Made by a program: the position numbers and the translations under genes
Assembly (NCBI GenBank): GCA_002840735.1
Contig: PHBY01000004.1
Location: forward strand, 248,001 to 312,000
Origin: Chloroflexi bacterium HGW-Chloroflexi-2
GTDB lineage: Bacteria > Chloroflexota > Anaerolineae > Anaerolineales > Anaerolineaceae
DNA length: 64,000 nt
Direction of reading: 5' to 3'
The notes under the pieces: generated by a model
What the model saw: the letters and a program-made list of their open reading frames with translations, nothing else
Told to the model about the DNA's origin: nothing
Database searches by the model: none
Part shown: positions 1-64,000 of the stretch, piece by piece
Position numbering within the stretch: the first letter of the stretch is position 1
Layout of the letters: each line of letters opens with the position of its first letter

Positions 1-40
1 AAAATCTACCAGGGTTCTGATGACAAATATTATTGAGATG

Positions 41-71
41 TTGGTACATTTTGGCAAGTATCATTTATAAT
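41..71 (+). promoter_or_regulatory. Putative pstS promoter (leaderless)
   Basis: TATAAT lies at 66-71 and a weaker -35-like TTGGTA at 41-46 (19 nt spacing). Only 7 nt separate the -10 box from the pstS ATG at 79, and there is no Shine-Dalgarno sequence in between, so transcription would begin at or next to the start codon. Seen: the motifs and spacing. Inferred: leaderless translation. Confidence 0.5.
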
Positions 72-78
72 TTTTAGC

Positions 79-975
79 ATGCGAAAAGTTTTTTCTTATA
101 TTTTTATTGTTTTGTTCTTTTCAATTCTTTTATTGTCTGGATGTCAAAAAAGTAATAATGGGAATCAATCGGCTGATCAAAATGTGACAGATTATTATTA
201 TCTGGAAAATAAAGGGTCTGACACGATGGTTAACCTGGCATTGTATTGGGCAGAGGAATATCAAAAGCTCCATCCTGAAGTTCGAATTTCCGTTACAGGT
301 GGAGGCAGTGGGACCGGAATTTCTTCACTCATTAATAATACGGTCGACCTGGCAAATGCATCCCGACAAATCAAATTGGAAGAGATAGAAAGTGCAAATA
401 AAAATGGGGTGGACCCGATTGAATACGTTGTGGCAAGAGATGCAATTGCTGTGATTGTTCATCCTGATAATCCTATCAATAGGTTAACCTTGCAGGAAAT
501 TTCAGATATTTACACCGGAAAAATTGAAAACTGGATTCAATTAGGGGGTGAAGATAGACCCATTGTACGCCTTTCCAGGGAAACAAATTCCGGAACCCAT
601 GTCTACTTTCTTGAAGAAGTGATCCGCCTGGGAAATTCCGAGGATAAGACAATTTTCTCTGCGAACACATTATTACTACCTTCATCTGAAGGGATTATTG
701 CGGAAGTTCGGGCAAATCGTAACGCAATTGGTTATGATGGATTGGGCTATATCACTGAAGAGGTGAAAGTGCTTGGCATTGCCAGAGAAGAAGGATTAGA
801 TTATATATTTCCCTCATTAAGCACAGTGAATGACAATCTTTATGCCATTTCCAGAAATTTATACATCTATGCTCCTGGAACACCACCAACATTTGTAAAA
901 GCATATCTTGATTGGATAATGACATCTGAAGGGCAGAAAATTGTTACTGATTTGGGTTTCATTCCGGTTAAATAA
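79..975 (+). CDS. pstS: Phosphate ABC transporter substrate-binding lipoprotein PstS
   Basis: This protein captures inorganic phosphate outside the membrane and delivers it to the PstCA permease. Residues 1-22 form a lipoprotein signal ending in the lipobox LLSGC, so Cys22 is the probable lipid anchor. The phosphate-binding loops typical of PstS are visible: GSDTM near residue 49, GGGSGTGI near 75 and the RETNSGTH loop near 168. Length (298 aa) is usual for the short PstS form. It is the first gene of pstSCAB, 8 nt ahead of pstC. No phoU, phoB or phoR is next to the operon, and I saw no clear Pho box. The start lacks a ribosome-binding site and sits right after a -10 box. Confidence 0.95.
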   Translation: MRKVFSYIFIVLFFSILLLSGCQKSNNGNQSADQNVTDYYYLENKGSDTMVNLALYWAEEYQKLHPEVRISVTGGGSGTGISSLINNTVDLANASRQIKLEEIESANKNGVDPIEYVVARDAIAVIVHPDNPINRLTLQEISDIYTGKIENWIQLGGEDRPIVRLSRETNSGTHVYFLEEVIRLGNSEDKTIFSANTLLLPSSEGIIAEVRANRNAIGYDGLGYITEEVKVLGIAREEGLDYIFPSLSTVNDNLYAISRNLYIYAPGTPPTFVKAYLDWIMTSEGQKIVTDLGFIPVK

Positions 976-983
976 GGAAAAAT

Positions 984-1883
984 ATGAAGGAAAATCAAAC
1001 CAGGAATTTTGAAAAAGTAATTACCCGAACCATTCAATTTTCGGGGTATTCTTCCATCCTGTTTGTCTTACTTATTTTATTTTTTCTATTGTCAGAAGGA
1101 ACCCCTGCACTTTTTGATGTACCATTATCACAATTATTCTCCGAACGATGGTATCCCATTGAGGGTTATTATGGGATCCTTCCATTAATCTTGGGTTCTC
1201 TGGTCGTCACGCTGGGAGCATCGTTAATTGCGGTTCCATTTGGTATTCTGACAGCAGTTTTCATTGCTGAAATTGCCCCAAAATGGCTGCAGGAAATCAT
1301 GAAACCGCTGGTTGAATTATTGGCAGGTTTGCCAAGTGTCGTTTTGGGCTTTTTAGGTATTCTGGTAGTTTCGCCTTTTCTGCGTGACACATTGAATTTA
1401 CCTACCGGGCTTACAGCTCTGACAGGATCCTTATTGTTGGGTGGCATCGCCATCCCTACCATTGTTTCCATATCTGAAGATGCGCTCAATAATGTGCCGG
1501 ATTCGTATCGGCACGGCTCACTGGCTTTAGGATTGACTCGCTGGCAGACGATCTGGGGTGTAACAGTACCGGCTGCCAAATCGGGAATTCTGATGGCAGT
1601 TATGTTAGGTGTAGGAAGAACCATAGGAGAAACAATGACTGTCATGATGGTCACCGGAAATGCTCCCATTCTACCAACATCATTACAGGCATTGTTTATG
1701 CCCATTCGAACAATGACTGCCACAATCGCTTCAGAAATGGGGGAGGTAGCCACGGGCAGCCCGCATTATCATGTATTGTTTTTCATTGGTATAGTTCTAT
1801 TTTTATTCACCTTGCTGGTAAATGTAATAGCATCCAACATCAGTTCCCGGAAATTAAAACGATCTGAGAGGATCTTATCCTGA
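984..1883 (+). CDS. pstC: Phosphate ABC transporter permease PstC
   Basis: PstC is one of the two membrane subunits forming the phosphate channel. The 299-residue protein has about six hydrophobic helices and the binding-protein-dependent transport domain. The EAA-like loop appears as SLALGLTRWQTIWGVTVPAAKSG, split here only for description, around residues 178-200, where the ATPase docks. An AAGGA ribosome-binding site precedes ATG 984. It lies 8 nt after pstS and 8 nt before pstA, so co-transcription is clear. Order in the operon and the conserved GRTIGETM segment separate PstC from PstA. Confidence 0.94.
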   Translation: MKENQTRNFEKVITRTIQFSGYSSILFVLLILFFLLSEGTPALFDVPLSQLFSERWYPIEGYYGILPLILGSLVVTLGASLIAVPFGILTAVFIAEIAPKWLQEIMKPLVELLAGLPSVVLGFLGILVVSPFLRDTLNLPTGLTALTGSLLLGGIAIPTIVSISEDALNNVPDSYRHGSLALGLTRWQTIWGVTVPAAKSGILMAVMLGVGRTIGETMTVMMVTGNAPILPTSLQALFMPIRTMTATIASEMGEVATGSPHYHVLFFIGIVLFLFTLLVNVIASNISSRKLKRSERILS

Positions 1884-1891
1884 GAGAATTT

Positions 1892-2764
1892 ATGCAGACT
1901 GCAAAGAAATCAAATGTTTTGAAACAATTACGCATTGAAAAACTGGGCTTTTCGGTGTTAACGATATTATCGATTGCAACAGTCATCCCAATCATTGCCG
2001 TGGTCATCTACATCATTTATCTGGGCGCGCCAGCCATATCCTGGGAGTTTGTTTCCGCCATGCCCAGTGAAGGAATGAGAGCAGGTGGGATCTGGCCGGC
2101 GATCGTTGGAACTTTCTATTTGACGATCGGAACCGCTTTATTCTCCGTACCTCTAGGCATTGCGGCAGCAATTTATTTATCGGAGTATGCCCCAATGAAT
2201 AAAGTGACTCAATCAATTCGACTGGCGATCATTAATTTGGCCGGAATTCCTTCTGTCGTGTATGGTTTATTTGGTTTAGGATTATTTGTCATTTTTCTGA
2301 ATTTCGGAACCAGCATATTATCAGCATCACTTACGTTGTCTATCATGACACTGCCGGTGATCATCAGCACCACAGAAGAAGCACTTCGTGCGGTTCCACA
2401 ATCCTTCAGGGTGGTAAGTGTTTCTCTGGGCGCCACCAAATGGCAGACAATCTGGCGATTGGTATTACCTCAGGCAATTCCTGGAATTTTGACAGGTGTT
2501 GTTCTCGGTTTGGAACGAGCTGCAGGAGAAACAGCTCCTATTTTATTCACCGGGGCTGCATTTTTCCTTCCCAGATTGCCCAATTCCCCTCTTGATGCGA
2601 CTATGGCGTTACCATATCATTTATTTGTGATTTCCACCCAGGTACCAGGTATGCCAATCCAGATTCAATATGGAACAGTATTGGTGCTGTTGGTGTTTGT
2701 TTTGATCATGGATATTATTGTTACGATGATTCGTTCCCATGCCCGGGCGAAAAGGCAGTGGTAG
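1892..2764 (+). CDS. pstA: Phosphate ABC transporter permease PstA
   Basis: This is the second channel subunit of the Pst transporter, 290 residues with six predicted membrane helices. The EAA-type loop is visible as VSLGATKWQTIWRLVLP around residue 176, and the family motif GLERAAGETAPI follows near 206. It is placed between pstC (8 nt gap) and pstB (1 nt gap). The protein acts in the cytoplasmic membrane as a heterodimer with PstC. Nothing is unusual in length or composition. Confidence 0.94.
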   Translation: MQTAKKSNVLKQLRIEKLGFSVLTILSIATVIPIIAVVIYIIYLGAPAISWEFVSAMPSEGMRAGGIWPAIVGTFYLTIGTALFSVPLGIAAAIYLSEYAPMNKVTQSIRLAIINLAGIPSVVYGLFGLGLFVIFLNFGTSILSASLTLSIMTLPVIISTTEEALRAVPQSFRVVSVSLGATKWQTIWRLVLPQAIPGILTGVVLGLERAAGETAPILFTGAAFFLPRLPNSPLDATMALPYHLFVISTQVPGMPIQIQYGTVLVLLVFVLIMDIIVTMIRSHARAKRQW

Positions 2765-2765
2765 T

Positions 2766-3521
2766 ATGGATAAAATAATTGTTGAAAATCTTTCCATTAC
2801 CTATTCCGATGGGGTTGAATCTTTGTTTGATATTAATCTTCGGATTCCCATACACCAGATTACTGCATTGATTGGTCCATCTGGTGGGGGTAAATCAACC
2901 TTCTTACGTGTATTGAACCGGTTAAATGACCTGGCAGATGTGGCAAAGACAACTGGCAAGGTATTAATTGATGGAATCGACATACTTGATCCAACTCTGG
3001 ATGTAATCGCTTTACGTCGAAAAGTTGGCATTGTATTTTCTCGACCATTACCGCTTCCTTTGTCTATTTACCAGAATGTTTCTTATGGGCTGGAATTAAT
3101 GGGTGAGAAACGAAAAATGGTGTTGGATGATGCGGTTGAACGTTCCTTGCGATTGGCCGAGTTATGGGATGAAGTGAAAGAACGAATACATGATCCAGCT
3201 AATTCTATTTCTGGTGGGCAACAACAGCGTTTATGTCTGGCACGCACTTTATCATTACAACCTGAAATCATCATGCTGGATGAACCAACATCAGCGCTTG
3301 ATCCGGTCTCCACTGCAAAAATTGAAACCTCTCTGATTGAGCTAAAGAAAGATTTCACGGTCATCATCGCGCCACATAATACACAACAAGCCGGACGAAT
3401 TGCTGACCATGTTGCTTTTTTCTTGCAAGGGAAATTAATTGAATTTTCCAGTGCTGAGGATATCTTTACCCGACCGAAGGATGTAAAAACGCAGGATTAC
3501 ATATCTGGAAAATTCGGATAA
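2766..3521 (+). CDS. pstB: Phosphate ABC transporter ATPase PstB with atypical Q-loop
   Basis: PstB hydrolyses ATP to power phosphate import. I place the start at ATG 2766, one base after the pstA stop, giving 252 residues; an upstream in-frame start at 2739 would overlap pstA and add non-homologous residues. Walker A (GPSGGGKS), the signature SISGGQQQR, Walker B (IIMLDEPTSALDP) and the H-loop histidine (APHN) are all present. The Q-loop is odd: PstB normally reads VGMVFQ before the PNPFP segment, but here it reads VGIVFSRPLPLPL, so the conserved glutamine is serine. The WDEVK segment and C-terminal DYISGKFG are typical of PstB. Confidence 0.93.
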   Translation: MDKIIVENLSITYSDGVESLFDINLRIPIHQITALIGPSGGGKSTFLRVLNRLNDLADVAKTTGKVLIDGIDILDPTLDVIALRRKVGIVFSRPLPLPLSIYQNVSYGLELMGEKRKMVLDDAVERSLRLAELWDEVKERIHDPANSISGGQQQRLCLARTLSLQPEIIMLDEPTSALDPVSTAKIETSLIELKKDFTVIIAPHNTQQAGRIADHVAFFLQGKLIEFSSAEDIFTRPKDVKTQDYISGKFG

Positions 3522-3624
3522 TTAACAACAATCCATTGAAGTTTTGATTTGATTTGTTGATTTGGATCAATAAAATTAAAACATTATTGATTTCGAACCA
3601 TTAATTATAAATTTTGGAGGAACA

Positions 3625-4056
3625 ATGTCACGACCAACCTGGGATTCATACTTCATGAAAATAGCGGAAGATGTTGCAGTGCGTTCAACCTGTGATCGAG
3701 CAAAGGTAGGCGCGGTATTGGTAAAAGATAAGCATATCATCTCAACCGGCTACAACGGCTCACCAGCTGGATTAGACCATTGTGATGATGTCGGGCATTT
3801 GATGGTCGATGGACATTGTGTTCGCACTGTGCATGCTGAAGTAAACGCCATTATTCAGGCGGCTGTGTTTGGTCTGGCTACAAAAGATGCGGTTTGTTAT
3901 GTAACTCATTTTCCATGCCTGAATTGTACAAAAATGTTAATTAATGCCAGAATCTCCAAGCTAATTTATCTCAATTCATATCGTGTAGATCCAATTGCGC
4001 TTGAATTCCTTGAAAAAGCAGGGGTGATTATGGAACAATATTCTTCTGAAGAATAA
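3625..4056 (+). CDS. Deoxycytidylate (dCMP) deaminase family protein
   Basis: The family deaminates dCMP to dUMP, feeding dTMP synthesis; the Bacillus homologue is ComEB. The zinc site is visible as HAEVNAI (histidine ligand plus catalytic glutamate) and FPCLNCTKML (two cysteine ligands), with a further early segment CDRAKVGAVLV. The length of 143 residues fits a single-domain dCMP deaminase. A GGAGG ribosome-binding site lies just before ATG 3625. It stands alone 103 nt after pstB, and faces acnA tail to tail. Riboflavin-type deaminase is less likely because there is no reductase domain and the N-terminal block matches dCMP deaminases. Confidence 0.88.
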   Translation: MSRPTWDSYFMKIAEDVAVRSTCDRAKVGAVLVKDKHIISTGYNGSPAGLDHCDDVGHLMVDGHCVRTVHAEVNAIIQAAVFGLATKDAVCYVTHFPCLNCTKMLINARISKLIYLNSYRVDPIALEFLEKAGVIMEQYSSEE

Positions 4057-4091
4057 TTGACCATTTCATCTCTGAAAAGAAATTGATTTAC

Positions 4092-6794
4092 TTACCGTGA
4101 TGCAATCAAATCCTTAAGAATTGTATTCATAATGCCACCGTCTTTGAAGTATTGAATTTCAATGAGCGTGTCGATTCTTAATTTGACATCAAAATAAGTT
4201 TCTTTACCAGTGGTGCTTAAAGCTTTTACTTGAAGAATTTTCCCCGGGAAAATACCATCTGTATTGTTGATGGAAAATTTTTCACTACCATGCAATTCTA
4301 AAGTTTGCAAATTTTCTCCAGGTAAAAACTCCAATGGTAGAATACCCATCCCAACCAGGTTAGAGCGATGAATTCGTTCAAACGATTCGGCGATGACAGC
4401 TTTTACTCCTAATAGCATAGGACCTTTAGCAGCCCAATCACGCGAGGAGCCTGTTCCGTATTCTTTCCCGGCAATCACAATCAGATCCATTCCTGCCTGT
4501 TGGTATTTCTGTGAGGCATCATAAATACTCATTACCTCTCCAGATGGAATATAGCGTGTCATACCACCCTCAATTCCAGTCAATAGCAGGTTTTTAATGC
4601 GGATGTTTCCAAATGTCCCGCGTGTCATAATGCGGTCGTTCCCTCTGCGTGATCCAAAAGAATTAAATTCCTCTGGTTGAACACCATGGTTTATCAGATA
4701 TTCTCCAGCTGGACTTTTTAATGGAATAGCTCCAGCGGGAGAGATATGGTCTGTGGTGACTGAATCTCCTAAAACGACGAGTGCACGCGCATCAATAATC
4801 CTTATTGATGTACCTTCAAGCGACAGATTTTCAAAATAGGGTGGTTTCTGGAGGTAGGTGGAGTTTTCATCCCAATCATAGATTTTTTCCGAGTTTGTTT
4901 GCAGTGAATTCCAAGCGGAATTACCTGAAAATACATTTGCATAATTTTTAATGAACAATTCAGGTTTGACGGTAGAATGCAAGATATCCTGGATTTCAAG
5001 GCTAGTTGGCCAGATATCATGCAGGTAAACTGGTTTTTCTGTGTGATCGTATCCTATAGGATCTTTTGTTAGATCGATATTTACCGTTCCTGCTAAGGCA
5101 AATGCAACCACAAGAGGGGGGGATGCCAAATAATTTGCCTGTGTTTGAGGATTAATTCTGCCTTCAAAATTTCTGTTTCCCGAAAGAACAGCGCTCGCAA
5201 TTATTTTTTCCTTTTCAATAAAATCAACAATTTCTTCGTGAAGGGGACCACTATTACCAATACAGGTTGTACATCCATATCCAACCACATGGAAACCAAG
5301 CATTTCCAGATCACTCATTAAGCCACTTTCGACTAAGTATTCAGTGACAACCCGAGAACCTGGTGCAAAACTAGTCTTTACGTATTCCGGGATCGTAAGG
5401 CCTTTTGAAACTGCCTTTTTGGCAACCAGGCCGGCAGCAATCATAACCGTTGGATTGGATGTGTTCGTACAGGAAGTAATGGCCGCGATGGCAGTAAACC
5501 CATGTGACAACTGAAATGATTTTCCGGCATGTTCCAGATTAAAAGTCTTCTTTATTTCACCTTCCGGATAACCGAACCCCATTTGATTTCGAGGTTTTAC
5601 CATACTGATTTGAAAATTTTCTTTGACTGATTGCAATCCCATACGATCCTGCGGCCGTTTTGGGCCGGCGACACTGGGTTCTATTTGATCCAGGTCTACC
5701 TCGATCACCTCAGAAAATTCTGGAAAAGGTTGATGTGATTCCCGGAATAGATTTTGAACCCGATAATACTTCTCAACAAGATCCAGGTGTTCTTCATTTT
5801 TACCGGTTAATTGCAAATACTTCAATGATTGGTCATCAAATGGAAAATAGATCATGGTTGCTCCGCTCTCCGGGGTGATATTGGCAATCATAGCCCGATC
5901 AGCCAGGCTCAGGTGATCCAGACCTTCTCCAAAAAACTCAACGAACTTATCAACTACACCTTTTTTCCTTAGCATTTGGATGATGGTCAATGTTAAATCA
6001 GTAGGTGTTAAACCTTCTTTTAATTGTCCTTTCAAGTGAACCCCAATAACATCCGGGGTAAGAATTTCGATAGGTTGTCCCATCATAGCAGCGACTGCTT
6101 CAATTCCTCCTACGCCCCAGCCCACGATGCCTAACCCGTTGATCATCGTTGTATGGGAATCCGTTCCTACCAGCGTATCTGGAAAAATATAAGTTTCACC
6201 ATCTGTATCATTGGTCAAAACAGATTGAGCAAGAAATTCGAGATTAACCTGATGGATGATGCCTGTGGACGGCGGGACAATGCGTAGATTTTCAAAGGCA
6301 GAGCTACTCCAGCGTAGAAATTGATATCTCTCAAGATTGCGTTCAAATTCATTTTTCGCGTTTTGATCGACAGCATCTTTCTGCGCAGATACATCCACCA
6401 TCACCGAATGGTCAATTACCAGATCAACCGGGATAACAGGATTAACCTTTAAAGGATCCCCGCCCATTCGTTGAATGGCAGCTCGCATCGCTGCCAGATC
6501 ATTTAATACCGGAACCCCAGTGAAATCCTGAAGAACTACTCTGCCTGGGAAAAATGGGATGGGTCGACGATGATCCTGATGAGGTTGCCAACCAGCGAGG
6601 TTAATGGCATCAATTTCGGTTATGGATTCGCCATTCGTATTTCGGAGAACTCCTTCCAGTAAAATACGAATCGAAAAAGGCAATCTTTCCAAAAAATTTG
6701 GATTCTCTGGATGTAATTTAGAAAGTTGGAAAAATTGAAAAATCTTTCCATTAATTGATAGTGTTGATTTTGTTGAAATCAGACCTTTTTTCAT
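4092..6794 (-). CDS. acnA: Aconitate hydratase A
   Basis: Aconitase interconverts citrate and isocitrate using a [4Fe-4S] cluster. The protein is 900 residues, the usual size of the AcnA/IRP1 group. Cluster cysteines are in SCTNTSNP (about Cys441) and GCTTCIGNSG (about Cys507 and Cys510). The substrate-site blocks LVGTDSHTTM and GSSRDWAAKG are visible, the latter in the C-terminal swivel domain. AGGAG stands before ATG 6794. It lies 17 nt downstream of icd on the same strand, so the two consecutive TCA enzymes form an operon, opposite an IclR-type regulator. Confidence 0.96.
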   Translation of the reverse strand: MKKGLISTKSTLSINGKIFQFFQLSKLHPENPNFLERLPFSIRILLEGVLRNTNGESITEIDAINLAGWQPHQDHRRPIPFFPGRVVLQDFTGVPVLNDLAAMRAAIQRMGGDPLKVNPVIPVDLVIDHSVMVDVSAQKDAVDQNAKNEFERNLERYQFLRWSSSAFENLRIVPPSTGIIHQVNLEFLAQSVLTNDTDGETYIFPDTLVGTDSHTTMINGLGIVGWGVGGIEAVAAMMGQPIEILTPDVIGVHLKGQLKEGLTPTDLTLTIIQMLRKKGVVDKFVEFFGEGLDHLSLADRAMIANITPESGATMIYFPFDDQSLKYLQLTGKNEEHLDLVEKYYRVQNLFRESHQPFPEFSEVIEVDLDQIEPSVAGPKRPQDRMGLQSVKENFQISMVKPRNQMGFGYPEGEIKKTFNLEHAGKSFQLSHGFTAIAAITSCTNTSNPTVMIAAGLVAKKAVSKGLTIPEYVKTSFAPGSRVVTEYLVESGLMSDLEMLGFHVVGYGCTTCIGNSGPLHEEIVDFIEKEKIIASAVLSGNRNFEGRINPQTQANYLASPPLVVAFALAGTVNIDLTKDPIGYDHTEKPVYLHDIWPTSLEIQDILHSTVKPELFIKNYANVFSGNSAWNSLQTNSEKIYDWDENSTYLQKPPYFENLSLEGTSIRIIDARALVVLGDSVTTDHISPAGAIPLKSPAGEYLINHGVQPEEFNSFGSRRGNDRIMTRGTFGNIRIKNLLLTGIEGGMTRYIPSGEVMSIYDASQKYQQAGMDLIVIAGKEYGTGSSRDWAAKGPMLLGVKAVIAESFERIHRSNLVGMGILPLEFLPGENLQTLELHGSEKFSINNTDGIFPGKILQVKALSTTGKETYFDVKLRIDTLIEIQYFKDGGIMNTILKDLIASR

Positions 6795-6811
6795 GAATCA
6801 CTCCTATGTCA

Positions 6812-8089
6812 TTAGAAATTGTTGATGATTGCTTTTGCAAATTCACCAGTACCCAATGTAGAGGAACCAGTCACAAACTGCGCCAGGTCCTGGGTTAATT
6901 GTCCATGATTAATCGTCTTTTCCAAGGCTTTTGTAATGAGTTCAGCTGCATCATTCCATCCCAAATATTGCAACATGAGGACGGATGACAGGATCAAAGA
7001 GGAAGGATTGGCCAAGTTCTTCCCGGCAATATCAGGAGCTGTACCATGGGTCGCTTCAAAAACGGCAATCCCGGTCTGATAATTGATATTTGCTCCTGGT
7101 GAAATCCCGATCCCTCCAACCTGGGCAGCCAGTGCATCCGATAGATAATCGCCATTTAAATTACTGCTGGCGATCACACTGAAATCCTGAGGGTAGAGCA
7201 ACAAATTCTGGAAGGCAGCATCGGTAATCACATCATTCATCCAGATCATTCCATTGCCCAAAGCCCATTCTTTTTCTTTTTTGGCTTCGGAAATTCCCAC
7301 ATGCGTTCTGGTATGTTCAAATTGGCGGGCTGTGTAAATGAATTCTTTGTAATCACGTTCAGCCAGATCATATCCCCACATGCGAAAGGCGCCCTCCGTA
7401 AATTTCATGATGTTACCTTTGTGAATTAATGTAACGATCGGTTTTTTATTTCTGATGGCGTATTCAATGGCTGCCTGAATTAACCTCTGACTGCCTTCTT
7501 TTGAAATGGGTTTAATACCCAATCCGACAGATTGAGGAAAACGAATTTTATGGTAAGAATCAGGCAATTGTTCCTGCAGCCAATCTAAAAACATCTTTGC
7601 TTCCTGGCTATCCGATTCAAATTCTATTCCTGAATAAACATCTTCGGTATTCTCTCTAAAGATGGTTACATCAATCTTTTCGGGTTGTGTTACCGGAGCG
7701 TTGATGCCCTGAAAGTATCGAACCGGTCGTAAACAGACATATAGATCCAGATCCTTTCGCAGAGCCACATTCAATGAGCGAATGCCACCACCAACAGGTG
7801 TTGTGAGTGGGCCTTTGATTCCAACTACAAATTCTGAAAAAGCATTCAATGTCTCTTGAGGAAGCCATTCACCTGTTTGATGAAAAGCCTTTTCACCAGC
7901 AAACACCTCATTCCAGATGATTTTTTTTTCAAATTGGTAGGCTTTTTCAATGGCAGCGTTTACTACCGATTGCATTGCATCTGTTACATCCGGTCCGATG
8001 CCATCTCCTGTGATGAAAGGGATGGTTACCTGATCAGGTACGATTAATTTTTTGTTTACCATTTGGATGGCAGTAGTTGAGTCGATCAT
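6812..8089 (-). CDS. icd: Isocitrate dehydrogenase, predicted NAD+-specific
   Basis: The enzyme oxidatively decarboxylates isocitrate to 2-oxoglutarate. The 425-residue chain contains the substrate loop GGGIRSLNVALRKDL, with the serine that is phosphorylated in the E. coli enzyme, and ENTEDVYSGIE. The coenzyme pocket is informative: E. coli NADP enzyme has KY, V, Y and R at its specificity positions, whereas this protein has DI (GTAPDIAG), A (NLANP), Q and Q. This is the pattern known for NAD+-using IDH, so many automatic names (NADP-dependent) would be misleading. AAAGGAA precedes ATG 8089. It is transcribed with acnA, away from iclR. Confidence 0.94.
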   Translation of the reverse strand: MIDSTTAIQMVNKKLIVPDQVTIPFITGDGIGPDVTDAMQSVVNAAIEKAYQFEKKIIWNEVFAGEKAFHQTGEWLPQETLNAFSEFVVGIKGPLTTPVGGGIRSLNVALRKDLDLYVCLRPVRYFQGINAPVTQPEKIDVTIFRENTEDVYSGIEFESDSQEAKMFLDWLQEQLPDSYHKIRFPQSVGLGIKPISKEGSQRLIQAAIEYAIRNKKPIVTLIHKGNIMKFTEGAFRMWGYDLAERDYKEFIYTARQFEHTRTHVGISEAKKEKEWALGNGMIWMNDVITDAAFQNLLLYPQDFSVIASSNLNGDYLSDALAAQVGGIGISPGANINYQTGIAVFEATHGTAPDIAGKNLANPSSLILSSVLMLQYLGWNDAAELITKALEKTINHGQLTQDLAQFVTGSSTLGTGEFAKAIINNF

Positions 8090-8146
8090 GCCGTTCCTTT
8101 CTTCAATTTCTGATTAATCACTTTTCCGGGAAAATTAAAATAGCCC

Positions 8147-8175
8147 TTGACTTTTATCGGTTTAATTCCTATAAT
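8147..8175 (+). promoter_or_regulatory. Sigma-A type promoter for the IclR gene
   Basis: TTGACT at 8147-8152 and TATAAT at 8170-8175 are separated by exactly 17 nt, close to the bacterial consensus. It points toward the regulator gene at 8223 and lies within the 133-bp divergent gap between icd and the regulator. Confidence 0.75.
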
Positions 8176-8191
8176 CATTATATTCAATTTC

Positions 8192-8204
8192 GGGACGGTG
8201 TCCC
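8192..8204. promoter_or_regulatory. Inverted repeat, candidate operator
   Basis: GGGAC-GGT-GTCCC is a perfect 5-3-5 inverted repeat located 17 nt after the TATAAT box, about where the transcript leader would be. A regulator bound here would block its own transcription, as is common for IclR proteins. Binding is inferred from position only. Confidence 0.4.
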
Positions 8205-8222
8205 ATTCTCCGGCACAATAAT

Positions 8223-9014
8223 ATGGAAAAAGAAAAAGTTCAAATAATTGATCGACTGATTCAAATCATGGATTGCTTTACCATTGATCAAAATGATCTG
8301 GGTGTAAGGGAAGTAGCCAGATTGACTGGACTCTCTCCCAGTGCTTGCGGGCGCTTAATGATGGCATTAAAAAATCAGGGATTATTGTTACAAAATCATG
8401 AATCAAGAACCTATTCGGTTGGTCCCAAAAGTCTTCGTTGGGCAGAAGTTTATACAACCAATCTGGATATCAGAAATGTAGCCTTGCCGGTCATCCATGA
8501 ACTTTTGCTGGAAACGAAAGAAACCATCAGCCTTTATATTCTGGATGGGGATGAACGTTTATGTGTAGAGAGAATGGAAAGCGCACAGAATGTTCGGATT
8601 GTTGCCAGAATTGGGAGACGATTGCCATTGTATGCTGGTTCAGCGGGGAAGCTTTTGTTAGCCTTTCTCCCGGAAAAAAGGCAAGAGGAAATTCTTACTC
8701 GTACCAATTTCCAGCCATTTACGAATAAAACAATCACAGATATAAAGATATTACAAGAGGAATTGAAAACTATTCGTAAACAAGGTTATGCTTTCAGTGA
8801 TGGGGAATGGGTCGAGGATGCTGCTGGAATTGCCGCCCCCATCTTTGACATGAAGTCGGATATTCTGGCTGCATTAACAATTTCCGGCCCATCTTTTCGA
8901 TTTACATCTGAGAAGATTAAACTGCACAAAAATAGTATTCTCAAGGCGGCTGACCGCATATCCCGAGATTTGGGATATATTGGCACGCAGATTTATCAAA
9001 ACTATCCCCAGTAA
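8223..9014 (+). CDS. IclR family transcriptional regulator
   Basis: The 263-residue protein has an N-terminal winged helix-turn-helix (about 10-70, with VREVARLTGLSPSACGRLM as recognition region) and a C-terminal IclR effector-binding domain (about 85-255). IclR proteins respond to small organic acids or aromatic intermediates. It diverges from icd-acnA and precedes citrate synthase by 98 nt, so control of the TCA entry genes is a reasonable inference. Codons 2-6 encode MEKEKV; no strong ribosome-binding site is seen. The effector cannot be read from the sequence. Confidence 0.9.
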   Translation: MEKEKVQIIDRLIQIMDCFTIDQNDLGVREVARLTGLSPSACGRLMMALKNQGLLLQNHESRTYSVGPKSLRWAEVYTTNLDIRNVALPVIHELLLETKETISLYILDGDERLCVERMESAQNVRIVARIGRRLPLYAGSAGKLLLAFLPEKRQEEILTRTNFQPFTNKTITDIKILQEELKTIRKQGYAFSDGEWVEDAAGIAAPIFDMKSDILAALTISGPSFRFTSEKIKLHKNSILKAADRISRDLGYIGTQIYQNYPQ

Positions 9015-9112
9015 TTAAATGAGGAGAGTTTATCTCCCTAGATTATCCTGATTGGGGTGTTCATTCAAGTTTTTAATAACCAAATGATTTTTTTATTCAA
9101 AGGAGTGTCACC

Positions 9113-10420
9113 ATGATGTCATTAGAGGAAAGAATTGCAGAACAATTACCTGATTGGAGAGAACGGGTAAACCGGTTACGGAATGAATTTGGAGATTTTA
9201 AGGTTTGTGATGTAACCGTTTCTCAAATATATGGAGGGATTCGTGGCGTTCAAATTCAGGTCAGTGACATTTCTTACGTTGATCCATATGAGGGAATTCG
9301 TATTCGTGGATATTCAATTCCTGAATTATTGAAAATTCTCCCAAAATTTCCGGGTGCAGAATTTCCGTTGGCTGGAGGTGTTTATTACTTATTGTTGACC
9401 AATGAACTGCCAACCTTTGAAGATGCCATGATTGTAGAAGAGGAATGGCGTAAAAGAAGCTTAATTCCAACCTATGTATACAACACCATTCGGCGTATGC
9501 CGAAGGAAACTCATCCGATGACATTATTTTCAATCGGGATTATGGCTTTACAAAAAGAGTCCATATTTGCAAAGGAATATGAAATTGGTGTCGTTAAAGA
9601 TGATCATTGGCGTTATTTCTTACAGGATTCATTAAACCTGACAGCAAAATTACCCGGGTTAGCTGCTTTTATTTATAACCTGAAATATCAGGATGGAATT
9701 TACCTACCTCCCAAAGCGGATCATGATTGGAGCGCAAATTTTGGGGTGATGATCGATCGTGAAGGTGACCCAAAGTATTATGATCTTTGCCGCTTATTTT
9801 TCTTTTTGCATTGTGATCACGAAGGTGGAAATGTTTCAGCGCACGCCACACATCTGGTAAGTTCAGCTTTATCTGACGTATATCTTTCCTGTGCTGCGGG
9901 TATGAATGGATTAGCGGGACCGCTGCACGGCCTGGCGAACCAGGAATGTCTTAAATGGCTTCTGGACGTCAGTGAATATTTCAATGGCCTCCCCACTCAG
10001 GAACAATTGGAGAGCTTTCTTCGTCTATCATTATCGGAAGGCAAAATAATTCCAGGTTATGGGCATGCGGTCTTGAGAACAACAGATCCGAGATTTACCG
10101 CACAATTAGAATTTGCCAGAAGAAAAAAATTAGACAGTGATTTACTTAAACTGGTAGAGATGGTTTATGCAATCCTACCTGATATCTTAATGGAGAATGG
10201 CAAAGTGAGTAACCCCTGGCCAAATGTGGATGCGATTAATGGTGCTTTACAATATCACTTTGGTGTAAAAGAATTTGACTTCTATACAGTTTTGTTCGGA
10301 GTAAGTAGAATATTAGGCTTAACAGCGCATATTGTTTGGGCGAGAGCGCTATTGAAACCCATCGAACGACCGAAATCTCTGACAACTTCAATGTTGGAAT
10401 CAATGATTTCTAAAGAATAA
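9113..10420 (+). CDS. Citrate synthase, eukaryote-like long form
   Basis: It condenses oxaloacetate and acetyl-CoA to citrate. Catalytic blocks are present: GLAGPLHGLANQE with the first active-site histidine, PGYGHAVLRTTDPR with the second histidine, and PNVDAINGALQYHFG near the C-terminus with the catalytic aspartate. The VLRTTDPR wording and the 435-residue length resemble mitochondrial-type enzymes more than the E. coli hexameric form. AAAGGAGTG lies ahead of ATG 9113; a second ATG follows at once. The next gene starts 52 nt later with no terminator in between, suggesting joint transcription with the P-loop protein. Confidence 0.93.
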   Translation: MMSLEERIAEQLPDWRERVNRLRNEFGDFKVCDVTVSQIYGGIRGVQIQVSDISYVDPYEGIRIRGYSIPELLKILPKFPGAEFPLAGGVYYLLLTNELPTFEDAMIVEEEWRKRSLIPTYVYNTIRRMPKETHPMTLFSIGIMALQKESIFAKEYEIGVVKDDHWRYFLQDSLNLTAKLPGLAAFIYNLKYQDGIYLPPKADHDWSANFGVMIDREGDPKYYDLCRLFFFLHCDHEGGNVSAHATHLVSSALSDVYLSCAAGMNGLAGPLHGLANQECLKWLLDVSEYFNGLPTQEQLESFLRLSLSEGKIIPGYGHAVLRTTDPRFTAQLEFARRKKLDSDLLKLVEMVYAILPDILMENGKVSNPWPNVDAINGALQYHFGVKEFDFYTVLFGVSRILGLTAHIVWARALLKPIERPKSLTTSMLESMISKE

Positions 10421-10472
10421 AATCTAATTTAAAAGTGTTACTTCTAGCATAATATTGGTACGAGGAGAAAAA

Positions 10473-12239
10473 ATGGAAAATGGCTCTTATGAAGTTTATG
10501 GTGATAAATTAGTTCTGAGAACCCGGAACCGATTATGTGACAACGTTGATGAATTAATCAACAGCAAATTATTTTTAGATTTATTAAGTAAGTATGTTCG
10601 TTATTTATTCCGTCAGCAATCACGGTTATTACGGGTATTCTTTAATGAAGAGAAAGTTACACCTGAAGAATTAAAAACGATGCAGACAACCTTGTTGTTA
10701 CTATCAAAATTACCGGCGGATCAGGTATGCAAGATTGTTCCTGAAAGTTTGACTTTCTTTGAAGATCTCGATTTGCTCAGCGATTTTGTGGAACAATTCT
10801 ATAATTTCTGGCGACGTTTACAACGATTAGTAGTGCTTGATTCGGTGGATGATCGTCTGGATAAACGGCCTTACAGGTCCTTCACAGAGACTGTTGAAAA
10901 ATTGATGCATGTGGTGCGTAGTGCCCAACGTGATATCCTTGAAAATATTTCTGGTAACCATCCCAGAGTTTATCGCCAGGTCAGTGCTGGAGCGAATATT
11001 GCCGCAATTACGCTTCCGTATCATATGCCATTCATTTGCAAATATGAGGATAAATTATGTGATATTTTGATGACCCGCCAGGTATTAATATATCCTCCAT
11101 TAATTTTTAATACACCTAACAACAAAAGAAGTGGAAAATTCAAAAGGATTGATCACAACCCTATTGATCATCTTAATATTGATCCTGAACAATGGTTGTG
11201 TTACCCTGCCAAGGTCGGTGAATTAATCATCCTGGTTTATTTTACCGTGCAATGGTTTGAGTTGGGTTTTTCCTTAAGTAATTTATTTGAACTGGCTGAA
11301 GACGCAGATTTAAAGAAAAAGCCGGATGCGATTTATTTTTATGGTATTCCTGTAGAAGGGGAAAAAGATCCGGATACTTCTGAGACAATTTTTTATGACG
11401 ATAAGGAAAACGACATTCTGATAGGTACTGTGCCATATCGCAAAGAATATGCATATTTTGGCTACCTTAAAAAAATGATTCTTACCTTACACAATGTTAA
11501 GATGATGAAAATTGGCAGAATGCCATTTCATGGTGCCATGTTCCATATTGTCTTAAGAAATGCAGGTACCTCGAATGTCGTTTTGATCGGAGATACGGGT
11601 GCAGGAAAATCAGAGACACTGGAAGCACTGCGCGGTATCATCGAAGATCAGGTGGAGGATCTAGTGATCATCGCTGATGATATGGGCTCAATCGATATCC
11701 TTCCTGATGGCAGAATCATGGGGTATGGCACTGAAATTGGCGCTTTCGTAAGGTTGGACGATTTGCAAAAAGGTTATGCTTTCGGCCAAATTGACCGATC
11801 CATCATTATGAATCCAGATCAAGTAAATGCGCGGGTTGTGTTGCCAGTAACGAAGTTTAAGAGTGTTGTGGAAGGATATGAGGTTGATTTTGTTCTGTAT
11901 GCGAACAACTACGACACGGTGGATGAAGATCATCCTGCGGTAGAAAGAATCAAGTCTCCTGATCAAGCCATCGATGTATTCCGTTCAGGTGCAGTGATGA
12001 GCAAAGGAACCACCACCACCACCGGTTTGACTCATTCGTATTTTGCCAATATTTTTGGCCCCCCTGAATATAGAGATCTACATGATGAAATTGCCCAAAA
12101 ATTCTTTCAGGCTTTTTACGATAAGAATGTGTTCGTTGGAGAAATGCGAACGCAATTAGGCGTTTCGGGAAAAGAATTCTCAGGCCCTGAAGATTCTGCA
12201 CGAGCTTTATTGGAGATTTTAAAAGAGAAACCGAAATAA
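10473..12239 (+). CDS. PEPCK / HPr-kinase-fold P-loop protein, function unknown
   Basis: The 588-residue protein (ATG 10473, with GAGGAGA in front; an upstream start at 10455 is less likely) has a large N-terminal region of unknown fold and a C-terminal nucleotide-binding region. A P-loop GDTGAGKSE sits near residue 373 and an acidic pair in IIADDMGS near 400, followed by GYGTEIGAFVRLDD. The P-loop reads like HPr kinase (GxSGxGKSE) while size and the DD motif resemble ATP-type PEP carboxykinase; these two families share a fold. A run of five threonines (GTTTTTG) lies near 512. Placement after citrate synthase suggests a role at the PEP/oxaloacetate node, but neither carboxykinase nor protein kinase activity can be asserted. 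Confidence 0.6.
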   Translation: MENGSYEVYGDKLVLRTRNRLCDNVDELINSKLFLDLLSKYVRYLFRQQSRLLRVFFNEEKVTPEELKTMQTTLLLLSKLPADQVCKIVPESLTFFEDLDLLSDFVEQFYNFWRRLQRLVVLDSVDDRLDKRPYRSFTETVEKLMHVVRSAQRDILENISGNHPRVYRQVSAGANIAAITLPYHMPFICKYEDKLCDILMTRQVLIYPPLIFNTPNNKRSGKFKRIDHNPIDHLNIDPEQWLCYPAKVGELIILVYFTVQWFELGFSLSNLFELAEDADLKKKPDAIYFYGIPVEGEKDPDTSETIFYDDKENDILIGTVPYRKEYAYFGYLKKMILTLHNVKMMKIGRMPFHGAMFHIVLRNAGTSNVVLIGDTGAGKSETLEALRGIIEDQVEDLVIIADDMGSIDILPDGRIMGYGTEIGAFVRLDDLQKGYAFGQIDRSIIMNPDQVNARVVLPVTKFKSVVEGYEVDFVLYANNYDTVDEDHPAVERIKSPDQAIDVFRSGAVMSKGTTTTTGLTHSYFANIFGPPEYRDLHDEIAQKFFQAFYDKNVFVGEMRTQLGVSGKEFSGPEDSARALLEILKEKPK

Positions 12240-12256
12240 TCCTTCTTAAAATTGGA

Positions 12257-13405
12257 TTATGGAGAACTCATTTCTCCCAATGTAACTTCAACCGTCAGTA
12301 ATTGATTCTCGCGAGAAAACTCTAGAGTAATTTGTTGATTGGGTTCGTATTCAAATAAAGCATTGATAAAGGAATGTTGTTCATCAATCACAACATCGCC
12401 AATTTTTGTGATGATGTCTCCCGGTCGTAAACCTGAAATCTCTGCCGGACTGTTGCGGTCAATTGCGGTGATATAGGCACCATAATTGACAGACAGGTTA
12501 TACCAGGACGCAATCCGTGGCGTAACATTCTGATAACTTGTCCCGAGGTAAGGACGGGCAAAATAGCCTTTCTCAATGATATGCTGAGCGATCATGGCGG
12601 CTGTATTGGATGAAATAGCAAAGCCAAGCGCTTCAGCGCTGGCGCTGGAATTATTGCTTCCACGGATCACCAATGTGTTTATACCTATTACTTCACCAGC
12701 CAGATTTAATAATGGTCCACCAGAATTACCAGAGTTAATAGCGGCGTCGGTTTGAATTAAATCCTCGATAGCATATCCTTCACCACTATCCAGAGTTCTG
12801 CCGGTGGCACTGATGACACCCACAGTGACCGAATTTCTGAATGTGCCTAAAGGAGAGCCAATCGCGATCACCGTTTCACCAGGTTTTAAATTATCGGAAT
12901 TTCCAATTTTAGCAATTCCAGGGACTTTTCCTTCAATTTTGAGCACAGCCAAATCTGCAAAAACATCGCGGCTGATCAATTCGGCTGGATGTTCGGTTCC
13001 GTCATTGAGAATTACAGAGAGAGTCTTTGTTCCTTCAACAACATGATTGTTGCTGAGGATGTACCCATCTTCGGAAATAATCACACCGCTTCCACTGACT
13101 TCCTGGTCCGAGGTTACACCAAAAAATGTTGCCCGACCGCTGATTGTGCCTACAACAGTAACCACAGCTGGTTCTACTTCCTGAACCACAGAAGTTATGG
13201 TCGTTTCGATATTCGAATTCGAAAAACTTAACGTGGAAGGAATAGATACAGTTGGAGATGGAGCAGTTTGGTTTTCAAACGAGAGTGTGGAATTTCTCTC
13301 AACAACTTTTAAGGTTATGAAACTTCCACCGATCGCTCCTAAAAATGAGCTACCTAGCATGACTAAAATGATGATTAAGAAATATAAAATTTTCTTGGGA
13401 TCCAT
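12257..13405 (-). CDS. Membrane-anchored HtrA/DegP-like serine protease
   Basis: An N-terminal hydrophobic segment (about 6-28) anchors the protein, followed by a trypsin-like domain and one PDZ domain. The catalytic triad is visible: His in SNNHVVEG, Asp in VFADLAVLKI and Ser in INSGNSGGPLLN. The PDZ domain covers roughly the last 100 residues with SGLRPGDIITKIG. The enzyme degrades or refolds damaged extracytoplasmic proteins. I prefer ATG 13405, preceded by AAGGTG; a GTG at 13420 would add five residues and has no ribosome-binding site. It faces the P-loop gene tail to tail (17 nt) and diverges from the M23 lipoprotein. Confidence 0.9.
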   Translation of the reverse strand: MDPKKILYFLIIILVMLGSSFLGAIGGSFITLKVVERNSTLSFENQTAPSPTVSIPSTLSFSNSNIETTITSVVQEVEPAVVTVVGTISGRATFFGVTSDQEVSGSGVIISEDGYILSNNHVVEGTKTLSVILNDGTEHPAELISRDVFADLAVLKIEGKVPGIAKIGNSDNLKPGETVIAIGSPLGTFRNSVTVGVISATGRTLDSGEGYAIEDLIQTDAAINSGNSGGPLLNLAGEVIGINTLVIRGSNNSSASAEALGFAISSNTAAMIAQHIIEKGYFARPYLGTSYQNVTPRIASWYNLSVNYGAYITAIDRNSPAEISGLRPGDIITKIGDVVIDEQHSFINALFEYEPNQQITLEFSRENQLLTVEVTLGEMSSP

Positions 13406-13465
13406 GTTTAAAATTTTCACCTTAGATTTTTTAATGTGTCATCCATTTTAATCGCTATTTATAAG

Positions 13466-13471
13466 TACAAT
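13466..13471 (+). promoter_or_regulatory. -10 element for a leaderless M23 lipoprotein transcript
   Basis: TACAAT sits 6 nt before ATG 13478, with no ribosome-binding site, the same layout as pstS, the gene at 15123 and the small ORF at 39695. No convincing -35 box is visible. Confidence 0.4.
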
Positions 13472-13477
13472 ATTAGA

Positions 13478-14335
13478 ATGAAATTTTTTGCTTTTCTATT
13501 TACTATTTTCATTCTACTTTTGACGGGATGTGCATCTAAAGTACCCTTTGTGGAAGTCATTACTCCAATATTTGAAGTTACAGAAACACTTGAGATGAAA
13601 GAAAAATCATCTCCTACATTTGCCAAAACGATTGTTCCGACCACTACCCCTGCACCGACAGAGAAGGCGATTAATGTCTGTTCTCCGTTATTCGAATTTC
13701 CAACAGAAAACCTGGTCAACATGATATCCAATCCATTTCATCCCCCCAAGTCAGGTTCAGATGATCCGCACCAGGGGGTGGATTTCAGTGTCGTTGATCC
13801 CGACCTCCGTATTGCGTTAAAAGGCTCTGCTGTACAGGCAATTTTGGCTGGTGAGGTTGTCATGCTGATGAATGACCGATTTCCTTATGGCAATGCCATT
13901 CTGGTGGAAACGCCGTTTAGAAATTTACCAGTTGGATGGAAAGAAAACCTGGAGAACCAAACCAAACCTAATTTATTTGGTTCTATCCCCTCCTTAACAT
14001 GTCCGACAGGTTGGGATCTGCCTGATCAGGAAAATAATGACCTTTCTTTGTATATCCTCTATGCCCATCTTGATACTCCTACGGTGTATGAGCTGGGTGA
14101 CCAGGTGGCTTGTGGTGATGGAATCGGTTCAATAGGGGATAGTGGTAATGCCCTTGCTCCGCACCTGCATATAGAAATGCGCTATGGCTATTCTTCTGAC
14201 ATCGAAGGTAGCATGGCTCATTACACTGTCAGCGCTGATGAACAGGAAATGCGTAATTATTGTCGTTGGCGGGTGAGTGGCTGGTACCGAATTATGGATC
14301 CAATGGATTTGTTTTTCACACCCCCCAATCCCTAA
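13478..14335 (+). CDS. M23 (LytM-like) peptidase lipoprotein
   Basis: The protein has a lipoprotein signal with lipobox LLLTGC, a low-complexity Thr/Pro linker, and a C-terminal M23 metallopeptidase domain. Zinc-site motifs are HQGVDFS (HxxxD) and APHLHIEMRYG (HxH). Members cleave peptide cross-links of peptidoglycan. The segment between the motifs is longer than in minimal LytM domains and includes an insertion with a Cys pair. The start is set at ATG 13478, right after the -10 box; 14 upstream in-frame codons give no signal peptide. The gene overlaps the opposite-strand lipoprotein gene by 4 nt at their stops. Confidence 0.85.
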   Translation: MKFFAFLFTIFILLLTGCASKVPFVEVITPIFEVTETLEMKEKSSPTFAKTIVPTTTPAPTEKAINVCSPLFEFPTENLVNMISNPFHPPKSGSDDPHQGVDFSVVDPDLRIALKGSAVQAILAGEVVMLMNDRFPYGNAILVETPFRNLPVGWKENLENQTKPNLFGSIPSLTCPTGWDLPDQENNDLSLYILYAHLDTPTVYELGDQVACGDGIGSIGDSGNALAPHLHIEMRYGYSSDIEGSMAHYTVSADEQEMRNYCRWRVSGWYRIMDPMDLFFTPPNP

Positions 14336-15123
14336 GGGGATAAATTTCTTAAGTCAGAATACCCCAATTCCAACATCCAGCGACAAAGTATGGGTCCACC
14401 GTGTTCATCCGGAACGGGAGCTAATCCGTTTTCTTGTGGAATGCCATTAAATCCCCGGAAATAACCGAATTCTCCGGTTAATTGGTCTCGTGCAGGACCA
14501 GATAAATCCTGGTCTCCAATCGCAATGGCATGAATGTGGATGGGAGAACCAGGATACAACTGATCAAAATCTCTTAACCAGGCTGCAAATCCAGCAATCC
14601 GTAAAGCCTGGATCAATGGCTCAATATCAGCATATAAGACCTGATAGGTGCCATATTGGATTACTGATAAATCAACTGCTCCTCCACCAATATGTGTCCC
14701 AAAACTGGCGGAAACCAGGTTGGTATAACTTCCCTGGGTAAGGTGATAGCCTGTCAGTTCGATTTCACCGCCATAAATGGATTGGGCATGTTCCAGCATT
14801 GAGAAGGTGCGCTGATTGATGTACATGCCATTAATTTCGACCTGATCATAATTTTCTGGCGGTTTTTGGCAATTATCTGGCTCAATTAATTCTGGAGTTA
14901 GTCTGGATGAAATCGTTGGGGTGAAAGAAGGAACAATGGTGGCTGTGTTCGAAGGTTGAGAGGTGATCGTTTGGGCAAAAGTCGCTGTTGGAGCAAAGGC
15001 GGCTGTTGTGATTGTTGTTGGCTGAATTGTGGATTTATCGGATGGAACACAGGCTGATAAAAAGACCATCATATGGAGGAATAACAAAGCACACAAAGCA
15101 GATGAAATTTTTCGATGAGACAT
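14332..15123 (-). CDS. Lipoprotein with M15/Hedgehog-type peptidase-like domain
   Basis: A signal peptide with lipobox LSAC is followed by a Thr-rich linker (about 30-75) and a globular domain. GTHIGGGAVDLS matches the (S/T)HxxGxAxD zinc motif of M15 D,D-peptidases and the Hedgehog fold, and GSPIHIHAIA supplies the HxH end of the site. This suggests a zinc carboxypeptidase or amidase acting on peptidoglycan; family membership is inferred from these motifs alone. TAAAAT lies 6 nt before the ATG with no ribosome-binding site. It shares its stop region with the convergent M23 lipoprotein, and lies 44 nt after the CLC gene. Confidence 0.6.
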   Translation of the reverse strand: MSHRKISSALCALLFLHMMVFLSACVPSDKSTIQPTTITTAAFAPTATFAQTITSQPSNTATIVPSFTPTISSRLTPELIEPDNCQKPPENYDQVEINGMYINQRTFSMLEHAQSIYGGEIELTGYHLTQGSYTNLVSASFGTHIGGGAVDLSVIQYGTYQVLYADIEPLIQALRIAGFAAWLRDFDQLYPGSPIHIHAIAIGDQDLSGPARDQLTGEFGYFRGFNGIPQENGLAPVPDEHGGPILCRWMLELGYSDLRNLSP

Positions 15124-15167
15124 GATTTCATTTTACCTGAACAGTTGGTTCTATTTAACACAAAAAA

Positions 15168-17474
15168 TTATTCGGATCCCAGTAATGTCCGGGCAACCTT
15201 AATATCAGCTTCCATTCCATAGACTTCAACGACATCATCGATGTGAAAAATTGTTTCACCGTGGGGAATAATTGTTTTATGATTCCTAATAATACTTACA
15301 ATCAAAATATTCCCAGGAAGTTTAATTTCTTTGACCATTTTTCCAGTAATTTTTGAACCAGCTTTAATAATAATCTCTTCATGATAGGACTTTTGGTGGT
15401 CGGGTTCCAGAATTTCTATACCTTGTCCCGTTAGAATTTTCTCCACATCTTTGGCACAATCCTCCTCAGAGAATATGGTTAAGGCATCCCCTTTTTTCAG
15501 GATGGTTTGCCCATCAACAACTTTTAGTTCCCGACCTCTTCGTATTGAAACGATCACACAATGCCCTGGCAGCCTGATCTCACTCACTCTTTTACCCACC
15601 ACATGCGAATTGGCGGGTATATTCAAGTGGATAAATTTTGCTTCATCCAATTTCCCCAATTTGATAATTTCAACATCATGTTGCATGTTTGCTTTTTTGG
15701 TGATGGCATGGTCATAGGCTTTGATGACATCCTGACGATAGATCATGCCCAGTAACTTTTTAGGATCAGCTTCATCCACCACTGGTAACAGGCTGATGTC
15801 ATGTGTGCTCATACGAAATATTGCTTGCCACATGGGCTCATTGGGATGAGCAAATAATAAATCTCCCATTGATGCGATATACGATAATTCTGTAGAGCCT
15901 GGCATTTCCTTTTTTCGGGCTTCTCGGAGATCATTTGTGGTTATCACACCAACCAGGTCACCAATCAAATCAGTAACTGGTAACCCTGTAAGCCGCGTTT
16001 TAGAAAAAAGCATTTCTAAATCCTCAAGGGTTTGATTTGATTTTATGGATAAGATATCCGTTGACATGACTTCCCCAACAAAAATTCCCTGCATTACATC
16101 TACATCCTGGATCTGACTTAATTTAATTCCACGCCGGGTAAGTTTGAGGGTATAGATGGAATCTTTACTGAGGATTCTTGAAATGATTGTGCTTAAGACG
16201 GAGGCAAGCATTAATGGCAGGATCAATTGATAATTATTAGTCATTTCAAATAAGATCAGGATGGCGGTCATCGGTGCGTGGGTAGCGCCACTGAAGAAAG
16301 AAGCCATTCCCACCAATGCATATGCGCCAGCACCGGCGGTTATATTTGGAAAAACGGTCGTTGCCCAACTTCCAAAACCTGCTCCCAGCATACTACCCAT
16401 GAAGAGAGAGGGGGCAAAAATACCACCTGAATTACCTGAACCCAACGTGAATAGCGTTGCTAACAATTTCAGAACAAACAGTAAAAAAGCCGCTTTTAAT
16501 GTAAATTCTCCGAAAAGGGCTGGGGTCATTGATTCATATCCAACACCGAAAATTCTGGGGAAACCTTCCGGCGTTTTAATCGTGAAGATTCCCAACACGC
16601 CCAATAACAATGCGCCGATCGTAGGTTTTATCCAGGCAGGAATTTTGATATCATCAAACAGATCTTCAACGATATATAATAACCGGCTAAATCCCACCGA
16701 AGCAAATGCTGCAATAATGGCCAGGAGTGTATATAAAAGCAATTCCCAGGGACTCTTTAAAAAATATTGAGGGACCATGAATGTTCGAAAGTCACCCATG
16801 AAAAAATGAGCAATGGAGTCTGCAATGACCGCGGAAATGACAACCGCACCAAAATAAACAGAACTGATGCGATTTAAGATGACTTCCATGGCAAATATAG
16901 CGCCAGCAATAGGGGCATTGAAAATTGCAGCGATTCCTCCGGCTGCCCCACAGGCTACCAGTGTTTTGGTGCGTTCTTCATTCAATTTCAGGAATTGACC
17001 AATGGTTGAACCCAGTGAAGAACCAATTTGAGCGATTGGTCCCTCACTTCCAACTGATCCACCAGTACCGATGCAGATCGCAGAGGTGATGGCTTTGACA
17101 ATCCCAACCTGAGGTTTAATTTTGCCACCCCGGAGTGCTACAGCCAGCATGACTTCAGGCACACCGTGTCCTTTTGCTTCGTGAGCAAAAAGATAAATGA
17201 TTGGTCCTGTAATCAGGGCTCCTGTCATTGGAATGATGACTAAGTGCCAGGGATGGATGGATTGCAGTGTGTGGGCAACATCTTCGAAAGCAATCTTTTG
17301 AACGCTTTCAACCAGGTAGGTAAAAAGCACTGCACCAAATCCAGAACCAATACCCACCAGAATGGCAGTACCGATCAGGATTCCAGAATCTGAAATGGGA
17401 CGATTTTCCACTTCCTGTCTGAATTTTGTTAGCAGATTTTTGAATCGGACTAAAATTCCTTGTTTTACATCCAT
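15168..17474 (-). CDS. CLC-family chloride channel with CBS and RCK-C domains
   Basis: Residues 30-450 form the CLC membrane domain; CBS domains occupy about 460-590 and two TrkA-C (RCK-C) domains about 605-768. Filter motifs are GHGVPE (102-107), GSEGP (142-146, gating Glu144) and GSGNSGGIFAP. The proton-pathway glutamate of CLC exchangers (E. coli Glu203, in FIIEE) is valine here: FAMEV, Val198. Valine at this place is typical of CLC channels, so passive chloride conduction is more likely than H+/Cl- exchange. CBS and RCK-C domains suggest nucleotide or ion gating. GGAGG is 24 nt before the ATG, which is distant, and an in-frame stop excludes upstream starts. Confidence 0.9.
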   Translation of the reverse strand: MDVKQGILVRFKNLLTKFRQEVENRPISDSGILIGTAILVGIGSGFGAVLFTYLVESVQKIAFEDVAHTLQSIHPWHLVIIPMTGALITGPIIYLFAHEAKGHGVPEVMLAVALRGGKIKPQVGIVKAITSAICIGTGGSVGSEGPIAQIGSSLGSTIGQFLKLNEERTKTLVACGAAGGIAAIFNAPIAGAIFAMEVILNRISSVYFGAVVISAVIADSIAHFFMGDFRTFMVPQYFLKSPWELLLYTLLAIIAAFASVGFSRLLYIVEDLFDDIKIPAWIKPTIGALLLGVLGIFTIKTPEGFPRIFGVGYESMTPALFGEFTLKAAFLLFVLKLLATLFTLGSGNSGGIFAPSLFMGSMLGAGFGSWATTVFPNITAGAGAYALVGMASFFSGATHAPMTAILILFEMTNNYQLILPLMLASVLSTIISRILSKDSIYTLKLTRRGIKLSQIQDVDVMQGIFVGEVMSTDILSIKSNQTLEDLEMLFSKTRLTGLPVTDLIGDLVGVITTNDLREARKKEMPGSTELSYIASMGDLLFAHPNEPMWQAIFRMSTHDISLLPVVDEADPKKLLGMIYRQDVIKAYDHAITKKANMQHDVEIIKLGKLDEAKFIHLNIPANSHVVGKRVSEIRLPGHCVIVSIRRGRELKVVDGQTILKKGDALTIFSEEDCAKDVEKILTGQGIEILEPDHQKSYHEEIIIKAGSKITGKMVKEIKLPGNILIVSIIRNHKTIIPHGETIFHIDDVVEVYGMEADIKVARTLLGSE

Positions 17475-17563
17475 GATTTAAAGACTTGGGTTTTTCCTCC
17501 AAAAGCAGTACCATCTACACCTAACGTTCAGGTAGATATGACATGGGTACTCAATAACAGTGA

Positions 17564-18985
17564 TTATTGTGACTGTTTTACTTTTATCTTTGCCAGTGCC
17601 AGGATCGAAAAGAGAAACAAAACCACATAAATGGTCATCAAGTTGGTATATCCGATCTGATCAGCAATTGGACCACCAATGTATGCTCCGACAGCGCCAG
17701 CACCAGCGCCAGCCAGGTTTGAGATCCCCAAGAATTTACCAGCCTGGTCTTTTGGAACAATTTCTGTGCCCAATGCCCAGTTAGACGCATAAAAGAATCC
17801 AATTCCAGCTCCTACCAGACAACCGGCTGCATACATCCAGGAAATCGAAGGCGATAGGAGCACCAGAGCTGTACCAAGTGTCGTCAGAATAGCGCTAATA
17901 AAAATAATCTTTTTAGTACCAAACCGATCGGTTAACCAACCGCTTGGTAAGGCGGAAAGAAGAATAAAAATTCCAATAAACATGGTAATTGAAGCTGCGG
18001 GTCCGGCTGCTTTTTCACCCTGCAACTCAATAAACCTTTCCTGCAAAAAATAAACCAGAAACCCAGCCAGATTGGTTGATCCGGCTAAAAATGCCAATCG
18101 ATTTACCACCCACCAGGTGAAATTTTGGTGTTCCTGAATTTTTTGGCCAATACTGATGTAAATACTACTCCAGACACCGATGCCTATTGCTACTACCATT
18201 CCTAATAAACCGATCGCCATGACCATCAGATGACCATAAGATGTTTCTTCCTGCAGGATGAAATTCATAATTTGTCGGACGAAGAATCCTGATGCGAGGA
18301 TGATTACGGTAAATGAGGCTGTCATCAGAACCAGACGGATAATGGGATTCCAATCAATTTTTGTTTTTTCTGACTTCAGGGGTTCTTCTTTTATTGTTAA
18401 TGTGATCAACATACAAACAATCAATATTACGATTAAAGTTATTAATGCTGCCCATATATTCCCTGCACTGACCATTTTGCCGATTACGAATGAAACAAAA
18501 ATGAGGGGTAATGGGAGTTCGAACAGCGCTTTAAACCCAGAGAAACGTCCTCTCTTTTCTTCTGGCACCAGATCTGGAATAATACCCTGTAAAGCGGCAT
18601 GGGCTGTGTTGGCCGTCATCATAGAGAGTGTGTATAACAGGAATAAGAACCAATAACCTGTCATTCCATCCATACCAGCGGTGAAACCAATCAAAATATA
18701 AATCAGGATTTCCCCAATGGTGCCTACAACGATGAATGGTCGCCTGCGACCATATTTTGAGGTTGACTGATCACTTAATAAGCCCATCAATGCTTGCAGA
18801 AGCACAGCTACCATGAGCGACCACAAACGCATGTTTCCCAATAGTTCACCCTTGGCCGCTTCACCAACGAACCGTTGAATTAATAACGGTATGATTAAAG
18901 GTGTTAATACCTGTGAACGTGCAGTGAGCGCAAACCAGTAAATATTGTAGGTAATGTAGTGGTACCAGCGGATGACTTTGTTCAT
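17564..18985 (-). CDS. MFS transporter, probable sugar carrier
   Basis: This 473-residue protein has twelve predicted membrane helices. The loop motif DQSTSKYGRRRPFIVVG after helix 2 and DRFGTKKIIF after helix 8 are the two MFS signature loops. The GRRRPF wording resembles sugar carriers of the SLC45/GPH type. It begins 9 nt after the glycosidase-like gene, on the same strand, so it probably imports the product of the mannosidase/glycosidase pair. Substrate is inferred from context. Confidence 0.8.
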   Translation of the reverse strand: MNKVIRWYHYITYNIYWFALTARSQVLTPLIIPLLIQRFVGEAAKGELLGNMRLWSLMVAVLLQALMGLLSDQSTSKYGRRRPFIVVGTIGEILIYILIGFTAGMDGMTGYWFLFLLYTLSMMTANTAHAALQGIIPDLVPEEKRGRFSGFKALFELPLPLIFVSFVIGKMVSAGNIWAALITLIVILIVCMLITLTIKEEPLKSEKTKIDWNPIIRLVLMTASFTVIILASGFFVRQIMNFILQEETSYGHLMVMAIGLLGMVVAIGIGVWSSIYISIGQKIQEHQNFTWWVVNRLAFLAGSTNLAGFLVYFLQERFIELQGEKAAGPAASITMFIGIFILLSALPSGWLTDRFGTKKIIFISAILTTLGTALVLLSPSISWMYAAGCLVGAGIGFFYASNWALGTEIVPKDQAGKFLGISNLAGAGAGAVGAYIGGPIADQIGYTNLMTIYVVLFLFSILALAKIKVKQSQ

Positions 18986-18994
18986 TTGAACTCC

Positions 18995-20878
18995 TTATTT
19001 ATTTTCTAAAAGGCAAATGGAATAAAGATCGAGTTCCAGCGCTGCAATATTTGCAGTTATATGCATTTCTTGCTCCTGCTGCTCTGGAGAAATTACTGTC
19101 AATATTGAATTATCTGGTATTTTTAATTTTATTACTTGCTTTTGAGCATGGTAATTTACCAGATGTATATGCAAACCATCCGATTCATTTTTCCATAAAT
19201 CTATTAACACAGGATGATCAGAAATGACACGAATAATTTCCTGATCGTCTATTTTACTGAGCAATTCATGTTGGAATTCTTGTGGTGGTAGGGTAAAGAA
19301 TGGAGTGTGGGTTACCAATTTGGCCATTCCCAACCAGTCCATTAATTTTCGTAGAGATTTGTAGGCGTGATAACCCCGGATGAGATTATCGGCAGAGTCC
19401 GCAAGGATGATTTTTATGCCAGGATGGCGGTCAAAAAAAGATTGTGAAAAGGTGTGCCATGTTGTGAACTCAAAAGCATTGATGAAAGATATTTCAGGCG
19501 GAATTTTTTCTGTTTGTTGAATATGATCAAAAACAATTAATTGTTGAATTTCATGTATGTCTGCCACTTCTGTTATGGTTCTCCAGGGTATACCTGCTGC
19601 CAAAAGTGTCTGTTGGCAGGCAAAATATAAAGGTGCTATTTGAAACCATTTTTGCCATAATTGATCTCCCGGATGAAGAATGCCAACGCTGGCAACACGT
19701 TTGGTTTGGGACTGGTAAATGGATTGATGATCCTGCAACCAATGATGAAGATTCCCAATGGCTTTCTGTTGCTCCCCATATTCAGGGGCAGTCAACAATG
19801 TCATTTTTTTGCCATCATGATATTCTGTGCCTTTGGTGGTCATGCTGCATCCTAATGCGGCTGCTTCTGCCATGCCGGTCAGAATTCTGCGGATTGGATA
19901 AACCGGATCGAATCCAATGCCTGCATCATAGGATAGGATGCTGAGATGTTTTTGGTATGGTAAATAGGGTTGGGTGTTTCGAATAGTCAAGGAGTTGTTC
20001 ACCAATATTTTTGGATGGCTGTCCTCCCATTTTGGCAGTGCAAAGTTTTCGATCATGGTAACATTCTGGATTTTTGCCAAGGGTTGGAAATCGATGCCAA
20101 AAATGAGTTTGACCGGACGCATGACAGGATCGTAATCATTGGCGCTGATGATCACGTCAGATTTTAAGGAACGAGCAAAATCAGACAATTGCTCGATCAC
20201 CAGGGTCATACTTTGTGAACGCCATTCGATATAATCCAACACTTCCCTTTTTTGTAAATCCATCAGGGTAGGCATCCTTTTGCCTGTTTCATGATAGTAT
20301 TTTTCCTGACAGGTAGTGCAATAACAGCCAGCTGCTCCCAGCCAGGTTCTGAATAATGCATTTGGCTGCAATCCATACCAGAGATTGTCAAAGAATATTC
20401 CATCTGCTCCACGGTTGATTGCATCCTGTATTCGTTCTTTAAGGTAGTTGATCCAGGTATTATTTTGAAAACAGGTCATGTAGCGGCCGGTGTAATAATA
20501 GACCTTCTTTCCTTTGGGGGTGATCGCATACCAATCCTTATCTTTGAAACTACCTGAATAAACGCAATTGGATGACTGAATATAAGCGAAGACTTTGGCA
20601 CCCAGATTGTGGTATTCGCAAGTTGCGTCTTCAAAGGATTGCCAATCTTCCTGTTCAATCTCTGGAGGGAATCCCCAGCTGTAAGTCAGATGGATCCAAT
20701 TTTGATGCAAACCATTTACCACCAGATCAGCACCTGTGAATTGATGAGCTTCGTAATGGATGTTTTCATCAACATCAACCTGCATAAACTTCAATTTGTT
20801 CATGCGAATCGTCCCGGGTCCTGCCCACAGGTAGATTGGCCGATAGTTACCGATTCGAAAATCTGTAGAATTGTGCAT
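18995..20878 (-). CDS. Putative TIM-barrel glycoside hydrolase-like protein
   Basis: ATG 20878 is preceded by AGGAG 6 nt away, giving 627 residues. The N-terminal half looks like a TIM barrel of the beta-galactosidase/hypothetical glycosyl hydrolase type: FAYIQSS, then RGADGIFFDNLWYG with a plausible acidic residue, then GCYCTTCQEKY, a Cys motif common in such uncharacterised families. A trimerisation/Rossmann-like region follows at about 390-540 and a beta-rich C-terminus. There is no signal peptide. It sits between a threonine-synthase-like gene and an MFS carrier, downstream of alpha-mannosidase, which favours a role in intracellular glycan breakdown. The exact family and substrate are not determined. 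Confidence 0.6.
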   Translation of the reverse strand: MHNSTDFRIGNYRPIYLWAGPGTIRMNKLKFMQVDVDENIHYEAHQFTGADLVVNGLHQNWIHLTYSWGFPPEIEQEDWQSFEDATCEYHNLGAKVFAYIQSSNCVYSGSFKDKDWYAITPKGKKVYYYTGRYMTCFQNNTWINYLKERIQDAINRGADGIFFDNLWYGLQPNALFRTWLGAAGCYCTTCQEKYYHETGKRMPTLMDLQKREVLDYIEWRSQSMTLVIEQLSDFARSLKSDVIISANDYDPVMRPVKLIFGIDFQPLAKIQNVTMIENFALPKWEDSHPKILVNNSLTIRNTQPYLPYQKHLSILSYDAGIGFDPVYPIRRILTGMAEAAALGCSMTTKGTEYHDGKKMTLLTAPEYGEQQKAIGNLHHWLQDHQSIYQSQTKRVASVGILHPGDQLWQKWFQIAPLYFACQQTLLAAGIPWRTITEVADIHEIQQLIVFDHIQQTEKIPPEISFINAFEFTTWHTFSQSFFDRHPGIKIILADSADNLIRGYHAYKSLRKLMDWLGMAKLVTHTPFFTLPPQEFQHELLSKIDDQEIIRVISDHPVLIDLWKNESDGLHIHLVNYHAQKQVIKLKIPDNSILTVISPEQQEQEMHITANIAALELDLYSICLLENK

Positions 20879-20932
20879 GGATCTCCTGTTGACCGTTCTG
20901 AAAATGGGTAGAATTACCAAAATGGAAAAAAA

Positions 20933-22069
20933 TTATTGTGAAACATGTTCCTGGATCGACATGATCTTTTCGGTGGACTTTAATCCATGTCCCGTAAAAA
21001 CAGAAATCCATTGATCAATTTCTGGAATAGATTGAACCAATTTAGGAATGGCTGCAATTGTGGCTGCAGCCGTTGGCTCAATGTAAAATCCTTTGCGATG
21101 CATCGAAATTATCGAATCCTGAATTTCTTCTTCCGAGACAGTCGCAAAGGTGCCATTTGATCGGCGAATAGCTGCTAAAATTTGTTTACCGCGGATGGGC
21201 TCTGTAATGGCAATCCCTTCTGCCAAAGTTGGACTTGCGTTTATTCTGGATGGTTCGGAAGCATGTTGATAATGGGCTGCATACAGCGGGGCACAATTTT
21301 TAGCCTGTACCGCAAATATTCTTGGAATTGTGGTAATTATTCCCGCTTTTTTTAGATCATTGAAACCAATCCAGGCACCCAGTACCAGGGTACCATTACC
21401 AGCTGGGACAACGATGGCTTGAGGGGCTTGGAAATCGTTTTGTTCCCAGATTTCATAAGCGAATGTTTTGGTTCCCTGAAAGAAGAAGGGATTCCAGGAA
21501 TGGCTGGCATAATAGGTAGTCCGGGCAGCAGTGAGTACGGCGTGGGCAGTCGCTTCCCGATTGCCCGGGATCAGGTGTAAATTAGCTCCATATTGAGTGA
21601 TTTGCGCTAACTTGGCTGGTGAAGTATTCGCCGGCACATAGATATCACAGGAAATATTGGCTCTGGCACAATAGGCTGCGATCGCACATCCAGCGTTCCC
21701 AGAAGAATCTTCCACGACATGTTTTATTCCCAATTCCTTTGCGATAGAAATCAGGACAGATGCCCCGCGATCTTTATAAGAACCCGTTTGAAACAAATGA
21801 TCCTGTTTAATCCCAACCATTTTGCCACCAAATTCAACCGGAATGATTGGTGTAAATCCTTCTGAGAATGAGATGATATTTTCAGGTTGATCGATAGGCA
21901 GCGCTTCCCGGTAACGCCACATATTGGACGGTCTTTTTTGGATTTCTTCTATTGGAAAACTTGTTTCCATTTCAATATCCAACAGGCCCCCACAGGTACA
22001 ACGCCAGATGGGTTGGTCAGCGGGATAAACTCTTTCACATTCGGTGCAGATCAATTGGATTTTTTTCAT
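20933..22069 (-). CDS. Threonine synthase-like PLP enzyme
   Basis: The 378-residue fold-type II PLP enzyme starts with a zinc ribbon (Cys8, Cys11, Cys24, Cys26), as in class II threonine synthases. The PLP lysine is Lys99 in TGSYKDRGA; DSSGNAGCA follows as the phosphate/substrate loop. Threonine synthase converts O-phosphohomoserine to threonine. No hom or thrB gene is near; instead the gene lies 12 nt after alpha-mannosidase and before a glycosidase-like gene, so a related beta-elimination or replacement reaction cannot be excluded. GGGAGA precedes the ATG. Confidence 0.8.
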   Translation of the reverse strand: MKKIQLICTECERVYPADQPIWRCTCGGLLDIEMETSFPIEEIQKRPSNMWRYREALPIDQPENIISFSEGFTPIIPVEFGGKMVGIKQDHLFQTGSYKDRGASVLISIAKELGIKHVVEDSSGNAGCAIAAYCARANISCDIYVPANTSPAKLAQITQYGANLHLIPGNREATAHAVLTAARTTYYASHSWNPFFFQGTKTFAYEIWEQNDFQAPQAIVVPAGNGTLVLGAWIGFNDLKKAGIITTIPRIFAVQAKNCAPLYAAHYQHASEPSRINASPTLAEGIAITEPIRGKQILAAIRRSNGTFATVSEEEIQDSIISMHRKGFYIEPTAAATIAAIPKLVQSIPEIDQWISVFTGHGLKSTEKIMSIQEHVSQ

Positions 22070-22081
22070 TTCAATCTCCCA

Positions 22082-25000
22082 TTACCCCAAATGGATGCGC
22101 AAGGTTTTGATTTCATAAGGTTTGATACTCAGGTGTATTTCATGATCAACCAGGGTGCATGGTTCCTGGTTTTCTTCCAGTAGATTGATCTCCACCGCGG
22201 AATGAATGGGTATGAATGACTTTAGAACAACCAGACACCGTTTCCGCTGACTTTCGAAAAGACGGATGATCAGACCATCGCCGTCTTCCGCTCGTTTGAT
22301 GGTCTCAATGACAACATTCGGGTTGGAGACAGAAAACAATGATTGCTTGAATTTGCTTTTTTCGGATGTACCAGATTGCACTTTCAGGTTTTGTGATCCC
22401 ATATATACGATGATCGGATCATTCAATGCATAAGCAGCAGCTTGCGTTCGTTCATCCCATGAATTTGAATGGGGCAGAAGACTGTATTTGAATTGATGGG
22501 TACCCAGATCTGCTAACGGATCGGGTACAGTGGGTCCCCGTAAGAGAGATAAGCGCATCACATTATTATGAATATCATGCCCATATTTGCAATCATTCAA
22601 AAGACTGACACCATAGTTCCCTTCACTGAGGTCAACCCATTTGTGTGCACAGGTTTCAAACCTGGCCCAATCCCAGGAGGTGTTGCGATGGGTATTCCGT
22701 TGGACATTACCCCATTGAATTTCATAGGTGGCAACAGGCGCTAGGATATCGACCGGGAAAGCAACCTTGAGTAATTTATAGCGTTCCTGCCAGTCAATGG
22801 TGGTATCAAAATCAATCTGTTTGCTATCTTTTGTGATGGATATTCTTTGCGTGTAGATACTTTCAGCAATTTTACGTTTGATTTCAATGGTCTGGCGTAA
22901 AGGACCAAATTCAATCCATGTGATGGATTCAGCAGCTTCAGCAAAATCCATTTTGTCATCATAATAAATATCGATATCCCAGGCATCATAGGTGAGTGGA
23001 CGATCCTCAAAAATCTGAAATTGATTGGCGACCGCATGTGATGGTAAGATCTCACGCCCCTCCTCTTTATCAAAGATACTGATCACATCACCATCCTGAT
23101 TGAATTCGAGATGGATGAGATTATTATCCATTTTGAAGTTCTTGGAGGCATTTTTCATGATTTCAGGAAACTGATCTTGTTTCGTTTTAGTGTATTCAAT
23201 GGGGGTAACACTATATGGCCACAAAATTCCAGGATCAACAAGAATTCCTTTATCCGTCAATTGAGTTGGCAGGTTTTTGCCTTCTCTTGTGAATCCAACC
23301 TCATTCAAATCAGAAATGAGAACCAGATCGGTCCTTTGGAATGGGGTTGGATTGATCAATAATATGTCACCAGAATAATAATCCTTTATGATATCCAGAG
23401 CATTTTGCTGAATTTTTTTCAGAGAAGCTGTCAATGCTTGAAAAGCCTGATTAGATTCGCTATATACTTCTCCAATACTGGATCCAGGCAGAATATCATG
23501 AAATTGATGCAGACAAATGGTTTTCCAGGCTGTGTTGATTTCATCTCTGGGGTATTGGTAGTGCTTATCAAGTGTGCTCGCCAGGCTTGCCAGGAATTCC
23601 ACATCATGGATCAGGAATTCACTCTTGCGGTTATTCTTCTTCATTAGCGCTTGCGAGGTGAAGGTTCCGCGATGATATTCGAGGTAGAGCTCACCATTCC
23701 AAACCGGGAGCATTTTGGATGACTGTACAGGTTCAATTGTTTCAAAAAACTTCTTTACACTGGAATGTTGAACCTGTGGCAAAGCTGGAAAATGATCTAT
23801 AATCTCCAGGTTTTCCAGCATTTCAAGCGTCGGACCGCCACCACCATCCCCAAAGCCATATGCCATTAACAAATCATTGTGCAGTTCCTTTTGTTGGAAA
23901 TTATTCCAGGTACCCAGGGCTTCCTGCGGATTTGCCATCGAGTTGTATGTACTGGCGTAATTGCTGTCTAATTCTTTGACTGTGCTGAAATGGGTGAGTA
24001 TTTGCGTTCCATCAATTCCCTGCCAGAGGAAAGTATCATAAGGTATACGGTTGTACTGGTTCCATCCAATTTTGATTGTCATGAAATATTTGAGACCCGC
24101 CTGCTCGATCAGTTGAGGTAATGCCCAGGCGTACCCGAATACATCGGGTAACCATAAAACCGGCGTGTCAGCATTTTCTCCAAATTTTTCCTTAAAATAA
24201 GTACGACCTAATAGAAATTGCCTGGCAAGCGACTCTGCACCGGAAATATTACAATCTGCTTCAACCCACATACCACCCATTGGCTCCCAACGCCCTTCCG
24301 TTACCAGATTCTGAATTTGTTCAAATAATTGTGGCTGATCTTCTTCGATGAACTGGTAGAGTTGCGGCTGGCTCTGGCTGAAATGATACTTTGGAAATTG
24401 CTCCATGTAACGAATCACATTATGAAATGTTCGTTCGGCTTTTCTGCGAGTCTGTCCCAACGTCCATAACCAGGCAACGTCGATATGTGCATGGCCACTG
24501 GCATGAATGATGACATCCATTGGAATGCCAGATTTTTGAATGCCGGCATTCAGGATTTCATAAGCAGGAATCACACTTTCATAGAATTTTGTCTCTAATG
24601 GGTGAGATGTGTCCAAACGGGAGAAAGCATCGTTGATGACATTCAATAACATGCTTTTTGCTGGATTGTCCTCTGTCAGGTTCTCAATTGTGGAAAGTGT
24701 AACTCGGGCTAAGGCACAGAACTCGCGGGTTTCTGAATGAATTTGCACCAGTTGTGGCACACCCATCTGTAATTTCATTTTCGGATCACCTGATGCTGTA
24801 TAACCTAGACCTGTCCAGCCATGCAGAATGAGGGTATGGTCGTGATTATCATGCCAGGCTGGTCTGAGTAGAATTTCTTTATGATGGCGGTCACAGGCGG
24901 CGTAAGGAACTCCATCTACATAAGCCAGGGCTTCGGGATGGCTGAAATCACCCTCGATCCCCCCTAAGGGTAATTGGATGGCAATCGGTTTTTGGAAATC

Positions 25001-25246
25001 CCAACCTTCTGGGATTCTGAAGGTTGTGTAAAGTTGAAAATTGGTCTGCCAATTTCCCCAATAAGAATTTGGATGAACAATCGTCCAGCTGGATAAATCC
25101 GGTTCAAGATCTGGTTTAGAAGACGGACCCGGTAATTCGTGGTAATAAAAAGGAGGAAGCGGAGATTTTTCTATGTAAGCCAATGGCGTGATCAGGGCAA
25201 GTCGCGCTTTGAGTTTTTCCAATGTCCAGCGATGTTGATGATACAT
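22082..25246 (-). CDS. Alpha-mannosidase, GH38
   Basis: The 1054-residue cytosolic-type enzyme removes alpha-linked mannose. The GH38 catalytic domain is marked by SGHAHIDVAWLW (zinc-binding His and Asp) and VLWLPDVFGYAW, with Asp as the probable nucleophile; WVEADCNIS is also characteristic. The helical bundle and the long beta-rich C-terminal domains follow. AGAGGTAGG precedes the ATG. There is no signal peptide. It is the first gene of a four-gene minus-strand operon with a PLP enzyme, a glycosidase-like protein and an MFS carrier. Confidence 0.94.
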   Translation of the reverse strand: MYHQHRWTLEKLKARLALITPLAYIEKSPLPPFYYHELPGPSSKPDLEPDLSSWTIVHPNSYWGNWQTNFQLYTTFRIPEGWDFQKPIAIQLPLGGIEGDFSHPEALAYVDGVPYAACDRHHKEILLRPAWHDNHDHTLILHGWTGLGYTASGDPKMKLQMGVPQLVQIHSETREFCALARVTLSTIENLTEDNPAKSMLLNVINDAFSRLDTSHPLETKFYESVIPAYEILNAGIQKSGIPMDVIIHASGHAHIDVAWLWTLGQTRRKAERTFHNVIRYMEQFPKYHFSQSQPQLYQFIEEDQPQLFEQIQNLVTEGRWEPMGGMWVEADCNISGAESLARQFLLGRTYFKEKFGENADTPVLWLPDVFGYAWALPQLIEQAGLKYFMTIKIGWNQYNRIPYDTFLWQGIDGTQILTHFSTVKELDSNYASTYNSMANPQEALGTWNNFQQKELHNDLLMAYGFGDGGGGPTLEMLENLEIIDHFPALPQVQHSSVKKFFETIEPVQSSKMLPVWNGELYLEYHRGTFTSQALMKKNNRKSEFLIHDVEFLASLASTLDKHYQYPRDEINTAWKTICLHQFHDILPGSSIGEVYSESNQAFQALTASLKKIQQNALDIIKDYYSGDILLINPTPFQRTDLVLISDLNEVGFTREGKNLPTQLTDKGILVDPGILWPYSVTPIEYTKTKQDQFPEIMKNASKNFKMDNNLIHLEFNQDGDVISIFDKEEGREILPSHAVANQFQIFEDRPLTYDAWDIDIYYDDKMDFAEAAESITWIEFGPLRQTIEIKRKIAESIYTQRISITKDSKQIDFDTTIDWQERYKLLKVAFPVDILAPVATYEIQWGNVQRNTHRNTSWDWARFETCAHKWVDLSEGNYGVSLLNDCKYGHDIHNNVMRLSLLRGPTVPDPLADLGTHQFKYSLLPHSNSWDERTQAAAYALNDPIIVYMGSQNLKVQSGTSEKSKFKQSLFSVSNPNVVIETIKRAEDGDGLIIRLFESQRKRCLVVLKSFIPIHSAVEINLLEENQEPCTLVDHEIHLSIKPYEIKTLRIHLG

Positions 25247-25544
25247 CCTACCTCTTTTTATAATGTTGTGCTTATTGATATTACATCAAGAATATTTTCT
25301 AAGTTTGGGTGTTGTCAATCAAGGATAAGGAGAGATATTTTTTCTTTATTATATATGACCTTCAGTCAGTATTCAGACAGAATTGATCAGTAAATTGAGC
25401 TCAATTGGTAATTTATTCTTAGCCCTAATCAGATAGTGATTTAATAGTTGGAATAAATTTCAGAACCTATTATAATAATAAGTGTTAAAATAATTGCAAA
25501 TCAAATCTTACTATATCGAATAATTACTGTTTTAAGGAGGCAAG
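25247..25544. promoter_or_regulatory. Divergent control region, mannosidase operon and ecfS
   Basis: This 298-bp AT-rich gap separates the mannosidase operon (minus) from the ECF S component (plus). It contains the perfect palindrome AATTGAGCTCAATT at 25393-25406, a candidate operator. I see no gene and no recognisable riboswitch; a GGAGG ribosome-binding site closes the region before ATG 25545. Confidence 0.4.
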
Positions 25545-26102
25545 ATGCCACAAGATCGAACGAGAAAATTGGTTATTACTGGTGTGATGGGTGCGATAAC
25601 AATCTTATTAGGTGTAACTCATTGGGGATTTATTCCCTGGTTTGGTGGAATTTCCTTAACCATTATGCATGTACCGGTGATTATTGCTGCCATTCTGGAA
25701 GGACCGGTTGTTGGTCTGGGGGTTGGGCTAATTTTTGGTATTTTTAGCATGATTCAGGCAGCGGTTGCTCCATCTTCGCCAGCTGACGTGTGGTTTACCA
25801 ATCCAGTGCTGGCTGTCTTGCCACGCCTTTTCATCGGACCGGTAGCCTATTATGTTTGGAAATTACTGGAACGCATCCCGGTGGTTGGTTTGATCGTAGC
25901 TGGTGTCGCTGGAAGTCTGACCAACACCATCCTGGTTTTAGGAGTCATTGGTCTGATGGGATTATTACCCTGGGCAGTTTTGGGTGGCATTGTAATTACT
26001 AATGGATTGCTGGAAGCAGGTGTGTCAGCTTTTATTGTTCTTGTTGTGGTTGCCGCCTGGCGCAGGATCAAAGTTGGCAAACGCCAGGGATCCGATTTAT
26101 AA
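25545..26102 (+). CDS. ECF transporter substrate-binding S component
   Basis: The 185-residue membrane protein has about six helices and the S-component pattern TIMHVPVIIAAILEGPVVG, followed by a Gly-rich helix. S components bind a vitamin or related micronutrient and pair with an EcfT-EcfA engine. The HVPVII wording recalls pantothenate- or niacin-type S components, but the substrate is not certain and no biosynthetic neighbours help. It faces ecfT tail to tail with a 6-nt overlap, an unusual arrangement since the energising module is on the other strand. AAGGAGG precedes the ATG. Confidence 0.85.
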   Translation: MPQDRTRKLVITGVMGAITILLGVTHWGFIPWFGGISLTIMHVPVIIAAILEGPVVGLGVGLIFGIFSMIQAAVAPSSPADVWFTNPVLAVLPRLFIGPVAYYVWKLLERIPVVGLIVAGVAGSLTNTILVLGVIGLMGLLPWAVLGGIVITNGLLEAGVSAFIVLVVVAAWRRIKVGKRQGSDL

Positions 26103-26918
26103 AAAGAGTAACAAAGCAGAGATGAAAAAGGCAGCGACCAGCAGGAAGCCGTCTTGTTTCTTGAATGTAAGTTGACGATAGGCTCCTCGCGTAAGATGGT
26201 TGCCATATCCTCGCGAGTCCATCGCTATTGCCATGGTTTCCGCTTTTTGCAGGCTGGTCAGGAACATCGGCACGATGACCGGAATGATCAACTGAATTCT
26301 TTGTTTTAAATTCTGATTTTTGACACCCCAGGCAGCACCACGCGCCGCCTGGGCTTTGGCAATTTGTTCTGTTGCCTGACCTAATAGTGGTAAAAAACGT
26401 AACGTAATCTGAACAACCATAATAAAATCTTCACTGGGGATTTTTAGCCAGTTCAATGGCTTGAGTAAGGATTGCAATCCATAGATGAGATCACTGGTGG
26501 ATAGGGTGAAACTTGCCAGACTGATGGTGAGAATCAGACTCACAAAGCGTAAAATGATTGTTCCTGCTGCGATAAATCCCTGTATGGTGACGGTAAACGA
26601 CCAGATGGATAAAATGAGCGGATTGTCCGCTGTGGGTGCAAATCTGAATAATTGGAAAAATGCAATAAAAATTAAGAAGGGTAATGGGGTGCGAATTCCT
26701 CTGAGCGCATTTTTGAGGGGAATATGAGAAATAAGAAAAATAAACAACACAATCAACAAACCAGCGAACACCATGTAAGTATTGCGCGCAAAGGTGATTG
26801 CCATCATTAGAAAGAAAAAAAGCAGAATTTTAGCTCTTGGATCGCGTTGATGGAACCAGGAATTGGTTGGCAAATATTGGCCAAAGGAGAGATTCTGGGT
26901 AAATTCAAATTCAGACAT
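26097..26918 (-). CDS. ecfT: ECF transporter transmembrane component EcfT
   Basis: EcfT is the membrane scaffold connecting the S component with the ATPases. Two coupling-helix motifs are visible: AKAQAARGA and AIAMDSRGYG near the C-terminal half. Five to six membrane helices are predicted. I choose the ATG at 26918 (MSEFEF), overlapping the ATPase stop by 8 nt; ATG 26927 is also possible. Translational coupling with the ATPase gene is likely. Confidence 0.9.
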   Translation of the reverse strand: MSEFEFTQNLSFGQYLPTNSWFHQRDPRAKILLFFFLMMAITFARNTYMVFAGLLIVLFIFLISHIPLKNALRGIRTPLPFLIFIAFFQLFRFAPTADNPLILSIWSFTVTIQGFIAAGTIILRFVSLILTISLASFTLSTSDLIYGLQSLLKPLNWLKIPSEDFIMVVQITLRFLPLLGQATEQIAKAQAARGAAWGVKNQNLKQRIQLIIPVIVPMFLTSLQKAETMAIAMDSRGYGNHLTRGAYRQLTFKKQDGFLLVAAFFISALLLFL

Positions 26919-28650
26919 TGGGTTCACCTAAGGTTTGAAAGGCTGCCACCAATTGTTGTCCGATGATAATATTTTCAGGTACCATCCAACCTTTTTCATG
27001 TAAGACCGATGCCATTTGCGCTGCGATGGGGGCAATCATCTGATATTGATTCAGTTGAGTGTGATCTGAAAGTAGTTTATCAGTATCCTGGTTACTGACC
27101 ACCTTGCCTTTGGAAAGCAGTGTTACATGGTCGGTTAATAATGCCAGATCCTCCAATTGGTGGGATGAAACCACCAATGTTTTACCTTCGTTATGTACCC
27201 TGACCATTTGACCCAGAATCTCCCGACGGGCAATCGGATCCAGACCAGCGGTGGGCTCATCCAGCAACATGAGTGATGGATCCAGCACCAGGGTGGAAGC
27301 CAGGGCCACTTTACGTTTTTCACCACCTGACAATGCAAAAGTCATCCGATCTTTGAACTCTTCAAAATCAAGTCCAACCTGTGACATTGCCAGTTTGACT
27401 CGTTCCCGTAATTCACTGCCTGTGATCCCAAGGACTTTGAGACCGTAGGCAATTTCATCCCCCACATATTGTTCGAATAACTGGTAATTGGGATTCTGAA
27501 AAACCATGCCGGTATAACGTCGCAATTGCAGCAAATCTGTTTCGTGGTTGACTTCAAAAGGACCCACCTTGAGCTCTCCGGTTTGGGGTATGTAAAGTCC
27601 ATTCAGGTGTTGCAATAATGTTGATTTGCCTGAACCTGTCGCACCAATCAAACCATGCACACTACCCTCTCTAACTGAAAAACTGATATCTTCTAAGGCC
27701 TGATAGGCGAGGGGTGTGTTTTGCAGGTATGTAAATGAAATATGGTTACCAATGACCAGGTTTTCCTGTGTGTTTCGGAAGAAATGATGATCCTCCAAGG
27801 GGGCAAATAATTGTGGGGCTGGTCTCGGCTCGATCTGTTTCTTAAATTGATCGACAGTTAGCGGACTCGTAATTGTAGGAATCCAGGGCGTGAGTTGTTG
27901 TGCAAACCATAAAACTCTGGGTTTATCCAGATTCATTGATTTCACCAATTTATCATCGGTGAATAAATCTTCCGGGAAACCATCAAATCGCAATCGGCCT
28001 TGATGAAGTCCGATTATTCGGTCTGCCAGGCTGGCTTCTTCCATAAAATGGGTAATCATAATCACGGTAATACCAGATTGTTTGAGTGTCTCAATATTCC
28101 GTAATACATCTTCTCTGCCAAAGGGATCCAACATGGCGGTGGATTCATCAAAAATAACACAGGCAGGTTGCATTGCCAGAATACCTGCCAGCGCTACCCT
28201 CTGCATTTGGCCAGCAGATAAGTGCGATGGAGAGCGGGTTCGTTGATCCCACATTCCGACCTGTTCCAATGAATGTCTGACCCTTTGTTGTATTTCCTGG
28301 GTGGAAAGACCTAAATTTTCAGGACCGAAAGCTACGTCTTCTTCAATTGATGTTGCAATCATCTGTTCCTGTGGGGATTGAAATACCATTCCAACCCTTT
28401 GGTGAATTTTCATATGGTTCGCACGCTCTTTTGTGTCGAGACCCATAATTCTGATTGTTCCAGAATCCGGTACAAAAAGCGCATTCAAATGGCGAGCTAG
28501 CGTTGTTTTACCGGAACCATTCGCGCCGACAATGGCAATATGTTCCCCTTCGCTAATTTGAAAACTAATTTCTCGTAGCGCTGGGTGGGGAGGACCACCC
28601 GGAACTGGATAAGAATAAGAAACTTGATTGACTTCGATTAATAATGCCAT
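26911..28650 (-). CDS. Fused double ATPase of the ECF transporter (EcfA-EcfA')
   Basis: Two complete ABC ATPase domains lie in one 579-residue chain. Domain 1 has GANGSGKTT, LSAGQMQRVAL and CVIFDESTAMLDP; domain 2 (from about residue 297) has GATGSGKST, LSGGEKRKVAL and LMLLDEPTAGLDP. ECF transporters usually use two separate proteins EcfA and EcfA'; the fusion enforces a heterodimer. Domain 1 has DES rather than DEP in Walker B and SAG rather than SGG in the signature, so the two ATP sites are not equal. It is followed directly by ecfT. Confidence 0.92.
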   Translation of the reverse strand: MALLIEVNQVSYSYPVPGGPPHPALREISFQISEGEHIAIVGANGSGKTTLARHLNALFVPDSGTIRIMGLDTKERANHMKIHQRVGMVFQSPQEQMIATSIEEDVAFGPENLGLSTQEIQQRVRHSLEQVGMWDQRTRSPSHLSAGQMQRVALAGILAMQPACVIFDESTAMLDPFGREDVLRNIETLKQSGITVIMITHFMEEASLADRIIGLHQGRLRFDGFPEDLFTDDKLVKSMNLDKPRVLWFAQQLTPWIPTITSPLTVDQFKKQIEPRPAPQLFAPLEDHHFFRNTQENLVIGNHISFTYLQNTPLAYQALEDISFSVREGSVHGLIGATGSGKSTLLQHLNGLYIPQTGELKVGPFEVNHETDLLQLRRYTGMVFQNPNYQLFEQYVGDEIAYGLKVLGITGSELRERVKLAMSQVGLDFEEFKDRMTFALSGGEKRKVALASTLVLDPSLMLLDEPTAGLDPIARREILGQMVRVHNEGKTLVVSSHQLEDLALLTDHVTLLSKGKVVSNQDTDKLLSDHTQLNQYQMIAPIAAQMASVLHEKGWMVPENIIIGQQLVAAFQTLGEPNV

Positions 28651-28750
28651 GCCAGGTTATTTAACCAGTAACCTTTTCCCAATGATCTTATTTCCAACAA
28701 GAAAGTAATCAAGTTGTTACCACTTGTTCGGGTTATTGTATCATAGAGCA

Positions 28751-29029
28751 TCATTTCTTACGTTTATTTAGCTCGTCGGAGATGGCACTAAGTGGAATTC
28801 CTTTTTGTACCAGCAGGACAAGTATGTGGTACGTCAAATCTGAAATTTCTTCCACCAGTCTTTGATTTCCTTGCCCTTTGGCTGCCAGTATGATTTCTAT
28901 GGCTTCCTCACCTATTTTCTTAACGATTTCATCTTCACCAGACTGAATTAAACGAGCTGTGTAAGAAGTATTCGGATCGGCAGATTTTCTGATTTCCAAG
29001 GATTGGTAAAGATCGTTGAGTGTATTCAT
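28751..29029 (-). CDS. hisE: Phosphoribosyl-ATP pyrophosphatase
   Basis: HisE hydrolyses phosphoribosyl-ATP to phosphoribosyl-AMP in histidine synthesis. The 92-residue protein shows the all-alpha NTP-PPase pattern: KKIGEEAIEIILAAK with the acidic residues binding magnesium and EEISDLTYHILVLL. Length is normal. TGGAGA precedes the ATG. It follows hisI by 29 nt on the same strand. No other his genes are in the window. Confidence 0.92.
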   Translation of the reverse strand: MNTLNDLYQSLEIRKSADPNTSYTARLIQSGEDEIVKKIGEEAIEIILAAKGQGNQRLVEEISDLTYHILVLLVQKGIPLSAISDELNKRKK

Positions 29030-29058
29030 TTATTCTCCATTGAAGTAATTTGGGTTAT

Positions 29059-29304
29059 TTAATGTTGAGGCTTAAATTCTGTAAAAAAACAGCTGGTGTT
29101 TCCTGTATGACAGGTTGGACCTGAAGGTTTTGCCAGGCATAAAAGAGAGTTCTGATCGCAATCCACAAACAATTTTTGCAGGAAGAGGTGATTTCCACTG
29201 CTTTCCCCTTTGGTCCATAACTTTTTCCTGCTGCGGGACCAGAATGTGATTAGTCCTGTATCCAGTGTTTTTTCCAAAGCGATCGCATTCATCCATCCTA
29301 CCAT
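29059..29304 (-). CDS. hisI: 5'-truncated phosphoribosyl-AMP cyclohydrolase (hisI remnant)
   Basis: HisI opens the adenine ring of phosphoribosyl-AMP. [32 protein letters not shown] and [11 protein letters not shown] are clear HisI blocks. The usual N-terminus (GLIPAIVQ and what precedes it) is missing: codons for [12 protein letters not shown] can be read upstream of the ATG, but an in-frame TGA stands at 29350-29352. The metal motif DCDxD reads DCDQN, so its last aspartate is Asn. Truncation plus this substitution suggest a non-functional or failing gene. An alternative is an assembly join at 29333-29351, where CTTTGTATC is repeated. Confidence 0.75.
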
Positions 29305-29347
29305 TAAGACCTGTTTGGTCTCATTATCCTCGCTTTGTATCTCTTTG

Positions 29348-29537
29348 TATCAATTTTCCTTGCCAGGTGGAAAAGTGAGGGTATTCCACCGCAGCTTTCT
29401 ACCGTCCAGATGGCAGGTTGGTGGAAGGACTGGGATATTCGCCAGATATTGACGTCAAATGGACGATTGAGGATTATATATCGGGAATTGATCCAGATAT
29501 TCTGGCGGCAATGCATTGGATGGAAGCGCAAGAATAA
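29348..29537 (+). pseudogene. C-terminal fragment of an S41 (tail-specific) peptidase
   Basis: Translation of the plus strand gives [17 protein letters not shown], then after a one-base frame change near 29397 YRPDGRLVEGLGYSPD, IDVKWTIEDYISGIDPD and a stop at 29535. LPGG, (Y/D)PDGR-EG-G-PD and the GxDPxL tail are the known C-terminal blocks of CtpA-type S41 peptidases. Everything upstream, including the catalytic Ser-Lys region, is absent. The fragment abuts the truncated 5' end of hisI, so both divergent genes lost their 5' parts at the same spot. Confidence 0.7.
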
Positions 29538-29573
29538 TCCAGAACAATCCCCTTTTGAGATAAGAATATTAAT

Positions 29574-30071
29574 CTATTTCTTTAGAATGCCTTTGACCAA
29601 TAAGAACAAACCCAGTGCGATGATGACAATTGGCCATAGAATGAATGAATCGAATCCAAAGAATCTCGCTCCACCAAAAATGAAGAATAAAATCAAGCTA
29701 ATCGAGATCAAAATAAGGCTGGCAGAGAGCCCATCCGGATTTTCCTTAGGGGAGATGAGTGTTGCCAGAGCAATGCCAATACCCACAAAACCAGGGATTA
29801 ACGACCAGGCAAATGCCCAGGTTTCCCAATTCCCAGTCATGTTTTGGTAAAACAAAATCGCGCCAATTCCTCCAACGATACAACCTGGTATAGCCAGTCC
29901 ACCCGTCTGGGTGAAGATCGCTAATAAAATGAAGACAGCGCCAACCCCCATGATAATCCAGGGCCAATCAATAATTGCTTTCAAACCAGGAACTAATTGA
30001 TTTGCCAATAAAAATGCCCCAAATAAGATAAGGATTACACCCCAAGCAAAACTTGATTTTTTGTGTTCCAT
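29574..30071 (-). CDS. Small multi-helix membrane protein
   Basis: The 165-residue protein has about six hydrophobic segments with short loops (WGVILILFGAFLLANQ; WPWIIMGVGAVFILLAI; WPIVIIALGLFLLVKG). The pattern of repeated WP-I-I/hairpins resembles the LiaI/LiaF-type or PspC-associated membrane domains seen next to envelope-stress genes. No catalytic residues are evident. It lies 31 nt after the sensor-domain protein gene on the same strand, so both may act together in the membrane. Function unknown. Confidence 0.7.
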   Translation of the reverse strand: MEHKKSSFAWGVILILFGAFLLANQLVPGLKAIIDWPWIIMGVGAVFILLAIFTQTGGLAIPGCIVGGIGAILFYQNMTGNWETWAFAWSLIPGFVGIGIALATLISPKENPDGLSASLILISISLILFFIFGGARFFGFDSFILWPIVIIALGLFLLVKGILKK

Positions 30072-30102
30072 TTACATCTCCTTTTTTATGAAATTTATAA
30101 GG

Positions 30103-30738
30103 CTAAACTTGACTTTTAGCATTCGGTTTTAATAAAAATTCTGATAATTTTCCGATCATCTGACTAAGATAAAAATAAAAATGAAAGACTCCCGGTAAGG
30201 CCATAAGACCCAGTATGCATAACCCAATTGCTTCACTGATTGTATCCACTCTCCATAATCCAAAATTGATCGGAGACCATTGCCATGAGACAATCAACGG
30301 AGAAAATATCATGGCTGACAATACGGCGAATCCAGTAACCAGCAACAAAAACGAAATAATTCCTATGGGGAATTTCATTAGGATAAATAGTATACCTTTC
30401 CAGGTTGTTGGGTCAGTCAAAAAGGATTTTAATTTTTGCCAGAGCGAGGTGTTCTCACTGGTCACAGGGGTAATTATCGGAATTGGCATCCCTAAAAGAT
30501 GAGAGGTTTGTAATCTTTCAAATGAGATCAGCAACCATATGGTAGGAAAAAGCAATGCCAGAATGATGATGCCAACCCAAATGATCAATAACGAAAACCC
30601 CAACGAGAAGCCGACTACCAACAACCCAAAATATGCTAATCCAAGCGGAAACGCTAAAAAAAGATACAGGAGGGTTAAATACATTTTTGGTTTCGAAACG
30701 ATCGTAAAATATTTGGTTAAGAATTGATCCTGTGGCAT
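30103..30738 (-). CDS. Stand-alone membrane sensor-domain protein
   Basis: Four membrane helices form two pairs. The block YLTLLYLFLAFPLGLAYF, then GFSLGFSLLIIWVGI and ISFERLQTSHLLG, matches the 'putative sensor' domain normally found at the N-terminus of actinobacterial-type histidine kinases. Here the chain ends at 211 residues with no kinase domain and no kinase gene beside it. The partner small membrane protein follows directly. Role in signal perception is inferred from the domain only. Confidence 0.65.
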   Translation of the reverse strand: MPQDQFLTKYFTIVSKPKMYLTLLYLFLAFPLGLAYFGLLVVGFSLGFSLLIIWVGIIILALLFPTIWLLISFERLQTSHLLGMPIPIITPVTSENTSLWQKLKSFLTDPTTWKGILFILMKFPIGIISFLLLVTGFAVLSAMIFSPLIVSWQWSPINFGLWRVDTISEAIGLCILGLMALPGVFHFYFYLSQMIGKLSEFLLKPNAKSQV

Positions 30739-30850
30739 AAACCCTCATTTCTGGATGAAAGGAGATAAATCTCTAGAACCATATACAATATACGCCTTTT
30801 GCGATGAAAAGTTGCATCTGGAAGCAAAGAATTGGTTATTAACCCATTAA

Positions 30851-30888
30851 AACGAAAAAGTGGTTGCCGTATCTTCCAGACAACCACT
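30851..30888 (-). terminator. Rho-independent terminator after yceI
   Basis: AGTGGTTG (30859-30866) and CAACCACT (30881-30888) form an 8-bp stem; read on the minus strand it is followed by a T-rich run (30851-30858). It lies 19 nt after the yceI stop. Confidence 0.8.
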
Positions 30889-30906
30889 CTCCATAATAAT
30901 TTTTCT

Positions 30907-31434
30907 TTAGGCTTCTTGTTTAATCAGTTCAATTTCAATGTTGACAGATATTTCATCACCAACCAACACACCACCGGTTTCAAGAGATTGGTTCCAGGTT
31001 AACGCCCAATCTTTTCTGTTGATTTTTCCTGTGGCGCTAAAGCCAGCACTGGTTGATCCCCATGGGCTTTTAGAAAGACCGTTGAACTCAACATTTAATG
31101 AAACAGGCTTTGTGATATCTTTGATCGTAAGGTCTCCCATTAGAACGGCATGTTTTTGATCAACGATTTTCACTTCACTGCTGATAAACTTCATTTTCGG
31201 ATACTCAGCAATGTTGAAGAAATCTGCAGAACGTAAATGGTCATCACGTTGTTGTTGACGTGTGTCGATACTATTAACTTCAATTTCAACATCAACACTT
31301 GTCTTTTCCGGTTGACTTTCATTTAATTCCACCAATCCAGAAAAATTATTAAACCTTCCTCTCACTTTCGCAATCATCATGTGAGTAACTGAAAATTCGA
31401 TCAAAGAGTGGGAAGGGTCTATTTGCCAGGACAT
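30907..31434 (-). CDS. YceI family lipocalin-like protein
   Basis: YceI proteins have a beta-barrel that binds isoprenoid or similar lipids. The start block SWQIDPSHSLIEFSVTHMM and the later HLRSADFFNIAEYPKMKFIS are typical. There is no signal peptide, so this is a cytoplasmic version, 175 residues from ATG 31434, which is preceded by GGAGG. An upstream in-frame start at 31446 lacks this site. It is a single-gene unit with its own promoter and terminator. Confidence 0.9.
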   Translation of the reverse strand: MSWQIDPSHSLIEFSVTHMMIAKVRGRFNNFSGLVELNESQPEKTSVDVEIEVNSIDTRQQQRDDHLRSADFFNIAEYPKMKFISSEVKIVDQKHAVLMGDLTIKDITKPVSLNVEFNGLSKSPWGSTSAGFSATGKINRKDWALTWNQSLETGGVLVGDEISVNIEIELIKQEA

Positions 31435-31481
31435 AATTACCTCCAATAATAGTACAATATAAAATAGGTTGATATAGTAAT

Positions 31482-31508
31482 GTTATACATAGAAGTAAAT
31501 TTTGTCAA
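31482..31508 (-). promoter_or_regulatory. Putative yceI promoter
   Basis: On the minus strand TTGACA (31503-31508) and TATAAC (31482-31487) are 15 nt apart, slightly short of the ideal 17, and lie about 50 nt upstream of ATG 31434. Confidence 0.5.
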
Positions 31509-31533
31509 CCCAAATTGCAATTTGTATAAGGTT

Positions 31534-31570
31534 AAAAAATTGAACCTCTTTCATTCGACGAAGAGGTTCA
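31534..31570 (-). terminator. Rho-independent terminator after the gene at 31598
   Basis: TGAACCTCTT (31541-31550) pairs perfectly with AAGAGGTTCA (31561-31570); on the minus strand a run of T follows (31534-31539). It ends the minus-strand transcript coming from 32239. Confidence 0.85.
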
Positions 31571-31597
31571 TTGCTATTGGTTAATGAATTAGAAAGA

Positions 31598-32239
31598 TCA
31601 AGCAATGAGGACCAGAAATCCTGGAATTAATAAAACTAAGGATACGAACAGGTGAACCCAAACAATGAAAGTTGGTTTTCCTTGTTTGCGGAATTCAATC
31701 CATGCTGATACCAGACCACCCAAGGATGCTACGATTAAGGCAATTCCATACCAGGCATAGATGACGGGTGCACCCGGTGTGGGTTGCAAATTGGATAGCA
31801 TGGTTATGACACCAACAAGCATTACTGCAGCTCCCCAGGAAAAAAACCATGGATAAAGAGACCGAATGATCCTGCCTGAATCTTTTTCTTCATTTACAAA
31901 ACCAATCACCAACATGGATAACCCGGATAATATGATGATAATCGGTAGAATAATATTCCAATTCAAACCCAGCAGCAGAATTACACAAATAGCGATTGGA
32001 AAAATAATTCCAACGACATTGCTCGCCAGCGAGAATGTGAATCCTTTCTTACTTTGAATTTCGGTATATGTATTATTAATGGAAGCGATGGCTGGAATCA
32101 AGAAGAGCAATGCCCACCAATTCTTCAGCCATTCCAGATTTGTGCGTTGAACCAAAACCATTATTAGAAGCAGCGCTAAAATAGCTGCACCTGTAATTTG
32201 ATTGGTTTTTTGCGCTCGATTCTTTTTATTTTTCTTCAA
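31598..32239 (-). CDS. Membrane protein of unknown function
   Basis: The 213-residue protein has a short basic N-terminus (KKNKKNRAQKTNQ) and about six or seven hydrophobic segments, with no recognisable catalytic motif. The gene begins 4 nt after the M16C peptidase stop, so it is the last gene of that minus-strand unit, closed by a clear terminator. Confidence 0.65.
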   Translation of the reverse strand: MKKNKKNRAQKTNQITGAAILALLLIMVLVQRTNLEWLKNWWALLFLIPAIASINNTYTEIQSKKGFTFSLASNVVGIIFPIAICVILLLGLNWNIILPIIIILSGLSMLVIGFVNEEKDSGRIIRSLYPWFFSWGAAVMLVGVITMLSNLQPTPGAPVIYAWYGIALIVASLGGLVSAWIEFRKQGKPTFIVWVHLFVSLVLLIPGFLVLIA

Positions 32240-32243
32240 TTCT

Positions 32244-35159
32244 TTACAACACCTTCCTGGTTTCGCTGAATAATTTGTTTTCCAGATTCACATTTGTGAT
32301 GTTATCCGGTGAACCTAACACAATAATACTGGCTTGTTTGTTCAATTTCTCCAGAATTTTGGCGAGATGACGGAAATCCGATTCTGATGTGGATAACAGT
32401 TCGTCCCGGAATTTCTGGCGATCATCGTCAGTAATTCCCAAAATATATCGGACCATGGATGTATAACCTTTTGCGTCCGGTAGTTGATAGGTATCCAGTT
32501 CACCTATTGCCCCAATGATGGATTTGGTCAATTCGGATTCACTTAGATCAAATGTTTTCAGGAATTGGGCGGTTAAATCGTAATTTTCAATCGTACTTAA
32601 TAAATTGGGGTCACGATAGGATAGAAATGTGAAAATTCCAGAGAGACGGTCAAAACTACAAAAACCACCATAAGCGCCACCCTGAACACGAACCTTTTCC
32701 CATAACCAGGTGCTGCGTAAATATTGTAGGATTACATTCATCGAGCCATGATCTTTATACCCGAGTGAGTATAAATCTCCACCTTTTCCAACAAAATTCA
32801 CCTGACTTGGTACCATCAAACCCTCGTTGATGATCTGACTTTTCTTACTCCAGGTTTGATTCGATAATACAAAAGAGGGTAAATGATGAACAAAATGATT
32901 TATTTCGATTTGAACAGAATCCCAATGAGGTTTGTCTATCGTAACATTGACTAAAAGGTTGTTTTGATTGAACAATCTATTTTTAATTTCCTTGAGTATG
33001 GTGGAAATTCGTTCCCATTCCTGATCGAAATTAATGATAAGGGATCGAATGAAGAACAGGTAATCTATCCCACTCATTTGTTCCGTCATCCAGGCGGATG
33101 AAGAGTATTGAGATTTGAGACGGTTATTGACGACCCGATGACCGGATGTGATCAGCCCAGCTTCTATACCGGATTTTTCTTCCAATAAGATTTGTCGGAA
33201 TCGATCTTTATCATCGAAATTTGGGACCAGTAAAATATCTGATAATATTGACAATAATGCGGATATCTTATTCACCATCACCTTTGAGCGCAGGAAAAGG
33301 TAAGCAACGGAGCCATTTTGTTTGGCTTTTTCCGAAGTAAAAAGCGAATGACGAATACCACCTGTCTCTCTTCCAATGTGCTGGATTAACTCAACAAAGG
33401 ATTCTTTTTGCGTACCCATCTCCAACAATGCCCGAGAGAATAAACGCGTGTAAGGAAGTTGCTCTGGTGATAAAGCTAACAGACTAAAACCTAAGTCCAC
33501 ATAAAGAATTTCACTGGTAAAGAGATCATGGAACAAGATTGTAGCCGGTTCTTTCTGTATGATTTGTAATGGTAGGACTTTAATTTTTGGATCCAGATCT
33601 TCTTTTCCAAGCATTGGAATCGTTGCCAGTGCTTCAGGAGAGTCAGGAGTTTCCTGCCGCTTTTTTAATTCCAGCGTTTCACGCATGATTTGTTCTAACT
33701 GTTCCTGAGAAAAATTGGTTTGGGCTTGTTTCAAACGCTTTATTTCTTTTTCAATGCGTTTCGCGCTAATGGTTGAATCAGGGGTTAGTATGACAGTAAC
33801 ACGATGCTGGTTTTCAATCAGATACTCCTGAATCAGGTTTTCAAATCGAAATGATCCAGCCGATAATTTCGATTTAATTTCATCCAATGGTTTTTGAAAC
33901 GCTAGCGGTGGAATTGGATCACGGTCATATAACCAGGCACTGAGGGTACGCAACATAACAATTAACCCGCGTGGGTAAGGACCTGTATTGTTTTCCCTTA
34001 AGCTGAATTCAATCGTGTTAATGGAAGCTTCAATCGTTTTGGGATCAATCCCTTCTTTAACTATTTTCTCAAGAGCAGTGAGAATGAGCGTTTCAACATG
34101 GTCGAGGTTTTTTGTTTCAATACCACGCATGCCGGTTGAGAAAGCCATCTGACGTGTTTCATCAGACAATCCTCTACCAACGACATCCTCCCCCAATCCA
34201 GACTCGATCAGAATTTTACGTAAGGGTGAGGCAGGTGTGCCCAATAAAATATGTTCAAGAATTCCCAGACTGAGCACTAATTCAGGCTCGGTACCTTCTG
34301 GTAACAGCCAATTGACAGTCAAATAAGCTTTTGAGTTTTCGGTCTCTTCTCCGCTATCGTAGGGAATGATCCGTCGTTCAGGTTTGGAAAATTTCGGTTG
34401 TAATGCTGGCAGGGAATTTACTTGAATTGGTTCAAAATCCTGAAGATATTCATTGACAAGTTGCAAACGTTTCTCAGGATCATCATCCCCATAAAAGTAA
34501 ATTTTGGCATTGCTGGGGTGATAATACGTTTCATGAAAATTCTTAAATTGTTCATAGGTCAGGTCGGGGATGCACTCCGGATCACCACCGGATTGATATC
34601 CATATGCGGTGTCCGGCATCAATTGCATTTGACTTTCATCTCCCAAAATATCATCAGGGGAAGAATAAGCCCCTTTCATCTCGTTGAAAACAACACCTTT
34701 GAAAGATAATTCATCCTCTCGGCTATTCAACTCATAATGCCAGCCTTCCTGCATCAAGGTTTGCGGGGTGATTAGTGGGTAGAAGACCGCGTCGAGATAT
34801 ACATCCACCAGGTTATAAAAATCCTGTAAATTTGTGCTCGCAACCGGGTAGCAGGTTTTGTCCGGATAGGTAAAGGCATTTAAAAAGGTATTCAGTGAGC
34901 CCTTAATCAACTCAACAAATGGTTCTTTGACGGGATACTTTCTAGATCCACATAATACAGAATGTTCCATGATGTGTGGTAATCCAGTCGAGTCGCTGGG
35001 CGGTGTTCGGAAAGTAACCCCAAACACTTTATTTTCATCATCGTTAACCACAGACATTAATTCTGCCCCGGTCTTGATGTGGCGGTACAAAATCACTTTG
35101 CTGTTTATTTCAGAAACATCAACTTCCTTAACGAATGCAAAACCGTGAAGCTCTTTCAT
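32244..35159 (-). CDS. M16C zinc metallopeptidase, PreP-like
   Basis: The 971-residue chain (ATG 35159, with GGAGG in front) belongs to the presequence-protease group. The inverted zinc motif is HIMEH (His62, Glu65, His66), and the next block SVLCGSRKYPVKEPFVE followed by LIKGSLNTFLNAFTYPDKT is nearly diagnostic for PreP. The third zinc-ligand glutamate should lie about 80 residues later, in the stretch around FNEMKGAYSSPDD. Such enzymes form a closed chamber that degrades unstructured peptides of up to several tens of residues. There is no signal peptide. It follows the C45 hydrolase by 32 nt. Confidence 0.93.
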   Translation of the reverse strand: MKELHGFAFVKEVDVSEINSKVILYRHIKTGAELMSVVNDDENKVFGVTFRTPPSDSTGLPHIMEHSVLCGSRKYPVKEPFVELIKGSLNTFLNAFTYPDKTCYPVASTNLQDFYNLVDVYLDAVFYPLITPQTLMQEGWHYELNSREDELSFKGVVFNEMKGAYSSPDDILGDESQMQLMPDTAYGYQSGGDPECIPDLTYEQFKNFHETYYHPSNAKIYFYGDDDPEKRLQLVNEYLQDFEPIQVNSLPALQPKFSKPERRIIPYDSGEETENSKAYLTVNWLLPEGTEPELVLSLGILEHILLGTPASPLRKILIESGLGEDVVGRGLSDETRQMAFSTGMRGIETKNLDHVETLILTALEKIVKEGIDPKTIEASINTIEFSLRENNTGPYPRGLIVMLRTLSAWLYDRDPIPPLAFQKPLDEIKSKLSAGSFRFENLIQEYLIENQHRVTVILTPDSTISAKRIEKEIKRLKQAQTNFSQEQLEQIMRETLELKKRQETPDSPEALATIPMLGKEDLDPKIKVLPLQIIQKEPATILFHDLFTSEILYVDLGFSLLALSPEQLPYTRLFSRALLEMGTQKESFVELIQHIGRETGGIRHSLFTSEKAKQNGSVAYLFLRSKVMVNKISALLSILSDILLVPNFDDKDRFRQILLEEKSGIEAGLITSGHRVVNNRLKSQYSSSAWMTEQMSGIDYLFFIRSLIINFDQEWERISTILKEIKNRLFNQNNLLVNVTIDKPHWDSVQIEINHFVHHLPSFVLSNQTWSKKSQIINEGLMVPSQVNFVGKGGDLYSLGYKDHGSMNVILQYLRSTWLWEKVRVQGGAYGGFCSFDRLSGIFTFLSYRDPNLLSTIENYDLTAQFLKTFDLSESELTKSIIGAIGELDTYQLPDAKGYTSMVRYILGITDDDRQKFRDELLSTSESDFRHLAKILEKLNKQASIIVLGSPDNITNVNLENKLFSETRKVL

Positions 35160-35191
35160 GGTCCTCCGTGGATTTGTTAAAATATTTAAAA

Positions 35192-36265
35192 TCAATCATT
35201 CAACTGATAGGTATTATAAGTGCTTTTGCAGGGGGAACCCCAGGCTGCATGCATCTGACGATTGGTCAAATCAATGACCATCGACATGATCGTCTTCTCG
35301 CTATTGAGAATATTCTTGTCGATCCCGTGATTACAGATCGAATCAGGGTAATTGATGTGATCTTTTTGAATAGCCTGAAGTGTTCTGACAGTATGTTTAT
35401 CTGTTTGTTTCAGCAACCTTAAAGCACGATAATAGCGGACTCTGGCACTGATAAGTTCATCTGGTTCATCTTCGAGGGCACGCATCAACGGATCCAGGTA
35501 AAAATTTGTGTGAACGAGGTAACCATCCTCACCATAAATCATGCCAAATTGGCGGGCAGACACTTCGATATTGTACATTTCCCCACTTTCATGAACAATC
35601 AAATGATTGTACCCAGCAGCCCTTTGTGAAACGAGGATTCGTTTGATCGCATCGGCTGGGGAGGAAGCAGCCAGAACTGCACGTGAATAAATAACACGGG
35701 GAATACCCATCCGGCTGTCGTTAGGATAAACTGAGTCACAACACTGAGAAATTCCGTTCGCGTTAAAACCAATATTCGGTAAAAGACCACCATACGTCAT
35801 GGCAAGGAAAGGTGGTTCATCGACTGGTTTAGCATGAATCAGAAACACATCCGGTTCTTCATCGGGCGTCCAATCTTCATTATGGGCAATCAGTACATCA
35901 CCCTTGGCAGTCATACTCTGGTTTACTGAAAAGGAAGTGCATTTTGTTAAATGAAGGGCATCACTGGTGACGGCTTCCATCGCGTTGACGACCCTGATTT
36001 CCTCATAGGGAACATTTGCACCTTCTGCGATTCCTTTCATTTCATCGACATATTGAGGGTAGCGTTCTTCGGCAAAAGGGATGTATTTCCTCGCCTGGAT
36101 GATAGCGCCATCCCAGGTGAGCTGAAGTTGATCGTAAGCTTTTTGAATCATCACTTTAGCGTTCTCAATTCCATGCTGAATTTGAGGACGCATACTTTCT
36201 CCAATTTGACTTCCAATTTCAGAATGTGAACCCTGAACCTGGATCATTGGTAATCTATCTGACAT
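35192..36265 (-). CDS. C45-family (penicillin acyltransferase-like) Ntn hydrolase
   Basis: Members cleave or transfer acyl groups using an N-terminal cysteine exposed by self-cleavage. The probable nucleophile is Cys109 in LTKCTSFSV, preceded by the typical segment KGIAEGANVPYEEI and followed by LIAHNEDWTPDEEP. I set the start at ATG 36265, which has AAAGGA 7 nt ahead; a longer frame to 36337 would overlap the hydroxylase gene. The 357-residue length fits. Substrate is unknown; relatives include acyl-CoA:6-aminopenicillanate acyltransferase. It sits between a fatty-acid hydroxylase and a peptidase. Confidence 0.83.
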   Translation of the reverse strand: MSDRLPMIQVQGSHSEIGSQIGESMRPQIQHGIENAKVMIQKAYDQLQLTWDGAIIQARKYIPFAEERYPQYVDEMKGIAEGANVPYEEIRVVNAMEAVTSDALHLTKCTSFSVNQSMTAKGDVLIAHNEDWTPDEEPDVFLIHAKPVDEPPFLAMTYGGLLPNIGFNANGISQCCDSVYPNDSRMGIPRVIYSRAVLAASSPADAIKRILVSQRAAGYNHLIVHESGEMYNIEVSARQFGMIYGEDGYLVHTNFYLDPLMRALEDEPDELISARVRYYRALRLLKQTDKHTVRTLQAIQKDHINYPDSICNHGIDKNILNSEKTIMSMVIDLTNRQMHAAWGSPCKSTYNTYQLND

Positions 36266-36297
36266 CAAGAAATCCTTTCTTACCCCCAAAAAACGAT

Positions 36298-36933
36298 CTA
36301 TTTCTCCCTGGGAAGCGTTGAAAATACATAATCCCAAACCGGTGAACTGACACCGAATAATTGATCGGGGTATTTATAATGATGTTGCATGTGTAGTCGT
36401 TTTAATTGTTTCCAGATACCTTTTCGCATGGGGAAGTGGTGGGTGGCATAATGAATAAGATCATAAATCAAATAACCAGTTAAGAAGCCGGTAAAAGCAG
36501 GATACATCCAATGACCGGCGCTTAAAATCATCTCGAAAACAATGTAAAAAATACCATAAAATAATGCAGCCAATGGGATGCTGACAGCCGGTGGCATGAC
36601 CAGGCGGGTTTTGACTTTTGGTTGCGCATGATGTACTCCATGAAAAAGAAACGCGACTCTTTCCTGCCAATCATTGTGCGGTTTAAAATGAAATAGATAT
36701 CGATGGAGAATGTATTCTGAGAATGTCCAGATGAAAAGACCGATCAAAAAACCAACCAATGTGATCGTCCAATTACTCTTCGGGTGTAACGATCCAAGCC
36801 AGAAGCAAACTGCCAGGATGGGAATCCAGATCACAAGAATGGCGATGGGACTGATGTGAGTGAAGAACTCCATAAAATTGGATTTGAATAACCTGATCGG
36901 TTGTTCATCGTGATTCAGTTCTACATGAGACAT
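36298..36933 (-). CDS. Fatty acid hydroxylase / sterol desaturase superfamily protein
   Basis: This 211-residue membrane enzyme has four helices and the eight-histidine di-iron site: HRYLFH, HGVHH, HYATHH and HMQHH. The order and spacing fit fatty-acid (2-)hydroxylases of the Scs7 type rather than true sterol desaturases. The reaction needs molecular oxygen, which is notable beside oxygen-sensitive enzymes later in the window. It lies 20 nt downstream of tatC. Confidence 0.85.
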   Translation of the reverse strand: MSHVELNHDEQPIRLFKSNFMEFFTHISPIAILVIWIPILAVCFWLGSLHPKSNWTITLVGFLIGLFIWTFSEYILHRYLFHFKPHNDWQERVAFLFHGVHHAQPKVKTRLVMPPAVSIPLAALFYGIFYIVFEMILSAGHWMYPAFTGFLTGYLIYDLIHYATHHFPMRKGIWKQLKRLHMQHHYKYPDQLFGVSSPVWDYVFSTLPREK

Positions 36934-36953
36934 TGAACACTCCTAAAATGACA

Positions 36954-37661
36954 CTAACGAATTGCAATAAAAGCAAATAACACACTGATCAGATATAACA
37001 GGAATAATGGCACCATGAGAATGGCCATATTTACAGGATCAATCGTTGGTGTTATCGCCGCCGCAAGAATAGAAATGATTACAATCGCAATTCTCCACTG
37101 CTTCAGCAATGTATGGGGAGTAACCAGGCGGAATTTTGCTAACGCAAAGACAACAATGGGTAATTCGAAACCAATTCCCAACCAAAAAATCAAACTGGTC
37201 GTAAATTTAATGTAACTTAATAAGCGTGGTGTGGTCGGAACTCCCAGAAAATTAATCAGATAAGGAATTGCTACGGGAAGCATGACAAAATAAGCAAATG
37301 CAGCGCCAGACACGAATAAAAAAGTGGCAACTGGAATTATTATAAAAATCCAGCGCTTCTCATTTTTTTCTAATCCAGGGGCAACGAACAACAATAATTG
37401 AGAAAGAATAATGGGGAAAGCGAAGAGGAAACCTGAAAGGAGAGAAATCCGCATAAAAACGCCGAGGTTCTCGGTAATTTCGATAGATTGAAGGTTTTCA
37501 ATTCCACCGACTGGAACTGTTATAAAATCCAATAAATACGGAACGATTGCAAAGCTGATTAACGTAGTTACACCTAATGAAATAACTGCAATAAACAAAC
37601 GTTTTCTCAGTTCATTGACATGATCCCAAATGGACATTGCAGGTGATTTTTCGGCGCTCAT
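36954..37661 (-). CDS. tatC: Sec-independent protein translocase TatC
   Basis: TatC recognises twin-arginine signals and forms the core of the translocase. SIWDHVNELRKRLF at the N-terminus is the signal-binding motif, and six membrane helices follow. I use ATG 37661 (235 aa), although no ribosome-binding site is visible; a GTG at 37709 would overlap the upstream tatB-like gene by 29 nt and is an alternative. It is the third gene of a tatA-tatB-tatC set, close to two Tat-dependent proteins at 42.7 and 47.5 kb. Confidence 0.92.
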   Translation of the reverse strand: MSAEKSPAMSIWDHVNELRKRLFIAVISLGVTTLISFAIVPYLLDFITVPVGGIENLQSIEITENLGVFMRISLLSGFLFAFPIILSQLLLFVAPGLEKNEKRWIFIIIPVATFLFVSGAAFAYFVMLPVAIPYLINFLGVPTTPRLLSYIKFTTSLIFWLGIGFELPIVVFALAKFRLVTPHTLLKQWRIAIVIISILAAAITPTIDPVNMAILMVPLFLLYLISVLFAFIAIR

Positions 37662-37680
37662 AGAATTGAATTCGTTTGGA

Positions 37681-38139
37681 TTAAGTTTCCAGATTTTCTG
37701 AGATATCACTGTTTTGCGGATCAGGATCGATTTCCTGGCTGGTCTCTGAAGAAGGCGCAGCAGTATTTATTTCTTGTTCTTTTGCTGGCTGATCCGGAAG
37801 AATTTTATTGGTTTTTTCTTTGCTGTCATTTTGAGTTAAATTAACAGAAATTGGATCAATAGGGACAGAAAAATTACCAACATTTTTTAAAGAATCGGTC
37901 GTGGATTTTATGTTTTTCAAATCCTCCTCGATGCCTGCTTCACGAATTAAACGGGTTGGAATTTCCCGTATTTCTCGTGATGTGTCCATCACAGTTGCCC
38001 ATAAAGGAGATTTGACAATTTTTCGGAGCGTGACGCCTAATTTCTGAGCAGTAACTACCATGTTTTTGGGTCCCAAAACCAAAATCATGATAATTAAAAT
38101 GAAAATAAGTTCCATCGGTCCGATGCCGAAAAAGTTCAT
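37681..38139 (-). CDS. TatA/TatB-type twin-arginine translocase subunit
   Basis: A single N-terminal helix with the FGIGPMELIFILIIMILVLGPK pattern (in parts: FGIGPMELIF, then LVLGPK) leads into an amphipathic helix and a long polar tail rich in Ser, Glu and Asp. The Glu in the helix and 152-residue length are TatB-like rather than TatA-like. It lies between the small tatA and tatC. Confidence 0.85.
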   Translation of the reverse strand: MNFFGIGPMELIFILIIMILVLGPKNMVVTAQKLGVTLRKIVKSPLWATVMDTSREIREIPTRLIREAGIEEDLKNIKSTTDSLKNVGNFSVPIDPISVNLTQNDSKEKTNKILPDQPAKEQEINTAAPSSETSQEIDPDPQNSDISENLET

Positions 38140-38179
38140 AGAATCTTACCAGTTAAAATAGTTTATTATGATTTAATGA

Positions 38180-38338
38180 TTATTCTTCGTCTTCGTCTTT
38201 TTTATCGCCGGTTAATCCATCTCTAAAGGAACGAATACCACTACCCAACTCGCCGGCTATTTTACTGATACGGCCTACACCGAAGAGTAATATGATGATA
38301 ACGAGGATGATGATTAATTCAGTTGGTCCGAAACGCAT
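38180..38338 (-). CDS. tatA: Small TatA-type translocase subunit
   Basis: A 52-residue ORF begins at ATG 38338 with AAGGAG ahead. It reads MRFGPTELIIILVIIILLFG, then GRISKIAGELGSGIRSFRDG and an acidic tail. FG-ELIII-LFG-ri is the TatA/E signature: one helix, hinge and amphipathic helix. It is the first gene of the tat set, 40 nt ahead of the TatB-like gene. Confidence 0.88.
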   Translation of the reverse strand: MRFGPTELIIILVIIILLFGVGRISKIAGELGSGIRSFRDGLTGDKKDEDEE

Positions 38339-38438
38339 TTTTTACTCCTTATTTTTGTTATAGCTGAATTATAACATGCATTCAAAGAATGTTTTTAAAG
38401 ACCAATGACAGTTTATTTGTAAATAATAATTATTACTG

Positions 38439-39500
38439 TCATGTGAGCGGATTTGGGTTTCTATTATTTTCAATGAATATGGATTGAGTGGGGTAAGCGA
38501 ATTCAATTTCATTTTTAATAAATTCATCAAAAATTTCAAGCAGGATGGATTGTTTCACATCCATATTGAATGTGAAATCAGAACTTTCAACCCAATAGAC
38601 TAACTCAAAATTAATTGAAAAATCTCCAAATTCTGATAAATGAATTCGATCAAGCGTAATATCTTCATATTTTGAAAAAATACTTTTAACAAGTTCAGGG
38701 ATCTTCCTCAATTGCTCTGGTGTTGTCTGGTAAAGCACACCTAATTTGAGCAAATTCCTACGTCTTTCCAACCTTTTGAAATTTTGAATCCTGGAATTTA
38801 ATAAATCTGAATTTGAAAAAATCAATTGTTCTCCGGAAAGGCTCCTGATACGCGTACTTTTTAAACCAATATTTTCAACCGTACCAATGTGATTATCAAC
38901 CTGGATGAAATCATTGATCACGAATGGTTTATCCAGCGTAATGGATAATGATGCAAACAAGTCGCCAAGTATGTTTTGAGCGGCTAAACCAACTGCAATG
39001 CCACCAATTCCTAAACTTGTCACTAAGGCTGTAATCTGAACACCAGGGATATTGTCAATCACAAGAATAAAAACAATGCTCCATAAGACGATCCTGAGAA
39101 TGGTCTTTAATGCATTCATCGTTGATTTATCTTCACCGTTGGTTTCTTTAAGAGTTCGAATATCGATAAATTTGATAATCAGGTGATTAACCCATATGCC
39201 AACCTGAATCCAGAATGCAATTATAAAGATCGTTTTTAAGTACATACTCGGTTTTTCTGAAAGAAAAACCCAAATTGAAGCGATGTAAAGGCTTAAAATG
39301 AGTAAAAAAAAGTTCTTCGTATGCTCCAGAAATGGCGAAATATAGGTAATAGATAATTTATCATTTTTTTTCAAAATGACTTTCAAACGACTTTTAGCCA
39401 ATTTTAAAAGGATAACAAAAAAGAAATAAAGTCCAACAAATGAAATGAGTGCAAGCGACCAGGATAAAAGCGAATTTCCCCAAATGATAATATCAGTCAT
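38439..39500 (-). CDS. Small-conductance mechanosensitive channel (MscS family)
   Basis: About five N-terminal helices lead to the MscS pore and beta domain: GIGGIAVGLAAQNILGDLFASL is the pore helix (in two parts GIGGIAVGLAAQ and NILGDLFASL), followed by DKPFVINDFIQV and VENIGLKSTRIRSL. The 353-residue length fits MscS with extra helices. The channel releases solutes on hypo-osmotic shock. AGGAGAA precedes the ATG. It stands alone, divergent from the small ORF at 39695. Confidence 0.9.
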   Translation of the reverse strand: MTDIIIWGNSLLSWSLALISFVGLYFFFVILLKLAKSRLKVILKKNDKLSITYISPFLEHTKNFFLLILSLYIASIWVFLSEKPSMYLKTIFIIAFWIQVGIWVNHLIIKFIDIRTLKETNGEDKSTMNALKTILRIVLWSIVFILVIDNIPGVQITALVTSLGIGGIAVGLAAQNILGDLFASLSITLDKPFVINDFIQVDNHIGTVENIGLKSTRIRSLSGEQLIFSNSDLLNSRIQNFKRLERRRNLLKLGVLYQTTPEQLRKIPELVKSIFSKYEDITLDRIHLSEFGDFSINFELVYWVESSDFTFNMDVKQSILLEIFDEFIKNEIEFAYPTQSIFIENNRNPNPLT

Positions 39501-39682
39501 TAGTTTCTCCTATAGACAGAATTAAGTAATTTTAGCATAACCAAAGAAGTGTCTAATTCTTAGATTTATTAACAAAAAGGGTCTATGAGAAGAATTACAT
39601 CAAATCTGAGAATTTGCTTTATGGTATTCACTGAATCAGACTAATCCAAAAAAAATTGCTTTAATAATGAGAAATGTGCTAC

Positions 39683-39688
39683 TATAAT
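39683..39688 (+). promoter_or_regulatory. -10 element for a leaderless small ORF
   Basis: TATAAT occurs 6 nt upstream of ATG 39695 inside the 384-bp gap 39501-39884. The gap otherwise holds no ribosome-binding site or structured element that I can recognise. Confidence 0.45.
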
Positions 39689-39694
39689 ACAAAA

Positions 39695-39799
39695 ATGATC
39701 TGGTCATTTATGAGTGAGCATTTAAAATTTCATTATCCTCGTGTGGAAATAGATGACAAATACAAGATTGTCACATATGATAAAAATATTCAGTTCTAA
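39695..39799 (+). CDS. Possible leaderless 34-residue small protein
   Basis: The ORF reads MIWSFMSEHLKFHYPRVEI, then DDKYKIVTYDKNIQF and stops at TAA 39797-39799. It begins 6 nt after a consensus TATAAT. It is charged and soluble-looking, with no hydrophobic segment and no match I recognise. The composition is protein-like rather than random, but coding status is unproven; it could be a leader for the histidine kinase 85 nt downstream. Confidence 0.3.
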   Translation: MIWSFMSEHLKFHYPRVEIDDKYKIVTYDKNIQF

Positions 39800-39884
39800 T
39801 TTCTTGAAAATTTATGAACTGACTCGGATGTTTTCTTATTTCCTTAATGTTAATGATGTGAAGAGATTTGCCAGGTAAAAATAA

Positions 39885-41645
39885 ATGCAATCCAAGAAAA
39901 AATTGATAAACGGAAATCTCCAATCCAAAAAAATACCATCAAATGGCGATAAAGCTTTGGCTGGTATCACCTTATTTGACTGGAAAAAAGAGAAAAATAG
40001 ACTTGAGATTTTAAATGAAGTTGGCTTAGCTGTAACTCAGATGCTGGATCTGGATCAAATATTAAAATATACAGAAAATATTTTGGTGGTCAGACTGGGG
40101 ATCGCTGAATGTTTAATATATTTATGGGACGGTGAAGTAGACAATTATAAAATGTGGCATTCATATGGGGTAGAAGACAGAATGACGCAGGAAATTGAAA
40201 TGAACAGACAGGCGGGAATGGATTTTGTGCAGGAGATAGCCAATACTCGTAAAGCCATGTTTGTTCCGAAAATTAATGAGGACCAGCGCTTCAAATCAGA
40301 AATGAGAAATCGATATCGGGATCATTATTATTTTGGTTTTCCTTTGATATCGCGCACAATGGTAATTGGTGTTATTGAATTAATTTCTCCGTCATTGCCA
40401 ACATATGAAAGTGAAAATATATTTTTCCTTGAAAGCCTGGGTCGCGAAATTGGCGTGGCAATCGATAACGCATTCCTGGTTGCCAAAGCGAAGAAACAAC
40501 AAGATGATGCCATGACTTTATATCAACTGGGTACCAGAATTTCATCTTCACTCATTTTGAGTGAAGTGCTTGAAGCTGTCGCTGACTCGGCTAGATCATT
40601 ATTAAAAACAGAGATAGGTGTTGTGGGTCTATTCCAGGAATCCTGTCAGAATATCAAGATTTGGTCGGCGAGTGGCGAAGATGCAAGAAAACTTGAAGGA
40701 TTAACCATTAATTTGGAAGAGAATAGTTTTGGCAGCAAACTTTATGCCCGGGAAACAATATCAGGCAGAACCAGCCAGCAATTCAAACATCCACCCTTCA
40801 ATGAAAGAAATATCGACTTTAAGGAATTTGATTCTTTCCTGGCAATTCCTCTTCACCTGGGAGAGATTTTTTTGGGAATCATCGGAGTCATTTCCCGGAA
40901 ACCCCGAAATTTTAATAAAAGAGACACACAATTATTAAAGCAATTAGGTTATCAAGTGTTTGTTGCTATTGAAAATGCGCGTTTACACCAACAACTGCGC
41001 TATGGAGCAGCTTTGGAAGAACAAAACAGGTTAGCCCGTGAATTGCATGATAACTTAGCTCAAGCCATGGGATATATAAAAATTAAAGCCATCATGAGTC
41101 ATGATATGTTGGTAAAGCAGGACTTTGAAAAAGCACACGTGCATTTGGATGAATTAATCAATACGACCAGTGTTCTTTATACAGATATCAGGGAAGCTAT
41201 TTTTAATCTGCGTAACACAGACTCCGATCATGGAGATTTCTTCAGTGCCTTGCAAGAATATTTGACAGAATATCAGCAATATTACGGTCTTGAAGTAAGA
41301 TTTACAATGGATGATAGCTCATCCCTGGAATTTTCTCCAGAAGTGGCCAATCAGTTGATGCGCATTGTCCAGGAAGCACTATCCAATGTGCGTCGTCATG
41401 CTTGTGCGCAAAAAGTTTGGATCCATTGTTGGCAGGATCAAGGAGAAATAAAGATCAGTATCGAGGATGATGGAAGTGGTTTCGATCCACAAGAATTTTC
41501 AACAGGAGAAACGTCCAAGCAAAGTTTTGGGCTGCAAATCATGCGAGAACGCGTTCAATACATCAATGGGGAACTCAAAATTGATTCTGAACCTGGAAAA
41601 GGCACCAAAATATTAATTCAGATACCATCGATATACATCCGGTAA
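39885..41645 (+). CDS. Cytoplasmic GAF-GAF histidine kinase (NarL-type system)
   Basis: The 586-residue kinase has no membrane segment. Two GAF sensor domains span about 45-200 and 210-365. The dimerisation/phosphoacceptor domain shows RELHDNLAQAMGY, with the phosphorylated histidine near 388, and the ATPase domain shows DDGSGFDP and FGLQIMRERV. Weak ribosome-binding signal. It is followed by its response regulator after 12 nt. The signal is unknown; the neighbouring downstream redox cluster is a possible target. Confidence 0.9.
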   Translation: MQSKKKLINGNLQSKKIPSNGDKALAGITLFDWKKEKNRLEILNEVGLAVTQMLDLDQILKYTENILVVRLGIAECLIYLWDGEVDNYKMWHSYGVEDRMTQEIEMNRQAGMDFVQEIANTRKAMFVPKINEDQRFKSEMRNRYRDHYYFGFPLISRTMVIGVIELISPSLPTYESENIFFLESLGREIGVAIDNAFLVAKAKKQQDDAMTLYQLGTRISSSLILSEVLEAVADSARSLLKTEIGVVGLFQESCQNIKIWSASGEDARKLEGLTINLEENSFGSKLYARETISGRTSQQFKHPPFNERNIDFKEFDSFLAIPLHLGEIFLGIIGVISRKPRNFNKRDTQLLKQLGYQVFVAIENARLHQQLRYGAALEEQNRLARELHDNLAQAMGYIKIKAIMSHDMLVKQDFEKAHVHLDELINTTSVLYTDIREAIFNLRNTDSDHGDFFSALQEYLTEYQQYYGLEVRFTMDDSSSLEFSPEVANQLMRIVQEALSNVRRHACAQKVWIHCWQDQGEIKISIEDDGSGFDPQEFSTGETSKQSFGLQIMRERVQYINGELKIDSEPGKGTKILIQIPSIYIR

Positions 41646-41657
41646 AGGGAAACGATT

Positions 41658-42326
41658 ATGTTACGGGTAATGCTTGTTGATGATCACGTGCTATTTAGAA
41701 AAGGATTGGCATCCCTATTGGATGCTCAACCAAATATAAAAGTGATTGGTGAAGCCAGCAATGGTTGTGATGCGGTTGAATTTGCCAAAGTATTGCATCC
41801 AGATTTAATCATGATGGATATCAATATGCCAAAATGTGATGGTTTACAGGCAACCCGCTCTATTAAACAAATCTTACCGGATACAAAAATCGTAATGCTC
41901 ACGGCTTCGGATGATGATCAATATTTATTTGAAGCTATGAAAATTGGTGCCCAGGGTTACCTGTTAAAAGACCTTGAATTACACCAATTACTGGATTTGT
42001 TAGACTCCATTGCGAAAGGGGAAGCAATCCTCTCCAGCGCCATGGCGACTAAAATATTTCGAGAATTCAGTCGTGCAAACCAGACCGGAAATAATTCAGG
42101 CGAAGATGTAGAAGAACTTACCGAAAGAGAAAAAACTATTTTAAAATATGTCGCGCAGGGGTTAATGAATAAAGAAATAGCGGACACATTGGGAATATCA
42201 GAAAATACGGTAAAAATCCATCTTCGCAATATTCTTGAAAAGTTACATCTGCGAAACCGTATTCAGGCAGCTGTGTATGCGGTTCGCCAGGGAATTGCTG
42301 ATCAGAATAATAAACCGAAACCCTGA
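41658..42326 (+). CDS. NarL/LuxR-type response regulator
   Basis: Receiver domain 1-120 has LVDDH and the phospho-acceptor in LIMMDINMP (about Asp53), with Lys in YLLKD. The LuxR-type helix-turn-helix is at about 153-210, with LTEREKTILKYVAQG and NKEIADTLGISENTVKIHL. AAGGGA precedes the ATG. It is co-transcribed with the histidine kinase and lies immediately before the control region of the redox cluster. Confidence 0.93.
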   Translation: MLRVMLVDDHVLFRKGLASLLDAQPNIKVIGEASNGCDAVEFAKVLHPDLIMMDINMPKCDGLQATRSIKQILPDTKIVMLTASDDDQYLFEAMKIGAQGYLLKDLELHQLLDLLDSIAKGEAILSSAMATKIFREFSRANQTGNNSGEDVEELTEREKTILKYVAQGLMNKEIADTLGISENTVKIHLRNILEKLHLRNRIQAAVYAVRQGIADQNNKPKP

Positions 42327-42711
42327 GCCATTCAATTTACTCTGAATGTGCTAATTTCTTTTGGTCATATAGCCCATCTGAGCTATAAAAGATCATCCAT
42401 TTGGTTTTAAAAGATACCCCATTGTAATATTTTATTTTCGAGATTATTTTGTTATCCTACTTATATTATAAGTAGTATCTCTGTTTTCAGATGTAAATTT
42501 GAAATAATTCCGCAAATGAAAAATATTATAAGCGCGACAGCATCAATCCGGACACTTATCAAATTTGGAACATCCTGTGACCATCAGGGTAATTTTCGTT
42601 TAAATTGTTGACTGTCGCAAGGAAGGAGAGGATCACCCAAAAAATCGTATTTCCAAGTTTTGTGTTGATTATAAGCAAGCCCAAAAAGATTAAATAGAGG
42701 AGGCAATAATT
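42327..42711 (+). promoter_or_regulatory. Control region upstream of the AOR redox cluster
   Basis: This 385-bp gap carries a perfect 9-1-9 palindrome, CTACTTATA-T-TATAAGTAG, at 42457-42475, about 240 nt ahead of the ferredoxin gene, a candidate operator. A short hairpin (CCTG/CAGG) lies near 42574-42588. I looked for and did not recognise a Moco/Tuco riboswitch. GAGGAGG precedes ATG 42712. No ORF of note. Confidence 0.4.
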
Positions 42712-43542
42712 ATGGCAGAAATAAAAAGAAGAGATGAAGCACCAAAGCCAGAAAAAGAACCAAAAAAGACTGAAACTTCTGCCTCGGGCGTATCCCGAAG
42801 AGAGTTTCTGGTTGGTTCTGGGGCTGGGGTTGCTGGTCTCGTTATAGGTGGAGTGATTGGCAATCAAGTGATTGGAAAGCCTGCTGCACCAGCCGTTGAA
42901 GCACCAGCTGCTGAAGCACCAGCGGAAGGCGAAGTTTCACTTTATAAAGCTGGCTATAACCTGGTATTTGATTCGGTTCAATGTACAGGCTGTATGATTT
43001 GCGCAGAAGCATGCTCTGAGAAATATGCCACATTTCTTCACCCAGAGGAGACTGCGAATGTAGTAAGTCTGGAATTTGCTCGAATTCGCCCCATGCGTTT
43101 CCAATATGTTGATGTAATCAATGTGTGTTCATATTGTAATTTATATGAATGGGCGGAAGGTTCAAGTGAATTCCCCTGTGAAGCTGTATGTCCAGAAGAC
43201 GCGATCATAACCGTCCCAGAAGGTGAAGGCGAAGAAGGTTATTACGGAATGGGTTATAAGTGGGTTGATCGTGAGAAATGCCTGGGTATTGATAAATGTT
43301 GGCGATGCGCAGAAATTTGTGAAGACCAATTTGCCAGCGGCATGTCATTTGACCCAATTGACCGAAAAGCTCAGGTTTGCAGCCGCTGTGGCGGCGATCC
43401 TGAATGTGTCAAAGCCTGCCCAGAACCTGGTGCCTTAACCTGGGTACCTGCTGCGCGAAATGGCCGTTATTTTGCAAATCATCCTTCGGACTATGCAGAG
43501 CTGCTTTACAGAAAAATCTATAATCATGTGAGGGAACTATAA
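42712..43542 (+). CDS. Tat-signal four-cluster ferredoxin, AOR partner
   Basis: Twin arginines (Arg29, Arg30 in SRREFLVG) precede a hydrophobic stretch and an Ala/Pro/Glu-rich linker, so the protein is probably exported by Tat. Four cysteine groups follow: CTGCMICAEAC (91-101); CSYCNLYEW...CEAVCP; CLGIDKCWRCAEIC; CSRCGGDPECVKACP. They should hold four [4Fe-4S] clusters, an electron wire. There is no lipobox. The stop codon overlaps the AOR start by 1 nt (TAATG), so the two proteins are made together. Related ferredoxins accompany AOR-family enzymes such as E. coli YdhV. Confidence 0.85.
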   Translation: MAEIKRRDEAPKPEKEPKKTETSASGVSRREFLVGSGAGVAGLVIGGVIGNQVIGKPAAPAVEAPAAEAPAEGEVSLYKAGYNLVFDSVQCTGCMICAEACSEKYATFLHPEETANVVSLEFARIRPMRFQYVDVINVCSYCNLYEWAEGSSEFPCEAVCPEDAIITVPEGEGEEGYYGMGYKWVDREKCLGIDKCWRCAEICEDQFASGMSFDPIDRKAQVCSRCGGDPECVKACPEPGALTWVPAARNGRYFANHPSDYAELLYRKIYNHVREL

Positions 43543-45575
43543 TGGCTGACTTATTTGGAATAACCGGAAAAATTGCTCGTGTTGACCTAACAACCGAAAC
43601 TGTAACTGTTATCGAGCCGGCAGAAGAAATCTATCGAAAATACCTGGGTGGATCAGCCATGGGAGCTTATTTCCTTTTTAAAGAAGGCATTTTTGATCCC
43701 AAACTGGACCCTCTTGGACCGGATAACTTATTACAATTTATGATTGGACCTGTAACCGGAGCTGCACCCAACGCCCGAATTACTTTAGTAACCAAAAGCC
43801 CTTACAATATCTTTTGCGCTTCCACCTGTGGTGGACATTTTGGTTCTGAATTGAAATACGCTGGTTGGGATGGTATTCAGGTTGTTGGAAAAGCATCTAA
43901 ACCCGTTTATCTGGCTGTCATGGATGACACCATTGAAATTCGTGATGCCAGCCATGTCTGGGGAAAAGGTGTTGAAGAAGCAGAACTCATTTTGAAGAGT
44001 GAAGTGCTCGCAGAGTTAGAGTCTCGCGAAGGGATGATTCGAGATGCTGATCTGAATCCTGAGTGGGCTGCATTGCGTCCACCCAAACGGTTAGGTATGC
44101 ATGCCAAACGTTTGGCGCATGTTATGGCAATTGGCCCTGGTGGTGAAAACCAGGTTTGGTATTCCTGTGTTGTCACCGAAGGTGCCCGTGCTGCTGGACG
44201 GTGGGGTGCTGGTGCTGTCATGGGCTCCAAGAATCTCAAAGCAGTGGTTGTTCGCGGAACCAAGGGCCACAAATTAGCCGACAAGAAGACATTCCTTGCT
44301 TTAGTCAGTGGCATTCAGAAATCTGAAAGAGGAGACTACTTCTGGCGTTCATACGGTACTGCTGGTATCGGTGCAAATTCTGCTTATGTAGAAGATGCAT
44401 TCCCGATCCGCAACTGGCAGTGGTGTTCCTGGGCTGATCCACATGTGAAAGCAATCACTGGCCCATTCATGGATCAAACCAGCTTTGTTCGTAAAGTATC
44501 CTGCTATGGTTGTAACCTGCATTGTCTCTACCCGGTAGAAGTTACAAGTTCTGATCCTTTAATGGATGGAACCATGTCTGATATGCCCGACTGGGAAGCC
44601 ATGGGAATGGTGGGTGGCAATCTTGGCTATATGGAAATGGATGGCGTCGATCCTGATAAACCATTTACGGGATCCGTAAAAGATCAGGCAGAACACCTTG
44701 CCAAACTTCAATATACAACTTTTATTCATGATGATAACAGTCTCGACTTTATTGAAGGTGGTGCCAATATTGCCTTATTAATGGAATTGGTACAGAGAGG
44801 TTTTATCGACTCTGGTGATCTGGATGGCATTGACCTCCAATGGGGTGATGTGCATGCAGTTGATGAGTTGGTCAAGAAGATATGTGCTCGTGATGGTATT
44901 GGTGATAAACTGGCCCAAGGAACCTATGAAACTGCCCGTTATTTTGCAGAATTAAAGGGTAAACCTGAGATCATGAACTACAGCATGACTGCTCACCACT
45001 ATGGACAACCGGCACATGATGTGCGTAGCCCTGCAGATAAAAATGCAATGGAATATGTAACCGTCAATCGTGCCTGTGCCCACACAGGTGGTGGTACAGC
45101 TGGCTTTAAGACCGGAGACTGGGCAGCTGCGATTGCTGGTCAGAATGTAAGTGCTGCACAAAATTCACTGGTGCATTGCCAATTCCCTGCTGGTCACTGG
45201 GCTGGTAGCCGCATTGACCTGATCAAAGCTGCAACCGGATGGAGTGATTTCAGTGATGAAGATCTGCAACTGGTTGGCGCGCGCGAATATGCGCTTTCCC
45301 GCCTGTTTGAAATTCACATCCGACAGCTCAAGGATCCAAAAGCTGAATGGGATCGACAGGTACCACCACGCTGGTTCAATGATCCATTACCAACCGGCTC
45401 ACAAAAAGGTGCTGTTGCCTATGAAGGAAAACCAGACGTTTTGTTCAATGAAGCATTACCTGCTTATTGGAAAGAACGAGGTTGGACTGAGGATAAAGGT
45501 GTCCCAACACTTGATACCCTCAAGAAATTAGGGATTGATGATGTAGCCGGAACGGTTGCTTCTGAACATCTATAA
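43542..45575 (+). CDS. Aldehyde ferredoxin oxidoreductase family tungsten/molybdenum enzyme
   Basis: AOR-family enzymes carry a bis-pterin W or Mo and one [4Fe-4S] cluster and typically oxidise aldehydes to acids; relatives include BamB of class II benzoyl-CoA reductase. The chain is 677 residues. The N-terminal domain shows LGGSAMGAYFLF and GPVTGAAPNARITLVTKSP. Cluster cysteines are CYGCNLHC (321, 324, 328), with the fourth probably Cys546 in LVHCQF. It has no signal peptide; if it works outside it must ride with the Tat ferredoxin. The true substrate cannot be read from the sequence. A hairpin follows at 45604. Confidence 0.88.
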   Translation: MADLFGITGKIARVDLTTETVTVIEPAEEIYRKYLGGSAMGAYFLFKEGIFDPKLDPLGPDNLLQFMIGPVTGAAPNARITLVTKSPYNIFCASTCGGHFGSELKYAGWDGIQVVGKASKPVYLAVMDDTIEIRDASHVWGKGVEEAELILKSEVLAELESREGMIRDADLNPEWAALRPPKRLGMHAKRLAHVMAIGPGGENQVWYSCVVTEGARAAGRWGAGAVMGSKNLKAVVVRGTKGHKLADKKTFLALVSGIQKSERGDYFWRSYGTAGIGANSAYVEDAFPIRNWQWCSWADPHVKAITGPFMDQTSFVRKVSCYGCNLHCLYPVEVTSSDPLMDGTMSDMPDWEAMGMVGGNLGYMEMDGVDPDKPFTGSVKDQAEHLAKLQYTTFIHDDNSLDFIEGGANIALLMELVQRGFIDSGDLDGIDLQWGDVHAVDELVKKICARDGIGDKLAQGTYETARYFAELKGKPEIMNYSMTAHHYGQPAHDVRSPADKNAMEYVTVNRACAHTGGGTAGFKTGDWAAAIAGQNVSAAQNSLVHCQFPAGHWAGSRIDLIKAATGWSDFSDEDLQLVGAREYALSRLFEIHIRQLKDPKAEWDRQVPPRWFNDPLPTGSQKGAVAYEGKPDVLFNEALPAYWKERGWTEDKGVPTLDTLKKLGIDDVAGTVASEHL

Positions 45576-45603
45576 TCTGAGTTGAGAATCATGTAAAAAC
45601 AAT

Positions 45604-45638
45604 CGAGGCTCCAAGATTGATAAAAATTTGGAGCCTCG
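45604..45638 (+). terminator. Long intercistronic hairpin after AOR
   Basis: CGAGGCTCCAA (45604-45614) and TTGGAGCCTCG (45628-45638) form a perfect 11-bp stem with a 13-nt loop. The following sequence is only moderately T-rich, so it may be a weak terminator or an RNA-stability element that sets the fdx-AOR segment apart from the downstream genes. Confidence 0.55.
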
Positions 45639-45676
45639 ATGCTAATTTGTTAAATATTTCTCAATAAAGGTCGCAT

Positions 45677-46612
45677 ATGGATATTATTAAAAATATGAAT
45701 TCAGAATACAAATTCCTTTTTGAACGAAATTATGGCATTTTTTCTCCTGAAGAACAGGAGAAGCTTCGTAATGCAAATGTTCTGATTATTGGTGTTGGTG
45801 GCATTGGTGGGATTGTGGCAATTTCACTTGCCCGGAGTGGTGTTGAAAACATGACAATCTACGAGGGTGATTCATATGAGAGGTCAAATATCAATCGCCA
45901 GATAGATTGTAACTTTGACACGCTCGGACTGAATAAAGGTGTTGTCACCAAAGAGTCAATTTTAAAAATTAACCCGGAAGCAAAAATTAATTTAATTCCC
46001 CGGGCACTAAAACCTGAAGAAATATCTTCGGTTGTCCACCAGGAATCCTGGGATGCGATAATTCCGGCCGCGGATAACTGGCCATTAAGCGTGACCATGC
46101 TGGATGAGAGTATTGCTGCTGGCATACCAGCCATCATGTCATATCCAGTCGGGGCGTTTGGCCGTGTTTGTTCTTATATGCCCGGTGGTCCTTACGCCTC
46201 TGAATGTCTGACCATGATATATAGAGCATCTTATGATGAACAGAAAGTATTCATGGAAAGCAAAGAAAATCGCAGCATATTGTACTACTATCGAAGTTTA
46301 GGGGGATGGACACAGGAGTGGTTTGAGGGATTTTGCGAAGGGAGATTACCCCATCCACAGATTGCCCCAATCGTTTGGATAACGGGAACATTGGCTTCAC
46401 TGGAAATTGTCAAAATTCTCACCGGTCGTTGGAAGCCAGTCGCAGCCCCCAATTATTGGCATATTACCCCCGATGGTGCACGAATCGCTAAATTTGGTTT
46501 AGGTCGTCGCTTGCTATCACGTATGATGCGTCGAGAATGGGGTAAAGCGCTGATTCCTGCTTTTGCAAAACGCCCTGTACTTGTTCGTATTTTTACCCGA
46601 TTGATCAGCTAA
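45677..46612 (+). CDS. E1-like ThiF/MoeB-family adenylyltransferase without zinc Cys pairs
   Basis: The N-terminal half has the nucleotide-binding loop VLIIGVGGIGGIVA, then YEGDSYERSNINRQ, the arginine finger and ATP-site block of MoeB/ThiF/HesA proteins. These adenylate the C-terminal glycine of small sulfur carriers such as MoaD. The two CxxC zinc pairs of MoeB are absent, and the C-terminal third is divergent. Its place in an AOR cluster ahead of moaA suggests a role in tungsten/molybdopterin synthesis or enzyme maturation. AAAGG lies 6 nt before ATG 45677. Confidence 0.75.
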   Translation: MDIIKNMNSEYKFLFERNYGIFSPEEQEKLRNANVLIIGVGGIGGIVAISLARSGVENMTIYEGDSYERSNINRQIDCNFDTLGLNKGVVTKESILKINPEAKINLIPRALKPEEISSVVHQESWDAIIPAADNWPLSVTMLDESIAAGIPAIMSYPVGAFGRVCSYMPGGPYASECLTMIYRASYDEQKVFMESKENRSILYYYRSLGGWTQEWFEGFCEGRLPHPQIAPIVWITGTLASLEIVKILTGRWKPVAAPNYWHITPDGARIAKFGLGRRLLSRMMRREWGKALIPAFAKRPVLVRIFTRLIS

Positions 46613-46631
46613 ATACCTGGAGGAGGTTAAT

Positions 46632-47174
46632 TTGAAGAAAATCAGGTTCGGTATCAATCCTCTGGCTTTATTTGCAGGAATTACATTAATCATTTCAATG
46701 CTATTTCCATGGTGGACATTAGAGGTCTCTGTGATGAACAGGCCAACAGATATCTACCCTTATCTGGTTGATGGTCCTGCAAGTGAGATTATTGGTTATA
46801 AACGCAGTCCACAAATGACGATTTTGTTTTACCTGCTAATCGCCTGTATTTTCCTGTGGATCTTAGGATCTTTTATAAAAGGAAAAGGAATCGCTATAAC
46901 TTCAACGGTTGGGGGTGTACTGGTTGGTTTGGCTATTGGGCTCTTCCTGGTCAGGATTGCTGGTGTGGCGAAACTTTATGAAGTACCTATTCAAGGGCAT
47001 GGAGTTGGAAGTTATGGGGGATTTGCTCTGGTAGATGTATATTCATTGATTCAACCAGGACTTTATCTGGCAATTGCGGCTGCTGTATTAGGTGTTTCAG
47101 CTGGAATTTTTCATAAAAAATTGACTGATAAATTAAGTTTGAATTGGATTACGAATGATTCCGATCAAACTTGA
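46632..47174 (+). CDS. Four-helix membrane protein of the redox cluster
   Basis: The 180-residue protein starts at TTG 46632 behind a strong GGAGGAGG. It has four hydrophobic segments, the first two enclosing an extracytoplasmic loop with YPYLVDGPASE. No heme histidine pair or cysteine motif is obvious, so it does not look like a b-type cytochrome. It could be an anchor for the following lipoproteins. Function unknown. Confidence 0.6.
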   Translation: MKKIRFGINPLALFAGITLIISMLFPWWTLEVSVMNRPTDIYPYLVDGPASEIIGYKRSPQMTILFYLLIACIFLWILGSFIKGKGIAITSTVGGVLVGLAIGLFLVRIAGVAKLYEVPIQGHGVGSYGGFALVDVYSLIQPGLYLAIAAAVLGVSAGIFHKKLTDKLSLNWITNDSDQT

Positions 47175-47222
47175 TTGACCGAAAAATAATTTCATTGAAA
47201 TAAAAAAATGGAGGAAAGAGAA

Positions 47223-47498
47223 ATGGAAATTAAATATGCAATCGTAGTCGTATTGGTAATTGCCACGATGGTCTTAGTTGGTTGTGGCTCAGAAGCTGAA
47301 CCGACGCCACATCCTGGTCAGGCATTGGTGGAAACGAAATGCAGCACCTGTCATTCGATTGTTCAGGTTAATAATGCCAAGTATTCAAGAGAAATCTGGG
47401 ATACAACTGTCAATAGAATGGTAATGGCTGGATTGCAAATTACCGATGAACAGAAGGCACAGGTTATTGATTATCTTGCGATAAGAGATTCTCAATAA
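47223..47498 (+). CDS. Monoheme cytochrome c lipoprotein
   Basis: The 91-residue protein has a lipoprotein signal with lipobox LVGC (Cys21) and one heme site CSTCH (Cys40, Cys43, His44). A methionine in RMVMAGL may be the sixth ligand. Start ATG 47223 follows GGAGGAAAG; ATG 47208 overlaps that site and is not used. It would sit on the outer face of the membrane, next to the Tat lipoprotein encoded by the next gene, as an electron carrier. No cytochrome-maturation genes are in the window. Confidence 0.85.
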   Translation: MEIKYAIVVVLVIATMVLVGCGSEAEPTPHPGQALVETKCSTCHSIVQVNNAKYSREIWDTTVNRMVMAGLQITDEQKAQVIDYLAIRDSQ

Positions 47499-47521
47499 TC
47501 TTTTCTCATATGGTAGGTGCG

Positions 47522-48910
47522 ATGAATCAAAAATTAGCTGAGATATTAAAAAAACTCCATAACGGTGAAATTAACCGACGAGAATTCATTCGTTTAGCAG
47601 GACTTCTCGGCTTGAGTGTTGGTGCATCAGAAATCCTTTCAGCCTGTGCACCAAAAGGTACTCCGACCTCTACCTCTGGCGCCCAAATTCAATACGAAGG
47701 TTACAAAACTGTTCCGACATCGCCACATACATTTCTTACACCTGAAGCAACGAATACCCCGGTAACACCTCCTAAAATTAATACTTGGTTTTGTCAGGCC
47801 TGTGGTGAACGATTTTCAAAAATTGAGCAGATGGAAGCACATCTTCTGAATGTGCATGTCAGGTTATTACCTGAGATAAATCAGGTGGATGAGCCAACAT
47901 TCAGTGAATATCTCGTTAATGTAAAACGCTTTGATGAGAAAAATACAATTTTTTCTCGCATTGCCTGGGATGAAGAGTATCAACAACGTGTTGGAAAAGT
48001 AATGCCCTTTGTCACCCAGACTGATCCTTCTTTTATGGAAGGTAATGCCTTAGTGGCTGGAGCTATTCATGTTGATGACACTGCTGGAAGTCTGCATCCA
48101 TATTATCCTGGTTATTTTGGCCATATACGTGAGTTTGGTGGTCTTTATAATTGGGAAGATGAAGTAAATCCTAAAAAATACAAAATTGAAGATCCAGCAA
48201 AAATGTCTGAACGGATTAAACAGGTAGGCAGGTTTTACGGAGCCGATCTGGTTGGAATAACCAAAGTGGATCATCGTTGGTTATACGAGAATTATTTTGA
48301 ACCATTTACCGGAAATGCCGGCCCCGTGGAGATGAATTACAAGTATGTCATCATGTTAGGCATCGAAATGAAATGGGATATGATTCATCTTTCTCCGGGT
48401 CCAGAAGCCAGTGCAGCGACTGCGTTAGCTTATTCTCATATGGCTGAGATATCTGCATCGCTGGCAAAATATATCCGTATGCTCGGGTATGAAGCGATAC
48501 CTTCCGGTAATGATTCAGGTCAAAATATTCCATTGGCGATCAGCGCTGGTCTGGGGGAACTTGGCAGACTTGGACTCATGCTCAGCCCCGAATTTGGCCC
48601 TCGACAAAGGCTTTGTAAAGTCTTTACGAATATGCCCCTTGTTCCAGATAAGCCGATTGATTTTGGAATCCAACAATATTGTGAGACATGTCATGCATGC
48701 GCGCAAGCATGCCCGGCAAGAGCGATTCGTTTTGAAGAACGAACAACAGAACAGACATCCATTTCCAACCGTCCAGGAATATTGCGCTGGCCTGTAGATG
48801 TTGAAAAATGCTATATGTTCTGGCAAGAGAACGGTGGCATCGATTGTGCCAATTGTGTGGCAGCGTGTCCCTGGTCGCTTTCACCAAGAAGAAATATTTT
48901 TGATACTTAA
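47522..48910 (+). CDS. Reductive-dehalogenase-like Tat lipoprotein with C2H2 motif
   Basis: The 462-residue protein starts with a Tat motif (Arg19-Arg20 in NRREFIRLAG) ending in a lipobox LSAC (Cys42). After a Thr/Pro linker comes CQACGERF...H....H (Cys91, Cys94, His107, His112), an exact C-x2-C-x12-H-x4-H zinc-finger spacing. The rest resembles RdhA reductive dehalogenases: GLGELGRLGLMLSPEFGPRQ, then two ferredoxin-type cysteine groups (387, 390, 393, 397; 430, 442, 445, 449). RdhA enzymes use cobamide; binding cannot be proven here. No rdhB-like small anchor is present; the lipid anchor may replace it. Dehalogenation is not implied. Confidence 0.75.
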   Translation: MNQKLAEILKKLHNGEINRREFIRLAGLLGLSVGASEILSACAPKGTPTSTSGAQIQYEGYKTVPTSPHTFLTPEATNTPVTPPKINTWFCQACGERFSKIEQMEAHLLNVHVRLLPEINQVDEPTFSEYLVNVKRFDEKNTIFSRIAWDEEYQQRVGKVMPFVTQTDPSFMEGNALVAGAIHVDDTAGSLHPYYPGYFGHIREFGGLYNWEDEVNPKKYKIEDPAKMSERIKQVGRFYGADLVGITKVDHRWLYENYFEPFTGNAGPVEMNYKYVIMLGIEMKWDMIHLSPGPEASAATALAYSHMAEISASLAKYIRMLGYEAIPSGNDSGQNIPLAISAGLGELGRLGLMLSPEFGPRQRLCKVFTNMPLVPDKPIDFGIQQYCETCHACAQACPARAIRFEERTTEQTSISNRPGILRWPVDVEKCYMFWQENGGIDCANCVAACPWSLSPRRNIFDT

Positions 48911-48960
48911 TTTAATTGGATTGGAAAGAGAAAATATATTCCAGAAAGGGATTAAAGCTT

Positions 48961-49443
48961 ATGGCAATAGATATTAACAAAGTTGAAACCATCATAGGAG
49001 AGCATGGAAAGGACGAAAATGATCTGATCCAGGCTATGTTAGCAATCCAGGAAGAATTTCATTATCTTCCACCGGAAGCGTTGGAAAAAATATCTGAACA
49101 ATTAAATGTCCCCATGATTCGCATTTATCAGGTAGCTGCATTTTACAAAGTCTTCAGTCTGGAACCAAGAGGAAAGCATATTATTACTGTTTGCAATGGA
49201 ACAGCTTGCCATGTTCGCGGAAGTAGTATGCTTGTGGATCAGGTTGACCGGGTATTGAAAATTGGTCCCGGCGAAACAACTGAAGATCTACAATTCACAC
49301 TCGAAGAAGTTAACTGCCTGGGCTGTTGTGCGATTGGTCCTGTGATGACAATCGATAATAAATATTATGGCAACATGTCCGTCAGTAAAGTAGAGCGTGT
49401 GATTAATAAATACGTCGAAAAGGAGGTTGTCGCTGATGACTGA
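48961..49443 (+). CDS. NuoE-like [2Fe-2S] subunit
   Basis: The 160-residue thioredoxin-fold protein carries the four cluster cysteines as CNGTACHVRG and CLGCCAIGP. Together with NuoF it forms NADH-oxidising modules in complex I, NAD-linked hydrogenases, formate dehydrogenases and BamGH. ATG 48961 is chosen since it begins the conserved part (an upstream ATG at 48916 lacks homology). The stop overlaps the nuoF start by 8 nt, so the pair is coupled. Confidence 0.92.
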   Translation: MAIDINKVETIIGEHGKDENDLIQAMLAIQEEFHYLPPEALEKISEQLNVPMIRIYQVAAFYKVFSLEPRGKHIITVCNGTACHVRGSSMLVDQVDRVLKIGPGETTEDLQFTLEEVNCLGCCAIGPVMTIDNKYYGNMSVSKVERVINKYVEKEVVADD

Positions 49444-51289
49444 ACAAATTACACCAGTCGAACTGGAAAAACAACGCAATCATATTCTGTCGGCCAGGGA
49501 CGCATCCAAACCCACCATCATGGTATGTGGAGGTACAGGCTGTCTTGCCCTGGAGTCAGACAAGGTCGCTGAGGCGCTTAAAAAAGCCATCCAGGATCAA
49601 GGAGTGGATGCAAAAGTTGAATTAAAGACAACCGGTTGCCCTGGTTTCTGCGAACAAGGACCATTGGTGGTTGTTCATCCAGAAAAAATATTTTACACAC
49701 ATGTTAAACCAAAAGATGCAAAAGATATCATTTCTGAGACAATTACTAATGGAAAAGTGGTTGACCGGCTTTTATATACCGATCCTATCACTGAGAAAAA
49801 GGTTCTGTATGAGCAGGACATTCCTTTTTATAAACAACAGACCAGGGTGTTATTAAAAAACAGCGGCATCATTGATCCTGAAAAAATTGAGGATTACATC
49901 GCGGTAGATGGTTATAAAGCTGTTTCCAAAGCGCTATTTGAAATGACATCTGAGCAGGTGTTGGAAGAAGTCAAAAAGGCAAATCTGAGAGGTCGTGGCG
50001 GTGCAGGATTCCCTGCAGCCATAAAATGGGAATTATGCCGCAAAGAAAAATCAGATCAAAGATATATTATTTGCAATGCTGATGAAGGTGATCCCGGCGC
50101 ATTTCAGGATCGCGGTATCATCGAAGGAAATCCTCATAGCATTTTAGAAGGAATGATCCTGGGTGCGTATGCTATCGGAGCCAGCAAAGGATATATTTAT
50201 ATACGTCATGAATATCCATTAGCGGTAAAAATGATCAAACAAGCAATTGTTCAAGCACGTGAATATGGCTTTTTAGGAAACAATATTCTCGGCAGTGATT
50301 TTAGTTTTGATCTGGAAGTACAGCTGGGAGCCGGTGCGTTTGTTTGTGGTGAAGAGACCGCCATGATGGCTTCTGTCGAAGGGCGTGTGGGTGAACCACG
50401 GACACGTCCGCCTTATCCGGCCCAAAAAGGGTTGTGGGGAAAACCAACCAACATCAATAATACGAAGACCTGGGCCTGGGTTCCGCATATCATCAATAAT
50501 GGCGCTGACTGGTTTGCCAGTATAGGCAATGAGAAAAATCGCGGCACCATGATTTTTTCATTGGTTGGAAAGGTCAATAATACTGGACTGGTCGAAGTTC
50601 CCATGGGGATCAGTATCCATGACCTGATAGAAGGAATCGGTGGGGGTGTACCCAAAGGCAGGAAGTTAAAAGCTGTTCAAACCGGAGGTCCATCGGGCGG
50701 TTGTATTCCAGAAAGCATGTTTGATTTGCCCATGGATTATGATAGTCTGCGAGAAGCCGGATCGATCATGGGTTCTGGTGGTGTGATTGTGATGGATGAA
50801 GACACCTGTATGGTGGATGTGGCCCGATATTTCCTTGAGTTTTGCAAATTCGAATCCTGCGGTAAATGTAACGCCTGCCGTGAAGGTGTAAAGAGGATGT
50901 GGGAGATTGTGGATTACATCTCCAGAGGGTATGGAGAAGAAGGTGATATCGAACTTCTGGAAGAACTTGCTCATGCTGTAAAAATTGGTTCCCTTTGTGG
51001 GTTGGGACAAACAGCACCCAACCCGGTGTTGACAACGATTAAGTATTTCAGAGATGAATACGAAGCTCACATACGCGATAAAACCTGTCCAGCTGGCGTC
51101 TGTAAAGCATTGATCACATTTGAAATCATTGCGGATAATTGTCCTGGATGTACACTGTGCGCCAGATATTGTCCGGTAGAAGCCATATCAGGTGAGAAAG
51201 GTAAACCACATGTCATTGATGAGAGCATTTGCATTCGTTGTGGTGTTTGCCGTGACGTCTGTAATTACAATGCGGTTGTGGTCAGATAG
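49436..51289 (+). CDS. NuoF-like NADH/FMN subunit with extra ferredoxin domains
   Basis: The 617-residue protein starts at ATG 49436 after AAGGAGG. An N-terminal thioredoxin-like [2Fe-2S] domain (about 20-125: CGGTGC and TTGCPGFC) is followed by the NuoF core: GRGGAGFPAAIKW and NADEGDPGAF (NADH/FMN site) and ESCGKCNACREG (N3 cluster). Two [4Fe-4S] groups close the chain: CPGCTLCARYC and CIRCGVCRDVC. This layout is that of HydB/HndC-type subunits, known in electron-bifurcating hydrogenases and NAD-dependent dehydrogenases, but no hydrogenase is encoded here. Confidence 0.93.
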   Translation: MTEQITPVELEKQRNHILSARDASKPTIMVCGGTGCLALESDKVAEALKKAIQDQGVDAKVELKTTGCPGFCEQGPLVVVHPEKIFYTHVKPKDAKDIISETITNGKVVDRLLYTDPITEKKVLYEQDIPFYKQQTRVLLKNSGIIDPEKIEDYIAVDGYKAVSKALFEMTSEQVLEEVKKANLRGRGGAGFPAAIKWELCRKEKSDQRYIICNADEGDPGAFQDRGIIEGNPHSILEGMILGAYAIGASKGYIYIRHEYPLAVKMIKQAIVQAREYGFLGNNILGSDFSFDLEVQLGAGAFVCGEETAMMASVEGRVGEPRTRPPYPAQKGLWGKPTNINNTKTWAWVPHIINNGADWFASIGNEKNRGTMIFSLVGKVNNTGLVEVPMGISIHDLIEGIGGGVPKGRKLKAVQTGGPSGGCIPESMFDLPMDYDSLREAGSIMGSGGVIVMDEDTCMVDVARYFLEFCKFESCGKCNACREGVKRMWEIVDYISRGYGEEGDIELLEELAHAVKIGSLCGLGQTAPNPVLTTIKYFRDEYEAHIRDKTCPAGVCKALITFEIIADNCPGCTLCARYCPVEAISGEKGKPHVIDESICIRCGVCRDVCNYNAVVVR

Positions 51290-51301
51290 GGAGAAGATAC
51301 T

Positions 51302-53326
51302 ATGGTAAATCTGACAATAAACGGAAAAAATTACGAAGTTGCCGAAGGCAAAACCGTACTGGATGTTGCACGCGAGAATGATATTTACATCCCAACATTA
51401 TGTAATCACAAAGATCTTTCACCTTATGGAGCCTGTCGTCTCTGTCTGGTTGAATCAAAAAATAATGGCCGTTCAGCGATTGTCACATCCTGTAATACAC
51501 AGGTTTCTGAAGGAATGGTCATTGAAACCGAGACATCAGATGTAACCCAGACTCGCAAAGTCATGGCAGATTTTATTCTCTCACGCTGCCCGGAAGTTCC
51601 TGCTGTTCAACGTATCGCTGCTTATTTAGGTGTTGAGAAACCTTCGTTTGCCAGTGTGGATCCAAAACAAGATTGTATCCTGTGTGGATTATGTGTACGT
51701 GCCTGTGACGAAGTTGCAGAAAACCATGTTATAGGCTTCAAAGGTAGGGCACCCGATCGGGTTGTTACAACAGCATTCAATACGCATGAAGCCATCTGTG
51801 ATACCTGTAACCAATGTGTTCCGTACTGTCCAACCGGAGCAATAACCCACCTGGGTGGAACAGAGATTGGTAAAACGGAAAAAGCAAAGGATAGGGTCTG
51901 GAAACGTGTCAGAATCGTGGTGCAATATGCTGCTCTTGTCCTTTTCCTGGTGCTTATGGGTCTCACCTTGACGACTGGAATTGGTTCAGGCCCAGGTACT
52001 CCCATCAATCTATTTTCAAGATTGAACCCACTGCAGGCACTCACCGCTATGGTTGGCGCGCGTGAATTTATCGGAAACTATTGGCCAGCATTGATTACTG
52101 TAGCTGTAACGCTCGTATTTGGACGTGTCTGGTGTGCCTGGTTCTGTCCGTTAGGGGCAGTATTGGAGCTATTCGGCTTCAAAGGACGCAGAATCAAAGC
52201 TCAATGGTTAAGAAAAGTTAAATATGTCGTTCTTTTCACCATTCTTGTGATGGCTGCATTCGGCAGTCTGGCTTTCATGTACTTTGAGCCGATCACCATC
52301 ATCATCCGTGGTATTACTACCGGTGCGAAACCTTTGATGGAATACTTCCAGATGGTTGATAAAAAAGACTTCATCTGGCCTGGTTTCAGCTGGTGGATGA
52401 TTGGTGTGCCGTTTGTTCTGGTGTTACTCCTGAACCTGGTAGAAAAGAGATTCTGGTGCCGATACTTATGTCCATTAGGTGCTTTGATTGGACTGGGCTC
52501 CAAGTTCTCCTGGATCAAACGTCGTGTTGACCAGATGAGTTGTGTGAAATGTGGTGAATGCGCCAAAATCTGCCCGATGGGAGCGATCAGCCCTGAAAAT
52601 GATTACAAAAGCGATCCCGCAGAATGTATCATGTGCATGGATTGTGCAGTCCCCTGCCCGAAATTGGCTATTTCATTCGAAAAAGGCCAACTGGGTGGAT
52701 GGAATTATGAATTTGACCCCAGCCGCCGTGAGGCGATCGCGACCGTCGCGACCAGCGCCATTGCCATTGGTTTACTGGCAACCGATGTTGGTAAGGTGAA
52801 AGCAGCCAAAGCCAGTGTCATGCGTCCTCCAGGAGCTGGTGAAGATTTCCTGGCGAAGTGCATTCGCTGTGATCAATGTATTGAGGCCTGTCCCGGACAT
52901 ATCATTCAACCTGCCATCACAAAAGGTGGATGGGAGTCTCTGTTCACACCGATCATGGATCCCTTCTCAGGGCGCTGTGAATATGACTGTAACCTGTGTG
53001 GTCAGGTCTGTCCCAGCCATGCCATTCCACCCCTCAGTTTGGAAGAGAAGCGTAAAGCAGTGATTGGCATTGCCAAAGTGAACTTCGATACCTGTGTGCG
53101 TTGTATGGATTGTAAGGATAATTGTCCTTATGATTGCTTCGAACTGGTGGAAGTGGAAGGTCTTCGTGGCGTATTTCCACGTGTCAAGGATAACTCTGGT
53201 TGTGTTGGTTGTGGCGTTTGTGTGGATGTCTGTCCAAAACAGGATACTTTAGCGATCGATGTGTATCCTAAGGATCAAGTTCCTGAAGAAATATTCGCCT
53301 ATACGCTTTACGAAGATGAGGATTAG
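51302..53326 (+). CDS. NuoG-NapH-NapG-like chimeric iron-sulfur membrane protein
   Basis: Domains in order: [2Fe-2S] plant-type ferredoxin (Cys34, 45, 48, 64); two [4Fe-4S] groups (125-135 and 166-176) as in the NuoG N-terminus; a NapH-like membrane part with helices near 205-225, 262-280, 306-328 and 365-382 and the motifs VWCAWFCPLGA and FWCRYLCPLGA; two more ferredoxin groups (414-424, 442-452); a twin-arginine-like SRREAIATVATS with a fifth hydrophobic stretch (474-494); then four further groups (520-530, 559-570, 598-608, 634-644). An odd number of helices would place the last part outside. It can carry electrons between NuoEF inside and the exported proteins. Tandem terminators follow. 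Confidence 0.85.
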   Translation: MVNLTINGKNYEVAEGKTVLDVARENDIYIPTLCNHKDLSPYGACRLCLVESKNNGRSAIVTSCNTQVSEGMVIETETSDVTQTRKVMADFILSRCPEVPAVQRIAAYLGVEKPSFASVDPKQDCILCGLCVRACDEVAENHVIGFKGRAPDRVVTTAFNTHEAICDTCNQCVPYCPTGAITHLGGTEIGKTEKAKDRVWKRVRIVVQYAALVLFLVLMGLTLTTGIGSGPGTPINLFSRLNPLQALTAMVGAREFIGNYWPALITVAVTLVFGRVWCAWFCPLGAVLELFGFKGRRIKAQWLRKVKYVVLFTILVMAAFGSLAFMYFEPITIIIRGITTGAKPLMEYFQMVDKKDFIWPGFSWWMIGVPFVLVLLLNLVEKRFWCRYLCPLGALIGLGSKFSWIKRRVDQMSCVKCGECAKICPMGAISPENDYKSDPAECIMCMDCAVPCPKLAISFEKGQLGGWNYEFDPSRREAIATVATSAIAIGLLATDVGKVKAAKASVMRPPGAGEDFLAKCIRCDQCIEACPGHIIQPAITKGGWESLFTPIMDPFSGRCEYDCNLCGQVCPSHAIPPLSLEEKRKAVIGIAKVNFDTCVRCMDCKDNCPYDCFELVEVEGLRGVFPRVKDNSGCVGCGVCVDVCPKQDTLAIDVYPKDQVPEEIFAYTLYEDED

Positions 53327-53345
53327 CGATTCTAAATTTTCAGAG

Positions 53346-53371
53346 CCTCTGGCCTATTAACCAGAGGTTTT
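53346..53371 (+). terminator. First of two tandem terminators after the redox cluster
   Basis: CCTCTGG (53346-53352) pairs with CCAGAGG (53361-53367), followed by TTTTGATT. Confidence 0.75.
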
Positions 53372-53388
53372 GATTCTCCCTTAATAAA

Positions 53389-53438
53389 TGTACCAAAATC
53401 AAATGACTGAGATTTTGGTACATTATTATTTTTTTTTG
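53389..53438 (+). terminator. Second, very strong terminator
   Basis: TGTACCAAAATC (53389-53400) pairs perfectly with GATTTTGGTACA (53411-53422), followed by a T-run of about sixteen bases interrupted by two A. Together with the first hairpin it separates moaA from the redox operon. Confidence 0.88.
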
Positions 53439-53515
53439 CTATACTTACTGAAAGGTTTATGGTTCAGATTTATTGTTGAATATGAAGTGATTAGAAATAC
53501 GATGAGGTTACATCA

Positions 53516-54502
53516 TTGAAAGATTCTATTGGTAGAACGATTAATTATTTAAGAATTTCTGTTACTGATTTGTGTAATTTCCGATGTGTGTATTGCATGC
53601 CGGCTGAAGGGGTGAAACCACGCGAACATGCTGAAATGATGAGGTTCGAGGAAATCGTTCAGGTGGTGGGTGTGGCTGCGGAGAATGGGATATCCAAAAT
53701 TCGCTTGACAGGGGGAGAGCCGCTTGTTCGAAAAGGGATTGTCGACCTGGTGCGGATGATCCGTCAGGTATCCGGCATTAATGAAATCACCTTAACAACC
53801 AATGGGTTTTTACTTGGCAAGTACGCAGAAGCACTAAAGGATGCAGGGTTAACCAGGGTGAATGTCAGTCTGGACACATTAAAACCAGATTTATTCAAGA
53901 AAATTACCCGCTATGGTGATCTAGCCACGGTCTGGCGGGGAATTGAAGCAGCCGAGAAACATGGACTTCTCCCTCTCAAATTAAATATGGTGATGGTAGC
54001 AGGCATTAATGACAATGAAATTCCAGATTTTATGAACTTAACCATGCAAAATGCCTGGCACGTACGCTTTATTGAACTGATGCCTATTCAAAATCAGGTT
54101 TCATGGGGTGATGGTTTTCCCGACCCTTCCGATTGTTATATTTCAACAGGAACCGTCCTGGAACGATACCAGCATATGAATTTGAAACCTGTTTACCAAC
54201 CAGAACAATTAGGGCCAGCAAAACTGTATCAACTACCAGGCGCCAGGGGGTTTGTTGGCTTCATTTCGCCTCTGGATGATGACCATTTTTGTAGCCGCTG
54301 CAATCGCTTAAGGCTGACGTCCGATGGAAACCTGAGACCCTGTTTAATGAGTGATTTTGAAGTACCTCTCCTATCAGCCATTCGTTCTGGAGAGGATATT
54401 TCATTGCTCATTAAAAAGGTAATCGAACAAAAACCTGCTCGTCATGAATTAATCCTCAATCACACACCAGAGAAGCGTAATATGATGCAGATTGGTGGAT
54501 GA
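53516..54502 (+). CDS. moaA: GTP 3',8-cyclase MoaA
   Basis: MoaA is the radical-SAM enzyme starting molybdopterin/tungstopterin synthesis from GTP. The SAM cluster is CNFRCVYC (Cys20, 24, 27); the second cluster is CSRCNRLRL with the later Cys in LRPCL; and the chain ends in the conserved GG (MMQIGG). It starts at TTG 53516 with GATGAGG upstream; nearby ATGs are out of frame. It is a separate transcript after tandem terminators, but cofactor synthesis clearly serves the AOR upstream. No moaC, moaD or moaE are present. Confidence 0.93.
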   Translation: MKDSIGRTINYLRISVTDLCNFRCVYCMPAEGVKPREHAEMMRFEEIVQVVGVAAENGISKIRLTGGEPLVRKGIVDLVRMIRQVSGINEITLTTNGFLLGKYAEALKDAGLTRVNVSLDTLKPDLFKKITRYGDLATVWRGIEAAEKHGLLPLKLNMVMVAGINDNEIPDFMNLTMQNAWHVRFIELMPIQNQVSWGDGFPDPSDCYISTGTVLERYQHMNLKPVYQPEQLGPAKLYQLPGARGFVGFISPLDDDHFCSRCNRLRLTSDGNLRPCLMSDFEVPLLSAIRSGEDISLLIKKVIEQKPARHELILNHTPEKRNMMQIGG

Positions 54503-54588
54503 TCTGATTTTGAAAGTCAATATGATCTGTATTCAACAACTTTATAATCCAGCACAATCGATCCTTAATAGAAATGGAGAAAAGTTAA

Positions 54589-55914
54589 ATGACCGCTATA
54601 CAAGACACTGACATTAATTCATTGAAGGAATTGTATAAGAATGTAGATTCAACCTATCAAACAATTTTGATGGCCTGTAGCTGGTTAGCTCCCAATGAAC
54701 CACTTCCAATCGATTTGCTCAAGGTGGTTGCCAAAGTTGAGCAAGAAGGGGAACTGGTACAAAAATTTGAATATTTGGCTACGATGAATTTCCTGAAAAA
54801 AGTAGGGAATGAATTTGTTATTCACCCAAAAGTTGGTTCATTTATTCAGGAAATTGCGGATAAAAATGCCCTGAATGAGATATTACAGACAACCAGCCGA
54901 GCGATGCATACCATTGTTCATCCTTTGGAAAAAGCTGAAGACTTTCAACCTTATGCGAACCACATAGAAAAATTAGCCCAGCATGGCCAGATCCAAAAAA
55001 TTGCGGTTTCCGGTTTATTGTTCGGGTTATTGGGGCGATATAAACTTCAAACAGGCGAATTTGATGTAGCCGTAAAATTCATCAAACGGGCTTTATTGAT
55101 TGTTGAAAAAGTATCCGGCGTCGAAAGCACGGAGCATACTGAGAACCTGAATAATCTCGGCACCGCTTTGCATCGCATGGGTAGATTTGAAGATGCGAAA
55201 AAATGTTTTGAGCAAACCATCATCATTGATAAAAAAATTCTTGGTAAAAAAGATCCTGCAGTAGCCATTGGACATAATAATCTGGGGCAGGTTTTGATTG
55301 ACATGAATAGCCTGGAGGGGGCTATCATTCACCTGGAAAAAGCACTGGAGATCAACATTGATAATTTTGGAAAAGAACATTATCTGGTTGCCTCTGGTCA
55401 TTACAATCTTGGTATGGCATTAATGGCTATTGGAGATTTTCCACGGGCAAGAGCGCAATTGGAATTGGCTTTAGCTAAAAGAAAGATTAATTTTGGAGAT
55501 CATCATCATGATGTGGCAGAAGCTCATCATGGATTGGGCATGATTTTACAGACCATTGGCAACGCGCCTGAAGCATTGGAGCATTACAGAGAAGCTGTTC
55601 GGATTTATGAATCTGAAAACAATGGTAATCTTAAATTGGCAGCTTCTTATACCAACCTGGGTGGTGTACTGCATGTGCAAGGTGAAGTTGATCAGGCCAG
55701 AAGTTATTATCAAAAAGCGTTGGTTATCTTTGAAGCCGGTTTGCCAGCGGATGATAAAACTATTCGCGATTTGCGATTACAACTGCAATTGATTGAGCAT
55801 GGCATGACGATGGCTGATTTGCTGGATCAATTAGAAGCAGGAGAACAACTTCCTGAAGAAATATTGAAAATTCTGGAAGAAAGTATCGGCGACGATACAC
55901 ACAAAGATAAATAA
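54589..55914 (+). CDS. Kinesin-light-chain-like TPR protein
   Basis: The N-terminal 100 residues look like a helical winged-helix segment as found after NB-ARC domains, but no P-loop precedes it. Residues about 135-410 hold six or more tetratricopeptide repeats of the 42-residue kinesin-light-chain type (for example NLGTALHRMGRFEDAKKCFEQ, NLGQVLIDMNSLEGAIIHLEK). Such proteins bind partners. GGAGAA precedes the ATG. It is 64 nt ahead of a response regulator, and joint action is possible but unproven. Confidence 0.8.
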   Translation: MTAIQDTDINSLKELYKNVDSTYQTILMACSWLAPNEPLPIDLLKVVAKVEQEGELVQKFEYLATMNFLKKVGNEFVIHPKVGSFIQEIADKNALNEILQTTSRAMHTIVHPLEKAEDFQPYANHIEKLAQHGQIQKIAVSGLLFGLLGRYKLQTGEFDVAVKFIKRALLIVEKVSGVESTEHTENLNNLGTALHRMGRFEDAKKCFEQTIIIDKKILGKKDPAVAIGHNNLGQVLIDMNSLEGAIIHLEKALEINIDNFGKEHYLVASGHYNLGMALMAIGDFPRARAQLELALAKRKINFGDHHHDVAEAHHGLGMILQTIGNAPEALEHYREAVRIYESENNGNLKLAASYTNLGGVLHVQGEVDQARSYYQKALVIFEAGLPADDKTIRDLRLQLQLIEHGMTMADLLDQLEAGEQLPEEILKILEESIGDDTHKDK

Positions 55915-55978
55915 ATAATTGGGTATAATTGAATTACTATTTCAAAATGACTGGAATTTTCAGGTTGTAGGAGATACC

Positions 55979-56623
55979 ATGGGAGCGGAAAACCACATTC
56001 GAGTAATGCTGGTTGATGATCATGCTGTTGTAAGGAGCGGTTTAGGCGCATTTCTATACGTTTTTGATGATCTTGAGTTAGTGGCAGAAGCAAAAGATGG
56101 GAAAGAAGCTCTGGATATCTGTGAAAAAGAAAAACCGGACGTCATTTTAATGGATCTGGTCATGCCAGTGATGGATGGCGCCGCAGCTACCAAAGCAATC
56201 CGTCAGAAATGGCCTGAAATTCAAGTGGTTGCGCTGACCAGTTTTAAAGAAGATGACCTGGTGCAGGCAGCCTTGCAAGCTGGTGCAATTGGGTATTTAT
56301 TAAAAAACGTGTCCGCTGATGAACTGGCAAATGCCATCCGGGCGGCCTATGATGGCAAACCCACCCTGGCTCCTGAAGCGGCACAGGCATTGATCCACGC
56401 TGCGGTGAAACCGGGTAAGCCGGATTATGGTCTGACCCATCGCGAAGAGGAAGTGCTGGCTTTGATGTCAGAGGGGATGAGCAATGTGGATATTGCTGAA
56501 AAGCTTTATGTTAGCCGGTCTACTGTCAAATTTCACGTCAGCAGCATCCTGTCGAAATTAGGGGTGACCAGTCGCACTGAAGCGGTGGCGATGGCGCTGC
56601 AACAAAAATTGATAAAGAAGTAG
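55979..56623 (+). CDS. Orphan NarL/LuxR-type response regulator
   Basis: Receiver domain: VMLVDDHAVVRSGL at the start, phospho-acceptor in VILMDLVMP and the lysine in YLLKN. The LuxR-type DNA-binding domain starts at LTHREEEVLALMSEG with NVDIAEKLYVSRSTVKFHV. ATG 55979 follows GTAGGAGA; the longer frame from 55919 is not supported. No histidine kinase is adjacent, so the partner is elsewhere or the TPR protein contributes. A terminator follows immediately. Confidence 0.92.
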   Translation: MGAENHIRVMLVDDHAVVRSGLGAFLYVFDDLELVAEAKDGKEALDICEKEKPDVILMDLVMPVMDGAAATKAIRQKWPEIQVVALTSFKEDDLVQAALQAGAIGYLLKNVSADELANAIRAAYDGKPTLAPEAAQALIHAAVKPGKPDYGLTHREEEVLALMSEGMSNVDIAEKLYVSRSTVKFHVSSILSKLGVTSRTEAVAMALQQKLIKK

Positions 56624-56625
56624 AT

Positions 56626-56659
56626 AAAAAAATCACTCCTCACGGGGAGTGATTTTTTT
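56626..56659. terminator. Bidirectional terminator between regulator and fhs
   Basis: TCACTCC (56633-56639) pairs with GGAGTGA (56646-56652), flanked by A-run on the left and T-run on the right, so it works for both convergent genes. Confidence 0.85.
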
Positions 56660-56675
56660 ATCGATAACAAGAATC

Positions 56676-58601
56676 CTAAAACAAACCGAGGACTTCACCC
56701 GTATCTGGATCGAGATCCACGTCAAAATATGCGGGTCGGGTGGATAGACCGGGCATGGTGCGCATCTCGCCAACCAGAGGATACAGGAAACCGGCACCAA
56801 CCGATGCGCGAATGTCGCTGATGGGTAAGCGATAACCGGATGGAACACCCTTCCAGGCTGCATCATGGCTGATGCTCAGGTGGGTTTTGGCCATACAGAT
56901 GGTTGAGTTTCCAAAGCCAAGACGTTCGTAATCAGCGATTCTGGCTTCCGCTTCGGGCGTGTAATCGACACCATCTGCGTTATAAATCTCTTTGGCAATT
57001 GTTTCAATTTTTTCTTTAATTGTTGCTTCGATTGGATAAAGGAACTTAAACTCGTGTGGTTGTTCACTGGCAGCAATAACTGCTTTAGCCAGATCTACAG
57101 CGCCTTCACCACCAAATTCCCAATGCTCACTGACGACGGCATCGAAAGCACCACCCTGTTCCACGGCAGCTTTTCTCACGAGCGCCAGTTCAGCATCCGT
57201 ATCGGTATAGAATTTATTGACAGCCACAACCACCGGAACGCCGTATTTCTTGGCAATCTTGATGTGATGCAGCATGTTGGGTAAACCGGCTTCCAGCAAT
57301 CCAAGATTCTCTTCGGTGTAGGCTCTGTCCAATGGTTTACCGGCCACAACTTTTGCGCCACCACCGTGCATCTTGAGCGCACGTACAGTCGCAACCAGAA
57401 CGACCACATCGGGAACGAGCCCTGAGTACCGGCATTTGATGTCGAAGAATTTTTCCATGCCCATATCGGCGCCAAAACCGGATTCTGTCACCACATAGTC
57501 GGCTAATTTCAATGCGATTTTGTCTGCCAGAATGGAGCTGTTCCCATGGGCGATGTTGGCAAATGGGCCTGCGTGAACGAATACAGGGGTACCTTCCAGG
57601 GTCTGCAGTATATTGGGCTTGATAGCATCTTTCATCAAAACATTCAGCGCGCCAGCGACACCAATATCATTGGCATCGACAGCTTCGCCGCTTTTACTGG
57701 TGCCGATCACAATGCGTCCAAAACGTTCGCGCATATCGCGTAAATCCGTCGTGAGCGCCAGGATCGCCATGATTTCACTGGCGACTGTGATGTCAAAGCC
57801 TGTTTTTCGTGTGTGGCCTTTTTCATCAGGACCTTCACCGACGGTGATGCCACGCAGGAAGCGATCATTGGTGTCGATCACTCGTTTCCAGGTGATCGAA
57901 TCGGGGTCAATATCCAGACGCACAAATTTGCTTTTTTGCTCTTCGGTCATCTGGTCAGGGTCATCGGTTTCGATCCCTAATTTTCGTTTGCGGTGTTGCA
58001 TACCCACGGAGAAATGTCGTTTTCCCTGTTTGTCTTTGGGAAATAAATTCTCAAACAAACGCTGATCTGATTGGGTAGATTCATGGAACATACGAGCATC
58101 GATGGCAGCAGCTAAAAGATTATTGGCGGCTGTGATGGCGTGGATATCGCCTGTGAGATGGAGATTGAATTCGTCCATCGGGATTACCTGACTATAACCA
58201 CCCCCGGCAGCGCCACCTTTAATCCCAAAAGTTGGACCCTGACTGGGTTGGCGGATACAGGTGATAACGCGTTTATTGAGATGGGCTCCTAAGGCCTGGC
58301 TTAAACCAACGGTAGTAGTGGTTTTTCCTTCTCCCAGGGGGGTGGGGGTGATGGCTGTGACATCAATATATTTACCATTCGGGATGCCTTTCAGGCGTTC
58401 CAAGACTTCCAACTTGACCTTGGCTTTATAGGGACCATATTGTTCCAATTCTTCAGGGTTTAACCCTAATTCCTCCGCGATGGTTGTGATGTGCTTAAGC
58501 TCGGAAGCCTGTGCAATTTCGATATCGGAAGGAACTGGTGTGACTCGTTTCAATTTTGTTGCTTTAAATGGACGGACGACTGCATCGGTTTTATTACTCA
58601 T
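56676..58601 (-). CDS. fhs: Formate-tetrahydrofolate ligase
   Basis: It makes 10-formyl-THF from formate, THF and ATP, in one-carbon metabolism or the methyl branch of the Wood-Ljungdahl pathway. The ATP loop is [33 protein letters not shown] and [13 protein letters not shown] are diagnostic. At 641 residues it is longer than the usual 555-residue bacterial form and resembles the domain of eukaryotic C1-THF synthase. AAAGGAG precedes the ATG. It stands alone; no folD or CO-dehydrogenase gene is near, so acetogenic use cannot be judged. Confidence 0.95.
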
Positions 58602-58990
58602 GTAGCATTTCTCCTTTCAAATTCTTGTCGATTTGTGATCTGCAAATTGTAAGAAATCACCGCACCCCTTATTAAAGAGCATTGTGAAGGAAAAATCAAG
58701 CAAAAAGTGAATGTATTTGCTTTAAAAATGACCAATAGTTTATTAAGTTAAGTAATACTATATTAAAATTTCTTGATTAATCGCCAGATCCAGCTTCGTC
58801 CCGGCTTGATGGGGATTATCCAGAATGGCTTTCACGTGTTCCTTCTTGACATGAATCAGGACTCCACCCACCTTTGGATCAATTGATTGGATATTCTTGA
58901 AACAGGGATCCTGATCAAATTTTTCCATGGTTGGATGCACAGGGACCACATTGTATCCCTTGCCTTTTAATTCACGGAAAATCGAGTTAC

Positions 58991-58999
58991 CGAATTTTG
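58991..58999. repeat. Left target-site duplication
   Basis: CGAATTTTG directly flanks the foldback element on its left; the same 9 bases recur at 59089-59097. Confidence 0.85.
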
Positions 59000-59088
59000 G
59001 TGTCCTTTCAATAATTAGCGGTCAGGGTGTTTTTGGCGTGCGGACGCACGCCAAAAACACCCGGTTGCCCCGATTTATTGAGATGATA
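59000..59088. mobile_element. 89-bp MITE-like foldback element
   Basis: The centre is an 18-bp perfect inverted repeat, CGCACGCCAAAAACACCC against its complement, with a 2-nt loop (59024-59061). The outer ends are imperfect inverted repeats: 11 of 14 bases match, sharing TCAATAA. It encodes nothing. A 9-bp duplication flanks it. Nine-base duplications are known for several transposase families, including IS4- and IS1-type elements, so it was probably moved in trans; the helper is not in this window and no second copy was seen. Confidence 0.82.
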
Positions 59089-59097
59089 CGAATTTTG
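59089..59097. repeat. Right target-site duplication
   Basis: CGAATTTTG, second copy of the 9-bp target repeat flanking the foldback element. Confidence 0.85.
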
Positions 59098-59233
59098 CAT
59101 CCATTTGGGATACTCCCACAATCGCGATGCGTTTTGAGGCGACAAAATCCTGGATTGCCTGGTTCATTTATAAATACCTCGCGAATTGTGGATTTGGAAA
59201 ATGAATGATAGTTAATAAAGTCAGATGGATTTG

Positions 59234-59266
59234 ATAATAAAAGCCGCAAATTTTCATTGCGGCTTT
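59234..59266 (-). terminator. Terminator of the tRNA-Leu transcript
   Basis: AAGCCGCAA (59241-59249) and TTGCGGCTT (59257-59265) form a stem; on the minus strand TTTTATT follows. It begins 2 nt after the tRNA 3' end. Confidence 0.85.
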
Positions 59267-59267
59267 G

Positions 59268-59350
59268 TGGGGCGGGTGGGACTTGAACCCACAAGGTTAT
59301 TCACCGGAGGATTTTAAGTCCTCTGCGTCTGCCAATTCCGCCACCGCCCC
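59268..59350 (-). tRNA. tRNA-Leu (anticodon TAA)
   Basis: The 83-nt minus-strand sequence folds as a class II tRNA: acceptor GGGGCGG/CCGCCCC, D-arm with AATTGGCAGACGC, anticodon stem GAGGA/TCCTC around the loop CTTAAAA (anticodon TAA), a long variable arm, and T-arm GTGGG-TTCAAGT-CCCAC. The 3' CCA is not encoded. The long variable arm and anticodon define leucine. Confidence 0.97.
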
Positions 59351-59360
59351 AGACATTTCA

Positions 59361-59388
59361 ATTTTATCCCACTCTTGATAGACGTCAA
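59361..59388 (-). promoter_or_regulatory. tRNA-Leu promoter
   Basis: On the minus strand TTGACG (59383-59388) and TAAAAT (59361-59366) are 16 nt apart; the mature tRNA begins about 10 nt downstream. Confidence 0.75.
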
Positions 59389-59434
59389 GGTTTCAGGTGC
59401 GGTTTGTTTCCTGGAATTTTCCAACTATTTATTA

Positions 59435-59824
59435 TTAATCTTCTACCTCAATGTATCCAGGCTCAACTCCACCAGATCCTTTGAGATAGGCTGCCTGGTT
59501 GTAAGGGAGTCTGAAGAGAATTCGACCGGATAAATTTTCAAAAGCTGTTCTTAACATAGCGGTACACATTAAAGAGATGTTGGTTGAGGAATAAGCACAT
59601 TCGGGATGTAAAGACGTGTAAAATGGCACATCCGCATCCCGTAAGACATAGATGATCGTCATTCCATCTGGTACTGCATTGGTGGGTTGTATGCTATAGA
59701 TGCCCGGGCGTAGCAAAAAACCAACGGCGATCAGGACGAGAATAAACAAAACAAAGTATAGGATTTTATTCTTTTTTGGCGGTGCTGGCTGTTTTGTTTT
59801 TGTTTGGGTGTTCGTTTTGGACAT
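59435..59824 (-). CDS. Single-helix membrane protein of unknown function
   Basis: The 129-residue protein has a Lys/Thr/Pro-rich cytoplasmic start, one membrane helix (about 20-40) and an extracytoplasmic domain of about 85 residues with two cysteines (PECAY and LMCTA) that may form a disulfide. TTTGGAGT precedes the ATG. I do not recognise the family. Confidence 0.65.
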   Translation of the reverse strand: MSKTNTQTKTKQPAPPKKNKILYFVLFILVLIAVGFLLRPGIYSIQPTNAVPDGMTIIYVLRDADVPFYTSLHPECAYSSTNISLMCTAMLRTAFENLSGRILFRLPYNQAAYLKGSGGVEPGYIEVED

Positions 59825-60053
59825 AACGATTACTCCAAAAATGAAGGATGAAAATGAATAATATATAGATGTAGTTATATTTCTAAGGAAATTTTTCTCG
59901 TTGAGGAGCGTCTTTTATTTTATTATATGCAGAAAAAGATTCAGTATTGGGTAACCAAGGGTATAAATATGAAAAGGTTTCAGTTTTTGAGATATTTCTC
60001 ATTTCAACAAACGAATTTTGATTAAATTTGGATTAAAAATTTGGATAAAAACC

Positions 60054-60083
60054 TTGACAGCAATAAAAATGCCATGTTAAAAT
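60054..60083 (+). promoter_or_regulatory. Promoter of the 33-residue ORF unit
   Basis: TTGACA at 60054-60059 and TAAAAT at 60078-60083 (18 nt spacing). The 229 nt before it (59825-60053) hold nothing I recognise. Confidence 0.7.
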
Positions 60084-60121
60084 CTATCCATCTTAAAAAG
60101 AAAAGAAAGGAAGGCGCAAAA

Positions 60122-60223
60122 ATGAGCAATACCATCTTCAACATCCTCATCGTTCGAATCCGCACAGCAAGTTTCGCTGGCGTTGGATCCGTTCCTTATC
60201 GTAATGCGCCTGTTCGTCGTTAG
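60122..60223 (+). CDS. 33-residue small ORF, leader-peptide-like
   Basis: The ORF follows AAAGGAAGG and reads MSNTIFNILIVRIRTASF, then AGVGSVPYRNAPVRR, ending at TAG 60221-60223. It is rich in Ile, Val and Arg. A strong terminator starts 19 nt after the stop. Promoter, ribosome-binding site, short peptide and terminator within 225 nt look like a transcription attenuator, but no biosynthetic operon follows. It may be a relic leader, a small protein gene or an sRNA source. Confidence 0.5.
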   Translation: MSNTIFNILIVRIRTASFAGVGSVPYRNAPVRR

Positions 60224-60241
60224 CTTTAATTTATAAATAAC

Positions 60242-60276
60242 GGCCACGGGAGCAAGACGAACCCCGTGGCCTTTTT
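60242..60276 (+). terminator. Terminator with a loop complementary to the upstream ORF
   Basis: GGCCACGGG (60242-60250) pairs with CCCGTGGCC (60263-60271), followed by TTTTT. The loop bases GACGAAC (60256-60262) are fully complementary to GTTCGTC (60212-60218) at the end of the small ORF, so a translating ribosome could influence folding. Confidence 0.85.
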
Positions 60277-60339
60277 ATTTCCCTCTGCTTTTTGAATCAG
60301 GTCACGGGTGGCGAAATCCGGTGATCTGATTTTTTGTTA

Positions 60340-60447
60340 ATGAAGGTACCGAAGCGTAAAAAAGCAGATCTGATTGATCTGGCAAAAGCCTTACTGGTTG
60401 ATAATGATAGCCGGCTGACTGAAAAGGAGGCCAACAATGTTGAGTAG
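60340..60447 (+). CDS. Possible 35-residue small protein
   Basis: The ORF starts at ATG 60340 and reads MKVPKRKKADLIDLAKALL, then VDNDSRLTEKEANNVE. It is charged and probably helical. Its end overlaps the start of the next ORF (60437) by 11 nt, suggesting translational coupling. No ribosome-binding site is obvious. Function unknown; it may be part of the decaying small-gene group that follows. Confidence 0.3.
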   Translation: MKVPKRKKADLIDLAKALLVDNDSRLTEKEANNVE

Positions 60448-60830
60448 CATGATGAAAAATAATTCACATCGAGTAGATTATCTAAATTTCAAAGCCGTAG
60501 GCATGAATGGTTCGTTTGGTATTTATGTGCGAGGTTGTTTAGAAGAAGATCAACCTTATAGTATGGAAGCAAAAAGACGCCTTTTTATCTGTTTAGATTA
60601 TGTGCGTCGTAGCATGGAAGAAGAAAAGCTCGTGGCGGTATATATGGACATTTTTGATTTACAAAACGCAAATAACCTGGCGTTTCAGGAAATGGAAACA
60701 GACTTACGCAATTTTGAATGAAAAATTGTTTGATCTGGCTGAATGTGTGGAAGGTATTCAATTTATCGATGTGGACGGTAATGTCTTTGAAGCAAAGAAA
60801 ATTCCTTTAAACCAGATCCTTGGTGTTTAG
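60437..60830 (+). pseudogene. Small gene of unknown family with a one-base frameshift
   Basis: AAAAGGAGG precedes ATG 60437. The first frame codes to DLRNFE and a stop at 60719-60721; deleting one T from the TTTT run near 60713 continues the protein as DLRNLNEKLFDLAECVEG and on to a stop at 60828-60830, giving about 131 residues of protein-like sequence (IQFIDVDGNVFEAKKIP). So the gene carries a single extra base, by mutation or sequencing error. I do not recognise the family. Confidence 0.55.
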
Positions 60831-60852
60831 TGTGTGATTTCCAGGAGGTACG

Positions 60853-61153
60853 ATGATCAATGACAAATTATTTGAAAGTCAGGTTTTATCCTGACAGCGA
60901 TCGACTTTGAAAAGGATCCCAAAGCTGATTCGACTTATTCTTTGAATTTGCGCTAAGCTAAATATTGGTGCGATCGCTTTATCAAGCCTTTATCCAAAAA
61001 CGAGTTCAAGAAGATGTATGAAAAGATAGAAAAAAAGTCGATGAAACCAGAAGTGTGGTCCACTTTGCCATTTGGACGAAAGTGGACCAACACCGCTGGG
61101 ACATGTACCGCATGGGTATCCTGAAGAGCGAGTGGGAAGAACTGACTCACTAG
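60853..61153 (+). pseudogene. Decayed small gene with several frame breaks
   Basis: Behind GGAGG, three reading frames each carry protein-like pieces: TNYLKVRFYPDSDRL, then TAIDFEKDPKADSTYSLNLR, then KYWCDRFIKPLSKNEFKKM, and last VHFAIWTKVDQHRWDMYRMG with a stop at 61151-61153. No single frame is open. This is the picture of a gene of about 95 residues broken by at least two frameshifts and a stop. Family unknown. Confidence 0.45.
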
Positions 61154-61189
61154 TGCCGGCTCGTGATAAAATTCACGGCAGGAGAATCC

Positions 61190-61804
61190 ATGAAATCAAA
61201 TTACATTAAAGCTGTCGTTTTTGATATGGGCGGTGTCTTTGTACAGACAAAAGACAAAACTCCCAGAACCCGTCTGGCGCAGCGCTTTGGGCTGAGCTAT
61301 GACGAACTGAGCCAGCTGGTTTTTAAATCGGAGACGGCTCAATTGGCAACCGTGGGGGAGATCGATGAGTCTGCGCATTGGGATTTCATCGCAAAGCATT
61401 TCGACCTGAATGAGGTTGAGATCGTGGAATTTTGGCAAGATTTTTGGGGTGGTGACCAACTGGATCATGATCTGTATCAATTCACCAAAACATTGAAAGG
61501 CGATTACGCGCTTGGATTGCTATCAAATGCATGGAACGGTGCCAGAGATCTACTGACACGCAAGTTTGGCTTTCTGGATATTTTTGATGCATCCGTTTTT
61601 TCAGCCGAAGTGCGCATGGCAAAACCGGATCCCCAATTCTATCAATGGATGCTGGATGCGTTGCAGGTGGACGCAGGTGAAACGATCTTTGTGGATGACT
61701 TTATCGAGAACATCCAGGCAGCGCAGACATTGGGATTCAAAACGATTCATTTTACGCAGACTTCACAGGCCATAGAGGAAATTACAGAAATTTTAGGAAC
61801 TTAA
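61190..61804 (+). CDS. HAD-superfamily hydrolase, subfamily IA
   Basis: The 204-residue phosphatase-like protein has VVFDMGGVF (motif I; the second Asp of DxD is Gly, as in the YihX/epoxide-hydrolase N-domain group), LGLLSNAWN (motif II) and KPDPQFY with IFVDDFIENI (motifs III and IV). ATG 61190 follows CAGGAG. Substrates are usually small phosphorylated metabolites. It starts 5 nt ahead of an MFS gene in a likely operon. Confidence 0.85.
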   Translation: MKSNYIKAVVFDMGGVFVQTKDKTPRTRLAQRFGLSYDELSQLVFKSETAQLATVGEIDESAHWDFIAKHFDLNEVEIVEFWQDFWGGDQLDHDLYQFTKTLKGDYALGLLSNAWNGARDLLTRKFGFLDIFDASVFSAEVRMAKPDPQFYQWMLDALQVDAGETIFVDDFIENIQAAQTLGFKTIHFTQTSQAIEEITEILGT

Positions 61805-61809
61805 CCGCA

Positions 61810-63087
61810 ATGACAACATCGACGAGCACATGGCAGCAAATCAAAACATTTCCACAAAGCGCAAGATTGTTTTTACTGGCGACCATCATCAATGGCATCA
61901 TTTTCAGTACCTGGCAATTATTTTTTAATTTCTTTATTCTGGCACGGGGATATGAAAAGGATTTTCTGGGATTAATCAACTCCATGCCTTCGATGGCCGG
62001 GTTATTCTTCGGAATTCTATTGGGCATGCTTTCAGACCGGATTGGCAGGCGACCGGCCATGTTGATCGGTCTGGCATTTTCCACCCTGGCGATGGGATTA
62101 CAACTTTTTATTGAGGTTAAAACATTATTGTTGGTGGTAGCTTTTCTGGGTGGACTGGGGAACTCATTGTATTTTATCAGTCAGGCGCCTTTCATGATGA
62201 AAGTTACGAATCCGAACAATCGCTCACTGATGTTCAGCCTCAATTTTGGTTTGAACACGTTGGCAGGGGCTGTGGGCAATTTGTTCGCTGGCCAGATGCC
62301 GGGCTGGTTTGGTGGATTACTGCAAATTCCAGTGGATAGCGCCCAGGCCTATCAGATGGTTTTACTGGTGAGTGTCATATTGGGCTTCTTTGCCTTGATC
62401 CCGATCTTCATTCTAAAAGAACCGGTGAAACCCCAAAATTTAAATGAGATTAAAGTGAGCCAATGGGCTTTGTTGAAGAAAACCGTCAAAAGAGGCTTTA
62501 CCTGGAAATTGGTGCTGCCGGAAATGCTGCTGGGCTTTGGGGCTGCCATCACTATCCCCTACATGAACCTGTATTTTTCGGAGACTTTTCAAGTAAAGAG
62601 TAATGTGCTGGGCGCGCTTTTCAGCCTGAGTGCTTTGTTTGTGGGGGTAGGTTCAATTTTGGGTCCGCGCCTGGTGCAGAAATTCAACAGCAAAATTCGG
62701 GTGGTGGTGATGACACAGGCCAGCAGCCTGGTATTTCTGCTGGTGCTGGCATTTTCGCCGTTTGCCTGGCTGGCAGCCATCGGGTATTTGTTGCGTGGCA
62801 TGTTGATGAATATGGCAGTGCCACTGTATAACGCCTTCTGCATGGAAAATGTCTCCGAGTCTGAACAGGGCGTGGTCAACAGCCTGATTAGCAACTCGTG
62901 GACGGCTGGCTGGGCGATTGGACCATTTCTCTCGGGATTGATCCAGATCCGCTATGGATTTCAACCATTATTCCTGACGACGGCGTTCATCTATCTGCTA
63001 TCGATCCTTTCCACCTGGATATTCTTCCATCAATATGAGCGAAAGAAACTGGCAGAAGACCTGCTGATTGAACCTGGATTGGTTTAA
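61810..63087 (+). CDS. MFS transporter
   Basis: The 425-residue carrier has twelve helices; the loop-2 motif reads GMLSDRIGRRPAM, and the matching loop after helix 8 reads GPRLVQKF. It resembles drug-efflux-like or metabolite exporters, but the substrate is not evident. It lies 5 nt after the HAD gene and 5 nt before the phosphodiesterase gene. Base composition is richer in G+C than in the first half of the window. Confidence 0.83.
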   Translation: MTTSTSTWQQIKTFPQSARLFLLATIINGIIFSTWQLFFNFFILARGYEKDFLGLINSMPSMAGLFFGILLGMLSDRIGRRPAMLIGLAFSTLAMGLQLFIEVKTLLLVVAFLGGLGNSLYFISQAPFMMKVTNPNNRSLMFSLNFGLNTLAGAVGNLFAGQMPGWFGGLLQIPVDSAQAYQMVLLVSVILGFFALIPIFILKEPVKPQNLNEIKVSQWALLKKTVKRGFTWKLVLPEMLLGFGAAITIPYMNLYFSETFQVKSNVLGALFSLSALFVGVGSILGPRLVQKFNSKIRVVVMTQASSLVFLLVLAFSPFAWLAAIGYLLRGMLMNMAVPLYNAFCMENVSESEQGVVNSLISNSWTAGWAIGPFLSGLIQIRYGFQPLFLTTAFIYLLSILSTWIFFHQYERKKLAEDLLIEPGLV

Positions 63088-63092
63088 TTCTA

Positions 63093-63698
63093 ATGGTTGA
63101 TGATCACATCCGCATTGGCGTGATTGCCGACACCCACATCCCGGACCGGGTAGGGGCATTGCACCCGGATATCCTGCCTACCTTTAAAGAAAAGGGTGTG
63201 GATCTGATCATCCATGCCGGCGACATCTCCTCTCCGGACGTGATCAGCCAGCTGGAGCAGATTGCCCCGGTGCAGGCGGTGATGGGCAACCGCGATTGGT
63301 GGTGCTTCAAGAACCTGCCTGCCCAAAAAGTGATCACGATCAAGGGCGTCAGGATCCTGATCACGCATGGACACGGACACATCTTCTCTTACATCTGGGA
63401 TAAGTTTCCTTACTGGATCTGGGGATATAAATTCGAGCGCTTCGTGAAGAAATTTACCCATATGAAACAGGATTTTGACATCGTCATCTTCGGGCACTCG
63501 CACCACCCTGAGAATCGCATGCTGGACGGCAGGTTGTACTTCAATCCCGGCTCAGCGTATGACCCGTTGCGGAACCAGAGTGGACCTTCGATTGGGGTGA
63601 TTGAGATTGGAGAAGGGCGAGTGATCAGATCAGAGATTATTCGTTTGCGGGGGATGAAGTGGCAGGGTGGCGTGTGGGTGAAAACTCCAAATATATAA
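63093..63698 (+). CDS. YfcE/MJ0936-type metallophosphodiesterase
   Basis: The 201-residue calcineurin-like protein contains all metal-site motifs: IADTHIPD, HAGDISS, VMGNRDWW, ITHGHGH and FGHSHHPE. These bind two divalent metals and cleave phosphodiesters. No ribosome-binding site is clear, but the start is 5 nt after the MFS stop, so coupling is likely. Confidence 0.92.
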   Translation: MVDDHIRIGVIADTHIPDRVGALHPDILPTFKEKGVDLIIHAGDISSPDVISQLEQIAPVQAVMGNRDWWCFKNLPAQKVITIKGVRILITHGHGHIFSYIWDKFPYWIWGYKFERFVKKFTHMKQDFDIVIFGHSHHPENRMLDGRLYFNPGSAYDPLRNQSGPSIGVIEIGEGRVIRSEIIRLRGMKWQGGVWVKTPNI

Positions 63699-63794
63699 AA
63701 ATAATTCCTTGATTTTATTTGCGTTTGATAAGGTAATTTATCTAGTACAAAAATCAAATAAATTGGATGAATTTGGTAATACTTAGTCAAAAAA

Positions 63795-63810
63795 TACGTA
63801 GAACTACGTA
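63795..63810. repeat. TACGTA pair upstream of the ncRNA promoter
   Basis: TACGTA-GAAC-TACGTA forms a repeated palindrome directly abutting the -35 box, a candidate operator or activator site. Confidence 0.4.
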
Positions 63811-63838
63811 TTGACTCTTGTTTGTGAATCGTTATACT
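63811..63838 (+). promoter_or_regulatory. Strong promoter at the right end
   Basis: TTGACT (63811-63816) and TATACT (63833-63838), 16 nt apart; transcription would begin near 63845. Confidence 0.7.
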
Positions 63839-63844
63839 AATAGG

Positions 63845-64000
63845 TAGAGGGAACGTTGATCTGTATGACTGACGGATCGCTGCAGCGGGGGATTTCTCCT
63901 GGTGCGTCATACAGGGAGTGAATAGCGAAACCGGCCTTCTGCAAATTGTTTGTGGAAGCATTGATCTGAACTCAATACCCATGGTCGCTTCTCGAAGGGT
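63845..64000 (+). ncRNA. Structured RNA candidate, truncated by the window edge
   Basis: After the promoter no ORF begins, but the sequence is packed with helices: CTGTATGAC (63861-63869) with GTCATACAG (63906-63914), 9 bp; an inner GGGG/CTCC hairpin (63886-63901); a 10-bp hairpin CTTCTGCAAA/TTTGTGGAAG with two G-U pairs (63936-63958); and ATTGA/TCAAT (63960-63976). It may be a stable ncRNA or a riboswitch leader. I could not match it to tmRNA, RNase P, SRP or 6S RNA. The 3' end is outside the window. Confidence 0.5.

Follow-up and report, generated by a model that had tools for sequence, protein, structure and literature searches.

What interrupts the CoA-binding-domain gene around position 59000 of our window (the whole 64,000-nucleotide stretch of an Anaerolineaceae genome analysed here), how did it get there, and what part does its palindrome play? 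A sequence-only reading had described the insert as a precisely excisable 89-bp foldback element with a 9-bp target duplication. Our comparisons make it very probable that the insert is a foldback MITE with ends of the type seen in the ISBst12 group of the IS66 family and an 18-bp palindrome, and that it was most likely mobilised by an IS66-type transposase.

The boundaries of the element follow from its sister copies. The exact 9-bp repeat CGAATTTTG noted before is indeed present, at 58991-58999 and again at 59089-59097, but the division into 89 and 9 bp does not hold: the ninth repeated base, a C, is the last base of the element itself and happens to equal the base preceding the target. We aligned 63 rows from the genome of the window (4.1 Mb in 40 contigs, completeness 99.87, contamination 2.54). 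When these are delimited at the element ends, a perfect flanking repeat of 8 bp is found in 39 of the 63 and one of 9 or 10 bp in none. Because the other copies show perfect repeats of 8 bp and never of 9 or 10, we parse the locus as a 90-bp unit (59000-59089, plus strand, GTGTC...GATAC) between two copies of the 8-bp target duplication GAATTTTG, the left at 58992-58999 and the right at 59090-59097. At most one of the 8 bases differs between the flanks in 55 of the 63 rows, against a mean of 1.8 (largest 8) for shuffled partners. Both in this genome and in its relatives the duplications are 8 bp long and AT-rich.

Within the unit, two imperfect terminal repeats of 22-25 bp surround a perfect palindrome of 18 bp. 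The left terminal inverted repeat, GTGTCCTTTCAATAATTAGCGG, lies at 59000-59021 on the plus strand, and the right one, which reads GTATCATCTCAATAAATCGGGG on the minus strand, at 59068-59089. The 18-bp perfect central inverted repeat reported earlier is confirmed, with its plus-strand arms at 59025-59042 and 59045-59062 and the loop centre GA at 59043-59044. The fold of 59000-59089 is far better than that of dinucleotide shuffles (z −8.1 as RNA, −7.3 as DNA), none of 200 being as good. A single departure from the family consensus in 90 bases, together with a flawless duplication of the target, bears out the proposal that the insertion in the window is recent.

The interrupted gene (58758-59167, minus strand) encodes a C-terminally truncated CoA_binding_2 protein, of which the congener G001 has an intact 146-aa orthologue (CoA_binding_2, 7.3e-27). 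In two congeners, G001 and G006 (Anaerolineaceae bacterium isolate KA20), the sequence to either side of the insertion can be aligned; both have an uninterrupted gene with a single CGAATTTTG, so that an empty site does exist in relatives. The claim that excision would restore the reading frame is right locally, as removal of 98 bp yields ...SQMDAKFGNSIFREL..., but the gene remains truncated by a separate deletion: at about 58794 it lacks 134 bp that are present in G001 and G006. As this deletion is out of frame, the gene would end early even without the MITE. Precise excision itself is not borne out, since no excision event was observed and the empty sites belong to other species and are most simply pre-insertion sites. 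They fit an insertion of the MITE after the split from the species of G001 and G006. Two other features lie close to this gene. In KA20, a different, related hairpin insert (GGGTGTTTTTGGGTGGGAAATTTCCCACCC..., L099, G006:C63) is found 3' of the same CoA_binding_2 gene, and in the window a tRNA-Leu (taa) is located at 59267-59350, about 180 bp away from the insertion.

A genome-wide search with the left end, at no more than 3 mismatches, returned 62 matches in the genome of the window and none in a reversed control. On inspection, 60 of these had a hairpin, perfect or degenerate, one had none (L051) and one was one-sided (L096). Together with L011, which was found by similarity only, they make up the 63 rows mentioned above; about 15 further listed copies were left out of the alignment, so 63 is a lower bound on the number of copies. 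Exactly 90 bp are found in 53 of the rows. In view of the different flanks of the 63 rows, most with duplications of their own, we reject an assembly artefact. What we find is thus a short element with no coding capacity, terminal inverted repeats, a target duplication and multiple dispersed copies, as in a MITE. The dozens of copies, the empty site in two congeners and the end-matched transposase of a congener described below uphold the suggestion of a non-autonomous element of this lineage.

Beyond this genome, we drew rows from relatives as well, for a total of 144 rows, two of which (L294, L282) were empty. Of 41 genomes searched, that of the window included, 9 have related elements, and 6 of the 9 belong to the genus. 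The exact hairpin core was found in 2 of 121 genomes of the order, in a draw that comprised the genome of the window and G030 but not the congeners G001-G007, and these two were the ones with the core; the figure is therefore no measure of how widely the core is spread within the genus. In G030, which belongs to another family of the order, the single exact copy (L068, G030:C9:6618-6650) is surrounded by quite different outer sequences. Three variants with similar ends were also seen: a 55-bp element without hairpin (L051, G000:C23:39849-39903) and a 47-bp element without hairpin (L125:2664-2710, in G005), each a single occurrence, and a one-sided MITE left end (L096, G000:C40:3217) that adjoins a separate hairpin with GGGGTGTTTT.

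The insertion in the window lies inside a gene. Among the 40 of the 63 rows with long enough flanks, it is one of 4 copies that fall within ORFs of 100 aa or longer. The remaining 36 lie outside such ORFs, where random positions in the same loci fall in 24% of cases (76% being inside). This placement would suit a hairpin that serves the host, as a terminator, an RNA-processing site or a protein-binding site, with host selection keeping the stem covarying. We regard this as improbable and do not adopt a host terminator or RNA element as our principal interpretation. The stem is not followed by a U-run and the copy in the window interrupts a gene; moreover, an Rfam search at a permissive threshold reached the gathering score only for the neighbouring tRNA, and nowhere at the element.

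If the insert is a MITE, which transposase moves it? The search for a transposase between matching ends succeeded in the congener KA20. The IS66 model of Pfam (PF03050) had matches in 12 of 41 relatives, 10 of them above the cut-off, and in KA20 the element is a complete 1,753-bp IS flanked by the 8-bp duplication CAATTCAT. The 22 bases at the right end of the MITE differ by 1 and 2 from the IS ends, GTATCATCTCAAAAAAACGGGG and GTATCATCTCAATAAATAGGGG; the left end of the MITE is clearly less like them. The only ORF of at least 80 aa inside this IS encodes a 549-aa transposase, which matches DDE_Tnp_IS66 (PF03050) with 2.2e-10 and scores below the cut-off of the NCBIfam IS66 model (105 vs 180 bits). 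The residues D230, D356/357 and E470 are identical in all five aligned proteins. Apart from the two 22-base ends, the IS and the MITE consensus share nothing but short chance words, and the hairpin is absent from the IS; sharing only their outermost 22 bases, the two give no support for a descent of the MITE by simple internal deletion.

With the KA20 protein as query, 10 of 61 genomes had matches, that of the window not among them. A MITE-type end, at no more than 2 mismatches, lies beside 11 of the 14 distinct places with close transposase matches (59-100% identity), the three without one nearby being L198, L200 and L202; none of four distant matches (26-50% identity) has such an end. Further away, in other phyla, two homologues from Nostoc (46-47% identical) and one from Caballeronia (31%) are in elements with perfect 8-bp duplications and ends of the GTATC..CTCA- or GTAACTTCTCAATAA-type, and a Rhizobium homologue showed no clear end pair. 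Among plasmids, 182 records matched the same query, none of them reaching 60% identity.

Several observations concern the ends of these elements in other genomes. In G050, L183:1174-1776 is a 603-bp internal-deletion derivative of an IS66-type element that keeps both ends and residues 3-67 and 440-547 of the protein; its flanks agree at 6 of 8 bases. In G020 (L308-L335), 92 matches to the end of the KA20 IS were found. With the exception of C25:23793, the minus-strand matches listed lie within bases 48-77 of their contigs, and for the plus-strand matches that were fetched the contigs stop about 70 bases past the match start. A high-copy, near-identical element sharing the transposase-3' end of the IS seems to break the assembly there. 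Among the matches listed in a pattern search for end-like sites without hairpin, none had a transposase apart from G001:C51:43716, where an N-terminal transposase fragment is located at the end-like site. Of 12 regions retrieved, L145 and L146 were studied in detail.

A duplication of this length, taken alone, would also be compatible with a MITE from a different DDE family whose duplications measure 8-9 bp (IS256, ISL3 or IS4-like). Our search for partners with MITE ends covered ISL3, IS256 and DDE_Tnp_1. ISL3 was absent from the genome of the window, the only one searched for it; IS256 had 9 matches in 5 of 8 genomes of the genus, where the ends inspected differ and no MITE-end pair was seen; and DDE_Tnp_1 had 23 matches in 7 of the 8, with no MITE-end pair within 1.5-kb flanks. 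As the matching ends are on an IS66-type element, we judge another DDE family to be very unlikely. Classical IS66 matches such as L157-L160 were considered as partners too and are without MITE-type ends. A short palindrome in many intergenic copies might further recall REP/BIME-like elements, with a RAYT (HUH, Y1) as the transposase. This we consider even less credible, as it is contradicted by the 8-bp target duplications (HUH elements are not known to make any) and also by the terminal inverted repeats.

For an ISBst12/IS66 MITE, then, we find ends of the group type, the 8-bp duplication, an autonomous partner sharing the ends, in the congener KA20, and a single IS66-type ORF in that partner. 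A transposase in the same genome is not among the findings: neither PF03050 nor the KA20 protein had a match there, a result that is not final for a draft of 40 contigs. This negative result counts against taking the MITE to be mobile at present. Our proposal is that an IS66-type transposase binds the MITE ends and would move the MITE in trans, and that this transposase may by now be lost from the genome or be unassembled in it.

The palindrome, which has no counterpart in the KA20 IS, shows a history of its own. We examined stem covariation in 52 copies from the genome of the window, 45 of them distinct; L058, which has an indel in the stem, was excluded from this alignment and from the counts of shared variants and private changes given below. 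Of the cells in the inner 18 pairs, 97.4% are paired, and 8 pairs and 18 cells have changed on both sides. None of 500 shuffles had as many changes on both sides, and slid versions of the stem were lower too; the shuffles leave relatedness in place, so their counts are not probabilities. The outer 22 pairs, formed by the terminal repeats, show no excess of covariation, as 335 of 500 shuffles reach their pair count. In an alignment that spans seven genomes with 57 copies, changes on both sides are seen in 15 of the 18 stem pairs. This alignment comprises 5 of the 63 rows from the genome of the window and 52 of the 79 from other genomes, of which 61 had passed the filter for length and ends and 9 of these were omitted.

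Covariation of the stem pairs would be expected from host selection, and template switching is a further alternative to consider. Excerpts of PMC3820800 describe how template switching corrects quasi-palindromes, and as a general process acting on resident copies, unrelated to transposition, it could yield both the perfect stems and the inverted centres to which we return below. The state of the resident stems bears on both alternatives. Stems are perfect in 37 of the 52 copies, whereas 15 contain at least one mispaired pair among the 17 pairs counted; mispaired stem pairs number 24 in all. Variants recurring in two or more copies are 4 of the 8 compensated and 5 of the 18 mispaired ones. Among pairs of copies with a common compensated variant, 12 of 18 (10 of them within one subfamily) also have a change outside the stem in common; for pairs of copies with a common mispaired variant the figure is 0 of 7. 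Because of this difference, the compensated variants appear to have been passed on with transposition, and the mispaired ones to reflect repeated hits.

Strictly private changes affect 17 of 1768 bases in the stem and 33 of 2704 outside, which is no significant shortage in the stem (p 0.47). Considering mispaired pairs alone, the count is 12 of 1768 against the same 33 of 2704, a weak shortage (Fisher p 0.09) in the direction that host selection and template switching in residents would both favour. Against host selection, copies whose duplication is imperfect have mispaired pairs, and likewise changes outside the stem, at about double the frequency, and private stem changes taken together are not significantly rarer; the latter also speaks against template switching in residents, as do the 15 copies with a mispaired pair. 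Neither rank correlation of mispaired pairs with outside changes reached significance (p 0.27 and 0.57). Repair of resident stems is thus not visible, in a sample too small to exclude it, and we consider template switching on resident copies possible, if doubtful. Since private changes are not significantly depleted in resident stems, upkeep or renewal of the palindrome may take place mainly in transposing copies, which is suggestive and not proven.

The centre of the palindrome occurs in both orientations. Among the 53 copies of 90 bp in the genome of the window, GA stands at the centre of 26 and its reverse complement TC at that of 23. Sorted by centre type over all rows, the orientations are in ratios of 12:13, 4:3, 3:2, 5:1 and 1:1, and four further types, of two or three copies each, have one orientation only. 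L003, L008, L014 and L022 are identical to L004 and L006 everywhere except in the centre, and a five-copy GCGAGC group contains both orientations. Judged from these alignments, the centre has been inverted repeatedly. A flip at every transposition gets no support, since four small clusters of sister copies, with two to four members, have a single orientation each (L018/L021/L052/L079, L048/L057, L077/L082 and L020/L024). We infer that the inversion of the centre may be tied to transposition.

How might this come about? The palindrome would take part in transposition in one of two ways: an extruded hairpin could help ends only 90 bp apart to come together, or copying of the hairpin with strand switching could remake the stem and flip the centre in new copies. 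On the fullest form of this proposal, transposition passes through a hairpin or cruciform in which the palindrome can be recopied from itself, so that new copies would tend to have a perfect stem, with or without an inverted centre, and residents would decay. We put this forward tentatively and think it rather unlikely as it stands. If the hairpin-stage reading were true, loop orientation would be a record of an ISBst12-type transposition intermediate. In any case, dozens of sister copies with covarying stems, both orientations of the centre and a named likely transposase amount to a natural experiment, and the family makes a hairpin intermediate, or hairpin-assisted end pairing, testable in very short transposons.

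In the portions of the open-access literature consulted, we found no MITE linked to IS66 or ISBst12, and no MITE of any kind reported from Anaerolineae. The sections seen of PMC3189936, PMC9769881, PMC12888890, PMC9208149 and PMC6053426 contain no MITE tied to IS66 as here; what PMC12888890 describes is an IS66 remnant that contains a MITE whose repeats are 4 bp long. A term search did not find IS66 in the main text of a 2024 review of prokaryotic MITEs (PMC10969869), and no linked MITE was described in the available passages on ISBst12 (PMC8024623, PMC12898284).

Among known elements, the KA20 IS most resembles the ISBst12 group, with which it shares a single-ORF IS66-type transposase, imperfect ends of the form GT(G/A).C...CTCA and an 8-bp repeat. 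According to an excerpt of PMC12898284, ISDge4 of this group has the ends GTGACTACTCAGCA / GTAACTGCTCAGCA, the 8-bp repeat CCTCGATG and a single ORF; the KA20 element has one ORF of at least 80 aa, the ends GTATCATCTCAAWAAA and an 8-bp duplication, and its protein is longer (549 aa vs 449 aa in ISDge4). The MITE of the window differs from the group in having no gene, in sharing only the outermost bases and in a palindrome that is absent from the KA20 IS.

Correia elements, RUP and MITEPsy1 are bacterial MITEs. Like them, the MITE of the window is about 100 bp long, has no gene, ends in terminal inverted repeats and is present in several to many copies; unlike them, it has IS66-type ends and duplicates 8 bp of its target, and its inner palindrome covaries and has a centre that occurs both ways round. 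With REP/BIME elements and their RAYTs it has in common short palindromes scattered between genes, whereas target duplications and a DDE-type partner set it apart. The closest parallel to the centre itself is in plastid genomes, where hairpin-loop small inversions are reported to place the loop between inverted repeats in either orientation; in the MITE of the window, in contrast, the centre varies across many copies of a mobile element.
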